Positions 1-43,204 of a stretch of DNA of 43,204 nucleotides are shown in pieces; positions within the stretch are counted from its first letter, which is position 1; every line of letters begins with the position of its first letter. The position numbers and the translations under genes are program-made. The notes below the pieces were generated by a model, which was given only the letters and a program-made list of their open reading frames with translations, ran no database searches and had not been told where the DNA came from. The stretch spans positions 1-43,204 of the forward strand of contig JAICJD010000008.1 in NCBI GenBank assembly GCA_025928645.1. Direction: 5' to 3'. Source of the DNA: Gemmatimonadales bacterium (GTDB lineage Bacteria; Gemmatimonadota; Gemmatimonadetes; Gemmatimonadales; GWC2-71-9).

Positions 1-4
1 AGAG

Positions 5-37
5 GACGGAGACGCCGGAGAAGACGGAGACGCCGGA
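5..37. repeat. Two copies of a 15-nt purine-rich direct repeat
   Basis: The 15-mer GACGGAGACGCCGGA occurs at 5-19 and again at 23-37, an 18-nt period. It lies just past the stop codon of the permease gene on the - strand. The GGAGA/GACGGAGA vocabulary matches the larger purine/pyrimidine element at 14555-14666, so both may belong to one dispersed low-complexity repeat family. The window edge may cut the array. Confidence 0.6.
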
Positions 38-54
38 CGGGCGAGCGACACGGG

Positions 55-894
55 TCAGTCCCTCAGTGCCGGGTCGCGCGCCTCGCGAAGCGCGTCGCCC
101 ACCAGGTTGAAGCCGAGCACCGCCACCCCGATGGCGATCCCGGGCGCCAGCGACACCCACGGCGCCACCCTGAGCAGGTCGCGCCCCTCGGCCACCATCG
201 CGCCCCAGCTCGCAGTGGGCGGCTGGGCGCCGAGGCCTACGAACGAGAGGGCCGCCTCCGCCATGATGGCGCCCGCGATGCCCAGCGTCGCCGCGATGAT
301 CACTTGGGTGGCGACGTTGGGGAGCAGGTGTCGCAGAAGGACACGCCGATCCGCCGCGCCAAGGGCCCGGGCTGCCGTGACGTATTCCGCGTGCTTGATC
401 ACCAGCACCTGGCCTCGGACCAGCCTCGCCATCCCAGCCCAGCCGACGACACCGATCACGAGGAACACCACGGGAAGCGAAGGCTTCACCGCGGCCGCTA
501 CGGCGATGAGGAGCAGCAGGGTGGGAAAGGCGAGCGTGATGTCGGCGAGCCGCATCAGGGTGGCATCAACCCAGCGCCCGTAGTATCCCGCCGCGAGGCC
601 GAGTCCGACGCCCAGCGTGACGGACACCGCCTGCGAAATCAGACCGACGCCGAGCGACAGCCGGGCCCCGTAGAGCACCCGGCTCAGGACGTCGCGTCCC
701 TGCGAATCGGTGCCCAACAGGAACCGTCCTCCAGGGCCCAGGAGGTAGGCATTTCGCAGGTCGCCGGAGACGGGGTCGAAGGGGGCCAGCCACGGTGCCA
801 GCAGCGCCGCCCCGGCGACCAGACCCACGAGCCCCACCCCGAGCTGGAAGGAGCGATCCCGGCGCAGCCGCTCCCGCAGGATCGCTGAGGCCAT
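55..894 (-). CDS. ABC transporter permease, DppC/OppC type (peptide/nickel family)
   Basis: This 279-aa inner-membrane subunit forms half of the channel of a peptide- or nickel-type ABC importer. After a short cytoplasmic start and a first hydrophobic segment come the family hallmark LLGTDSQGRDVLSR, several membrane segments and an EAA-type loop near EYVTAARALGA...LPN that contacts the ATPase. I chose ATG at 894 because the family N terminus (short charged stretch then a hydrophobic segment) begins there. The frame stays open to 1014, but the extra 40 residues look non-coding. A partner DppB-type permease, ATPases and binding protein would be expected beyond the left edge; none is in this window. 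Substrate cannot be told from sequence. Confidence 0.88.
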   Translation of the reverse strand: MASAILRERLRRDRSFQLGVGLVGLVAGAALLAPWLAPFDPVSGDLRNAYLLGPGGRFLLGTDSQGRDVLSRVLYGARLSLGVGLISQAVSVTLGVGLGLAAGYYGRWVDATLMRLADITLAFPTLLLLIAVAAAVKPSLPVVFLVIGVVGWAGMARLVRGQVLVIKHAEYVTAARALGAADRRVLLRHLLPNVATQVIIAATLGIAGAIMAEAALSFVGLGAQPPTASWGAMVAEGRDLLRVAPWVSLAPGIAIGVAVLGFNLVGDALREARDPALRD

Positions 895-1037
895 AGTCGT
901 CCCGTGACGTGGGTTACCAGTGGAGGCGGGAGCCGCGCACACGCTTGCACCATCGAGCTTCACGGCGCGCGGCGCACGATTCTTGCAATTTAGGGCCGGG
1001 CGAACGTTACGCACCTTACCCGAACCGGGGCAAGCGA

Positions 1038-2099
1038 GTGAACCCGGACCGATCCTTCACCCTCGTGCTCAGTGGCGGCGGCCTCAAAGGCCTGGCCCAC
1101 ATCGGCGTGCTCCGCGCGCTCGAGGAGCGTGGGCTGATGCCGACGCTGGTCGTGGGATCGAGCATCGGGTCGCTGATCGGTGGCGCCTGGGCGGCCGGCG
1201 TGAGCCCGGCCGAGATGGAGAAGCGGGCGCTGCGGGTCCGCCGGCGGGACGTGTTCCAGGTCGCCCGGGTGGACGTCGCCTTCCGCCGCCTGCTCGCCCC
1301 CGCGCTCTACCGCCGTGAGCCGCTCGAGCTGCTGATCGCGAGCCTCGTCGGCGACGTGACCTTCCGCGATCTCCAGCGCCGCCTGCTCGTCAACACGGTG
1401 GACCTGCACACCGGCATGCAGGTGATGTGGGGCCTCCCCGGACTGATCGATGCCCGCGTGGCCGACGCCGTGGCGGCTTCGTGTGCGCTTCCCGGCATCT
1501 TCCCGCCCCACGAAATCGCGGGCCGCGCCTACGTGGACGGCGCGGTGGTCGAGAATCTCCCCGTCCGGCTCGCGGCCATGCTGGGCAATGGTCCGATCGT
1601 CGCGATCAATGTCGCCGCCACCAGCATCCGCCGCCAGGCGCACGAGACCGAGGGCTTCGCGGCAACGTACATTCGCGGGCTCGAGATCGTGATGCAGACC
1701 CAGATCGAGGACCAGCTTCGCGATTGGAACGGCCCCCCGCTGGTGCTGGTGCAGCCGCGGGTGGAGCACATCTCGATGTTCGAGTTCGACAAGACGCCCG
1801 AGCTGATCGAGGCCGGCTACTGCGCCACGGCCGAGACGCTCGATCGCCTCGGCGATCAGCTCCATCTGGTGGAGCGCGGCATGCACCCCACCCGCCGGCT
1901 CCGCGTGCTGGTGGACGAGCAGCGCTGCGTGGGCTGCGGCACCTGCGTGGTGCAGGCGCCCAAGGTGTTCCGGCTCGATGCGAGAGGAAAGGCGGAGGTG
2001 CTGACGCCGGTGCAGACCTGGAGCCCGCTGCAGGGTACCTACGTGCTCGGGTGCCCCACCAACGCGATCAGCGTGCGGCCGGAGGAGACGGCGGCGTAA
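1038..2099 (+). CDS. Patatin-like phospholipase fused to a C-terminal ferredoxin domain
   Basis: This 353-aa protein has a complete patatin (RssA-type) domain in residues 1-285: oxyanion motif SGGGLKG, nucleophile elbow GSSIG with Ser42, and the catalytic Asp in DGA at Asp167. Such enzymes hydrolyse acyl esters of lipids. Residues about 290-345 form a single-cluster ferredoxin: Cys297, Cys300 and Cys303 in CVGCGTC, and Cys339 followed by Pro. GTG at 1038 was chosen because the patatin fold begins a few residues later and a purine-rich stretch precedes it; the frame is open further upstream. The gene is divergent from the permease, and its last 32 nt overlap the methyltransferase gene on the other strand. 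What the Fe-S domain does here is unknown. Confidence 0.85.
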   Translation: MNPDRSFTLVLSGGGLKGLAHIGVLRALEERGLMPTLVVGSSIGSLIGGAWAAGVSPAEMEKRALRVRRRDVFQVARVDVAFRRLLAPALYRREPLELLIASLVGDVTFRDLQRRLLVNTVDLHTGMQVMWGLPGLIDARVADAVAASCALPGIFPPHEIAGRAYVDGAVVENLPVRLAAMLGNGPIVAINVAATSIRRQAHETEGFAATYIRGLEIVMQTQIEDQLRDWNGPPLVLVQPRVEHISMFEFDKTPELIEAGYCATAETLDRLGDQLHLVERGMHPTRRLRVLVDEQRCVGCGTCVVQAPKVFRLDARGKAEVLTPVQTWSPLQGTYVLGCPTNAISVRPEETAA

Positions 2100-2715
2100 C
2101 CTCGAAGATGAAGACGGCGGCGCCGCGCTGCCGCATGGGCACGAAGTTGCGCAGGGGGCTCCGGTAGAACCGGTGCAGCCGCACCCGGCCCCACGGCGCG
2201 AGCGCCCGCCGGAGCAGGGCCTCGTCGTACGAGCGCTTGTGGTCCGGGTCCCAGAAGTAGCTCCCAACCGGCGTCGTCCCCACGACCGAGCCGCCCGGCG
2301 CCAGATAGCCCACCAGCTCCCCGATCAGCGCCGAATCGTCCTCGACGTGCTCGATCACTTCCTGACAATAGATCCGGTCGAACTGCCCCGGCCCCGGCGG
2401 CACCGTGGTGAACACCGGACGCGCCGCCGCACCCCGAAAACGCTTGGCTTGGGCGATGGCGGCCGGCGAGATGTCGTAGCCCACCGCCTGGCCGCCGAGC
2501 CCCTGGAGCTTGAGGGTGAAGACGCCGTCCATGCATCCGAAGTCGAGCACCCGCTTCCCCTCGGGCGGGTAGCGGCGGAGCAGCGCCCGATGCCGCCACA
2601 GGAGGTGGGTCATGCGCCATTCGAGATCGAGCGCGCGGGGGCCCTGACGCTCCACCCACACGCGGTACTGGCGGTCGTACTCCTCACCCACCGCCGCGGT
2701 CGGCGCATGCATCAT
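2068..2715 (-). CDS. Class I SAM-dependent methyltransferase
   Basis: This 215-aa protein has the SAM-binding motif VLDFGCMDGVFT (about residues 60-71), an acidic residue after strand 2 (GYDIS) and the post-motif pattern YCQEVIEHVEDD typical of the Methyltransf_11/UbiG-like fold. It starts at tandem ATGs, overlapping the upstream glycosyltransferase by 4 nt, and is the last gene of a four-gene - strand operon of glycosyltransferases. A role in methylating a sugar or lipid of the surface glycan is an inference from context; the substrate is not visible. Its 3' end runs 32 nt into the convergent patatin gene. Confidence 0.8.
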   Translation of the reverse strand: MMHAPTAAVGEEYDRQYRVWVERQGPRALDLEWRMTHLLWRHRALLRRYPPEGKRVLDFGCMDGVFTLKLQGLGGQAVGYDISPAAIAQAKRFRGAAARPVFTTVPPGPGQFDRIYCQEVIEHVEDDSALIGELVGYLAPGGSVVGTTPVGSYFWDPDHKRSYDEALLRRALAPWGRVRLHRFYRSPLRNFVPMRQRGAAVFIFEVTPPSPPAAR

Positions 2716-3908
2716 CGCCCCGCGGCCTCCCGCGCGGGCGCGCCGAGCTCGTGGCCGATGCGGCGGAGGTCCGCGGTGACGCGGTTCCAGTTGTAGTGAC
2801 TCTCGACCGCGCGCCGGCCGGCGCCCCCCAGCCGGGCGCGAAGCGCTGCATCGTTGAGCAGCCGGCTCACCGCCTCGACCACGGCCTCGACTCGCTCGGC
2901 GTCCACCAGCAGCCCCGTCTCGCCGTCGCGTACGGCCGCGGGAATGCCGCCGCTCCGGCCCGCGATCACGGGTACGCCGCACGCCGACGCCTCGGTGAGC
3001 GAGATGCCGAACCCCTCGACCCGCTGCTCCATGAGGCGTGACACGCCGAGGTAGAGCTCGGCGCAGTTGTACAGCGCGGGCAGGTCGCCGTCGGGCACCT
3101 CGGTCAGGAACCGCACCCGGTCGGCCACGCCCAGCTCCCGCGCCTCGGCCTCGAGCGCCGCCTGTTCTTCCCCGGAGCCCACCACGGCGTAGCGCAGGTC
3201 GGGGTAGCGGCTCCGGAGCTGCGCCAGCGCCTTGAGCGCCGTGTCGATCCCCTTGTGGCGGGTGAGCCGCGCCACCGAGAGCATCCAGCGTCCCGACGCG
3301 AGCCCGTAGCGGCGGTGCACGTCGCCCGTGTCGATGCCGGGCCGAAAGAATCCGGGGTCCGCGCCGAGCGGAACGACGCGCACCCGGTCGGCCGGCACCT
3401 CGACCTCGAGATCGCTCAGCACCGTGAGACACCGGTCCCGGGTCCACTCGCTGTTGGCCACCAGCACCGCGGCGGACCCGAGCAGCGCCGCCGCCGTCTT
3501 CCGCTTCATCGCCGACTGGTGGATCTGATGCTGGAGGATCAGGAGGTCGCCTCCGTGCAGCAGGATGCCGAACGGGACGCCGGTGCGCTCCATGGTCCAC
3601 TTCGCCGGATATGCCGCCGGCTTGAGGTTGCCGCACCAGATGAACTCGGCGCCGGTCGAGCGGGCCAGCACCGCGACGCGGCGCGACCACAGCAGGATGC
3701 CCTGGATGGTCCGGAGGCGCCGGGCGGGAATGGCAACCCGGTCCACCCGGTTGGGAAACCCGGCGTCGATCTCGGACGCGTTGCTCGATTGTCCGGTGGA
3801 TACCACGAGCGAGCCCGCGGGGTAGCGCTTGGCGAGCTCGGCCATCCAGCGCGCGATGCCGCCGCCGATGGGCGGGAAGTCGTACGTCAGCAGCAGATGG
3901 GGGGGCAT
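2712..3908 (-). CDS. Glycosyltransferase family 4 (GT-B fold)
   Basis: This 398-aa protein starts with a GT4 N-terminal Rossmann domain (glycine-rich FPPIGGGIARW near residue 12) and has the GT4 donor-binding C-terminal domain with EGFGISLTEASACGVPV followed by the GGIPAAVRDGETGLLV region. The E-x7-E motif in that segment is the family's nucleotide-sugar site. No signal peptide or membrane segment is seen, so it is likely cytosolic or peripheral at the inner membrane. It lies 8 nt after the preceding glycosyltransferase gene and overlaps the methyltransferase gene by 4 nt. Donor and acceptor sugars cannot be told. Confidence 0.87.
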   Translation of the reverse strand: MPPHLLLTYDFPPIGGGIARWMAELAKRYPAGSLVVSTGQSSNASEIDAGFPNRVDRVAIPARRLRTIQGILLWSRRVAVLARSTGAEFIWCGNLKPAAYPAKWTMERTGVPFGILLHGGDLLILQHQIHQSAMKRKTAAALLGSAAVLVANSEWTRDRCLTVLSDLEVEVPADRVRVVPLGADPGFFRPGIDTGDVHRRYGLASGRWMLSVARLTRHKGIDTALKALAQLRSRYPDLRYAVVGSGEEQAALEAEARELGVADRVRFLTEVPDGDLPALYNCAELYLGVSRLMEQRVEGFGISLTEASACGVPVIAGRSGGIPAAVRDGETGLLVDAERVEAVVEAVSRLLNDAALRARLGGAGRRAVESHYNWNRVTADLRRIGHELGAPAREAAGR

Positions 3909-3916
3909 GCCCTAAT

Positions 3917-4894
3917 CTAGCGCAGAAACGAACGCAGGGTGGACTCGAAGCGCGCGGCCGCCGCGGGAATCGTGAGATCGCCCACGAGCGCCGGATCGGC
4001 GGGCGGCGATGCGAGCGCCGCGCCGATCGCGGCGGCGAGCGCGGGCGTGTCGTCCAGCGGCACCAGGCGCGCGGCGCGGCCCACGAACTCGCGGTGGGGC
4101 GGAATGTCCGAGGCGACGACCGGCACGCCCGAGGCCACCGCCTCCACCGGCGTGAGACCGAAACCCTCGAACCGGCTGGGGCACACGGCGACCGAGGCCT
4201 CCTGGTACGCCCGCACGACGGCGGCATCGTCGGCCGATTCGTCGATCGAGCAGGCGACGCCCAGGCGGGCGGCGAGCGCGGCCAGGGCCGCCCGGTCCGG
4301 ACCCCGGCCGATCAGCCGCACCCGCACCGGCCGATCGAGTCGGGCCGCGGCCTCGAGCACCGCCGCCTGGTTCTTGTGCGGCCGAAGCCGCGACACCGTG
4401 AGAAGCATCGGCATGCCCATCGAGGCCGCCCGGCGCGCGGCAGACGGCACGAACCGGGTCGAGTCGTAGCAGTACGGCACCTGCTCGGAGCGCACGCCGA
4501 ACCGCGCGGCCACCGTCTCCCCGGTGAGCTCGCTCGGCACCCACACGCCGTCGGCGCGCGCGGAGATGTAGCGGAGCCGGCTGTAGTAGCCGCGGAGGCG
4601 CCGATATCCGCCCCACGGCCGGGGGAGCCGCACGAAGGTCCGGCCTATCCACCACACAGGATCGGGCCGGCCGCGGCCGGTGCCGACCGGCGGCAGGTCC
4701 CAGAGGTACACCAGGAGCCGGGCCCGGCGCCGGCGGGCGTACGCCCAGGCCTCCGCGGCGGTACGGCCGGACATCGCGAGCGCGATCCGCGCCGGCCGAT
4801 CCCCCTCCGTCGCGATCGTGATTCCGCGGGCCGCGAGGGCCGGCACGATCAGCAGCGTGTACGGATTCGACGCGAACCAGCGCAGATCATCCAC
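3917..4894 (-). CDS. Glycosyltransferase family 4 (GT-B fold), shorter
   Basis: A 325-aa GT4 enzyme. Its C-terminal half has LLTVSRLRPHKNQ (start of the donor domain), a GRGPD turn and EGFGLTPVEAVASGVPVVAS with the E-x7-E signature. The N-terminal acceptor domain is short for the family, although YLWDLPPVG and the VPSEL segment are recognisable. Start is GTG at 4894, overlapping the end of the upstream glycosyltransferase by 8 nt. It is the second gene of the 5987 to 2068 operon. Donor and acceptor are unknown. Confidence 0.85.
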   Translation of the reverse strand: MDDLRWFASNPYTLLIVPALAARGITIATEGDRPARIALAMSGRTAAEAWAYARRRRARLLVYLWDLPPVGTGRGRPDPVWWIGRTFVRLPRPWGGYRRLRGYYSRLRYISARADGVWVPSELTGETVAARFGVRSEQVPYCYDSTRFVPSAARRAASMGMPMLLTVSRLRPHKNQAAVLEAAARLDRPVRVRLIGRGPDRAALAALAARLGVACSIDESADDAAVVRAYQEASVAVCPSRFEGFGLTPVEAVASGVPVVASDIPPHREFVGRAARLVPLDDTPALAAAIGAALASPPADPALVGDLTIPAAAARFESTLRSFLR

Positions 4895-5987
4895 GGGAGC
4901 CGATCACCTCGCCGATCGCGCGCTCGTATCCCTCGACCATGCGTTCCAACGGGAACTCCGACTCGATGCGGCGCCGGGCCGATTGCCCCAGCGCAGCGAG
5001 GCGCGGCGGATCGTCCAGCAGGCTCTCAACGGCATTCGCCAGCGCGGTAGCGTCCGAGGGCGGCACCAGCACGCCGGCCGAGCCGTCGCGCCCCACCAGC
5101 TCGGCGGTGCCGCCGGCATCGGCGGCGACGACGGGTCGGGCGCACGCCATGGCTTCGCCCACGGCGTTGGGGAAGATCTCCTGCAGCGACGGGTGCACCA
5201 CCAGGTCGGCCGCGTTGTACCCGGCGATCATGTCGCGCGTGCCGAGCAGTCCGGTGAACACGGTGGGGAGTCCGTAGGCCGCGGCCATCGACGTGAGCTC
5301 GCCCTCCCGGTGCCCGTCGCCGCATACCACGTAGACCAGCTCGCGCCCCTGGCGGTACAACCGGTTGAGGGCCGTGATGGCGACCTCCTGCCCCTTGTGC
5401 CGGGTGAGCTTGGCGGCGCTCAGCACCACGCACGCGTCCGGCGCGATGTGGTAGCGTTCGCGGAACGCGCGGGCCGCGTCGGGCCGGGGCGCGTAGCGCG
5501 CGGTGTCGTACCCGTTGGGCACGTGGTACGACGCGATCCGCGCCATCCACGGCGCCTGGCGGACCGCGTCATCGCGGATGTACTGGGACTGGTACACGCA
5601 GGCGGCTACGCGGGTCAGGTACACCCGGTCCATCAGGTGCGTCCGGGCCCGGCGGTAATTGAGGTTGTAGCGATAGACGATACGGGCCCGCTGCAGCACC
5701 GTGGCGTAGAACGAGAGCCGCACGTCGCGTGGCGTGTCGGCCACGACCGCCTGCGCGCGCAGGCGCCGGAGCGCCCGCCGGAGCGCGAGGACTTCGCGGG
5801 GGCCCGTGTCGCGGCCGGGGATCTGCGTCACCTCCAGCCCCTCGTCCGCGAGCTTGCGCGTGAGCCGGTCGGCGGCGGTCACGAGGTGCGCCGTGTGGCC
5901 CCGCTCCTGCAGCCCGCGCGCGAGCTTGGCGTAGCTCACGCCGGAGCCGCGCCAGCCGTTGGCGGATGTCAGAAGGGCGATGCGCAT
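4887..5987 (-). CDS. Glycosyltransferase family 4 (GT-B fold), first gene of operon
   Basis: This 366-aa protein has a typical GT4 start (MRIALLTSANGWRGSGVSYAKLARGL), a donor domain opening with LSAAKLTRHKGQEVAI, and HPSLQEIFPNAVGEAMACARPVVA, where E-x-F-x-N-x2-G-E replaces the more usual EGFG form. It resembles capsular or LPS glycosyltransferases acting at the cytosolic face. The ATG lies only 20 nt from the ATG of the divergent gene at 6008, and a -10-like TATAAC lies 6 nt upstream, so its mRNA is probably leaderless. Three more genes (two GT4, one methyltransferase) follow with overlaps or short gaps. Confidence 0.87.
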   Translation of the reverse strand: MRIALLTSANGWRGSGVSYAKLARGLQERGHTAHLVTAADRLTRKLADEGLEVTQIPGRDTGPREVLALRRALRRLRAQAVVADTPRDVRLSFYATVLQRARIVYRYNLNYRRARTHLMDRVYLTRVAACVYQSQYIRDDAVRQAPWMARIASYHVPNGYDTARYAPRPDAARAFRERYHIAPDACVVLSAAKLTRHKGQEVAITALNRLYRQGRELVYVVCGDGHREGELTSMAAAYGLPTVFTGLLGTRDMIAGYNAADLVVHPSLQEIFPNAVGEAMACARPVVAADAGGTAELVGRDGSAGVLVPPSDATALANAVESLLDDPPRLAALGQSARRRIESEFPLERMVEGYERAIGEVIGSRG

Positions 5988-5993
5988 CGGATC

Positions 5994-6001
5994 GTTATAC
6001 T
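5994..6001. promoter_or_regulatory. Overlapping divergent -10 boxes sharing one TATA core
   Basis: The sequence GTTATACT gives TATACT on the + strand (5996-6001) exactly 6 nt before ATG 6008, and TATAAC on the - strand (5999-5994) exactly 6 nt before ATG 5987. Both genes would start transcription at or next to their start codon, and polymerase could occupy only one orientation at a time. No convincing -35 is seen on either side. This is a pattern call, not a measured promoter. Confidence 0.5.
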
Positions 6002-6007
6002 TGGCGC

Positions 6008-6979
6008 ATGCGAGTGGTCGTGCTGGGCGCGGGCGGCGCCCGCAAGACGGAAGCCTCGATCGCGCGGGCCGTCCGCGCGCTGGGCCACGGGTGCCGGCTG
6101 GTCAACGTCGTCGGGTGGACCCGCTACGCGGGGCCGCTCGCGCCTCGCATCGTCGCCCGCCTGACCGACGGGTTCGAGCCGGACTTCGTGCTGCTCACCC
6201 GCCACGCGATTCTGGCCGGCGAGCCGACGCTCCGCGCCCTGCTCCTCGGCCGCGAGGCGGCCTTCTGGTACTTCGACGCGCGGCCCAAGCCCAAGGTGGT
6301 CGCGCTCGGGCGTCTGGTCGGCCGCGTGTATCTCACCTACCTGGCCCAGCTCGACTGGTACCGCGCGGCGGGGATCGACGACGTTCGTTTCCTGCCGCAG
6401 GGCGTGGATCCCGCGCTCGACCGGCCAGCCTCCTTCGCCCCGCCGGACGTCCGCTGCGACGCGAGCTTCGTCGGCTCGGGGCAGTACCGGTACCGCGACT
6501 CGGTGCTCCGCGCCGTGGCCGCGGTGTGCCGGCTCCAGCTCCGCGGTCCCGGCTGGGAGGACGCGCCGCCCGATCTGCCCGTGGCCGGCGGCGCGGTTCA
6601 CGGGCGCCGCCTTCGGCAGGTGATCCGGGGGGCGGCCGTTTCGCTCGGCGCGAGCGCGCATCCCGCGCAGGATGCCGACCGCGCCTCGGCCTCGAACCGC
6701 ATGTGGAAGATCCTGGGCTGCGGCGGGTTCTTTCTCGGCGCGCACGTGCCCGACATCGACCTCTTCGCCGAGGACGGCCGGCACTGCGCCTGGTACCGGT
6801 CGCCGGCCGACGCCGCCGAGCGGGTGCGACACTACCTCGCGGCGCCGGACGAGCGCCGGCGGATCGCCGAGGCGGGGCGGGCGCACGCGCTGGCCCATCA
6901 TACCTATGCCCGCCGCCTCGAGCTGCTGCTGGCGGGTCGCGGGTACGAGCTCGGCACGCCCCGTCAGACCAGCGTGTAG
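6008..6979 (+). CDS. CgeB-like glycosyltransferase
   Basis: A 323-aa protein of the CgeB / Glyco_trans_1_2 type: an N-terminal Rossmann half with VVVLGAGGARKTEASIARAV, a central FLPQGVDPALDRP motif and FVGSGQYRYRDSVLRAV, then a C-terminal half with ASASNRMWKILGCGGFFL and LFAEDGRHCAWYRS, the usual donor-site and end-of-protein patterns. It lacks the GT4 EGFG motif. A second protein of this type lies at 10079-11086. The ATG at 6008 is preferred over the longer frame because a -10 box sits 6 nt upstream. Its 3' end overlaps the convergent gene by 16 nt. Confidence 0.78.
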   Translation: MRVVVLGAGGARKTEASIARAVRALGHGCRLVNVVGWTRYAGPLAPRIVARLTDGFEPDFVLLTRHAILAGEPTLRALLLGREAAFWYFDARPKPKVVALGRLVGRVYLTYLAQLDWYRAAGIDDVRFLPQGVDPALDRPASFAPPDVRCDASFVGSGQYRYRDSVLRAVAAVCRLQLRGPGWEDAPPDLPVAGGAVHGRRLRQVIRGAAVSLGASAHPAQDADRASASNRMWKILGCGGFFLGAHVPDIDLFAEDGRHCAWYRSPADAAERVRHYLAAPDERRRIAEAGRAHALAHHTYARRLELLLAGRGYELGTPRQTSV

Positions 6980-7827
6980 TTGCGGAACTCGAACACCCGG
7001 ACGCCGGTCATCCGCTCGATCGCCCCCGAGATGTAATAGCGGAGAAATCCCCAGCGGAACCGCCGCGGCGCGATCACCCGCTCGGGATCGAGCCGGCGCG
7101 GCGCGATCCACCGCTGCGCCACGGCGGGGTGCGTGCCCGTGAACGCGCGAATGCCCGGCACCCACGCCAGCAGCGGCTTCCGTTCGTCCGCGTCGCGCCA
7201 CGGGTACATCGTCCTGCCCAGCTCGCGCTTTTCCCTGAGCGCCTGCGCCGGGCGAGCCCATCCGTAGTGGAACATCTCGGCGGCCGTGAGCCGCGCGCGG
7301 ATCTTCCGGTGCTCCGGACCGACGCGGAACCCCTGCGCGCCCTGGTAGGGGCGGATGTCGAGCGCGGGATCGAGCCGGACCGCACGCACCTCGCGCCGGT
7401 ACCAGCGCCGGTGCGTCGCCACGGTATCGAAGCCGCCGTAGAAGTGAACGTAGCGGACCAGCAGGCCCTCTACCCTGGGGTCGCCGTCGTGGCGCTGGAT
7501 GGCGGCGGCCAGCTCCTCGGCGCCGCGCTCGTGCAGCACCTCGTCGGCCTGGATGTAGATCCCCCACGGATGCCGGCAGGCGCGCATCGCCCGCAGTGTC
7601 TCGTCGCCGAGCACGCTGTTGCGGCGCGACGTGTCCCATTCGGTCTCGACGATGCGGATCTTGGGATCGCCGATGCTCCGGACCAGCGCCAGCGTCTCGT
7701 CCTCGGACCGGCCCACGTTCACCACCAGCTCGTCGCACACGGGAAGGATCGAGCGGATGCTGGCCTCTACGGGAAAGTCCAGCTTGATCGCGTTCCGTAC
7801 GATGGTGAACCCGGACACCAGGACCAC
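6964..7827 (-). CDS. Glycosyltransferase, GT2-like (GT-A fold)
   Basis: This 287-aa protein opens with SGFTIVRNAIKLDFPVEASI and CDELVVNVGRSEDETLALV, the pattern of family 2 transferases, and has QADEV (about residue 93) in the place of the metal-binding DxD motif. The C-terminal half is rich in Arg and aromatic residues and ends in a basic, possibly membrane-associated tail. Start is GTG at 7827, with AGGAG 6-10 nt upstream. It lies 36 nt after the GT4 gene at 7864-8973, likely in the same operon. The acceptor is unknown. Confidence 0.8.
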   Translation of the reverse strand: MVLVSGFTIVRNAIKLDFPVEASIRSILPVCDELVVNVGRSEDETLALVRSIGDPKIRIVETEWDTSRRNSVLGDETLRAMRACRHPWGIYIQADEVLHERGAEELAAAIQRHDGDPRVEGLLVRYVHFYGGFDTVATHRRWYRREVRAVRLDPALDIRPYQGAQGFRVGPEHRKIRARLTAAEMFHYGWARPAQALREKRELGRTMYPWRDADERKPLLAWVPGIRAFTGTHPAVAQRWIAPRRLDPERVIAPRRFRWGFLRYYISGAIERMTGVRVFEFRNYTLV

Positions 7828-7863
7828 GGAGACTCCTGCGGCAGGGAGTGGCGTGAGACAATC

Positions 7864-8973
7864 TCAACCCGGATGCGCCGGGGGAGCAAGCCGGCCGGCG
7901 AGCACCGTCCGATAGAGCTCGCGCGTGCGCTCCACGGTCCGCTCGAGCGAGAAGCGCTCGCGCGCGGTGTCCCGGGCGCATGCGCCGAGGCGGGCGGCCA
8001 GCCCGGGCTCCGTGAGGACGCGATCGATCCCCGCCGCCCAGTCGGCCGGATCGAGCGGGCGAACGAGCAGCCCGTCGGCGCCGTGCGTCACCACGTCGAG
8101 ATTGCCCGCGGCCGCGGAGGCGATCACGGGCTTGCCGAGCGCCATGGCCTCGAGCAGCGACTGCGACAAGCCCTCGCTCCGCGACGGCAGCAGCACGAGG
8201 TCGAGCAGCTCGTACAGCGGCCGGACGTCCGGCGTGAACGGCAGCGCGACCGCGGCGTGCGGCGGGGCCACCGACCGGACGAGGTGCGCCAGCGGGTGGT
8301 CCGCCCCGACGCCGGCCAGTACCAGCCGCACCGGCGTGCGGACCCGCGGGAGCGCCCGCAGCACGATCGCCTGGTCTTTGGGCCGCGCGACGATCCCCAC
8401 CGTCCGCTGGTCGGCCCGCCAGCCGATCCGCTCGCGCCAGCCGGCCACGGACCCGGCGTCCGGTGCGGGGTCCACCCGCTCGAGCACCAGCCCGTTGGGG
8501 ATGACGGCGAGCTTGCGCCGGGGCGTCCCCTTCCGCGCCAGCGCCGCGGCCACCGCCTCGCTCACCGCGACGACGCGCGCGGCGGCCCGGGCGGCGAGCC
8601 AGGTCTCCGCGAAGAGCGTGCGCGGCATCTGCCGGCGGGTGAGCACCAGCGGCGGCCCGAGCCGGCCGAGCCAGGCGAGCAGTGTCAGCGCCTGGCGGTC
8701 GCGCGCGCTCTGCGAGTTGACGAGGTCGCACGGATGACGCTCGAGCAGCGCGGCGAGCGCGCCCGCGTTCCGTCGGCGCGCGCGGGGCGCGAGCGCGAGC
8801 GGGAGCACCTCGAGGCCGCCGGCGCGCGCCTGGTGCTCGACCTCGGAGTCGGGTGGACAGGCAAAGCGGAGGTCCACGCCCGCGCGCGCGAGGCCGAGCG
8901 AGAGGTGCAGCGTGGAGGTCACCGAGCCGGCGCCGCCGCCCTGGTGCAGCACCTGCAGAACGCGCATGGTCAT
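7864..8973 (-). CDS. Glycosyltransferase family 4 (GT-B fold)
   Basis: A 369-aa GT4 enzyme: N-terminal VLQVLHQGGGAGSVTSTLHLSLGLARAG, central VVAVSEAVAAAL and VIPNGLVLERV, and C-terminal SRSEGLSQSLLEAMALGKPVIAS with the E-x7-E donor signature, then GNLDVVTHGADGLLV. This arrangement matches WaaG/capsule-type transferases. I take the first of two in-frame ATGs (8973 and 8967). The frame is open far upstream, but that extension is antisense to the divergent gene at 9007. Only 33 nt separate the two start codons. Confidence 0.85.
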   Translation of the reverse strand: MTMRVLQVLHQGGGAGSVTSTLHLSLGLARAGVDLRFACPPDSEVEHQARAGGLEVLPLALAPRARRRNAGALAALLERHPCDLVNSQSARDRQALTLLAWLGRLGPPLVLTRRQMPRTLFAETWLAARAAARVVAVSEAVAAALARKGTPRRKLAVIPNGLVLERVDPAPDAGSVAGWRERIGWRADQRTVGIVARPKDQAIVLRALPRVRTPVRLVLAGVGADHPLAHLVRSVAPPHAAVALPFTPDVRPLYELLDLVLLPSRSEGLSQSLLEAMALGKPVIASAAAGNLDVVTHGADGLLVRPLDPADWAAGIDRVLTEPGLAARLGACARDTARERFSLERTVERTRELYRTVLAGRLAPPAHPG

Positions 8974-8991
8974 CGGGCGGAGGAAGATGCA

Positions 8992-8997
8992 TAGATT
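8992..8997 (+). promoter_or_regulatory. -10-like box for the gene at 9007
   Basis: TAGATT lies 9 nt before ATG 9007, giving a 5' leader of at most about 3 nt and no room for a ribosome binding site. No good -35 is visible. It fits the TAnnnT pattern seen before other first genes in this window. Confidence 0.35.
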
Positions 8998-9006
8998 CCA
9001 CCCGCC

Positions 9007-9939
9007 ATGCACGTCGCCCTCTACGCGCGCGACCGCCTGCCGGTCACGAAGTACGGCGGCACCCAGCGGATCGTCGTCTATCTCGCGCGCGGCCTCGCGG
9101 CGGCCGGGCACCGGGTGACGCTGCTCGCTCACCCGGGCTCGAGCGTGCCGGAGGCCACGGTTGTCGAGGTGCCGGCGCGGCGCCCGCCGGACCCGCCGAT
9201 CGACCTGCGCCCGTGGCTGCCCCGCGGCGCGGAGGTCCTGCTCGCCTTTGCGCCGATCGCCGGACCAGCCGAGCTGCCGTGGATCCGGAGCCTGCACGGC
9301 AACCGGCCGCCGGGGACCCGGAGTGCGCCCAACACGCTCTTCCTGAGCCGCGACCACGCGGCTCGCCATGGCGCCACCGCGTTCGTGTACAACGGGATCG
9401 ATCCGGCCGAGTTCCGGTTCAACCCGGCCAAGGGCGACCACGACCTGTTTCTCGGCCGGCTTCACCAGGTCAAGGGCTATCGCTGGGCCCTCGAAGGCAC
9501 CCGGCGCGCGGGACGCCGGCTGGTGCTCGCCGGCGGGTGGCGGCCGAGCCTCCGGCGGTCGGTGCGCTACGTCGGCAAGGTGGGTGGGGCGAGAAAGGCG
9601 GAGCTCCTGGCGGAGGCCGCGTGCCTCTGGATGCCGGCCCTGTGGGACGAGCCGTTCGGCCTCACGCTGATCGAGGCGATGGTCAGCGGCACGCCCGTGC
9701 TCGGCACGCGCCGGGGCGCGCTGCCCGAGGTGGTGGCACCCTCGGTCGGCGCCCTGGGCGACACGCTGGACGAGCTGGTGAGCCTCCGCGCCTCGATCGA
9801 TGGCATCGATCCCTCGGCCTGCCGCGCCTGGGTCGAGCGGCATTTTACCCACCACGTCATGGCCGGGGAGTACGTGCGGGTGGTGCGGGCCTACCTGGCG
9901 ACGGGAGTGCTGCCCGCGGGCAGGACGGTCGGGGAGTGA
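9007..9939 (+). CDS. Glycosyltransferase family 4 (GT-B fold)
   Basis: This 310-aa protein begins MHVALYARDRLPVTKYGGTQ, the GT4 start with the GGTQR glycine loop, and continues with FVYNGIDPAEF, FLGRLHQVKGY and a C-terminal WDEPFGLTLIEAMVSGTPV with the E-x7-E motif. It is shorter than most GT4 enzymes because the acceptor domain is compact. The gene is monocistronic on the + strand, between a divergent GT4 gene and a convergent CgeB-like gene. A palindromic element follows it. Confidence 0.87.
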   Translation: MHVALYARDRLPVTKYGGTQRIVVYLARGLAAAGHRVTLLAHPGSSVPEATVVEVPARRPPDPPIDLRPWLPRGAEVLLAFAPIAGPAELPWIRSLHGNRPPGTRSAPNTLFLSRDHAARHGATAFVYNGIDPAEFRFNPAKGDHDLFLGRLHQVKGYRWALEGTRRAGRRLVLAGGWRPSLRRSVRYVGKVGGARKAELLAEAACLWMPALWDEPFGLTLIEAMVSGTPVLGTRRGALPEVVAPSVGALGDTLDELVSLRASIDGIDPSACRAWVERHFTHHVMAGEYVRVVRAYLATGVLPAGRTVGE

Positions 9940-9964
9940 AGCGCGACGTGCCGCGCAGCGTGCC

Positions 9965-10060
9965 TCATCCCGGGCGAAGCGAGGGACCTGCCCCGTCAGC
10001 TCGCGCGATCGCGTGGAGCTCCGAACCGGATGAGCGGGTCCCTCGCTTCGCTCGGGATGA
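9965..10060. repeat. 27-bp imperfect inverted repeat in a convergent intergenic region
   Basis: Arms at 9965-9991 and 10034-10060 match at 25 of 27 positions and carry the core GCGAAGCGAGGGACC. The 42-nt centre holds a second small palindrome (AGCTC...GAGCT around CGCGATCGCG). It occupies the gap between the convergent genes ending at 9939 and 10079, where it could act as a two-way terminator. The same core recurs in the hairpin at 36078-36151, so this looks like one copy of a dispersed palindromic repeat. Confidence 0.75.
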
Positions 10061-10078
10061 TGAGCGCCCTGCCCCATC

Positions 10079-11086
10079 TCACCCCGCCGCGAGCGCCGGC
10101 ACCCGTCCCATCACGGTCTGCAGCAGGACGGCAAGGCGGTGCATGTAGGTATGCTCGCTGAGCGCGCGCTGCCGGGCGCCTGCCGCCACCTGCTCCGCCC
10201 ATGCCCGATCGTGCAGCGCCTCGGCTGTGAGCGTTCGCAATTCCGCGGGCGAACGCGCCACGAGGAGCTCGGAGCCCTCGCGAAAGTGGCGCTGCGTGTC
10301 CGGATGATCCTCGATCACCTGGGGCACGCCGATGGCCGCCAGCTCGAACAGGCGCCGGCTCGCGCCCGGATCGTGCCCGCCCGCCGCATTCTCGTCGCTG
10401 CACGCCACGTTCACCGCCACCGAGGCGCCGGCATACGCGCGGATGTAGTCCTGGTGGCCCAGCAGCTCGCCGCGGCAGTAGTCTCGAAGTCGCGTCCGCC
10501 GCCAGCCGGGGCCCCACACGGCGAGGCCGAACTCTACCAGCTCGTACAGCTGGCGCTCGCGATAGGGCGTGGCCGTCCCGGCGAATACGACGTTGGCGCG
10601 GTAGCGGTCGCGCGCGCGCATGGGCCGGTGGATCGAGGGATCGCAGCCCGCGGGGAGATAGTGCACGGGAGGATTGCCGGCCACGTCGAGAGCCTCGACC
10701 GTGGCATGATCGGCGACGAAGACGGCATCGTAGGCCGCCGCGAAGGGCAGGATGTCCTCGGGCGCCCGCCGCGCATCGCAGAACCAGTTCACCCACGTCG
10801 TCGGGGCGCCCTGCCGGAGCGAGGCCACCATCGCCGCATCAACCTGGGTGCCCTCGAGCACCAGCACGAGCGCCGGCGTGCTCCCGGCGATCGCGCGGGC
10901 GAGGCGGTCGTGCAGTCCCACGCGCCGGAGGCGGCTGAGCCAGCCGCCGGTGCCGATCAGGTTGACGGTGGCGACCCGGCAGCCGAGCCGCTCGAGCGCA
11001 CGGCGGCGCAGACCGGCATGGGCATGGAGGGAATCATCGAACGACCCGACGAGGAGCACCCGGGTCTCGGGAAAGTGGCTGGACAC
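10079..11086 (-). CDS. CgeB-like glycosyltransferase (second copy of the type)
   Basis: A 335-aa protein with the same layout as the one at 6008-6979: N-terminal VLLVGSFDDSLHAHAGLRRRAL, HYLPAGCDPSIHRP in mid-protein, FAGTATPYRERQLYEL, then DPGASRRLFELAAIGVPQV and a C-terminal TYMHRLAVLL. This fits the CgeB / Glyco_trans_1_2 fold; the donor is unknown. GTG at 11086 is favoured because TACTTT sits 6 nt upstream with TTGTCA 16 nt before that, which predicts a leaderless mRNA. The gene converges on the GT4 gene ending at 9939. Confidence 0.78.
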   Translation of the reverse strand: MSSHFPETRVLLVGSFDDSLHAHAGLRRRALERLGCRVATVNLIGTGGWLSRLRRVGLHDRLARAIAGSTPALVLVLEGTQVDAAMVASLRQGAPTTWVNWFCDARRAPEDILPFAAAYDAVFVADHATVEALDVAGNPPVHYLPAGCDPSIHRPMRARDRYRANVVFAGTATPYRERQLYELVEFGLAVWGPGWRRTRLRDYCRGELLGHQDYIRAYAGASVAVNVACSDENAAGGHDPGASRRLFELAAIGVPQVIEDHPDTQRHFREGSELLVARSPAELRTLTAEALHDRAWAEQVAAGARQRALSEHTYMHRLAVLLQTVMGRVPALAAG

Positions 11087-11120
11087 AGGACGAAAGTAGC
11101 GAATGGGTTCGCGATGACAA
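11087..11120 (-). promoter_or_regulatory. Sigma-70-type promoter giving a leaderless mRNA
   Basis: On the - strand, TTGTCA (11120-11115), 16 nt, TACTTT (11098-11093), then 6 nt to the GTG start at 11086. The -35 matches TTGACA at five of six positions. Transcription would start at the start codon itself. Confidence 0.6.
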
Positions 11121-11127
11121 CCCGCGC

Positions 11128-12960
11128 TCAGTACTCCACCGCGAGCACCGGTTCGTCGTCGCGGAACTGCAGATCGTAGAGCCGGCGATACAGCCCGCCC
11201 GCCCGGAACAGCTGCTCGTGCGTACCCTGCTGGACCACGCGGCCCTCGTCGAGCACCACGATCTCGTCGGCGTCCCGTACGGTGGCCAGCCGGTGCGCGA
11301 TCACCAGCACCGTGCGATCGGCCATGAGCCGGTCGATCGCCTGCTGGACCAGGCGCTCGGACTCGGTATCGAGCGCGCTGGTGGCCTCGTCCAGGATCAG
11401 GATCGGCGGGTCGCGGAGCAGCGCGCGGGCGATCGCGATCCGCTGGCGCTGGCCCCCGGACAAACGCGTGCCCCGCTCGCCCAGCAGGGTCTCGTAGCCC
11501 TGCGGCAGCTGGGCGATGAACAAATCGGCGTTGGCGGCACGCGCGGCCGCCTCGACCTGGTCGCGCGTGGCGCCGGGCGAGCCGTAGGCGATGTTGGCCT
11601 GCACGGTGTCGTTGAGCAGCACCGTATCCTGGCTCACGACGCCGAGCAGCGCGCGCACCGACCGCCGGGTGAGCCGGGTGAGCGGTACCCCGTCCATCGT
11701 GATCACGCCCGCGGTAGGGTCGTGGAACCGGGGCAGCAGGTCGGCCAAGGTGGTCTTCCCCGCCCCGCTGGGCCCCACCAGGGCAACCACCCGCCCCTTC
11801 GGCAGCGAGAAGGACACATCGCGCAGAACCGGCTCGCCGTCGCCGTAACGGAAGCTCACCCGGTCGAACACGATCTCGCGCTCGAACCGCGCCTCGCCTT
11901 CCCCCGGACGGTCGCCCTCGGTAGCGGGCTCGTCGAGCAGCTCGAACACCCGCTCCGCGCTGGCGAGGGTCACGGCCATGACCGCCGGGAACGAGCTGAT
12001 CGTCTTGAGCGGCGAGGTGAGCTTGAGCGCGGCGATCAGGAACACGATGATCGTCTCGGGCGCGAGCGGCCCGCCGAGACCGATCAGCGCGGGACGGGTG
12101 CCGGCCCAGATGATGAGGATGACGAGAAAGCCCGAGAACACCTCGGTGAGCGGGCTCGTGAGCGAGGAGTACCGCTGGGTGCGGACGACCTGCTTGCGGT
12201 AGCGGTTGGCCTGGGCCGCGAAGCGGGCGCTCTCGCGCGCCTCCTCGCCGTAGGCCCGGATGAGCCGCACGGCCCCGATCCGCTCGGTGAGCGTGGCCGT
12301 GACCTCCCCGCGTTCCTTGGCCCGCGCCCGCGCGTGGCGCCGGAGCCGCTTGAGCAGCGACTGCAGCAGGTACACCATCGCCGGCACGCAGGCGAGGGTG
12401 AGCAGCGTGAGCCGGAGCGAGATCTGGCTCAGCACCGCGAGCGTGATGGTCACGACGACGATATTCTGGAACAGCGAGAGCAGCGAGGCGGTGATCACCG
12501 TCTTGGTCTGATCCACCTCGGTGACGATGTACGAGATGAGCTGTCCGGCCCGGGTGCGCTGGAAGTAGTTCAGGTCGAGCGAGAGCAGGTGATCGAAGAT
12601 GCGGGTGCGGAGATCGCGGACCAGCCCTTCCTGCACCCCCACCGAGATCTGGCTGGAGGCGTAGCTCAGCGCGTTCTTAAGCAGCAGGCCCAGCGCGAGC
12701 AGCACCACCAGCCGCCCGGCGGCGGCGCCCGGCGTGAGGCCGGCCACCAGGGGCTCGGTCAGCCGGGTGACCCAGGCCTCGAGCCGGGTGGACCCCGCGT
12801 GGAGCGCCCCGCTGGTGCCGAACAGGTGCTTGAGCAGCGGGATCAGGATGACCAGCGTGAAGCCGTCGAGCAGCGAGGCGAGCGCGGTGGTGGCGAGGCC
12901 CAGGGCGAGCAGGCCGCGGTAAGGCTTGACCTGCTGGAGCAGCCGCAGCTCGACGCGCAC
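11128..12960 (-). CDS. ABC exporter, MsbA/lipid-flippase type (membrane and ATPase domains fused)
   Basis: This 610-aa half-transporter has an N-terminal six-helix membrane domain (about 1-330) and an ATPase domain: Walker [10 protein letters not shown] near residue 395, signature LSGGQ near 497, Walker [10 protein letters not shown] and switch His in IAHRLAT. This layout fits exporters of lipid A, lipid-linked sugars or peptides; next to a glycan island, a glycolipid cargo is likely but unproven. The GTG at 12960 lies 1 nt after the stop of the PorX-like gene, so the two are almost certainly cotranslated. The frame is open upstream only as an antisense-like extension through that gene. Confidence 0.88.
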
Positions 12961-12961
12961 G

Positions 12962-14527
12962 TCAGCCGTGCCGCGGCGTGAGCAGGGCGATCGGAAGAAT
13001 GACCTCCTCCGGCGAGACGCCGCCGTGGAGGAACGCGCCCCGATAGCGCGCCTGGTATTCCCGCAGCTTGGTCGGATAGACGAAGAACCGGTCGCCGGTG
13101 GCGAGCAGGAGCCGGGTGCCGGGGCTCCGCGCGGGCAGGCCGAAGCTCGGCAGATCGTCCACCACCAGCGCCGCGTCGGCCTCCTGTGCCCGCAGGTCGT
13201 CGCCGAATTTGTAGCGCAGGTTCGAGGTCGTGTCGCGCTTGGCGTACACCGTGGCCGGCGTGTGGCAGTGGATCGAGCCGTGGTCGGTCGTGAGCAGGAC
13301 CGGCACGCCGCGGCGCTCGGCCTCCCTGAGCGCGTCCCACAGCGGCGAGCGCTCGAACCAGGTGCGGGTGAGGTTGCGGAGCGCCGGCGTGTCCCGCGCC
13401 ACCTCGAACAGGGTCGAGTTCTCGGTCCGGCCATGGGTGAGCTGGTCGATGAAGCTGAAGACCAGCGCCGTCACGCCGTCCTGCGCCAGGTGCGCCGGCA
13501 GCCGCTTGAGCAGGCTGTCTCCATCCGCTGCGGTGAACACCTTCTCGTAGTGCACCGGCACCGCGCGCCCCGTGAGATCGCGGAGCTGCTCGGTCAGGAA
13601 CTCGGCCTCGTGGGCGTTGAGGCTCGCTTCCTCGCTGTCGATCCACCATTGCGGGTAGCGCGCCTTGATCTCCGCCGGGAACAGGCCGCTGAAGATCGCG
13701 TTCCGGGCGAACGGCGTCGCCGTCGGCAGGATCGAGAAGTAGTGCGCCGTCTCGATGTCGAACCGGGCGCTGATGAGCGGCCGGATCATGGCCCATTGGT
13801 CGAGCCGGAGGCAATCCACCACCACGAGCAGCACCCGCCGGTGCATGTCGAGCACGGGACGGAGGAACTCGGCGCCGATGTCCACCGAGAGCGGGGGGCG
13901 GTCGCTGTCGCCGTCGTGCAGCCAGCGGGCGTAGTTGCGCTGCAGATAGCGGGCGAAGTCCTGCCGCAGGCTTTCCTGCAGCGTCCGGAGCGCGTCCTGC
14001 AGGCCGGGCTCGTCCGCCTGGCCCAGCCGCACCTCCCATTCGGCCAGCTCCGCCACGAGCTCCACCCACTCGCGCCAGGCCAGCGGCCCCGCGCGCCGCG
14101 CCTCGAGCTCCCGGAAGCGGGTGGCGAAGTCGCGGGACAACCGCTGCTGCCGGATGCGGTCGCCGTCGAGCAGCCGGGTCACCACCGAGAGGATCTGGCG
14201 CGGGTTGACGGGCTTGATCAGGTAGTCGGAGATGTCTGCGCCGATCGCGTCCTTGAGCGTCTCCGTCTCCTCGCTCTTCGTCACCATGACGACCGGCATC
14301 CCGTGGTCGATGGCACGGATGGCCTGGAACAGCTCGAGCCCCCGGCGGCCGGGCATCTGTTCGTCGAGCAGGACCACCCCGTACGGCTGCCGCTGCAGCA
14401 GCACCAGGGCGTCGTCGCCGTGGGGGGTGGTCTCCACCGCGAAGCCCTGTTCCTCCAGAAACAGGACATGGGACGTGAGGCTCTCGACCTCGTCGTCCAC
14501 CCACAGGATGCTTTTGGGGCGGGGCAT
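12962..14527 (-). CDS. porX: PorX-like response regulator with PglZ phosphodiesterase domain
   Basis: This 521-aa protein has a receiver domain (Asp11, Asp12, phospho-acceptor Asp55, Thr83, Lys105), a helical linker (about 125-220) and a PglZ/alkaline-phosphatase-superfamily domain. Its expected zinc-site residues are present: Asp238 in VVDCLRLDQ, Thr271 in PTATPFARN (nucleophile), Asp361 and His365 in IDQLTHG, Asp414 and His415 in TTDHGS, and His501. Length and order match PorX, which in Bacteroidota works with PorY and a sigma factor to control type IX secretion. No histidine kinase or T9SS gene is in this window. ATG 14527 is 6 nt after a TATATT box. The exporter gene follows 1 nt downstream. 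Confidence 0.85.
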   Translation of the reverse strand: MPRPKSILWVDDEVESLTSHVLFLEEQGFAVETTPHGDDALVLLQRQPYGVVLLDEQMPGRRGLELFQAIRAIDHGMPVVMVTKSEETETLKDAIGADISDYLIKPVNPRQILSVVTRLLDGDRIRQQRLSRDFATRFRELEARRAGPLAWREWVELVAELAEWEVRLGQADEPGLQDALRTLQESLRQDFARYLQRNYARWLHDGDSDRPPLSVDIGAEFLRPVLDMHRRVLLVVVDCLRLDQWAMIRPLISARFDIETAHYFSILPTATPFARNAIFSGLFPAEIKARYPQWWIDSEEASLNAHEAEFLTEQLRDLTGRAVPVHYEKVFTAADGDSLLKRLPAHLAQDGVTALVFSFIDQLTHGRTENSTLFEVARDTPALRNLTRTWFERSPLWDALREAERRGVPVLLTTDHGSIHCHTPATVYAKRDTTSNLRYKFGDDLRAQEADAALVVDDLPSFGLPARSPGTRLLLATGDRFFVYPTKLREYQARYRGAFLHGGVSPEEVILPIALLTPRHG

Positions 14528-14533
14528 GGGGGG

Positions 14534-14539
14534 AATATA
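14534..14539 (-). promoter_or_regulatory. -10 box of the PorX-like/exporter operon
   Basis: TATATT on the - strand is followed by six Cs and then the ATG at 14527. The spacing predicts transcription starting at the ATG; the C tract rules out a Shine-Dalgarno site. No -35 is recognisable, since the upstream DNA is the purine-rich repeat. Confidence 0.5.
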
Positions 14540-14554
14540 CAGGGCCGGGAACGG

Positions 14555-14666
14555 TGGAGAGGCGGAGAGGGCGGAGAGGACGGAGAGGAGACGGAAAGGT
14601 TCGAGCCTCCTCTCCGTCCGATCCCCTCCGTCCTCTCCGTCTTCTCCGTCCTCTCCGCCTTCCGTC
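14555..14666. repeat. Purine/pyrimidine inverted tandem repeat (9-nt unit)
   Basis: Positions 14556-14599 are nearly all purine on the + strand, with repeats of the 9-mer GGCGGAGAG (variants GACGGAGAG). After a 6-nt spacer, 14606-14666 are nearly all pyrimidine with the complementary unit CTCTCCGTC. The two halves can fold into a long imperfect stem. The element fills the region between the divergent starts at 14527 and 14696. It shares words with the short repeat at 5-37. No ORF is evident in it. Confidence 0.75.
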
Positions 14667-14681
14667 TTGTTTTGCGACCCC

Positions 14682-14687
14682 TACATT
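14682..14687 (+). promoter_or_regulatory. -10-like box for the heptosyltransferase gene
   Basis: TACATT ends 8 nt before the GTG at 14696 and no Shine-Dalgarno sequence fits between. This agrees with a leaderless or nearly leaderless start. No clear -35. Confidence 0.4.
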
Positions 14688-14695
14688 ACCCCCTT

Positions 14696-15721
14696 GTGAG
14701 TTACAGCATTTTTCTCTCCCCCGACATCCTCGTAGTCCGGTTCGGTTCGATCGGCGACATCCTGCTGACGACGCCGTTGCTGCGCGCGATCCGGACCAAG
14801 TGGCCCGGCGCGCGGGTCACGTTTCTCACCAAGCGGCAGTACGTCCCGCTGGTGAGCGACAACCCCAACGTCACCGAGGTGTTCGGCATCGCGCCCCAGG
14901 ACACCATCCGGGGGGTCGCGGCCCAGATCCGCACGGTGAAGTACACGCACATCCTCGATCTCCAGGGCGGCGGTCGCACCACCCCGCTCCGGCTGCTCGC
15001 CCGCGGGCCGTGGTCGGGCTACTCGCACCGGCGCCTGGCGCGCGAGCTGCTCATCCGCTTCAAGCACAACGCCTACTCGGAGCACGTCCCGGTGGCCGAG
15101 CGCTACTTCGAGGCCGCCGCCGACCTCGACGTCGCGCCCGACGGCGGCCCGCCGGAGCTCTTCCTCAACCCGGCAGCCGAGGAGAAGGCGGGGTCCTGGC
15201 TCTCCCGGGCGGGCGTGGGCACCAAGCGTCCGCTGGTGGCCATCGGGCCGGGCGCGGCCCACGCCACCAAGCGCTGGCCGGTCCCGCACTGGATCAAGCT
15301 GGTCCGGCAGATCGTCCACACCGGCGCGGATATCGTCGCCCTCGGCGGGCCGGAGGATTCGGCGATGGGCGCGGAGATCGCCGCGCGCGGCGGCACCCAG
15401 GTCGCGAGCGCCGCCGGCGAGCTGAGCCTGCAGGAGACCGGGGCGGTGCTCAAGCGCTCGGCCGCTCTCATCTCGGGCGACACCGGCGTGATGCACATGG
15501 CGACCGGCGTCGGCACGCCGGTCGTTGCCCTGTTCGGTCCGACGGTGCGGCAGTTCGGCTTCTTCCCCTACAACGCGCACGCGAGCGTGGTCGAGCGGAA
15601 CCTGCCCTGCCGCCCGTGCAGCAGTCACGGCAGCGAGGCCTGTCCGCTCGAGCACCACCTCTGCATGCGCGAGATCCAGCCGGACATGGTCTTCAGCACG
15701 CTGACGCGGACGCTGGCGTGA
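14696..15721 (+). CDS. Glycosyltransferase family 9 (ADP-heptose:LPS heptosyltransferase type)
   Basis: This 341-aa GT9 enzyme begins ILVVRFGSIGDILLTTPLLRAIRTKWP, the family N-terminal motif, and has IGPGAAHATKRWP (start of the donor domain), ISGDTGVMHMA and VALFGPT, which bind the ADP-sugar. A cysteine-rich tail (CRPC...CPLEHHLC) is common in this family. Such enzymes add heptose to the LPS inner core at the cytosolic face. GTG at 14696 is preferred because the family motif starts 10 residues later and a -10 box lies just upstream. Its stop overlaps the next start (GTGA). Confidence 0.88.
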   Translation: MSYSIFLSPDILVVRFGSIGDILLTTPLLRAIRTKWPGARVTFLTKRQYVPLVSDNPNVTEVFGIAPQDTIRGVAAQIRTVKYTHILDLQGGGRTTPLRLLARGPWSGYSHRRLARELLIRFKHNAYSEHVPVAERYFEAAADLDVAPDGGPPELFLNPAAEEKAGSWLSRAGVGTKRPLVAIGPGAAHATKRWPVPHWIKLVRQIVHTGADIVALGGPEDSAMGAEIAARGGTQVASAAGELSLQETGAVLKRSAALISGDTGVMHMATGVGTPVVALFGPTVRQFGFFPYNAHASVVERNLPCRPCSSHGSEACPLEHHLCMREIQPDMVFSTLTRTLA

Positions 15722-16104
15722 GCGGCTGGGACCCGGCCGCCACCGCGCTGCTCGGCGTGCTCCCGCAGACCGCGCGCGGGCCACGGCGGGAGGGAATCTT
15801 CGCGCTCTGGCTCACCGTGCGCGTCGCGCAGGATCTGCTGAGCGACCCGCCGCCGGCTGAGCGCGCCCACCGCCGCCGGCTGCAGGCGCTGGAGCAGCGG
15901 CTCTCGAGTCTCACCGTGCCGCCGCCGCTTCGCCGCGCGCTCGTCGCCGCGGTGAACCAGCTCCGGGAGGCTCGCCCCGAGACGGCGGCGCAGGTGCTGA
16001 GTCAGCTCGTCGCGCCCGCGCGGGAGGCGGGCGGCGCGGACGCGGGCGACGCCCTGGCCCAGGCCGCCCGGGCCGCGCGCGCGAGCCTCCGCGCCGAGCG
16101 CTGA
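15718..16104 (+). CDS. Small protein of unknown function
   Basis: A 128-aa protein that I do not recognise. It is rich in Ala, Arg and Leu, predicted largely helical, with no Cys and no signal or membrane segment. The start GTG at 15718 overlaps the stop of the heptosyltransferase gene by 4 nt, and its stop directly abuts the GTG of the ATPase gene at 16105. The tight coupling on both sides is the main support that it is real, since the whole region is open in several frames. Confidence 0.6.
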   Translation: MSGWDPAATALLGVLPQTARGPRREGIFALWLTVRVAQDLLSDPPPAERAHRRRLQALEQRLSSLTVPPPLRRALVAAVNQLREARPETAAQVLSQLVAPAREAGGADAGDALAQAARAARASLRAER

Positions 16105-16959
16105 GTGCGGCACACGCCGGAGACCACGCTCGAGTCGCTGGTCGCCCGGATCGACGCGGTCGCCCCCGGCGGCACCTCGCCCGACTCGGTGCCGAGCGGG
16201 TTTCCCTCGCTCGACCGGGTGCTGGGCGGCGGCTTCCGCCGGCAGGATCTCGTCGTGCTCTGCGGCGACGTGGGAAGCGGCAAATCGTCGCTCGCCCTCG
16301 CGATGGCCATCCGCGCGGCCCGGGCCGAGGTGCCGACGCTGCTGCTTTCGGGCGAGATGAGCCCGGAGCGCGTGCTCGAGCGCGCGCTCGCCATCGAAGG
16401 CGGCGCGGCCGTCGACGACTTGCGCCAGGGCCGGCTCGATCCAGCCTCGCGGGCGGCGGTGGGCGCCGCGGCGGTGCGGCTCCGCGACACCCCGCTGCTG
16501 CTCCGCCCGCTCGCGGGCGAGCGGTTCGAGGAGGTCACCGCCTCGCTCGAGCAGGTGCCCGGACGGGCGCTCGTCGTGGTGGATTCGCTGCAGCTCACCC
16601 CGGCGCCGCGGCCGGCGGCGCGTCTCGACGAGCGCATAGCCCTCGCGGTGCGGGCGCTCAAGGCGCTCGCAATCGAGCGCAACCTCGCCGTGGTCGCGCT
16701 GGCGCAGCTGCCCGGCCTCCGCCGCGACCGCGCCGACCCGCGGCCCACCGTGGACGACCTCGGGGCGCTCGGCGCTATCAAGCAGAGCGCGGATGTAATT
16801 CTGGCGATTTATCGGGAGGAGATGTACCGGCCGGCCCAGGGCGTGGAGGGGGCGACGGAGCTCATCGTCGCCAAGAACCGGAACGGCCCCACGGGATTCG
16901 TGGACCTGTACTTTCGTCCGCGCATCCTCCGCTTCGAGGACATGCTGGACCCCGCCTGA
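16105..16959 (+). CDS. DnaB C-terminal-domain-like RecA-fold ATPase, without the DnaB N-terminal domain
   Basis: This 284-aa protein matches the helicase half of DnaB: GFPSLDRVLGGGFRRQDLVVL leading to Walker A GDVGSGKSS with Lys60, the H1a-like TLLLSGEMSPERVLER, Walker B ALVVVDSLQL, a LAQLPGL segment and the family's terminal ELIVAKNRNGPTG that supplies the arginine finger. The primase-binding N-terminal domain is absent; only about 30 residues precede the fold. It may be a loader-independent ATPase or a RadA/KaiC-like relative; function is not clear. It follows the 128-aa gene without a gap and converges on a lipoprotein gene 6 nt away. Confidence 0.8.
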   Translation: MRHTPETTLESLVARIDAVAPGGTSPDSVPSGFPSLDRVLGGGFRRQDLVVLCGDVGSGKSSLALAMAIRAARAEVPTLLLSGEMSPERVLERALAIEGGAAVDDLRQGRLDPASRAAVGAAAVRLRDTPLLLRPLAGERFEEVTASLEQVPGRALVVVDSLQLTPAPRPAARLDERIALAVRALKALAIERNLAVVALAQLPGLRRDRADPRPTVDDLGALGAIKQSADVILAIYREEMYRPAQGVEGATELIVAKNRNGPTGFVDLYFRPRILRFEDMLDPA

Positions 16960-16965
16960 TCCGGA

Positions 16966-17379
16966 CTACGAGGCCGGCTTGGCCTTCACGCTGTCCCGGT
17001 GAGGGACCTTGGCGCCGCTGAGCTCGACCATCGTGCCCTTCCCCGCGCCACCATCCCAGATCCGAACCCACATCGGCGGGCCGTCGCGCTCGGCGAAGAG
17101 CACGGTGGCGCCTTCGGGGTCACGCGCGTCGTTCACCAGCCGCCAGCCGCCCTTTTTGAACACCTCGCGATAATAGGCGGTCACGTTATCCACGCTCACC
17201 GGCGTGCGCAGGGTCACCTGCAGCGCCTCGGGGCTGCCCGACCGGTTCACGAACGTGCCGCCGGGCGGCAGCGGAAGGTTGGGCAGGGCATCGCGGACCG
17301 CGATGGTCTTGGGTCCCTTGTCGCCGCACGCCGCGAGGGCGGCGCAGAGGACGAGAACCCGGATTTTTACGGGGATCAT
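16966..17379 (-). CDS. Small lipoprotein of unknown function
   Basis: A 137-aa protein with a lipoprotein signal: basic start MIPVKIRV, hydrophobic core LVLCAALAAC and a lipobox LAAC with the lipidated Cys at about residue 18. The mature part (about 119 aa) contains PLPPGGTFVNRSGSPEALQ and TAYYREVFKKGGWRLV, a compact alpha/beta pattern seen in small envelope proteins, but I cannot name the family. The -35/-10 at 17417-17389 ends close to the ATG, so the mRNA is likely leaderless. It stands alone, divergent from yebC and convergent with the ATPase gene. Confidence 0.75.
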   Translation of the reverse strand: MIPVKIRVLVLCAALAACGDKGPKTIAVRDALPNLPLPPGGTFVNRSGSPEALQVTLRTPVSVDNVTAYYREVFKKGGWRLVNDARDPEGATVLFAERDGPPMWVRIWDGGAGKGTMVELSGAKVPHRDSVKAKPAS

Positions 17380-17388
17380 AGGCCGGGG

Positions 17389-17417
17389 AGAGTAGCGGCC
17401 GGGCCCCTCAGGGTCAA
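17389..17417 (-). promoter_or_regulatory. Sigma-70-type promoter of the lipoprotein gene
   Basis: On the - strand, TTGACC (17417-17412), 17 nt, TACTCT (17394-17389), then 9 nt to the ATG at 17379. Both boxes fit the consensus well, so start of transcription is predicted 0-3 nt before the ATG. Confidence 0.6.
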
Positions 17418-17427
17418 GGTCGGCGGT

Positions 17428-17456
17428 TTGCCGCAAGCGGCTGTCGCGCTTATGTT
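17428..17456 (+). promoter_or_regulatory. Sigma-70-type promoter of the yebC-ruvCAB housekeeping series
   Basis: TTGCCG (17428-17433), 17 nt, TATGTT (17451-17456). The predicted start at about 17463 leaves a leader of about 32 nt with AAGGAG (17482-17487) before ATG 17495. The promoter is back-to-back with that of the lipoprotein, their -35 boxes only 10 nt apart. Confidence 0.6.
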
Positions 17457-17494
17457 TCCGGCGATCAACCTCGCCCGCCTCAAGGAGTTCGGCC

Positions 17495-18244
17495 ATGGCC
17501 GGCCACAGCAAATGGAAGCAGATCAAGCGGAAGAAGGCGGTGACCGATTCCCGCCGCGCCTCCGCCTGGACCAAGATCATCCGCGAGATCACCGTCGCTG
17601 CTCGGGCGGGCGGCGGCGACCCCGGTGGCAACCCCCGGCTCCGGCTCGCGGTGGACGACGCGCGGGCCGTGAACATGCCCAAGGAGAACATCGAGCGGGC
17701 CATCAAGAAGGGCACCGGCGAGCTGGAGGGCGAGACCTACCAGGAGCTGACCTACGAGGGGTACGGGCCCGGCGGGGCCGCGATCTTCATCGAGGCCACC
17801 ACCGACAACCCGAACCGCACCGTGGCCGAGATCCGGCACGCGTTCAGCCGGAACGGCGGCAACCTCGGCGCGACGAACTCGGTCGCCTGGATGTTCGACC
17901 GCAAGGGCCAGATCTACCTCGACGCCTCGAGGCACGGCGAGGACTCCACGCTCGAGGCGGCCCTCGAGGCCGGGGCCGAGGATTTCACCCGCGAAGGGGA
18001 CCAGTACCTCGTGACCACCGCGCCGGCCGACTTCCACGCGGTTCAGGAGGCGCTCCGCGCCAAGGGGATCACGATCGATTCCGCCGAGCTCACCATGGTG
18101 CCCAAGAACACCGTCAAGGTCGAGGGCGCCGACGCCGACCGCATCCTCAAGCTCATGGAGACGCTCGAGGAGCTGGACGACGTTTCCCGCGTGTCGTCCA
18201 ACTTCGATATCGACGCCGCGCAGCTGGCGGAGGCCGAGGCCTGA
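17495..18244 (+). CDS. yebC: YebC/PmpR family protein
   Basis: This 249-aa protein matches YebC closely: MAGHSKWKQIKRKKAVTDS start, RLAVDDARAVNMPKENIERAIKKGTGE, and the C-terminal VEGADADRILKLMETLEELDDV. Family members were described as transcription regulators (PmpR) and more recently as ribosome-associated factors helping synthesis of proline-rich motifs. AAGGAG lies 8-13 nt before the ATG. It is the first gene of a long + strand series; YebC is adjacent to ruvC in many bacteria, as here. Confidence 0.96.
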   Translation: MAGHSKWKQIKRKKAVTDSRRASAWTKIIREITVAARAGGGDPGGNPRLRLAVDDARAVNMPKENIERAIKKGTGELEGETYQELTYEGYGPGGAAIFIEATTDNPNRTVAEIRHAFSRNGGNLGATNSVAWMFDRKGQIYLDASRHGEDSTLEAALEAGAEDFTREGDQYLVTTAPADFHAVQEALRAKGITIDSAELTMVPKNTVKVEGADADRILKLMETLEELDDVSRVSSNFDIDAAQLAEAEA

Positions 18245-18254
18245 GAGCCAACCG

Positions 18255-18767
18255 GTGAAGGTGCTGGGCATCGATCCGGGCACGGCCATCCTCGGGTACG
18301 GCGTCGTCGAGGGCGGCGCGGGGTCGCCTCCCCGGCTGGTCGAGTGCGGCACCCTGACCACCACGGCGCGCGACGCGTTGCCCGCCCGCCTTCGCGTGCT
18401 TCACGACGGCACCAGCGCGCTGCTCTCCCGGCACCTCCCCGACGCGATGGCGGTGGAGACCGCGTTCTACGGCAAGAACGTCCGCACCACCGTGGTGTTG
18501 AGCCACGCGCGTGGTGTCATCCTGCTGGCCGGGGAAGAGGCGGGCGTGGCCGTGGCGGAATATTCGCCGGCGCAGGTCAAGAAGACCGTCGTGGGCCGCG
18601 GCGCGGCGCTCAAGTCGCAGGTGGGATACATGGTGGCGCAGCTGCTCCGGCTCCGGACGCCGCCCGAGCCGGCCGACGCGGCCGACGGCGTCGCCGTGGC
18701 ACTGACCCACCTGCTCATCTCGACCCGGCGCGCCGCGTTCTTCCGCCGCGTCACGGGAGCCACGTGA
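18255..18767 (+). CDS. ruvC: Holliday junction resolvase RuvC
   Basis: This 170-aa endonuclease cuts Holliday junctions as part of RuvABC. The four acidic catalytic residues are in place: Asp7 (GIDPGT), a Glu in AVETAFYGKN, and two Asp in the DAADGVAVALTH segment. Length fits the family. Start is GTG at 18255, 10 nt after yebC; its end overlaps ruvA by 4 nt (GTGA). Confidence 0.95.
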   Translation: MKVLGIDPGTAILGYGVVEGGAGSPPRLVECGTLTTTARDALPARLRVLHDGTSALLSRHLPDAMAVETAFYGKNVRTTVVLSHARGVILLAGEEAGVAVAEYSPAQVKKTVVGRGAALKSQVGYMVAQLLRLRTPPEPADAADGVAVALTHLLISTRRAAFFRRVTGAT

Positions 18768-19363
18768 TCGCCCGGGTGACCGGGGTACTGGCCGAACGCA
18801 CCGGCGACACCATCGTGGTGGAGACCGACGGCGGCGTGGGATACGCCGTGGCGGTGCCGGCGGGTGTCGCCGAGCGGCTGCCGCCGCCGGGCGGCCGCGT
18901 GAGCCTCTTCACCGAGCTGGTGGTGAAGGAGGACGGGTGGTCGCTGTTCGGGTTCGACCGCGCCGCCGAGCGGATGGTGTTTCAGCGGCTGCTCGGCGCG
19001 AGCGGCTTCGGGCCCAAGCTCGCGCTCGCGCTGCTCTCCGCGCTGGGCGCGGAGCGGACGGTACGCAGCATTCTGGCGCGCGACCTGGCCGCGCTCAGCT
19101 CCGTCAGCGGCGTGGGCCGCAAGAAGGCCGAGCGGCTGGTGCTCGAGCTGCAGGACAAGTTCGGCGACATCTCGCTCCAGACTCCCGCGCCCCGCGCGCC
19201 GGGCGGCGACGACGCCGTGCAGGCGCTGGTCGGGCTCGGGTACGGGCCGGGCGCCGCCGACGAGGCCGTTCGCGCGGCCCTGGCCGATGGCGCGCCGAGC
19301 GAGACCTCACAACTGATCCGGCGCGCCCTCCAGCGGCTCGCCGCCGCCCGGGGAGGGCGCTGA
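18764..19363 (+). CDS. ruvA: Holliday junction branch migration subunit RuvA
   Basis: This 199-aa protein begins MIARVTGVLAERTGDTIVVE, the OB-fold domain that binds the four-way junction, followed by FGFDRAAERMVFQRLL and the helix-hairpin-helix VSGVGRKKAERLVLEL, then a flexible linker and the C-terminal UBA-like domain VQALVGLGYGPGAADEAV that contacts RuvB. GTG at 18764 overlaps ruvC. The usual direct ruvA-ruvB junction is interrupted here by a 58-aa gene. Confidence 0.95.
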   Translation: MIARVTGVLAERTGDTIVVETDGGVGYAVAVPAGVAERLPPPGGRVSLFTELVVKEDGWSLFGFDRAAERMVFQRLLGASGFGPKLALALLSALGAERTVRSILARDLAALSSVSGVGRKKAERLVLELQDKFGDISLQTPAPRAPGGDDAVQALVGLGYGPGAADEAVRAALADGAPSETSQLIRRALQRLAAARGGR

Positions 19364-19367
19364 CGTG

Positions 19368-19544
19368 ATGAGCGTGCCCGCCGTGACCGCCGAGTGGAAC
19401 TGCACCCGCTGTGGCACCACCAACCGGAGGCTCGTCCCCGCGGACACCACCAGCACCACCGATCGGTGCATGCACTGCGGCGCGTGGCACATCATCACCC
19501 CCGGCGAGCGGCCCGTGCGGTGGAACGCCCGCCTCAAGGAGTAG
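19368..19544 (+). CDS. Small zinc-ribbon protein between ruvA and ruvB
   Basis: A 58-aa gene too short for routine ORF lists. It encodes [19 protein letters not shown], then CMHCGAWH near residue 36; the two CxxC pairs should bind one zinc ion in a rubredoxin-like or zinc-ribbon fold. GGAGGG at 19351-19356 supports a start at ATG 19368 (GTG 19365 is the alternative). It lies 4 nt after ruvA and 44 nt before ruvB. The function is unknown; the position suggests cotranscription only. Confidence 0.65.
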
Positions 19545-19588
19545 CCGGCGCTACCCGCCGGCAACGAGTTCCCATTGAATCGAATCGC

Positions 19589-20617
19589 ATGAACAAGCTG
19601 CAGGTCACCACCCCGGAAGCCCTCCCCGACGAGACCGGCGCCGACGCCGCGCTCCGGCCCTCGCGGCTGGACGAGTTCGTCGGCCAGAGCCAGGTGAAGA
19701 GCTCGCTGCAGATCGCGATCGACGCGGCCAAGGGACGTCGCGAGACGCTCGATCATACGCTGTTCTTCGGCCCGCCCGGTCTCGGCAAGACCACGCTCGC
19801 GATGCTCATGGCGCGCGAGATGGGCGTCCAGCTCCGCACCTCGTCCGGGCCGGTACTCGAGAAGCCCGGCGACCTGGTCGGCCTGCTGACCTCGCTCGGG
19901 CCCGGCGACATGCTCTTCATCGACGAGATCCACCGCATGAAGCCGGCGCTGGAGGAGTTCCTCTATCCCGCGATGGAGGACTTCCGGGTCGACGTCCGGA
20001 TCGCCGAGGGGCCCAACGCCCAGACGATTCCGATGAGCCTCGAGCGGTTCACCCTGATCGGCGCCACGACGCGGTTCGGCCTGCTGACCCCGCCCATGCG
20101 GGCCCGCTTCGGCCTGGTCGAACGGCTCGGCTTCTACCCGGCCGACGAGCTGCAGCAGATCGTCACCCGCTCGGCCGCGATTCTCCGGGTGCCGATGGAC
20201 GAGGCCGGCGCCGCCGAGATCGCCCGGCGAAGCCGGGGCACGCCGCGCGTGGCCAACCGGCTGCTCCGCCGGGTGCGCGACTACGCCCAGGTCAAGGCGG
20301 ACGGCCGCATCACTTCCGCGGTGGCCGACGCCGCCCTGGGCCGGCTCAACGTCGACGAGTTCGGGCTCGACGACATGGATACCCGGATCCTCACGACCAT
20401 CATCGAGAAGTTCGGCGGCGGGCCGGTTGGGCTCGGCACGGTCGCCGTCGCGGTGGGCGAGGACGCCGGCACGCTCCAGGACGTGTACGAGCCGTACCTC
20501 ATCCAGCAGGGCTTCCTCGAGCGGACGCCGCGCGGGCGCTGCGCCACCGCATTGGCGTACCGCCGTTTCGGCCTGACCCCGCCGGCCGGCCCCCAGGCGA
20601 GCATCTTTGACGGTTGA
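19589..20617 (+). CDS. ruvB: Holliday junction branch migration ATPase RuvB
   Basis: This 342-aa AAA+ motor drives branch migration with RuvA. It shows [16 protein letters not shown], Walker [13 protein letters not shown], Walker [11 protein letters not shown], the sensor 1 region [21 protein letters not shown] and the C-terminal winged-helix domain ending near [13 protein letters not shown]. Length is as expected. ATG at 19589 was chosen since the conserved domain follows 25 residues later; the frame is open upstream across the zinc-ribbon gene. queA starts 1 nt after its stop. Confidence 0.96.
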
Positions 20618-20618
20618 G

Positions 20619-21764
20619 ATGCTCCGCACCGGCGACTTCGACTACGAGCTGCCTCCCGAGCTCGTAGCCCAGGAGCCGCTGGCCGATCGAGCTGCCAGCC
20701 GCATGCTCATGGTGCTGCGGGCCGACCGGCGCGTCGCGGGCGCGGACCGCCGCGCGGGCGCACAGGGCCCTCGGGCCGGCCGGCGCGCCATCGACAGCTT
20801 CCGCCAGCCCGCCATGCTTCCCGGCGACGCCCGGTCGGTGCAGGGCGGCATCCTGGTGGACACGTGGTTTTCCCACCTGCCGTCGCTCATCCCCGCGGGC
20901 GATCTGCTCGTGCTGAACACCACGCGCGTCCGGCACGCCCGTTTCCTCGGCACCCGTGCGTCGGGCGCACCGGCCGAAGTGCTGCTGATTCATCCCGCCA
21001 CGGACCAGAGCTGGATTGCGTTGGGGCGGCCGGGCAGCGCGCTGCAGCCGGGCCGGCGGGTGTGGCTGGGCGACGGCGTGGCGATCGAGACGCTCGAGGT
21101 GCTGCAGGACGGAAACCGGCGGGTGCAATTCGTCGGCGCCACCGCGGACGACGCCATCGCGCGCTTCGGGCGGCTGCCGCTCCCTCCCTACATCACCCGC
21201 GACCCCACCGACGCCGACGAAGAGCGCTACCAGACGGTCTACGCCCGGACCGAGGGCAGCGTGGCCGCGCCGACCGCCGGGCTCCACTTCACCACGGCCC
21301 TGCTCGATGCCCTGTCGGCGAAAGGCGTGGTGGTGACGGGGCTCGATCTGCAGGTCGGACCCGGCACGTTCAAGCCGGTCGACGTGGACGACCCCCGGCA
21401 GCACCCGATGCATCCCGAGCGCTACGAGATCTCGCCGCGGCTTGCCGGGCTGGTCGAGCTGGTTCGGGAACGGGGCGGCCGCGTGTGGGCGGTGGGCACG
21501 ACGGTGGTCCGCGCGCTCGAGAGTGCGGCCCAGCCCGATGGCACCGTGCGCGCCGGCGCCGCCGAGACCCGGCTCCTGATCACGCCGGGCTACTCGTTCC
21601 GCGTGGTCGATCGGCTGCTCACCAACTTCCACCTGCCCCGCTCGACCCTGCTCATGCTGGTGAGCGCGTTCGCCGGCCACGAGCTCGCCATGGCGGCGTA
21701 CGCCCATGCCGTGAGCAAGCGGTATCGGTTCTACTCCTACGGCGACGCCATGGTGATTCTCTGA
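20619..21764 (+). CDS. queA: S-adenosylmethionine:tRNA ribosyltransferase-isomerase, with an internal insertion
   Basis: This 381-aa enzyme makes epoxyqueuosine in tRNA from preQ1 using the ribosyl part of SAM. It has the expected start DFDYELPPELVAQEPLADR, DLLVLNTTRVRHAR, LPLPPYI, GSVAAPTAGLHF, VGPGTFKPV, TNFHLPRSTLLMLV and YRFYSYGDAM. Residues 36-77 form an Arg/Ala-rich insertion absent from E. coli QueA, where this strand-turn is about 10 residues. Reading frame is intact on both sides, so it is not a simple frameshift. It pairs with tgt two genes downstream. Confidence 0.93.
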   Translation: MLRTGDFDYELPPELVAQEPLADRAASRMLMVLRADRRVAGADRRAGAQGPRAGRRAIDSFRQPAMLPGDARSVQGGILVDTWFSHLPSLIPAGDLLVLNTTRVRHARFLGTRASGAPAEVLLIHPATDQSWIALGRPGSALQPGRRVWLGDGVAIETLEVLQDGNRRVQFVGATADDAIARFGRLPLPPYITRDPTDADEERYQTVYARTEGSVAAPTAGLHFTTALLDALSAKGVVVTGLDLQVGPGTFKPVDVDDPRQHPMHPERYEISPRLAGLVELVRERGGRVWAVGTTVVRALESAAQPDGTVRAGAAETRLLITPGYSFRVVDRLLTNFHLPRSTLLMLVSAFAGHELAMAAYAHAVSKRYRFYSYGDAMVIL

Positions 21765-21777
21765 CCCGGAGCGGCGC

Positions 21778-22329
21778 ATGACCTTCGCCAACCCCGCCGG
21801 GGATGCCGCCGCGGCCGCGGTGGCGTACGTCCAGGCGCTGCTCGCGGTGCTGGGCGACCGCGACCCGCTCGAGGTGATGGCGGAGCAGGTAGAGTGGATC
21901 GCGCGGCGCACCGCGGGCCTGGACGAGACCGTTCTCCGCCGGCCCGAGGCGCCCGGGAAGTGGTCGGCGATCGAGGTCGTCCAGCACCTCGCCGATTCGG
22001 ATGTGGTGGCGGCGTGGCGCACCCGCCAGATCCTGACGGTGGACCGCCCGGCGATTCAGGGCTACGACCAGGACGCGTGGGCCCGAGCGCTGGACTACGT
22101 CCACGTGCCGCTCGAGGTGGCCATGGGCCAGCTCCGAGGCATGCGCACCGCGAACCTCCGCGTGTGGCGCTCGCTCACGCGCGACCAGCGGGCGCGGGTC
22201 GGCCTCCACGCGGAGCGCGGGCCCGAGAGCCTCGATCTCCTGCTTCGGCTGATGGGCGGCCACGACCTGGTGCACCGGCGCCAGATCGACCGCGCGCTGG
22301 CCGCGGCCGGCGGCGCGGGCGCGCGGTGA
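21778..22329 (+). CDS. DinB superfamily four-helix protein
   Basis: This 183-aa protein fits the DinB/YfiT-like fold: an APGKWSAIEVVQHLADSD segment with one His, and GGHDLVHRRQIDRAL near the C terminus with two more, the trio that binds a metal in this superfamily. Members include thiol transferases and many proteins of unknown function. It lies between queA (13 nt) and tgt (58 nt) in the same orientation. No direct link to queuosine is known to me. Confidence 0.78.
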   Translation: MTFANPAGDAAAAAVAYVQALLAVLGDRDPLEVMAEQVEWIARRTAGLDETVLRRPEAPGKWSAIEVVQHLADSDVVAAWRTRQILTVDRPAIQGYDQDAWARALDYVHVPLEVAMGQLRGMRTANLRVWRSLTRDQRARVGLHAERGPESLDLLLRLMGGHDLVHRRQIDRALAAAGGAGAR

Positions 22330-22387
22330 GGGCGTCGGTCGGTCTGCTCTTCATCCCGAGCGCCAGCCCCTTCAGCTCCGCGCGCTG

Positions 22388-23509
22388 ATGTTCGAGTTTC
22401 GCCTCGACGCCCGGGACGGCGCCGCCCGCGCCGGCACCCTCACGCTCCCCCACGGCACCGTCGAGACGCCCGCCTTCATGCCGGTCGGCACGCACGGCGT
22501 CGTCCGCGGGCTCAGCGCCGCCGACGTCGCCGGTACCCGCGCGCAGATCATCCTCGGCAACACCTACCACCTGCACCTCCGCCCGGGCGAGGCCGTGATC
22601 CAGGCGATGGGCGGCCTTCACCGCTTCACCACCTGGCCCCGTCCGATGCTCACCGACTCGGGGGGCTTCCAGGTGTTCTCGCTCGAAGGCCTCCGGCGGA
22701 TCGACGAGCATGGCGTGGAGTTCCAGAGCCACGTGGACGGCACGTACCGCACGCTGACGCCCGAGCGCGCCATGGAGATCCAGTCGGCGCTCGGCGCCGA
22801 CATCGCCATGGCGTTCGACCACGTGGTGCCGGGTCAGGCGCCCCGCGAGCTGGCCGGCGAGGGCATGGAGCGCACGCTTCGCTGGCTCGACCGCTGCGTC
22901 CGGCGCCACCGCGAGCTGGCCGATGGGCGCCAGACGCTCTGGCCCATCGTGCAGGGCGGCACCCATGACGACCTGCGGCTGCGCTCGCTCGAAGGGACGC
23001 TGGCGCGGGGGCCGTGGACCGGCATCGCGGTGGGCGGCCTGTCGGTCGGCGAGCCCAAGCCCGTGATGCACCGCGTGCTCGAGACCCTCGAGCCGGTCCT
23101 GCCCCGCGAGATGCCCCGTTATCTTATGGGTGTCGGTTTCCCGGCCGACCTGCTCGAGGGGATCGCACGAGGCGTGGACCTGTTCGACTGCGTGGCCGCC
23201 ACCCGCAACGGGCGGCACGGCACCGCCTGGCTCCCGACCGGCCGGATCAACGTGCGCGGCGCCGCGCTCAAGGGCTCCACCGAGCCGCTCGACGCCGAGT
23301 GCGACTGCGAGACCTGCCGCACCTACCCGCGCGGCTACCTCCGGCATCTCTTCGTCGTCGAGGACATGCTCGGTCTGCGGCTGATCTCGCTGCACAACAT
23401 TCGGTTTCTGGTCCGGCTCGGCGAACAGGCCCGAGCCCACATCCTGGCGGGGACGTTCCAGGGCTGGAGCCGCGAGTGGCTCCGCCGCTACCACGCGCGG
23501 GCCGCGTGA
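22388..23509 (+). CDS. tgt: Queuine tRNA-ribosyltransferase (tRNA-guanine transglycosylase)
   Basis: This 373-aa enzyme swaps guanine-34 for preQ1 in GUN-anticodon tRNAs. Motifs in order: MPVGTHGVVRGLS, NTYHLHLRPG, LTDSGGFQVFSL with the acid residue, AFDHVVPG, LWPIVQGG, GIAVGGLSVGE, RYLMGVGFP, LFDCVAATRNGRHGTA with the nucleophile Asp, and the zinc site CDCETC with a third Cys-His later in LHN. The chain is complete. I see no ribosome binding site before ATG 22388, so it may be read by coupling; 58 nt separate it from the DinB-like gene. Confidence 0.95.
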   Translation: MFEFRLDARDGAARAGTLTLPHGTVETPAFMPVGTHGVVRGLSAADVAGTRAQIILGNTYHLHLRPGEAVIQAMGGLHRFTTWPRPMLTDSGGFQVFSLEGLRRIDEHGVEFQSHVDGTYRTLTPERAMEIQSALGADIAMAFDHVVPGQAPRELAGEGMERTLRWLDRCVRRHRELADGRQTLWPIVQGGTHDDLRLRSLEGTLARGPWTGIAVGGLSVGEPKPVMHRVLETLEPVLPREMPRYLMGVGFPADLLEGIARGVDLFDCVAATRNGRHGTAWLPTGRINVRGAALKGSTEPLDAECDCETCRTYPRGYLRHLFVVEDMLGLRLISLHNIRFLVRLGEQARAHILAGTFQGWSREWLRRYHARAA

Positions 23510-23518
23510 GGAGAGGGC

Positions 23519-23854
23519 ATGCTTCAGGGGACGGCGGCATCGGGTGGTCTTCCGTTGTGGGGGCTCATCCTCCAGATGGGCGCCATCGGCCTGGTGTTCT
23601 ACTTCCTCATCCTGCGCCCGTCCGGCCAGGCGAGGAAAAAGCACGCGCAGCTGCTCGGCAACCTGAAGAAGGGCGACGAAGTGATGACCAGCGGCGGGAT
23701 CATCGGCAAGGTGCGCGACATCAAGGAAGTCGAAGCGGAGGGCGCCAAGGAGACCCGGGTGACGGTGGAGAGCGGCACCGCCAGCCTGATCATCGAGCGC
23801 TCGCGCATCGTGCGCATCGGGGGCCCGAACGTGCCCGGAGCTCCCGGCCGATGA
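23519..23854 (+). CDS. yajC: Preprotein translocase subunit YajC
   Basis: This 111-aa inner-membrane protein has one transmembrane helix (about residues 18-36, IGLVFYFLILRPSGQARKK) and a cytosolic part with LGNLKKGDEVMTSGGIIGKV and VTVESGTASLIIERSRI, all typical of YajC. In E. coli it joins SecD and SecF; neither is in this window. It is preceded by GGAGAG 3-8 nt before the ATG. Its end overlaps def by 4 nt. Confidence 0.94.
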   Translation: MLQGTAASGGLPLWGLILQMGAIGLVFYFLILRPSGQARKKHAQLLGNLKKGDEVMTSGGIIGKVRDIKEVEAEGAKETRVTVESGTASLIIERSRIVRIGGPNVPGAPGR

Positions 23855-24387
23855 GCCTCCGGCTGCTCCACCTGCTGGGCTCGCCGGTGCTCCGTCAGCG
23901 GAGCGCCGAGGTCGGTCGTCCCGACGACGAGGTCACGCAGCTCGTCGAGGACCTGTTCGAGACGATGGACGCCGCCCGGGGCGTGGGGCTCGCCGCCAAT
24001 CAGATCGGTGTCGCGCGCCGGGTGGCGGTGGTCGACGCGGACGAGGACCGCTTCGAGATGATCGACCCGGTCATCCTCGAGAGCGAGGGCCGCACCGGCG
24101 CCGAAGAAGGGTGCCTCTCCATTCCCGAGATCTACGGCGAGGTGAGCCGCCCCGAGCGCATCGTGCTCGAGGCGACCGACCGGTACGGCAACCGCTTCCG
24201 CAAGGAGGCCACCGGCCTCAAGGCGCGCGCCATCCAGCACGAGCTCGACCACCTGGACGGCATCCTCTTCCTCGACCATCTGAGCCTGGTCAAGCGGCAG
24301 ATCCTGCTCGCCCGCTACCGGCGCGAGCACAAGGACGACACCAGCTACCTCAAAGAGGTTCAGCCGGAGTCCGCGCCTTCGGAGTGA
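23851..24387 (+). CDS. def: Peptide deformylase
   Basis: This 178-aa metalloenzyme removes the formyl group from new N termini. The three family motifs are present: GVGLAANQIG, EEGCLSIP with the metal-binding Cys, and QHELDHLDG with two His and the catalytic Glu. Start is the ATG at 23851 overlapping yajC by 4 nt; the frame is open upstream without coding support. It is coupled to fmt by a 1-nt overlap (TGATG). Confidence 0.96.
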   Translation: MSLRLLHLLGSPVLRQRSAEVGRPDDEVTQLVEDLFETMDAARGVGLAANQIGVARRVAVVDADEDRFEMIDPVILESEGRTGAEEGCLSIPEIYGEVSRPERIVLEATDRYGNRFRKEATGLKARAIQHELDHLDGILFLDHLSLVKRQILLARYRREHKDDTSYLKEVQPESAPSE

Positions 24388-25310
24388 TGCGGATCGTCTT
24401 CTTCGGCACCCCGGCGTTCGCGGTGCCCTCCTTTCAGGCGCTGCGGCGGGAACGGTATCAGGTCGTGGGCGTGGTGACCCAGCCCGACCGCGCGCAGGGC
24501 CGCTCCCGCAGCCGCCTCGTCGCGCCGCCCATCAAGCTCGAGGCCGAGGCCGCCGGCCTGCCCGTGCTCCAGCCGCCGCGCCCCATGGGCGACGTGTTCC
24601 TCGCGAATCTCCGCCGGCTCGAGCCCGATCTCGCCGTCGTCGTTGCCTACGGGCACATCCTCCGGTCCGACGTGCTGTCCACCCCGCCGCTCGGCATGAT
24701 CAACGTGCACGCTTCGCTGCTCCCCCGCTGGCGCGGGGCCGCGCCCATTCAGCATGCCATCATCGGCGGCGACGCCGAGACCGGCGTCAGCATCATGCAG
24801 CTGGACGCGGGGCTGGACAGCGGACCGGTGCTCCACCGCGTCGCGACGCCCATCGGGCCGGACGAGACGGCGGGCGAGCTCGCCGCCCGGCTCGCGGAGC
24901 TGGGCGCGGCCGCGCTGGTGGACGCCTTGTCGCTCCTCACCGGCGGGGTCGCGCGGCCCGAGCCCCAGGACCCGGCCGGCGCCACGCTCGCCCCCAAGTT
25001 CGATCGCGACGACGCCCGGTTGAATTGGAGCGATGAGGCCGAAGCGCTGGCCCGCCGGGTCCGGGCGTTCGATCCGGCGCCCGGAGCCTGGGCGCTGCAC
25101 GGGGACAAGCCGCTCAAGCTGTTCGGCGCGGCGGCATCCTCGCAGCCCGGAGAACCGGGACGCATCCTCGCCGCGGGCGACCGGCTCGTCATCGGCTGCG
25201 GCCAGAGCGCCCTCTCGGTGCGCGAGATCCAGCCCGCGGGCCGGGGCCGTCTCCCGGTGGCGGACTGGATTCGGGGGCGCGGCATCGCCGTCGGAGATCG
25301 GCTCGGATGA
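24387..25310 (+). CDS. fmt: Methionyl-tRNA formyltransferase
   Basis: This 307-aa enzyme formylates initiator Met-tRNA. It starts MRIVFFGTPAFAVPSFQAL and has the formyl-transfer site motif INVHASLLPRWRGAAPIQHA with the conserved His, then DAGLDSGPVL and the DETAGELAARLAELGA segment. The C-terminal domain (from about residue 205) with RRVRAFDPAPGAW is intact. The ATG overlaps the stop of def. thiE begins within its last codons (4-nt overlap). Confidence 0.96.
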   Translation: MRIVFFGTPAFAVPSFQALRRERYQVVGVVTQPDRAQGRSRSRLVAPPIKLEAEAAGLPVLQPPRPMGDVFLANLRRLEPDLAVVVAYGHILRSDVLSTPPLGMINVHASLLPRWRGAAPIQHAIIGGDAETGVSIMQLDAGLDSGPVLHRVATPIGPDETAGELAARLAELGAAALVDALSLLTGGVARPEPQDPAGATLAPKFDRDDARLNWSDEAEALARRVRAFDPAPGAWALHGDKPLKLFGAAASSQPGEPGRILAAGDRLVIGCGQSALSVREIQPAGRGRLPVADWIRGRGIAVGDRLG

Positions 25311-25930
25311 GACCCCTTCCCCGGCTGCACGCCGTCACGGACGGCGCCGTGCTCGCGGCCGAGGACTTCGGCGTCCGCGCCGCGGCCATCGCCGCCGCCG
25401 GAGCCGCGGTGGCGCTCCACGCGAGGGATCACGCCGCGTCCGGCGCCGCGGTGGCGCGTGTGGCCGCGCGGATGATGGCGCTCGCGCGCCCGCCCGAGGC
25501 CGCCGTGTTCGTGAACGGCCGGCCCGACGTCGCCGCGGCGGTGCACGCGAGCGGCGTGCAGCTCGCGGCCGGCGACCTGGCGCCGGCGGACGCACGCCGC
25601 GTCTACCCGCAGGCGTGGATCGGACGCTCGGTCCACGACGTGGCCGAAGCGGGGGCCGCCGTGCGGGAAGGCGCCGATTTTCTCATCGTCGGCAGCGTGT
25701 ACCCGACCGCGACCCATGCGGGCCGGCCCGCGGCGGGGCTCGAGCTGGTGCGCTCGGCGGCGGCGCTGGGCCGGCCGGTCATCGCCATCGGGGGCATCGA
25801 TGCTGCGCGGGCGCGCGAGGTGCGCGCCGCCGGCGCCTACGGGGTCGCGGCGATCACGGCGCTCTGGCGCGCTGACGATCCTGCGGCCGCCGCGCTGGCC
25901 CTGCTCTCGCCCTGGATGGAGGAGGCATGA
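25307..25930 (+). CDS. thiE: Thiamine phosphate synthase (ThiE/TenI family)
   Basis: This 207-aa TIM-barrel protein has the LHAVTD start, HARDH, VFVNGRPDVAAAVHASGVQL, IGRSVHD and a GSVYPTATHAGRPAAGLELV segment for phosphate binding, ending with AIGGIDAARAREV. This fits ThiE, which joins HMP-PP and thiazole phosphate. Some residues deviate (KD of the pyrophosphate site is replaced by HARDH), so the TenI aminotransferase-isomerase branch is possible. It is followed by thiS and thiG, which supports a thiazole role. Confidence 0.82.
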   Translation: MRPLPRLHAVTDGAVLAAEDFGVRAAAIAAAGAAVALHARDHAASGAAVARVAARMMALARPPEAAVFVNGRPDVAAAVHASGVQLAAGDLAPADARRVYPQAWIGRSVHDVAEAGAAVREGADFLIVGSVYPTATHAGRPAAGLELVRSAAALGRPVIAIGGIDAARAREVRAAGAYGVAAITALWRADDPAAAALALLSPWMEEA

Positions 25931-26136
25931 CCACGCTCGCGGTGACCATCAACGGCGAAGCCCGGCGGGTGCCCGGTCCCGCCACGCTGCTCGAGCTGCT
26001 CGGCCACCTGGGTCTCGATCCTCGCTCGGTCGTGGTCGAGCTCAACCGCGAGATCGTCCGGCGGCCCCGTCTGGCCGAGACGCGCGTGGCGGAAGGTGAC
26101 TCGATCGAGCTCGTGCATTTCGTGGGCGGGGGGTGA
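25927..26136 (+). CDS. thiS: Sulfur carrier protein ThiS
   Basis: This 69-aa ubiquitin-fold protein starts with ATG overlapping thiE by 4 nt and ends with FVGGG, the C-terminal glycines that receive sulfur as a thiocarboxylate. VTINGEARRVPGPATLLELL and VVVELNREIVRR are typical. The adenylating enzyme ThiF is not in the window. The stop is followed by a 43-nt gap before thiG. Confidence 0.93.
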   Translation: MTTLAVTINGEARRVPGPATLLELLGHLGLDPRSVVVELNREIVRRPRLAETRVAEGDSIELVHFVGGG

Positions 26137-26148
26137 GCACGACGGCGT

Positions 26149-26154
26149 TATCTT
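26149..26154 (+). promoter_or_regulatory. Possible internal -10 box before thiG
   Basis: TATCTT in the 43-nt gap between thiS and thiG, with GGAGGT (26168-26173) 6 nt before ATG 26180. No matching -35 is seen. It may allow separate expression of thiG, but the evidence is slight. Confidence 0.2.
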
Positions 26155-26179
26155 TCGGCTTCACGCTGGAGGTGTTGTC

Positions 26180-26983
26180 ATGACCGGAACTCTCGCCCCC
26201 GCTGCGCTGACCGACGCCCCGCTCGCCATCGGCGGCCGTACCTTCCGCTCGCGGCTGATGGTCGGCACCGGGAAGTATCGCACCAATGCGGAGATGGTCG
26301 CCGCCATCGAGGCGTCGGGCGCCGAAATCGTCACCGTGGCCGTGCGGCGGGTGGACCTCGACCGGACCAAGGAAGCAGGGGTGCTCCATCACCTGAGCCC
26401 CGACCAGTACTTCCTGCTGGCCAACACGGCGGGGTGCTATACGGCCGACGAGGCCATCCGCTACGCCCGATTGGCCCGCGAGGCGGGCTTCAACGACTTC
26501 GTGAAGCTCGAGGTCATCGGCGACCGCGACACGCTCCTGCCCGACACCGAGGGCCTGCTCGCCGCCACACGCACGCTCGCGCGCGAAGGCTTTCAGGTGC
26601 TCGCCTACACCAACGACGACCTCGTCACCGCCCTCCGGCTGGAGGACGCGGGATGCGCGGCCGTCATGCCCCTCGCCTCGCCCATCGGCAGCGGGCTCGG
26701 CCTGCTCAACCCCTTCGGTATCCGCACCATCAAGCACCGGCTCGGCGTACCGGTCATCGTGGACGCCGGCGTGGGCACCGCGTCGGACGCGTGCGTCACC
26801 ATGGAGCAGGGCGTGGACGGTATCCTGATGAACACCGCCCTCGCCGAGGCCCGCGAGCCGGTCGCGATGGCTCGGGCCATGGGGCTCGCCGTCGAGGCCG
26901 GGCGCCTGGCCTATCTGGCCGGACGCATGCCGCGGCGGGAGATCGCCGTTCCGTCGAGCCCCGCGGCCGGGATGCTGGAGTAG
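26180..26983 (+). CDS. thiG: Thiazole synthase ThiG
   Basis: This 267-aa TIM-barrel enzyme forms the thiamine thiazole ring from DXP, dehydroglycine and ThiS thiocarboxylate. It shows LIVMVGTGKY-type start (SRLMVGTGKYRTN), FVKLEVIGD with the Schiff-base Lys, MPLASPIGSGLGLLN and VIVDAGVGTASDA, all standard ThiG motifs. The ATG at 26180 has a strong GGAGGT site; the open frame continues upstream into the end of thiS, which I ignore. No ThiH or ThiO is in this window. Confidence 0.95.
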   Translation: MTGTLAPAALTDAPLAIGGRTFRSRLMVGTGKYRTNAEMVAAIEASGAEIVTVAVRRVDLDRTKEAGVLHHLSPDQYFLLANTAGCYTADEAIRYARLAREAGFNDFVKLEVIGDRDTLLPDTEGLLAATRTLAREGFQVLAYTNDDLVTALRLEDAGCAAVMPLASPIGSGLGLLNPFGIRTIKHRLGVPVIVDAGVGTASDACVTMEQGVDGILMNTALAEAREPVAMARAMGLAVEAGRLAYLAGRMPRREIAVPSSPAAGMLE

Positions 26984-26987
26984 TCCG

Positions 26988-28343
26988 TTGCCCGCGGCAT
27001 CGGGCCTCGAGCCCAGGCGGGCGGCGTGGTCGGTACTTTCTCAGGTTCGCGCGGGGCGGCCGTTCGACGCGGCGCTCGACCGCGCGGTCAAGCGGCTCAC
27101 GGAGCCCGACCGCCGGCTGGCGCACGAGCTCGCGGCCGGGGTGCTCCGGAGCCAGTCGGCGCTGGATGCCCGGCTCGCGCCCCTGGTGCCGCGCGGCTGG
27201 GCCGGGGTGGCCCCGGCGCTCAAGGAAGTGCTCCGGCTGGGCGCGTTTCAGCTCACGGCGCTCGATCGTGTGCCCCCGCACGCCGCGGTCGACACCAGCG
27301 TGGCGCTGGCCAAGGCGGCCGCCGGCGAGCGCGCGGGCGGGTTCGTGAACGCGGTGCTCCGCCGGCTGGGACGCCTGGAGGCGTCCGGCGCCGAGGGCGG
27401 CGCCGACGCCGTCGAGCCGCCGTCGAACGAAGCGGCCACGGACGACCCGGTTGACGCGCTGGCGGAGCGGGCGTCGCACCCACGCTGGCTGGTCCGGCGC
27501 TGGCTCGATCGCTACGGTCCCGAGGACACGGCCGCGCTCCTGGAGTGGAACAACGCGCGGCCCCGGCTCGTGCTGCAGCCGGCGCGCGCCTCGATCGAGG
27601 AGCTCGAGCGCCGCTGGCGCGAGGCCGGCATCGAGGTCACGCCGGCGCCCTTTGGTGCCGGCCTCCTCACCGACCGCACCCGGCCGCGCGATCTGCCCGG
27701 GTTCGCGCACGGGCTGTTCATCGTGCAGGACCCGGCGCAGGCGCTGCTCGCCTGGTTCGCGGACCTGCCGCCGGGCACCATGCTCTACGACGCCTGCGCC
27801 GCGCCCGGAGGGAAGGCGGTCACGCTCGGCCGGAGCGCCGGGCGCACGGTGGCCGGGGACGTGAGCCGGAGCCGCGTCCGCCGCCTCGCGCTCAACCTGG
27901 CGCGCGCCGGGAGCGGCCGGGAGCACGCGGTGGTCGCCGACGCGCGCCAGCCGCCGCTTCGGCCAGTTGACGCGGTGCTGCTGGACGCGCCCTGCCTCGG
28001 CACCGGCACGTTCGGGCGGCACCCGGACGCGCGCTGGCGCGTGAGCGCCGAGGCGCTGGAGCGGCTCCGGGGCCGCCAGGCCGAGCTGCTCGATGCCGTG
28101 GCCGGAGTCGTTGTGCCCGGCGGGCTGCTGGTCTATGGGACCTGCTCGCTCGAGCCCGAAGAGAACGAACGCCAGGTCGATGCGTTTCTCGCGCGACATC
28201 CGGACTTCCGGCGGGAACCGAGCGAGACCTTTCCCGCCGCGCTCACGTCCGCCGTCGGAGATCTGATGATCCTGCCGCAGCGTCACCACATGGACGGGGC
28301 CTACGCGGCCCGCCTTCGACGGGCTGGCGAGGCGGGCGCGTGA
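26988..28343 (+). CDS. rsmB: 16S rRNA (cytosine-967-C5)-methyltransferase, RsmB/Sun family
   Basis: This 451-aa protein has an N-terminal NusB-like domain (about 1-145, with RRAAWSVLSQV and VPPHAAVDTSVALAKA) and a SAM methyltransferase domain: YDACAAPGGKAVTLG, GDVSRSRVRRLALNL, LDAPCLGTGTFGRHPDARWR (second Cys of the DAPC motif) and YGTCSLEPEENERQV with the catalytic Cys. Both catalytic cysteines are present. The only start upstream of the fold is TTG at 26988, 4 nt after thiG. The linker region around residues 125-150 is longer than usual. Confidence 0.9.
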   Translation: MPAASGLEPRRAAWSVLSQVRAGRPFDAALDRAVKRLTEPDRRLAHELAAGVLRSQSALDARLAPLVPRGWAGVAPALKEVLRLGAFQLTALDRVPPHAAVDTSVALAKAAAGERAGGFVNAVLRRLGRLEASGAEGGADAVEPPSNEAATDDPVDALAERASHPRWLVRRWLDRYGPEDTAALLEWNNARPRLVLQPARASIEELERRWREAGIEVTPAPFGAGLLTDRTRPRDLPGFAHGLFIVQDPAQALLAWFADLPPGTMLYDACAAPGGKAVTLGRSAGRTVAGDVSRSRVRRLALNLARAGSGREHAVVADARQPPLRPVDAVLLDAPCLGTGTFGRHPDARWRVSAEALERLRGRQAELLDAVAGVVVPGGLLVYGTCSLEPEENERQVDAFLARHPDFRREPSETFPAALTSAVGDLMILPQRHHMDGAYAARLRRAGEAGA

Positions 28344-28912
28344 GAGCGCGGCGTCATACGCATTCCGGCCTGCCGCCGCTGGCCGGGACGCCGCTCGCCC
28401 GCTTCGCGCGCGACCTGGGTCTCGTCGCGCTCACGTTCGTGGTGGGATACGCCGCCTCGGTCTACTGGATCACGCCGCGCTCCGCTTCGGGCGAGTCGCA
28501 CGCGGTGCCGCGCGTGCTGGGCCGCGCGCTCGACAGCGCGAAGGCGGCGCTCGCGGCGGCCGGCTTCCGGGTCCGCATGGACGGCGGCCGCCCGGGGCCG
28601 GTCCCGAGCGGCGACGTGCTGTGGCAGGACCCGCCCCCGGGCACCACGCTGCCGCCCAACGCCACCGTGCAGCTCGTCGTGAGCGAGGGGCCCGCCCCGG
28701 CGACGGTGCCCGACGTCATCGGATTCGCGCTTCCCGCCGCGGAGCAGGTCGTGGAGGCCGCGGGGCTCAAGGTCGGGCGTGCCGACACCGTGCGCGGCGG
28801 CGCGGCGGAGTCCGGCGTAGTGATCGCCACCCGGCCGGCGCCTGGCAACGGCCGGCCCCGCGGCGCGACCGTGGACCTGGTGGTGAGCGGCCCGCCCGGG
28901 GGCGGGTCGTGA
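28340..28912 (+). CDS. Membrane-anchored protein with two PASTA domains
   Basis: This 190-aa protein has a cytosolic N terminus (about 30 aa), one membrane helix (LGLVALTFVVGYAASVYWI, about residues 31-49) and two tandem PASTA repeats (about 58-115 and 118-184), each with the pattern VP.VxG...A...L..AGL. PASTA domains bind peptidoglycan or beta-lactams, usually on kinases or PBPs; here no kinase is attached. Start GTG at 28340 overlaps rsmB by 4 nt; rpe starts within its end (GTGA). Confidence 0.82.
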   Translation: MRARRHTHSGLPPLAGTPLARFARDLGLVALTFVVGYAASVYWITPRSASGESHAVPRVLGRALDSAKAALAAAGFRVRMDGGRPGPVPSGDVLWQDPPPGTTLPPNATVQLVVSEGPAPATVPDVIGFALPAAEQVVEAAGLKVGRADTVRGGAAESGVVIATRPAPGNGRPRGATVDLVVSGPPGGGS

Positions 28913-29574
28913 GCGCGCGGATTTCTCCCAGCGTTCTGAGCGCCGACCTCGGCTGCCTCCGGGAGCAGGTCGAGCGGGCGATTGCCGGCGGCGCCGAGTG
29001 GATTCACGTGGACGTGATGGACGGGCACTTCGTGCCCAACCTCTCGTTCGGGGCGCCGATGATCCGCGCGCTCCGGCGGATCACCGACCGCCCGCTCGAC
29101 GTGCACCTCATGGTGGAGCGTCCGGAGCACTACATCGAGGAGTACGCGGACGAGGGCGCCACGGTGTTCACTTTCCACCCCGAGGCGACCGTGCACGTGC
29201 AGCGGCAGCTCGCCGCGGTGCGCGAGCGCGGGATGCGGGCGGGCCTCGCGCTCAACCCGGCGACGCCGCTCGCTTTCATCGAAGAGGTCGTGCCCGATCT
29301 CGACCTGGTGCTGATCATGTCGGTGAACCCGGGCTACGGAGGCCAGGCCTACCTGCCCGGCGCGACCGACAAGATCCGCCGGGTCCGCGCACTGCTGGAC
29401 CGCCACCGCTCGCCCGCGGCCCTGGAGGTGGACGGCGGGATCGGCCCCGAGACCATCGCCGACGCGTGGAACGCGGGCGCGGACACCTTCGTCGCCGGCA
29501 CCGCCGTCTTCGGCGAGCCCGATCCCGCCGCCGCCGTGCGGGATCTGCTGCGCCGCTGCGCCGTTCCGGTCTGA
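28909..29574 (+). CDS. rpe: Ribulose-phosphate 3-epimerase
   Basis: This 221-aa TIM-barrel enzyme interconverts ribulose-5-P and xylulose-5-P. It shows ISPSVLSADLGCL, WIHVDVMDGHFVPNLSFG, DVHLMVERPEHYI, MSVNPGYGGQAYLP and LEVDGGIGPETI, with the catalytic Asp residues in the second and last. The GTG at 28909 overlaps the PASTA gene; the frame is open farther upstream without support. Confidence 0.95.
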   Translation: MSARISPSVLSADLGCLREQVERAIAGGAEWIHVDVMDGHFVPNLSFGAPMIRALRRITDRPLDVHLMVERPEHYIEEYADEGATVFTFHPEATVHVQRQLAAVRERGMRAGLALNPATPLAFIEEVVPDLDLVLIMSVNPGYGGQAYLPGATDKIRRVRALLDRHRSPAALEVDGGIGPETIADAWNAGADTFVAGTAVFGEPDPAAAVRDLLRRCAVPV

Positions 29575-29581
29575 GGAACCC

Positions 29582-30121
29582 ATGTCCAAACAGTGGATCT
29601 TCGTCGGGCTCATCGTCGTCGGCGTCGCCGCCGGTGCCACCATCATGACCCAGGTCGGCCGGGAGGTGACCCCGGTCGCGGTGGGCGCCACCGCGCCCGA
29701 CTTCCGCGCCATCGACCTGGCCACCGGCGACTCCGTCTGGCTGCGCGAGCGTTACCGCGGCAAGGTGACGCTGGTGAACATCTGGGCGACGTGGTGCGTC
29801 CCCTGCCGCGCCGAGATGCCCTCGATGAACCGGCTCTACGGCGACCTGCACCCGCACGGTTTCGACATCGCGGCGGTCAGCGTGGACGAGGGCAGCCCGG
29901 AAGACGTCCGGGCGTTCGGCCGCGAGCTCCATCTGACCTTCGACCTCCTGCAGGACCGCTCGACGGCCATCCAGCGCACCTATCAGACGACCGGCGTGCC
30001 CGAGAGCTTCCTGCTCGACAAGAACGGCGTCATCGTGAAGCGGGTCATCGGCGCGCACGACTGGAGCTCACCGGCCAATCGCGCCCTGGTGACCCGGCTG
30101 CTGGACGAGCCCGCTTCCTAG
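29582..30121 (+). CDS. TlpA/ResA-like thioredoxin-fold protein, membrane anchored
   Basis: This 179-aa protein has an N-terminal signal anchor (about residues 5-21) and a TlpA domain: APDFRAIDLATGDSVWL, VNIWATWCVPCRAEMPSM with the CVPC pair at Cys72 and Cys75, VSVDEGSPEDVRAF, and GVPESFLLDKNG with the cis-Pro. It likely reduces disulfides outside the inner membrane, for example in cytochrome c maturation; no such genes are adjacent. It follows rpe by 7 nt; the next gene starts 1 nt after its stop. Confidence 0.87.
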   Translation: MSKQWIFVGLIVVGVAAGATIMTQVGREVTPVAVGATAPDFRAIDLATGDSVWLRERYRGKVTLVNIWATWCVPCRAEMPSMNRLYGDLHPHGFDIAAVSVDEGSPEDVRAFGRELHLTFDLLQDRSTAIQRTYQTTGVPESFLLDKNGVIVKRVIGAHDWSSPANRALVTRLLDEPAS

Positions 30122-30122
30122 C

Positions 30123-31040
30123 GTGACGCTCCCCCGTGCCCTCACCGCCGACGTGCCGCTCAAGCTGACGTCGCTCGGCCTGTCGGTCTTCCTCTGGTTT
30201 CTGGCCGCGGGCGAGGAGCCGGCGAGCACGCTGGTGCCGGTCGAGCTCACGGTCCAGCCGCCCGCGGGCCGTACGGTGCTCGGCACCGGCCGCCAAGTGA
30301 AGGCGCGCGTCTCAGGCCCGCGCCGCGAGCTGCTCAAGCTCTCCGCCGTCCCCATGCGCGTCACCCGGGTACTGCCCGACACCACGGTCGCCGACGAGGT
30401 CCGGGTGGACGTGGGCCCCGGCGACGTCGAGCTCCCGCGCGGCGTCGACGTGCACGTTCAGGACGTGGAGCCGCGGAGCGTGGAGGTGCGGCTCGATTCC
30501 ACCTTCCAGCGCATCGTGCCGGTGCGGGCGGTGGTACGGCTGCCGCCGGAGACCGGGCACGTGCTGAGCGCCATCGCCGTGGTGCCGGGCACCGTGCGCC
30601 TCCTCGGCCCGCGCGGTCTGGTCGAGCGGATCGACTCGGCCCGGACGGTGCCGCTCGAGATGGCGCGGGCCGACGGCCCGGTGGAGGAGACGCTCGCGCT
30701 CGATACGTCGGGATTCGGGCGGGTACGCGCGGTGCCGTCCGAGGTGACCATCCGGGTGGACGTCGAGGCCATGGGAGAGCGGGCGCTGCGCGGCGTGCCG
30801 GTGCGGCTGCCGAGCGACCTCGCGGCCGCGGCGCGACCGGACCCGGCCACCGTCGAGGTCCGGGTCCGCGGCGCCGCCGGCCGGCTCAACGGGCTGGCTC
30901 GCGACAGCGTCCCGGTCGTGGTGGACTGGACCGGCCGCCCGCCAGCCCGCGTGCCCCTCCGGGTGCTCGCCCCGGCCGGCATCGAGGCCACCGCGATCCC
31001 CGACAGCATCACGCTGGTACGCCGGAGCCGCGATGGCTGA
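30123..31040 (+). CDS. YbbR-like domain protein
   Basis: This 305-aa protein has one N-terminal membrane helix (KLTSLGLSVFLWFLAAG, about residues 14-30) and repeating beta-rich YbbR modules, each with a pattern like VPVRAVVRLPPETGHVLSAIAVVPGTVRLLGP (about residues 30-300). In Firmicutes the YbbR protein CdaR controls the c-di-AMP synthase CdaA; no cdaA is in this window. Start is GTG at 30123, 1 nt after the TlpA-like gene; the end overlaps tsaD by 8 nt. Confidence 0.78.
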   Translation: MTLPRALTADVPLKLTSLGLSVFLWFLAAGEEPASTLVPVELTVQPPAGRTVLGTGRQVKARVSGPRRELLKLSAVPMRVTRVLPDTTVADEVRVDVGPGDVELPRGVDVHVQDVEPRSVEVRLDSTFQRIVPVRAVVRLPPETGHVLSAIAVVPGTVRLLGPRGLVERIDSARTVPLEMARADGPVEETLALDTSGFGRVRAVPSEVTIRVDVEAMGERALRGVPVRLPSDLAAAARPDPATVEVRVRGAAGRLNGLARDSVPVVVDWTGRPPARVPLRVLAPAGIEATAIPDSITLVRRSRDG

Positions 31041-32115
31041 GTGGGTGCTGGGGATCGAGACGTCCTGCGACGAGACCTCGGCCGCGGTGCTCCGCCGGGA
31101 CGAGTCGCGCGCCGAGCTCGCGGGGCTCTCGATCCTCTCCCAGGACGTGCACCGCATCTTCGGTGGCGTCGTGCCCGAGCTCGCGAGCCGGGCGCACGTG
31201 CAGGTGCTCGGCTCGGTGGTGGAGCGCGCGTTGGCGGACGCGGGCATCGGGCTGAGCCGGCTCGACGGCGTCACGGTGACCGCGGGTCCGGGACTGGTCG
31301 GCGCGCTGCTGGTCGGCGTGATGTACGGAAAGACGCTCGCCTTCAGCCTCGACCGTCCCCTGCTCGGCGTCAACCACCTCGAGGGACACCTGTTCGCGCC
31401 CACGCTCGAGGACCCCGAGCTGGTGCCGCCGTTCGTCGGGCTGCTCGTGAGCGGCGGCCACACGATGCTGCTCGACGTGCCCGCGTGGGGCGAGTACAGG
31501 CTGCTGGGGCAGACCCTCGACGATGCCGCGGGCGAAGCCTTCGACAAGGTGGCCAAGCTGCTGGGGCTCGGGTACCCGGGGGGCGCGCCCATCGAGCGCC
31601 TCGCCCGTGAGGGGCAGCCGGGCCGGTTCCGGTTCCCCCGCCCCATGCTGCAGGAGGTCGAACGCGACGGACCGCACCGCTATGCATTCTCCTTCAGCGG
31701 GCTCAAGACTGCGGTGCTCAGGACGGTGCAACGCAGCCCAGGCGGCGAGCTGACCGAGCTCGACCACCAGACCCGGGCCGACATCGCGTGGGGCTTTCAG
31801 GATGCGGTGAACGAGGTGCTGGTGGCCAAGACGGCGGCGGCGGTTGACGCGCTCGGCTATTCGACGGCCATGGTGGGCGGAGGCGTCGCGTGCAATCGAG
31901 CCCTGGTGGCCCGGCTGCGGGAGCGGCTGGCGTCGCGGGCGCGCGTGAGCGTAGCTTCCCCTCGGCTCAACACCGACAACGCGGCGATGATCGCCGCGGC
32001 GGGCGCCTGGCGCCTCGCGCGGGGCGAGCGCAGCGGCTGGGACCTCGAAGCCCGCGACGATCTGCCGCTGCCCGGCCTGGTGGCGCCACAACCCGTTTCC
32101 GGACCCGACGCGTGA
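31033..32115 (+). CDS. tsaD: tRNA N6-threonylcarbamoyladenosine transferase TsaD
   Basis: This 360-aa ASKHA-fold protein transfers the threonylcarbamoyl group to A37 of ANN-decoding tRNAs, with TsaB and TsaE (not in this window). Motifs: LGIETSCDETSAAV at the start, VTAGPGLVGALLVG, NHLEGHLFAP with the metal-binding His pair, VSGGHTMLL, GEAFDKVAKLLGLGYPGG and SFSGLKTAV, and the C-terminal GGGVACNRALVA. Complete and of normal length. Confidence 0.96.
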   Translation: MAEWVLGIETSCDETSAAVLRRDESRAELAGLSILSQDVHRIFGGVVPELASRAHVQVLGSVVERALADAGIGLSRLDGVTVTAGPGLVGALLVGVMYGKTLAFSLDRPLLGVNHLEGHLFAPTLEDPELVPPFVGLLVSGGHTMLLDVPAWGEYRLLGQTLDDAAGEAFDKVAKLLGLGYPGGAPIERLAREGQPGRFRFPRPMLQEVERDGPHRYAFSFSGLKTAVLRTVQRSPGGELTELDHQTRADIAWGFQDAVNEVLVAKTAAAVDALGYSTAMVGGGVACNRALVARLRERLASRARVSVASPRLNTDNAAMIAAAGAWRLARGERSGWDLEARDDLPLPGLVAPQPVSGPDA

Positions 32116-33020
32116 CCATCTACCCCTTCAAGATCCCGCTCCCCTTTTTCCCCCACGAGCTCACGGGCTACGGCCTGATGATGATGGTCGCATTCCTGAT
32201 GGGGGGCTGGCTCATCGCGCTCGAGCTCAGGCGGCGCGGGCTGCTCGAGGAGTACTCGGCGGACATCATCGCCGCGGCCGTTGTCGGCGGCATCGTAGGG
32301 GCCAAGCTCTGGTACGTGGCACTCACACGGGACCCGGGCAGCCTGTTCGAGCGCGGGGGGTTCGTGTGGTACGGCGGATTTCTGGGCGGCGCCGCAGCAG
32401 TGATCCTCAACGGCTGGCGGCTCCGCGTGCCGCTGCGCTGGACCATGCACGTGGCGGCCCCGGCCCTGGCCGCCGCCTACGCGCTGGGTCGAGTCGGCTG
32501 TTTCCTGGTCAACGACGACTACGGCCGGCCGACCTCGCTGCCGTGGGGGGTGAAGTTCCCCCAAGGCCTTCCGCCTTCGACCGCCGGCAACCTGCAGCAC
32601 CTGTTCGGCGTGCCGGTCCCCGCGGGCATCGATCCATCCACCGTCCTCACGGTGCACCCCACGCAGCTCTACGAGACCACGCTCATGCTGGCCGCGTTCT
32701 TCGTGCTGTGGGTGTGGCGCCGCCGGCCCAAGCCGATCGGGTGGCTGTTCGGAGCCTATCTGATCTTCGCCGGGATCGAGCGCTTTCTCATCGAGATCGT
32801 GCGGGCAAAGGACGACCGCTGGGTCATACCGCCGTTCACCTTGGCGCAACTCACCTCGGTCATTCTCGTGCTGATCGGCCTCTGGATTCTGACCCGGTGG
32901 AAGGACGACCCGACTCCTGATCCGGGAGACTATCTCCGAGGTGGCAAGGAGTTGGTGGCGTCAAAAACATCGACACCGCCGGAAGCCGTTGCAACTAAAC
33001 AGGTTAGCGGCAAGAAGTAA
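32112..33020 (+). CDS. lgt: Prolipoprotein diacylglyceryl transferase
   Basis: This 302-aa inner-membrane enzyme adds diacylglycerol to the lipobox Cys of prolipoproteins. It has several hydrophobic helices, WYGGFLGG, GRVGCFLVNDDYGRPT (the Lgt signature region) and HPTQLYET, then GIERFLIEIVRAKDD. Start is GTG at 32112 overlapping tsaD by 4 nt. The C-terminal tail (last about 40 aa) is hydrophilic, lysine-rich and from less GC-rich DNA than the rest. It is the last gene of the + strand series; a putative RNA and terminator follow. Confidence 0.93.
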   Translation: MTIYPFKIPLPFFPHELTGYGLMMMVAFLMGGWLIALELRRRGLLEEYSADIIAAAVVGGIVGAKLWYVALTRDPGSLFERGGFVWYGGFLGGAAAVILNGWRLRVPLRWTMHVAAPALAAAYALGRVGCFLVNDDYGRPTSLPWGVKFPQGLPPSTAGNLQHLFGVPVPAGIDPSTVLTVHPTQLYETTLMLAAFFVLWVWRRRPKPIGWLFGAYLIFAGIERFLIEIVRAKDDRWVIPPFTLAQLTSVILVLIGLWILTRWKDDPTPDPGDYLRGGKELVASKTSTPPEAVATKQVSGKK

Positions 33021-33290
33021 AAATCGTATCAGACCTCGACAAGCCGAATGCCTGGAACGCAATCGGCGGCATCTCGGTAAATCGCTCTCCCACAAGTAGT
33101 TGCCAGTCGAGCAAGAAATGGCACCGGACTTGCCACTTATAAGAGCCAGGAAGCCGCAAGGCTCAACCGAAAAGTGGTAGGTCGAAGAAGGGTGGAGCAG
33201 GCACTTCGGCCTGTTTCCGTAAACTCAGGGGGCGATCTACCACCTCTCTACCGAACGGCCCGTCCAGCTGGACGGGCCGTTCGACTTTTC
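33021..33290 (+). ncRNA. Candidate structured non-coding RNA after lgt
   Basis: This 270-nt stretch has no plausible ORF, is clearly less GC-rich than its surroundings, and is dense in nested complementarity: GACCT (33032-33036) with AGGTC (33179-33183) enclosing GCCGA/TCGGC (33043-33047/33063-33067), TGCCA/TGGCA (33101-33105/33119-33123) and TGCCACTT/AAGTGGTA (33131-33138/33172-33179), the last with an internal AGCC-GCAA-GGCT GNRA hairpin (33152-33163). A second domain is GGTGG/CCACC (33191-33195/33240-33244) around CAGGC-ACTTCG-GCCTG. It ends at a strong terminator. I do not recognise a known class; it could also be a long 3' UTR of lgt. The positions 33291-33331 hold nothing I can name. 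Confidence 0.4.
33252..33290 (+). terminator. Rho-independent terminator
   Basis: Positions 33252-33283 form a perfect 32-nt palindrome (16-bp stem) with no spacer beyond the centre, so the loop must open from the CCAGCTGG core. It is followed on the + strand by ACTTTTC, a short T tract; the - strand side has none, so termination is expected for + strand transcripts (the lgt operon and/or the RNA candidate). Confidence 0.75.
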
Positions 33291-33331
33291 ATGCCTCGCC
33301 CAGGCGGCTGCCCGCGCGCGGAGCGCGACGC

Positions 33332-33817
33332 TCAGCGAGGGTGAAGCTCGCGCTCCGCGACTACGATCCCGTCGCGGTCCGCGTAGACGTAGCAGCCCGG
33401 CCGAAAGGTGACGCCGGCGAACATCACCGGCACGCTCCGCTCGCCGGCCCCGGCCTTGGCGCTTTTCCGCGGGATCGCGCCGAGCGCCTTGACGCCCACC
33501 GGAACCGTGCGGATCTCCTCGGCGTCACGAATGCAGCCGTTCACGATGATCCCGGCCCAGCCGTTTCGATGAGCCAACTCCGCCAGATTGCCGCCCGCGA
33601 GGGCTGAACGGCGCGAGCCGCCGCCGTCCACCACCAGCACGCGCCCCTGCCCCGGCGCCTCCAGGGCCTCGCGCACCAGCGCGTTATCCTCGAACACGCG
33701 AACGGTCTCGATTGGGCCCGCAAACGCCACCGAGCCGCCCCAGTCTTCGAAGAGCGGCTCGGCCACCTGCACCTCGGCCCCGAATTGATCGCAGAGATCC
33801 GCGGTGGCCGCGGGCAT
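33332..33817 (-). CDS. rraA: RraA family protein (RNase E regulator / HMG-type aldolase)
   Basis: This 161-aa protein has [12 protein letters not shown] at the start, [23 protein letters not shown] and [17 protein letters not shown], which are closest to RraA, the protein inhibitor of RNase E; related proteins are 4-hydroxy-4-methyl-2-oxoglutarate aldolases with the same fold. The GxxxLxxxG and R-x3-D residues of the aldolase site are partly kept (CIRD), so either role is possible. The ATG at 33817 overlaps the stop of the FTR1 gene by 1 nt, pairing it with iron uptake in one transcript. Confidence 0.85.
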
Positions 33818-35964
33818 CAGCGAGGCGGCCGCTCCGCGGAAAGCGGCCGGTCCGCGGGAAGATGCCCGCGCATGCGCTCGACCTCGGCCCGCATCTCGGC
33901 GAGGTCGGCCTCCATCCGCTCGAGCGACCGGCGAAGCTCGAGCACAGCCGCGGGCCCGACCGCCTCCGCGCCCGGTGCCATGGCGGCGGGAGGCACCGGC
34001 GCGCGCCGCGGCTCGGGCACCATGACGGAGGTCACCCCGCGAACCCGCCGCGGCTCGATCACGAAGTTCCACACCAGCGCCAGCATGGCCAGCGCCAGCA
34101 GCAGGGCCTGCGCGGCCAGCGATTCGGCGGTCGGGTAGATGCCGAGCGCGGGCACGCGGGGCGCCCAGGAGACGATCGTGGTGCCGATCAGGCCGCCTTC
34201 CTGCAGCTCCGCGATGCCCTTGCCCGCGAACACGAACGCCATGTAGTAGAGGAACGCGCTGGTGACGGCGAAGAACGGCTTGAGCGGAAGCCGCACGCCG
34301 AACCGATTGATCGCGATGTACACGGCCACGAGCACCACGGAGCCCGCCAGGATGCCCGCGACCACAGGCATCACGCTCCCTGCGCCGCCGGCCACGAAGA
34401 GCGCCTTGTAGAACAGGACCGTCTCGAAACCCTCGCGGTACACGGCCAGGAACGCCGCCGACGCCAGCGCGAGCGCGGAGCCGCTGTCGAGGGCGTCCTT
34501 CACCTTGCTCTTCACGAAGTGGTTCCACTTCACCACTTCCATCTTGGACAGCAGCCAGTAGCTCACGTAGAACAGCACGCCGGTGGCCACCACCATCGTG
34601 CCGCCTTCGAGCGCCTCGCGGTGCGCCGGGCTCAGCACGAAGATCGTCTCCAGCGCCACGGCGGTGAGCAAGCTGGCCCCGACCGCCGCACCGACTCCGA
34701 TGTGGATGTCGCGCTTGCGCTGCGCGGCGCCCATCTTGGAGAGGAACGTCATCAGGGCGCCCACGATGAGGATCGCCTCGAGCCCCTCGCGCACCAGGAT
34801 GACGAACGACTGCACGAACAGGTTGAGCGGTGAGTCCTTGTCGCCCAGGAGCCGCTCGGCGTTTTCCAGACCGGCCTCGAGCTGCCGCCGGAGCGCCGCG
34901 AGCTCGTCCGGCGTCGCGCCGCCCGCCGCCCGCGTGCGAAGGGACGCGAACTCGGTCTCGAGCTGGGCCGCGAGCGCCGGGCTCTTCGCGCGGACGCCGC
35001 GCTCCACCTGCTCGAACGTCATGTAGGCATCGAAGGCGCGGCCGCTGGCGGCCGGGTCGCCCGCGCGGGCCAGCATGAAGGCGGAATCGAGCTGCTGCCG
35101 CACCCGCGCGAAGACCTGCGCGCTCGCCGCGTCGGTGTGATCGGCCTGGAAGGTGCGGACCGCGGCCAGCCGGCCAAGGGCCTCGGGGCTGGTGGAGTCG
35201 GTCTCGCCGAGTGCGCCGAGCACCTGATCGTCCGACATCGGCCCGGTGGTGGCAAAGGTCCGGAGCGACGGCGGCACTTCGCCGCGCGGGGCGGGCAGCC
35301 GCAGCACGCTCGCGTAGAGCGCCACGGCCCACCTGTCCTCGGCCGGCAGCCGGCCCTCGAAGGCGGGCATGGCGGTGCCTACGGTCCCGATGCTGATCCG
35401 GCGGAAATAGTCGAGCGGAGAGACGTCCCGCAGCGCCGGGCCGTCGGCGAGGTTGGCCGGCGGCGGATCGAGGCCGGCAGCCTGCTGGCCGTCGCCGCGC
35501 CCCACCGCGCCATGGCATCCGGCGCAGTTGGCCTGGTAGACCTCGGCGCCGCGTGCGAGCGAGGGGGTGTTGGCCGGCAGTTCGTCGAGGGTAATGCCGA
35601 GCCGCTGGCTGAGACCGGAGCTGAGCGTCCGGACGTGGGCATCGAGTGAGTCGGGCGGGGCCGTGGCGCCGACCAGTCGGAGCAACTCGTCGATCTCGCC
35701 GACCGCCGGCTTGCCGGCCGCCTCGGGCAGGAGCACCGCCGAACGCCTGGCCTCCTGGAGGAAGAGGGTCGCCTCCTCCACCTCGGCCTTGGCGACCACC
35801 CGCCCGTTGACCACGCCGTTCCGATATTCCTGCGCCGCGAGCTGGGCCGTGGCGGCCACCCGGCGCGCGACCGGCGCGCGGTCCTGACTCGCAACCGGCT
35901 GCTGCTGTTGGGGCACCGTGGTCGTGGCCGCGAGCGCCGCGAGAAGCCCACCGATGAGAATCAT
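33817..35964 (-). CDS. Cytochrome c-FTR1 fusion iron permease
   Basis: This 715-aa protein combines a signal peptide (about 1-28), an N-terminal helical region, a cytochrome c domain with heme site CAGCH (about 147-151) and a distal Met in GTAMPAFEG, a helical linker, and an FTR1 permease with two REGxE motifs: [11 protein letters not shown] near residue 392 and [13 protein letters not shown] near 510. A coiled-coil tail follows (about 660-700). Such proteins may couple Fe(II) oxidation to Fe(III) uptake. Start is ATG at 35964 (GTG at 35970 also possible). The promoter lies at 36022-35994 and rraA follows with a 1-nt overlap. Confidence 0.88.
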
Positions 35965-35993
35965 TTTCACTCGTTCAAGAGTCGCCTGAGCAA

Positions 35994-36022
35994 AAACTAG
36001 AGTGCGACGGTCGGAATTGCCA
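35994..36022 (-). promoter_or_regulatory. Putative promoter of the FTR1-rraA unit
   Basis: On the - strand, TGGCAA (36022-36017), 17 nt, TAGTTT (35999-35994). Predicted start near 35987 gives a leader of about 23 nt to ATG 35964. The -35 matches four of six consensus bases. No Fur box was recognised. Confidence 0.4.
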
Positions 36023-36077
36023 GGGTCGAGCGCAACGCCGGGGAAGCCCGTGCGGGGGACGAGTAACCTGACGCACC

Positions 36078-36151
36078 CGAGTCACCCTGAGCGAAGCGAA
36101 AGGGGGCATGCGCTTGGGCATGCCCCCTTTCGCTTCGCTCAGGGTGACTCG
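36078..36151. repeat. Perfect 34-bp inverted repeat with 6-nt loop
   Basis: Arms 36078-36111 and 36118-36151 are exact reverse complements, loop GCTTGG at 36112-36117. The core is TGAGCGAAGCGA, shared with the imperfect palindrome at 9965-10060, and the outer CGAGTCACCCTG also occurs at 40928-40917. It lies 20 nt past the stop of acpS and 56 nt upstream of the FTR1 promoter, so it can end the acpS transcript. It has no T tract, so it resembles a REP/MITE-like mobile palindrome more than a classic terminator. The gap 35971-36171 holds only this and the promoter. Confidence 0.85.
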
Positions 36152-36171
36152 ACTCGGTGGCCGCGAACCCC

Positions 36172-36558
36172 TTACCCCGTCCCGATCACCGCGACCGCCC
36201 CCGCCGCCGTCGCCGAGTGGGTCAGCGAGATCTGGACGATAAGCCCGCCGTTTCGCGCCGCGAGCTCCGCCGCCAGCCCATGCAGCCGGATCGCGGGGCG
36301 GCCGTCGCCGTTCCGGGTCACCTCGATCTCGCGCCAGCCCACACCGCGCGCGCCGGGCAGCGACTGCAGCGCTTTGTACACGGCCTCCTTGGCGGCAATG
36401 CGGGCAGCCGCGTGCCCGGTGGCCTCGGGCCGGGTCGCGAGGTACGCGCGCTCGTCGTCCGTAAAGAATCGCTGCATGGCCTGGTCGCCGCGGTTGGCCA
36501 GCAGCCGAGCGATGCGCTCCAGGTCCACCAGATCGACTCCGACCCCGATCACGTTCAT
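36172..36558 (-). CDS. acpS: Holo-[acyl-carrier-protein] synthase
   Basis: This 128-aa enzyme attaches 4'-phosphopantetheine from CoA to acyl carrier protein. It has VIGVGVDLVDLERI with the Mg-binding Asp, FFTDDERAYL, and HAAARIAAKEAVYKALQ with the Glu and Lys of the active site. Size matches AcpS. The ATG overlaps the preceding gene by 4 nt. It is the last gene before the hairpin at 36078-36151. Confidence 0.95.
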   Translation of the reverse strand: MNVIGVGVDLVDLERIARLLANRGDQAMQRFFTDDERAYLATRPEATGHAAARIAAKEAVYKALQSLPGARGVGWREIEVTRNGDGRPAIRLHGLAAELAARNGGLIVQISLTHSATAAGAVAVIGTG

Positions 36559-37286
36559 GGCCAGCCCCACCAGAATCGGGCGAACCCGCGGAGCGGTGGG
36601 GGCACCCGCAGGTAGCCGCCGAGCACGAGGCCAAGATAGAGGGCCCCGGCAAGCACGAGCGCCGTCACCAGCCAGAGCGGCCACGCCGGGCGTCGCCAGT
36701 GCCGCACGCGGGTGATCTCCGCCGCCCAGTTTGCCTGCTCGCGCCGAGAGGCATCCTCCAGCGCGAGCCAGGCCGACTCGAGCCGGCGCGCCGCGGCCTC
36801 GATGGCCGCCCGCCACGCCGCCGCCGAGGACGCCGACTTGGCCGCCTGCTCCAGCGCGTCGAGCGCATCCACGAACGGCGCACCCCCGCTCCCGAGCCGG
36901 GCGGCGACTGCCCTGGCGTCGGCATCGGAGAGCAGCAGTCCCGGCAGCCGGCGCCGGGGATAGCGGGACTCTTCCGCCGCCGATTCGAGACCCGCGTTGA
37001 CTTCGGCCGCGATGCGGGCCGCGGCCGCGGCGACGGCCTTCTCCCAGCGACCGAGCCAGGCGATCCGGTTGAGCGCGACAACCACGCCGTCGCGATCGCC
37101 GGCGGCGGCGAACCCGCGCGCCGCGCCGGCCAGGTCGAACACACCGGTCACCAGGTCGTGGCGGATGTCGTCCAGCGGGATCCGCAGCGCCCCCCGCACG
37201 GAGGGCTCGGGATCGACCAGCCGGCCGAGGCCTGGCCCGAGCTCCGGCACGTTCCATCCCTGCTCGGCGTCCGCCATCATCGTCAT
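36555..37286 (-). CDS. Tail-anchored-like membrane protein of unknown function
   Basis: A 243-aa protein I do not recognise. Residues 1-185 are acidic and helical (Ala-rich, several heptad-like stretches such as ALDALEQAAKSASSAAAWRA); residues about 199-224 (WPLWLVTALVLAGALYLGLVLGGYL, here shortened) form one membrane helix near the C terminus, followed by a short Trp-rich tail. It starts ATG at 37286, overlapping the CYTH gene by 4 nt, and overlaps acpS by 4 nt. No enzyme motif was seen. Confidence 0.7.
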   Translation of the reverse strand: MTMMADAEQGWNVPELGPGLGRLVDPEPSVRGALRIPLDDIRHDLVTGVFDLAGAARGFAAAGDRDGVVVALNRIAWLGRWEKAVAAAAARIAAEVNAGLESAAEESRYPRRRLPGLLLSDADARAVAARLGSGGAPFVDALDALEQAAKSASSAAAWRAAIEAAARRLESAWLALEDASRREQANWAAEITRVRHWRRPAWPLWLVTALVLAGALYLGLVLGGYLRVPPPLRGFARFWWGWP

Positions 37287-37852
37287 GGCTCGGCGAGCAG
37301 CGCGGCCTCGCCGAGGCGGGCCTCGAACCGGCGAACGAACTCGGCCAGCGGTTCGGCGGTGAACTCATCGCGGGGAATGCCGGTCACCGTTATCGCCTGC
37401 TCGATCGCGGCCGGCTCGCCCTCGACCTCGAGCAGCGCATCCATCCGCGGGTAGCGCTCGAGCCGCACGATCGCCTGCCCCAGCTGGTACACCTCGACCT
37501 CACGATCGATGGCGTGCACGATCTCGTAGCCGAGCGACCTGAGCAGCGCATGTGGGCCCGCATCGTCCGCCCCGGCCGCCATGGGCAGCTCGATCTCGGC
37601 GCGCTGCTTGTAGCCCTCGGCCGAACGCCGGACCGGGCCCTTCCAGCCGAGCAGGGCGCTCACGCGGCCCTCGGCATCGTGATAGCTCCGGACCCGAAGC
37701 ACTTCGTCGCGCGCGGCCAGCTCGCCACCGCGGTCGTAGCGCCGGTCGCGCATGCGCCCGCGAAACCGCGCGACCGCGCCCGCGGCGAGCAGCCGGGCGC
37801 GGAGCGCCTCCGCATCCGGCAGGACGGCCTTGACCTCGAGCTCGTCGGGCAT
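37283..37852 (-). CDS. CYTH domain protein (CyaB/ThTPase-like triphosphate-binding fold)
   Basis: This 189-aa protein begins with DELEVKAVL, the ExExK signature at Glu4-Glu6-Lys8 of the CYTH triphosphate tunnel, followed by LRVRSYHDAEGR, ALLGWKGPVRR with more basic residues, and RAEIELPM and YPRMDALLEVEGEPAAIEQA near the end. The family covers class IV adenylate cyclases, thiamine triphosphatases and inorganic triphosphatases. The substrate is not evident. It lies 31 nt after the HAD gene and overlaps the next by 4 nt. Confidence 0.85.
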   Translation of the reverse strand: MPDELEVKAVLPDAEALRARLLAAGAVARFRGRMRDRRYDRGGELAARDEVLRVRSYHDAEGRVSALLGWKGPVRRSAEGYKQRAEIELPMAAGADDAGPHALLRSLGYEIVHAIDREVEVYQLGQAIVRLERYPRMDALLEVEGEPAAIEQAITVTGIPRDEFTAEPLAEFVRRFEARLGEAALLAEP

Positions 37853-37883
37853 GGCGAACGGCGGGGAGGTGAGGGGACGCGCG

Positions 37884-38582
37884 TCAGTCGAGGATCGCCC
37901 GCAGCACCGCGTCGGTGTCCCGCAGGTCCTCGAACACGGCGTGCGGGCCGCACGCGGCGAGATCGGTGACGGAAAACGAGCCGGTTGCCACGGCGATGGC
38001 CCGCGCGCCGACGCCCGCGCCGCAGCCGATGTCGGCGGGCGTGTCGCCGATGATGACGACGTCCTCGCCCTGGGGCATCCGGCCGAACATGGCCTCGGCC
38101 CGGCGCGCGGCGATGAGCGGCAGCTCGGGGCGGTGGCCCGCGTCGGAGCCGTAGGCGCCGACCCGGAACCGCTCGGGCGCGATGCCGCCGGAGCGAAGCT
38201 TGAGCTCGGCCCCTTCCGCGAGGTTGCCGGTCAGCAGGCCGAGTACCACGCCGGGCTCCGCCTCCAGACGGTCGAGGAGATCGTGCACGCCGGGCATGAT
38301 GGTCGTCCGCGTCGTCGGGCGCTCGAGCTCGCGCGCCAGATAGCCGACGTAGCGCTGACACACGGCGCGGACCCGCGGCGACTCGCGCGGCTCGGAGAGG
38401 CCGGCCGCCGCGAGCAGCTCGGTGACGATCTGCGGATCGGTCTTGCCGTCGAACCGCACCCCGTCGAAGGCGGCCACGTGCGCCACGTCCTCCGCCAGCG
38501 CAGCGAGGATGGCGCGGCGGCCGGCGCCGGCGGTGAGCAGGATGGTGCCGTCGATGTCGAACAGCACGAGCCGGCGCATCAT
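37884..38582 (-). CDS. HAD superfamily hydrolase (phosphoglycolate-phosphatase-like)
   Basis: This 232-aa protein starts MMRRLVLFDIDGTILLT, HAD motif I with both Asp; motif II is LGLLTGN, motif III a basic residue in the RAEAMFGRMP area and motif IV VIIGDTPADIGCG. A cap domain of type C1 sits between. The substrate is not visible. It starts at tandem ATGs at 38582, overlapping the NlpC/P60 gene by 4 nt, and runs to 31 nt before the CYTH gene. Confidence 0.87.
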   Translation of the reverse strand: MMRRLVLFDIDGTILLTAGAGRRAILAALAEDVAHVAAFDGVRFDGKTDPQIVTELLAAAGLSEPRESPRVRAVCQRYVGYLARELERPTTRTTIMPGVHDLLDRLEAEPGVVLGLLTGNLAEGAELKLRSGGIAPERFRVGAYGSDAGHRPELPLIAARRAEAMFGRMPQGEDVVIIGDTPADIGCGAGVGARAIAVATGSFSVTDLAACGPHAVFEDLRDTDAVLRAILD

Positions 38583-39364
38583 CGCGGCTCCAGCCGGCGC
38601 ACGGCGACGAGCCGCTCGCGGAGATAGCCGGCGCGGGTACCGGGTCCCCAGGGCTCCTGGAGCGTCCCGCCGACGCCCACGGTCGAGTGCACCAGGGTGT
38701 CGCCCTCGCCGGCAAAGGCGACGTGGGTGATGTGCGGGGTGGTCTCGCCGCGAAAGAAGAGCAGGTCGCCGGGCGCGATGTCCCCGGCCGGCACGGCCGT
38801 GCCGCAGGCCGCCTGCTCCGACGAGTCGCGTGGGAGCACGGTACCGCGCGCGAGGAAGGTCGTCTGCACCAGGCCCGAGCAGTCGACGCCCCGCGGGGTC
38901 ACGCCGCCCCACTGGTACGGCGCGCCCGCGAACCGCTCCACCGCCCAGCGTTCGGGGGCCTGCGCCCGGGCTTCGGCCACGGCCTGCGGCAGCGGGAGCA
39001 CCGCGCCCTCGAGGATCTCCGCGCGCGCGCTGCCGGGAAGACACAGCCCGCCGCCATCCATCGCCACCCGCGCGCGGAGCGGCAGCTGGACGCGCGTCCC
39101 GTCCACGCGGGCGACCGCGCCCGCGCTCCAGCCGGTCGCCGCGCGGCGCCATGCGTCGACCGCTGCGTCGTCCAGCTCCGCGCAGTAGCCGCTGTGCACC
39201 CAGCCCACGTACTGGTCCAGGTCGCTCCGCACCCTGCGCCACTCGGCCTGGCTCTCGAGGACCCGCGCGGTCTCGCCCAGCACCAGCTGCGTGGTCTGCT
39301 CGGCGCGCAGCGACGCGCCGGCATGCACGGGAACGACGGCGGCCCGCGCGATGATCGCGGTCAC
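38579..39364 (-). CDS. NlpC/P60 endopeptidase with N-terminal SH3-like domain
   Basis: This 261-aa protein has a bacterial SH3-like segment (about 10-65, ending GWVHSGYC), a middle domain and a C-terminal NlpC/P60 domain: WGGVTPRGVDCSGLVQ with catalytic Cys162, and THVAFAGEGD with His214, followed by LVHSTVG. It resembles gamma-D-Glu-mDAP peptidases such as YkfC that recycle cell-wall peptides. No signal peptide or lipobox is seen, which suits a cytoplasmic recycling role. GTG at 39364 was chosen because it overlaps the zinc-protein stop and because the SH3 part starts nearby. Confidence 0.85.
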   Translation of the reverse strand: MTAIIARAAVVPVHAGASLRAEQTTQLVLGETARVLESQAEWRRVRSDLDQYVGWVHSGYCAELDDAAVDAWRRAATGWSAGAVARVDGTRVQLPLRARVAMDGGGLCLPGSARAEILEGAVLPLPQAVAEARAQAPERWAVERFAGAPYQWGGVTPRGVDCSGLVQTTFLARGTVLPRDSSEQAACGTAVPAGDIAPGDLLFFRGETTPHITHVAFAGEGDTLVHSTVGVGGTLQEPWGPGTRAGYLRERLVAVRRLEPR

Positions 39365-39534
39365 GAGCGGGCGGCGTCCTTGGCCGCGCACTCGCGGCAG
39401 AGGGTCACCCCCCGAAAGGTGCAGATGAGGCAGATGAAGGTGCCGCACCGCTCGCACGGGTAGCCTTCGCTGGCCCGCTCCTCCCGCCCGCAGGCCCGGC
39501 AGCCCATCGCGTCGTGCTCCTTGATCTCGGCCAC
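39361..39534 (-). CDS. 57-aa mini-protein with four CxxC pairs
   Basis: This small gene encodes CRAC, CERC, CLIC and CREC within residues 12-49, eight cysteines that could bind two zinc ions, with a basic and acidic mix around. Start GTG at 39534 follows GAGGTGAC, a good ribosome site that overlaps the stop of the response-regulator gene. Its end overlaps the NlpC/P60 start. No known family was recognised; it could be a metal-binding adapter. Confidence 0.65.
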   Translation of the reverse strand: MAEIKEHDAMGCRACGREERASEGYPCERCGTFICLICTFRGVTLCRECAAKDAARS

Positions 39535-39540
39535 GTCACC

Positions 39541-40887
39541 TCACGCGACGATGTTGTACCGTTTGATCTTGTTGATCAGCGTGGCCCGCGAGATCCCCAG
39601 CTCGATGGCGGCCCGGGTGCGGTTGCCGGTGTGGTGCTTGAGCGTGCGCTCGATGTGCTGGCGCTCGAGATCCTCGAGGCTCAGCGGCGTATGCCGGCGG
39701 TCGCCGATGCCGGGCCGGGCGCGGAATTCGCCCGGCAGGTGCTCCACGCTCACGGCGGGCGCGCCGCGCCCGAGGATGAGCGCGCGCTCCAGCACGTTGC
39801 GCATTTCGCGCACGTTGCCCGGCCAGCCGTAGGCCAGCAGCCGGTCCAGCACCTCGGCGGACAGGGTGGACGGCCCGTCGGGCAGCTCGGCCCGGAGGTC
39901 GTTCATGAGCCGGGTGATGAGCGCCAGCCGGTCCTCGCGCGAGCGGTCGCGCACGGCGGGAAGCTGGAGCGGCATGACGCTCAGCCGGTAGTACAGGTCT
40001 TCCCGGAACCGGAGCTCCTCGACTTCGGTCTGGAGATCCTTGTTGGTGGCCGCCACCAGCCGCACGTCCACCGTGATCTCGCGGGTGCCGCCGAGCCGGC
40101 GGAACGTCTTCGTCTCGAGCACCTTGAGCAGCTTGGGCTGGAGCTCGGGGGCCAGGTCGCCGATCTCGTCGAGGAAGATCGTGCCGTGGTCGGCGATCTC
40201 GAACAGCCCCTGCTTCCGGTCCTTGGCGTCGGTGAACGCGCCCTTCTCGTGCCCGAACAGCTCGGAGTCGAGGAAAGTGGCATTGAGGCCCGCGCAGTTC
40301 ACCTCGACGAACGGCGCGCGGGCGCGCGGGCTCAGGTCGTGAATCATCCGCGCGACCCAGCCCTTTCCCGTCCCGCTCTCGCCGGTGAGCAGGACCGTGG
40401 TCCGCTCGCTCTGCGCCAGGAGACCGACCTGGTGGGCGAAGTCCTGCATGCCGCTCGACGTGCCCAGCGAATCGAGTCCGTGGCCCGGCGCGCTCTGGAC
40501 CAGGAGCGCCTCGTTCACCCGGCGAAGCCGCGCCTTGTCCGCCACGCGCGCGGTAGCGGCGGCCAGGTGCTCCATGTCCACCGGCTTGGTGAGGAAGTTC
40601 TCCGCGCCGAGCTGCATGGCGCGGACCGCGGTGGCCACGTCGCTCTCGCCGGTGAGGAGGACGACCGCCGCGTCCCGCTGCCTCAGGTGCTCGAGCACCT
40701 CCATCCCGTCCATCCCGGGCAGCCGGAGGTCGAGGATCACCACCTCCGGCCGCAGCCGGTCGAACGTGGCCAGCCCGGCCTCGCCGCTCAGCTCCCGGGT
40801 GACCTCGTAGCCCAGACGCTCGAAGTAGTTCCCGATGCTGCGCAGGACGTCGACGTCGTCATCGATGAGGAGGACGGATCCGGCCAT
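39541..40887 (-). CDS. NtrC-family sigma-54-dependent response regulator (GAFTDA variant)
   Basis: This 448-aa protein has a receiver (acidic pocket Asp9-Asp11, phospho-acceptor Asp53, Lys101), an AAA+ domain with Walker A GESGTGKG (169-176), ELFGHEKGAFTDA (the loop that touches sigma-54, normally GAFTGA, here Asp220), Walker B IFLDEIGDL, the R-finger region and a Fis-type HTH at the C terminus (HTGNRTRAAIELGISRATLI). It activates sigma-54 promoters when phosphorylated; no sensor kinase is adjacent. ATG 40887 is chosen because the receiver starts directly after it; the open frame extends 17 codons further. Confidence 0.88.
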   Translation of the reverse strand: MAGSVLLIDDDVDVLRSIGNYFERLGYEVTRELSGEAGLATFDRLRPEVVILDLRLPGMDGMEVLEHLRQRDAAVVLLTGESDVATAVRAMQLGAENFLTKPVDMEHLAAATARVADKARLRRVNEALLVQSAPGHGLDSLGTSSGMQDFAHQVGLLAQSERTTVLLTGESGTGKGWVARMIHDLSPRARAPFVEVNCAGLNATFLDSELFGHEKGAFTDAKDRKQGLFEIADHGTIFLDEIGDLAPELQPKLLKVLETKTFRRLGGTREITVDVRLVAATNKDLQTEVEELRFREDLYYRLSVMPLQLPAVRDRSREDRLALITRLMNDLRAELPDGPSTLSAEVLDRLLAYGWPGNVREMRNVLERALILGRGAPAVSVEHLPGEFRARPGIGDRRHTPLSLEDLERQHIERTLKHHTGNRTRAAIELGISRATLINKIKRYNIVA

Positions 40888-40913
40888 TGCTCTGCCTTGG
40901 GAGGTTGCGATTC

Positions 40914-40956
40914 GGCCAGGGTGACTCGTGCCAGCCAAAAATTAGTCACCCCGGCC
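40914..40956. promoter_or_regulatory. Operator-like inverted repeat around a -10 box upstream of the response regulator
   Basis: Arms GGCCAGGGTGAC (40914-40925) and GTCACCCCGGCC (40945-40956) pair with one mismatch. The 19-nt centre contains TAATTT (40944-40939, - strand), a -10-like box with GTGACG 17 nt upstream of it on the - strand. Predicted start near 40932 gives a 45-nt leader to ATG 40887. The left part (40905-40928) also resembles the outer arm of the 36078-36151 hairpin (20 of 24 positions), so it may be a decayed repeat instead. Confidence 0.4.
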
Positions 40957-40968
40957 CGATCCGTCACC

Positions 40969-41871
40969 TCACCCCCCGGGCACCATGATGTTGATCGCGC
41001 GGGGAACGACCGTGACGGTGAAGGGTGTCTCGCCCCCCGGCTCGCCGTCGAGCTGGACCGGCTGGACCGGATCGCTCACGACCTGGATCTCCCGCCCCCG
41101 GGCGTAGCCCACATAGGTGTCGAGCCCCTCGACATCGGGAGCCATCCGCAGGATGTCCCAGACCGCCCTGAGGCTCTGCCCCAGGCTGTCGGCCCGGACC
41201 ACCACCACGTCGAGCAGCCCGTCGTCCGGACGGATGCCGGCGCCGAGCCGGACCCAAGGCGGGATGACCTCGCCGCAGTTGGCCACGAGCACCATCGCGG
41301 CGTTGGCATCGTATTCCACGCCGTCGATGGTGATCACATGCTCGGTGCTTCGGATCTCGCTCAGCAGCCGGAGCGTCGTCGCGACGTAGGCGGCCATGCC
41401 CCAGCGGCGCTTGTGCTCCCTCAGCGTGCCGGCCATGACCTTCGCGTCGTATCCGGCGCCGCACGCCACCGCGAAGTAGTGGAGCCCGTCCGGCCGCTCC
41501 ATCCGGCCCAGGTCGAACCGGCGCGGCCGGGCGGCGACCAACGCCTGCGCCGCCCGCGCCGGGGCCGCCGGAATCCTCAGGTTGCCGGCGAGCAGATTCC
41601 CGGTGCCGCCCGGGATTACGCCCAGGCTCACGTCGGTGCCGACCAATGCCGCGGCGGCCTGCATGGTGGTGCCGTCGCCGCCGAATACCGTGACGATCTC
41701 CACGCCGTTGGCGACGGCCTCCGCCGCGAGCCGCCGCGCATCGCCCGGGCCGGTCGTGGTGGCCAGGTCGGCATTCCACCCGGCCGCCGCGAGCGTCCGC
41801 ATCACGGCGTCGACCGAGCGGGGCCGCGTCCGTGCCGCCGCGGGATTCATGATGCACACCACCTTCGGCAC
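40969..41871 (-). CDS. Diacylglycerol/sphingosine-kinase-like lipid kinase (YegS/LCB5 family)
   Basis: This 300-aa protein has the DAGK catalytic region: VVCIMNPAAARTRP, IVTVFGGDGTTMQAAAAL with the GGDGT motif, and VIPGGTGNLLAGNLRIPA, then GRMERPDG and a C-terminal beta domain (ADSLGQSLRAV...VQLDGEPGG). Such enzymes phosphorylate lipids such as diacylglycerol or phosphatidylglycerol. Start GTG at 41871 overlaps the last base of the TamB gene stop (TAGTG), so the two are cotranslated. Confidence 0.87.
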   Translation of the reverse strand: MPKVVCIMNPAAARTRPRSVDAVMRTLAAAGWNADLATTTGPGDARRLAAEAVANGVEIVTVFGGDGTTMQAAAALVGTDVSLGVIPGGTGNLLAGNLRIPAAPARAAQALVAARPRRFDLGRMERPDGLHYFAVACGAGYDAKVMAGTLREHKRRWGMAAYVATTLRLLSEIRSTEHVITIDGVEYDANAAMVLVANCGEVIPPWVRLGAGIRPDDGLLDVVVVRADSLGQSLRAVWDILRMAPDVEGLDTYVGYARGREIQVVSDPVQPVQLDGEPGGETPFTVTVVPRAINIMVPGG

Positions 41872-43204
41872 TAGAACTCCCGCTCCCACAGGATGTCGAG
41901 ACCGATCTGGTACGGATTGGTGCTCAGCCGGTACGCGGGGAAGAAGGTGCTGCACGACTGCAGGGTCGGCTCGACCGAGCCCTGCAGCTTCCACTCGCGG
42001 CTGAAGCGGAACTCGAGCCCCGCGCCCAGGTTCTTGTAGCTGAGCTGGCTGAAGTCGGGGCAGAAGCCCGCGTTGAACGTGAGGAACGTTTTGTTCCCGA
42101 TCTGCCAGCCTGCCGTGAGCTGCGTCAGCGTTCCGCCGCCGGTGGGCGTGCTGGAGACGCCCGGCCGGATCTCGATGAGGTCGATGGGCACGCCGATGTC
42201 CTGAATCAGCGCCCGCTCGAGCTCGCTGGAGAGCGCGCTCGAGAAGTATGCGAGTCCGGTCTGGAGCGCGCCCCCCTGACCGACCAGGGTCGCCTCGTTC
42301 GCGGGATAGCCGGTGATGAGATAGGAGATGAGATCGGTCTCGGAGATCGGGGGCCGGATCGTGCTGGAGAGCGTGAGCTTGGGCTGATACAGGGTGCCCG
42401 TGATATTGGCGATGACCGGGATCTCGTCGCCCCGCACGCTCCGAACCACGTGCTGCGCCTCGATGTCGAGGCCCGCGTTGAGGTCGTTGGTATACGTCAC
42501 CTGGCCCCGCGTCACGGTGAAGTCGCGCGAGACCGGGCCGATCTTGAGCGTGTACGTACCCCGCGGCGCGTTCAGCGTTCCGGTCGGGTTGTACGTGGCG
42601 CCCACCTTGCTCACCTGCACCCGCCCTTCGAGCTGCACGTTCGCCTCGCCCGAGCGCAGCCAGTCGTCCGAGCCCATCTCGACCCGCAGATCCTCGATCC
42701 GGAGCGAGTCCAGGAACCGGTTCTGGAATTTGGGCCCGAGATTCTCGCGGCGGATCAGCGTCGTGTCCACGAGATCGGCGATGGACGGGTCCTCGAGATC
42801 GATGATCCGCTTGTTCACCAGGTCGGCGAAGTAGAGCACGCCGGTGTTGGCGAGCAGCCTGCCGGTGAGCGTCGCGCCGAAGACCGGGCCCTTGAGCTCG
42901 AGGTCGCCGGTGCCGACCAGGGTGAGGAAGTTCCGCACGTCCACCGCCCGGAACTGCTCCGCGTGGAACGCGAGATTCAGAACGGGCCGCGACAGGTTCT
43001 CCAGCCGCACCGAGCCCTCCACCTTGAGCTTGCCGCCGCCGCTCGTGAGCACCAGATCGTGGAGGCGGACCGAGTCGCCGTCGAGCCTCGCGCCCCCGCG
43101 CACGCTGCCGAACCGCACGCCGAGGCCGGGCAGCGACATGCTCCCGGTCCGGATGTCGAACTGACCGGCGAGCCGCGGGCGCGCCCACGTGCCCTCCACC
43201 TGCA
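41871..43204 (-). CDS. tamB: TamB/DUF490 family protein, C-terminal part (5' end beyond window)
   Basis: At least 443 residues of a very large envelope protein; the N terminus is outside the right edge. The visible part has beta-helix-like repeats (NYRTGSM, LEGSV, VQLEGRVQVSK and LNAPRGTYTLKIGP) and ends with the TamB C-terminal domain: IANITGTLYQPKLTLSSTI, PPISETDLISYLITG, and a C-terminal beta-strand LDILWEREF with terminal Phe that suits outer-membrane contact. TamB-type proteins move lipids or help insert proteins between the two membranes. No TamA is in the window. It is the first gene, as read, of the long - strand series. Confidence 0.87.
   Translation of the reverse strand, partial: QVEGTWARPRLAGQFDIRTGSMSLPGLGVRFGSVRGGARLDGDSVRLHDLVLTSGGGKLKVEGSVRLENLSRPVLNLAFHAEQFRAVDVRNFLTLVGTGDLELKGPVFGATLTGRLLANTGVLYFADLVNKRIIDLEDPSIADLVDTTLIRRENLGPKFQNRFLDSLRIEDLRVEMGSDDWLRSGEANVQLEGRVQVSKVGATYNPTGTLNAPRGTYTLKIGPVSRDFTVTRGQVTYTNDLNAGLDIEAQHVVRSVRGDEIPVIANITGTLYQPKLTLSSTIRPPISETDLISYLITGYPANEATLVGQGGALQTGLAYFSSALSSELERALIQDIGVPIDLIEIRPGVSSTPTGGGTLTQLTAGWQIGNKTFLTFNAGFCPDFSQLSYKNLGAGLEFRFSREWKLQGSVEPTLQSCSTFFPAYRLSTNPYQIGLDILWEREF

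Follow-up and report, generated by a model that had tools for sequence, protein, structure and literature searches.

The region between lgt and an rraA-like gene, both of them ordinary genes, in an uncultured Gemmatimonadales bacterium (host genome G000) is the predicted locus of a small RNA gene. The explanation that accounts best for the findings overall, at a rough probability of 0.6, is that this gene would be read by sigma-54 RNA polymerase and that its RNA would act in trans on a protein partner. Our best reading of its homologues is a new RNA family, transcribed independently and activated by sigma-54, in which an invariant internal loop is the binding site, most likely for a protein; novelty is measured here against Rfam 15 and a collection of open-access papers. 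RNA regulation in Gemmatimonadota is little known, and the family offers a concrete RNA with a defined promoter, predicted ends and a fixed core.

A structured RNA downstream of lgt

The window, meaning the whole stretch of DNA that was analyzed, is 43,204 nucleotides long. The genes on either side of the RNA are as follows.

32112..33020, plus strand: lgt, the conserved upstream neighbor (Pfam PF01790, 170 bits)
33332..33823, minus strand: rraA-like gene, the convergent downstream neighbor (Pfam PF03737, 164 bits)

The RNA lies downstream of lgt in every homologue inspected with enough flank, and the lgt sequence was recovered from 24 member loci. The rraA-like gene is missing at the same place in several relatives. 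We also noted a single open frame on the minus strand (33817-35970) that joins cytochrome c domains and an FTR1-type iron permease; by-eye reading indicated that cytochrome c/FTR1-like genes recur beside lgt in Gemmatimonadales family f1.

The first-pass annotation had described 33021-33290 as AT-richer DNA carrying a structured small RNA of no known class, with a terminator at its end and competing pairings typical of a switch. The unassigned structured RNA and its terminator stood up, and the switch and the proposed extent did not. A structured-RNA feature is thus confirmed in this region, though it is other than the one first described. The GC content of 33021-33250 is 0.54, compared with 0.66 in lgt and 0.72 over the window. 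Fold z scores of -5.2 for 33021-33290 and -6.1 for the predicted transcript (33145-33290) were obtained, and in both cases 0 of 200 dinucleotide-preserving shuffles were as stable. Good folding was likewise seen for the minus strand (z = -4.3); the conserved G-U pairs of the core (columns 12/75 and 22/63 of alignment A2) identify the plus strand as the RNA strand.

No family in Rfam 15 matched the window at curated thresholds. A permissive scan of the region and 20 homologous loci returned sub-threshold hits only; those in the region were at chance level, the best of them falling on the terminator palindrome. There was no match to 6S RNA (RF00013); the core has an 11-bp stem that leads into a 5x6-nt internal loop. 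Searches of a collection of open-access papers turned up no account of an RNA of this kind in Gemmatimonadota.

Predicted transcript

It is almost certain, as judged from sequence, that the region holds a discrete small RNA gene transcribed independently of its neighbors. The RNA would begin with a 5' hairpin and an A-rich linker, continue into the 70-nt core hairpin and end with an intrinsic terminator.

~33145..33290, plus strand: predicted RNA of ~145 nt, its start taken from the geometry of the -12 element (uncertainty of ~2 nt) and its end from the terminator
33149..33168, plus strand: 5' hairpin, with inner AGCC-GCAA-GGCT at 33152-33163
33169-33173, plus strand: A-rich linker GAAAA, directly after the 5' hairpin
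33174..33243, plus strand: conserved core hairpin of 70 nt
33252..33289, plus strand: intrinsic terminator, a palindrome (33252-33283) followed by a T-rich tail

The 5' hairpin was predicted at the same place in all 25 full homologues folded; its sequence is variable and it is weak in several of them. The terminator had been described as a perfect 16-bp stem. The 32-nt palindrome at 33252-33283 is indeed perfect, giving 16 bp on paper and in practice 14 bp with a 4-nt loop, and is followed by ACTTTTC. A terminator hairpin (-26 to -42 kcal/mol, free in sequence) was found 3' of the core in 25 of 25 homologues checked. Many members have only a short T-run, which counts against the overall reading.

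A sigma-54 promoter and its probable exchange

The sequence upstream of the predicted start contains a sigma-54 promoter element, together with two candidate activator half-sites.

33119..33133, plus strand: sigma-54 promoter TGGCACCGGACTTGC, with the -24 GG at 33120-33121 and the -12 GC at 33132-33133 (GG-N10-GC)
33036..33041, plus strand: candidate half-site for an activator, TCGACA, 83 bp upstream of the -24 element
32970..32975, plus strand: candidate half-site for an activator, TCGACA, 149 bp upstream of the -24 element and within the 3'-terminal part of lgt

Every one of the 17 homologues outside genus g45 has a GG-N10-GC element of the TGGCAY-N5-TTGC type, placed 48 to 59 nt 5' of the core. 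The joint chance of finding it in 17 members was estimated from Markov shuffles at ~1e-33, a figure that treats related sequences as independent. The sigma-54 gene, rpoN (PF04552), was detected in G000, and 33 of 35 family genomes have it. Control of the RNA by sigma-54 in this genome is therefore predicted as very probable. Sigma-54 RNA polymerase would read the RNA from the -24/-12 promoter and transcription would end at the terminator; given a promoter of this class, synthesis of the RNA should depend on the firing of an enhancer-binding activator.

All of the elements quoted in the first-pass annotation are in place (TGGCA at 33119, TGCCA at 33101 and 33131, AGCC at 33144 and 33152, and the hairpin AGCC-GCAA-GGCT). 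Their reading as competing pairs of a switch was not sustained, because one partner is the promoter and the other lies at the start site: TGGCA at 33119 and TGCCA at 33131 are the -24 and -12 parts of the sigma-54 element and, being upstream of the predicted start, would not be in the RNA, and AGCC at 33144 straddles the start, with relatives mostly keeping a short local 5' hairpin. The RNA had also been taken to extend for about 270 nt from 33021, whereas its start is predicted near 33145.

The g45 homologues differ in their promoter. In 9 of 9, the sigma-54 element is absent and a sigma-70-like promoter is present, consisting of TTGACA (TTGACG once)-N17-TAnnnT. Promoters of the two classes predict approximately the same start, 28 to 29 nt before the core in typical members, and all 26 members have one or the other at a near-fixed distance. 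One g8 member has both types. At locus L030 (genome G123), a sigma-70-like TTGACA-N16-TACAAT occurs along with a sigma-54 element, and an inverted repeat, TTTGTCAAACAATTTGACGAA, is found farther upstream; a similar repeat is seen in L034. In a tree of lgt, the sigma-70 (g45) group forms one clade (support, 99/97) and the sigma-54 members are spread over several lineages, so that a single promoter swap on a vertically kept gene fits best. Replacement of sigma-54 by sigma-70 with the predicted start left where it was would be a clean natural case of one RNA gene changing its promoter class.

The motif TCGACA/TGTCGA was seen 11 times upstream of the 17 sigma-54 members, against 1.6 expected, and once upstream of the g45 members, against 1.3 expected. 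We tentatively propose that it is an enhancer site for the RNA promoter. The other exact TGGCAY-N5-TTGC sites in G000 (contig C9, 32344-32358 and 39440-39454) are found ahead of genes for a type IV pilin and a PilM-like protein, respectively, indicating that the motif marks plausible sigma-54 genes and suggesting that type IV pili in G000 may be under sigma-54 control. The TCGACA motif was not found upstream of these pilin or PilM-like sigma-54 sites, and a shared PilR-type enhancer was rejected. Elsewhere in the window, 6 kb from the RNA, an intact NtrC-type response regulator (receiver, Sigma54_activat and Fis-type HTH domains) is encoded on the minus strand at 39541-40938; GAFTDA replaces the usual GAFTGA loop in this protein.

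Structure and covariation of the core hairpin

The most conserved part of the region, 33174-33243, had not been singled out in the first-pass annotation. A covariance model of this core, R1, matches in 26 genomes (39.6 to 106 bits), and the core shows covariation. Its parts, all on the plus strand, are as follows.

33174..33184 / 33233..33243, plus strand: helix P1, 11 bp, 5' arm GTGGTAGGTCG and 3' arm CGATCTACCAC
33185..33189, plus strand: 5' side of the internal loop, AAGAA
33190..33193 / 33223-33226, plus strand: helix P1b, GGGU / ACUC
33194..33218, plus strand: P2/P2b arm, GGAG-CAGGC, 6-nt loop ACUUCG, GCCUG-U-UUCC
33219-33222, plus strand: 4-nt 3' bulge GUAA, directly after the P2/P2b arm
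33227..33232, plus strand: 3' side of the internal loop, AGGGGG

In P1, 100% of cells are paired across the 26 sequences, with two-sided changes in 6 of 11 pairs. Some of the paired replacements can be read by eye: the arms become GTCCCAGGACG/CGTTCTGGGAC in genus g45, GTCCCTAGGCG/CGTCTAGGGAC in L041 and GTGATAGGCCG/CGGCCTATCAC in L042, none of which was in the training set. Changes in P1b (G-U to A-U and U-A, and U-A to C-G) keep the pairs, and the P2/P2b arm has two-sided changes in 4 of its 9 pairs and a terminal loop of variable sequence. The internal loop, by contrast with these helices, is fixed. AGGGGG is identical in 26 of 26 members and AAGAA is unchanged in 25 of 26, L043 alone being different.

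Over the whole core (26 sequences, alignment A2), 98.9% of cells are paired. Two-sided compensatory changes were found in 12 of 24 pairs and 76 cells, compared with 7.0 pairs and 23.8 cells in shuffles, counts that lean towards structure because A2 was fitted to a model built on 13 of the 26 members. The covariation score was 0.364, compared with 0.167 +/- 0.012 for shuffled alignments, and sliding the partner column by 1 to 3 positions lowered pairing to 32 to 47%. Compensatory changes therefore preserve the helices in homologues, as in conserved structured noncoding RNAs generally, and the covariation and conservation by which the first-pass annotation had proposed to judge its candidate are both present.

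The weakest member, L043 (genome G034, genus g26; 39.6 bits), keeps P1, AGGGGG and the sigma-54 element and has a changed 5' loop face. This member is either decaying or has a variant recognition site, and it counts against the overall reading.

Distribution and descent

Among 61 genomes searched at the DNA level, 13 contained the region, and the R1 search matched 26 genomes in a 250-genome sample of the order, all of them in family f1. The 102 genomes of family f1 yielded 26 true members, with one copy per genome; in G002, what is apparently the same copy appears at two contig ends. No match outside family f1 was obtained in a 298-genome sample of the phylum. A pattern scan of 84,980 GTDB species returned 21 Gemmatimonadetes/Gemmatimonadales records and two chance hits, in Kapaibacterium (L063) and Kocuria (L065), both lacking P1. 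The single pattern hit in viral contigs (L068) was judged to be chance as well. Taken together, the genome, phylum, GTDB and viral searches indicate a narrow family, confined to about nine genera of one Gemmatimonadales family.

Weak covariance-model hits (L111 to L114 and a second site in G150) were rejected as members after their sequences were read. One of these, L112 (genome G196, genus g20; 24 bits), has a stem, GGCGGTAG...CTACCGCC, that encloses a purine-rich loop containing GAAGAAGAAGG; we judged it to be chance, and a remote relationship is conceivable.

In most genomes that lack the RNA, the spacer between lgt and the next gene is short, an example being G001, which belongs to the same genus as G000. 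In the lgt tree, the genomes lacking the RNA include one large clade and a scatter of others. This distribution is most simply read as vertical descent accompanied by losses and a single promoter swap.

Mode of action and alternative explanations

The core would form a rigid stem in which the helix sequence is free as long as it is paired and in which AAGAA, AGGGGG and the neighboring 4 bp are fixed, as would suit a binding site recognized by its shape as well as its sequence. An asymmetric, purine-rich internal loop that stays fixed while the helices about it vary marks a recognition site, and protein binding is accordingly favored by the conservation pattern and by the absence of other known partners; we would put it at even odds as the mode of action. 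Once bound, the trans-acting RNA would titrate or guide its protein partner. Antisense pairing and small-molecule binding rank next. A broader statement, that the RNA is the founding member of a new Gemmatimonadales class whose fixed loop is recognized by an RNA-binding protein or a metabolite and which acts as a post-transcriptional regulator of an undescribed kind, is possible, and we hold it with less confidence than protein binding.

Hfq, RapZ and CsrA are the partners of the well-known small RNAs of the sigma-54 promoter type and of decoy RNAs. Hfq (PF17209) was absent from 14 of 14 genomes tested and RapZ (PF03668) from 30 of 30, with control genomes positive in both cases. CsrA (PF02599) was found in 4 of 30 genomes tested and was absent from G000 and the other g1 genomes (six g1 genomes tested). 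These three proteins are unsupported as partners of the RNA on account of their absence from the genomes tested (for CsrA, from most of them). Post-transcriptional regulation in family f1 thus operates without the usual partners Hfq and RapZ and mostly without CsrA. As the hosts lack the protein partners of known sigma-54-dependent RNAs, identifying the partner of this one would bring to light a new RNA-binding regulator or else a new trans-acting aptamer.

An antisense RNA that silences or activates mRNAs by base pairing through the exposed AGGGGGC or GAAGAAGGG is an unlikely explanation. The G-rich loops could pair with C-rich stretches of mRNA, and well-known sigma-54-dependent small RNAs (Qrr and GlmZ) do pair with mRNAs. 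Against this stand the absence of Hfq, a variable RNA 5' end, and the conservation of both loop faces together in a paired frame, unlike a single seed. A search of ten genomes with the 11-nt complement of the invariant CUCAGGGGGCG, covering the loop complement only, found no target conserved between genomes. The exact complement, CGCCCCCTGAG, is about as frequent as its reversed control and not clearly enriched; in G012 the RNA gene is its sole location, and non-self sites in shared genes amount to one pair only.

Slightly less probable is a free-standing small-molecule aptamer, either riboswitch-like in trans or with its fold or stability set by a ligand. Strictly conserved, asymmetric, purine-rich internal loops between varying helices resemble aptamer cores, but no Rfam riboswitch matched and no gene in the same direction follows in the window, where rraA and the FTR1-like gene both run toward the RNA. 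There is no overlap between P1 and the arms of the terminator, so no switch in cis is visible, and the locus has neither the expression platform nor the same-strand regulated gene of a cis-acting riboswitch.

That the element belongs to lgt, as part of its 3' untranslated region or as a processing or terminator element with no transcript of its own, would explain its position beside lgt in all members inspected. We consider this very improbable, since every member has its own promoter of either class at a near-fixed distance, many genomes have lgt and no RNA, and the conservation far exceeds what a terminator needs. A short coding sequence is hardly credible: the core is open in one frame (GTG GTA GGT CGA AGA AGG GTG GAG...), within a 56-aa open reading frame at 33174-33344 that is stop free in this stretch in most of the 25 members checked, but core length differs by 1 to 3 nt in about eight members, several contain stops, and the changes in P1 are compensatory rather than codon-wise.

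Comparison with known systems

The preferred reading, a sigma-54-read small RNA acting on a protein, shares features with several described RNAs. Hairpin riboswitch aptamers with purine-rich internal loops have the same arrangement of varying helices and a fixed internal loop; unlike them, the present RNA has its own promoter, no same-strand gene downstream, no visible expression platform and no Rfam match. Decoys of the CsrB/RsmZ type act on CsrA, which was detected in 3 of the 15 RNA-bearing genomes tested.

CrcZ has a sigma-54 promoter, is much longer and is built around A-rich motifs. In Pseudomonas, it is a protein-sequestering RNA that titrates Hfq (PMC4063720). The RNA described here differs in having a single compact structured core and in occurring without Hfq.

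Qrr RNAs act by pairing, with Hfq; here, Hfq is absent and no Rfam family matches. The Qrr small RNAs of Vibrio are sigma-54 dependent (PMC10162802), as is predicted for the present RNA.

GlmY and GlmZ of the Enterobacteriaceae differ from the present RNA in phylum and in gene neighbors, and in that here there is no Rfam match and both RapZ (30 genomes) and Hfq (14 genomes) are absent; GlmZ pairs with mRNAs (PMC7073468). They resemble it as free-standing small RNAs with a sigma-54 promoter, and the promoter swap has a precedent in theirs (Goepel et al. 2011, as cited in PMC3162934).
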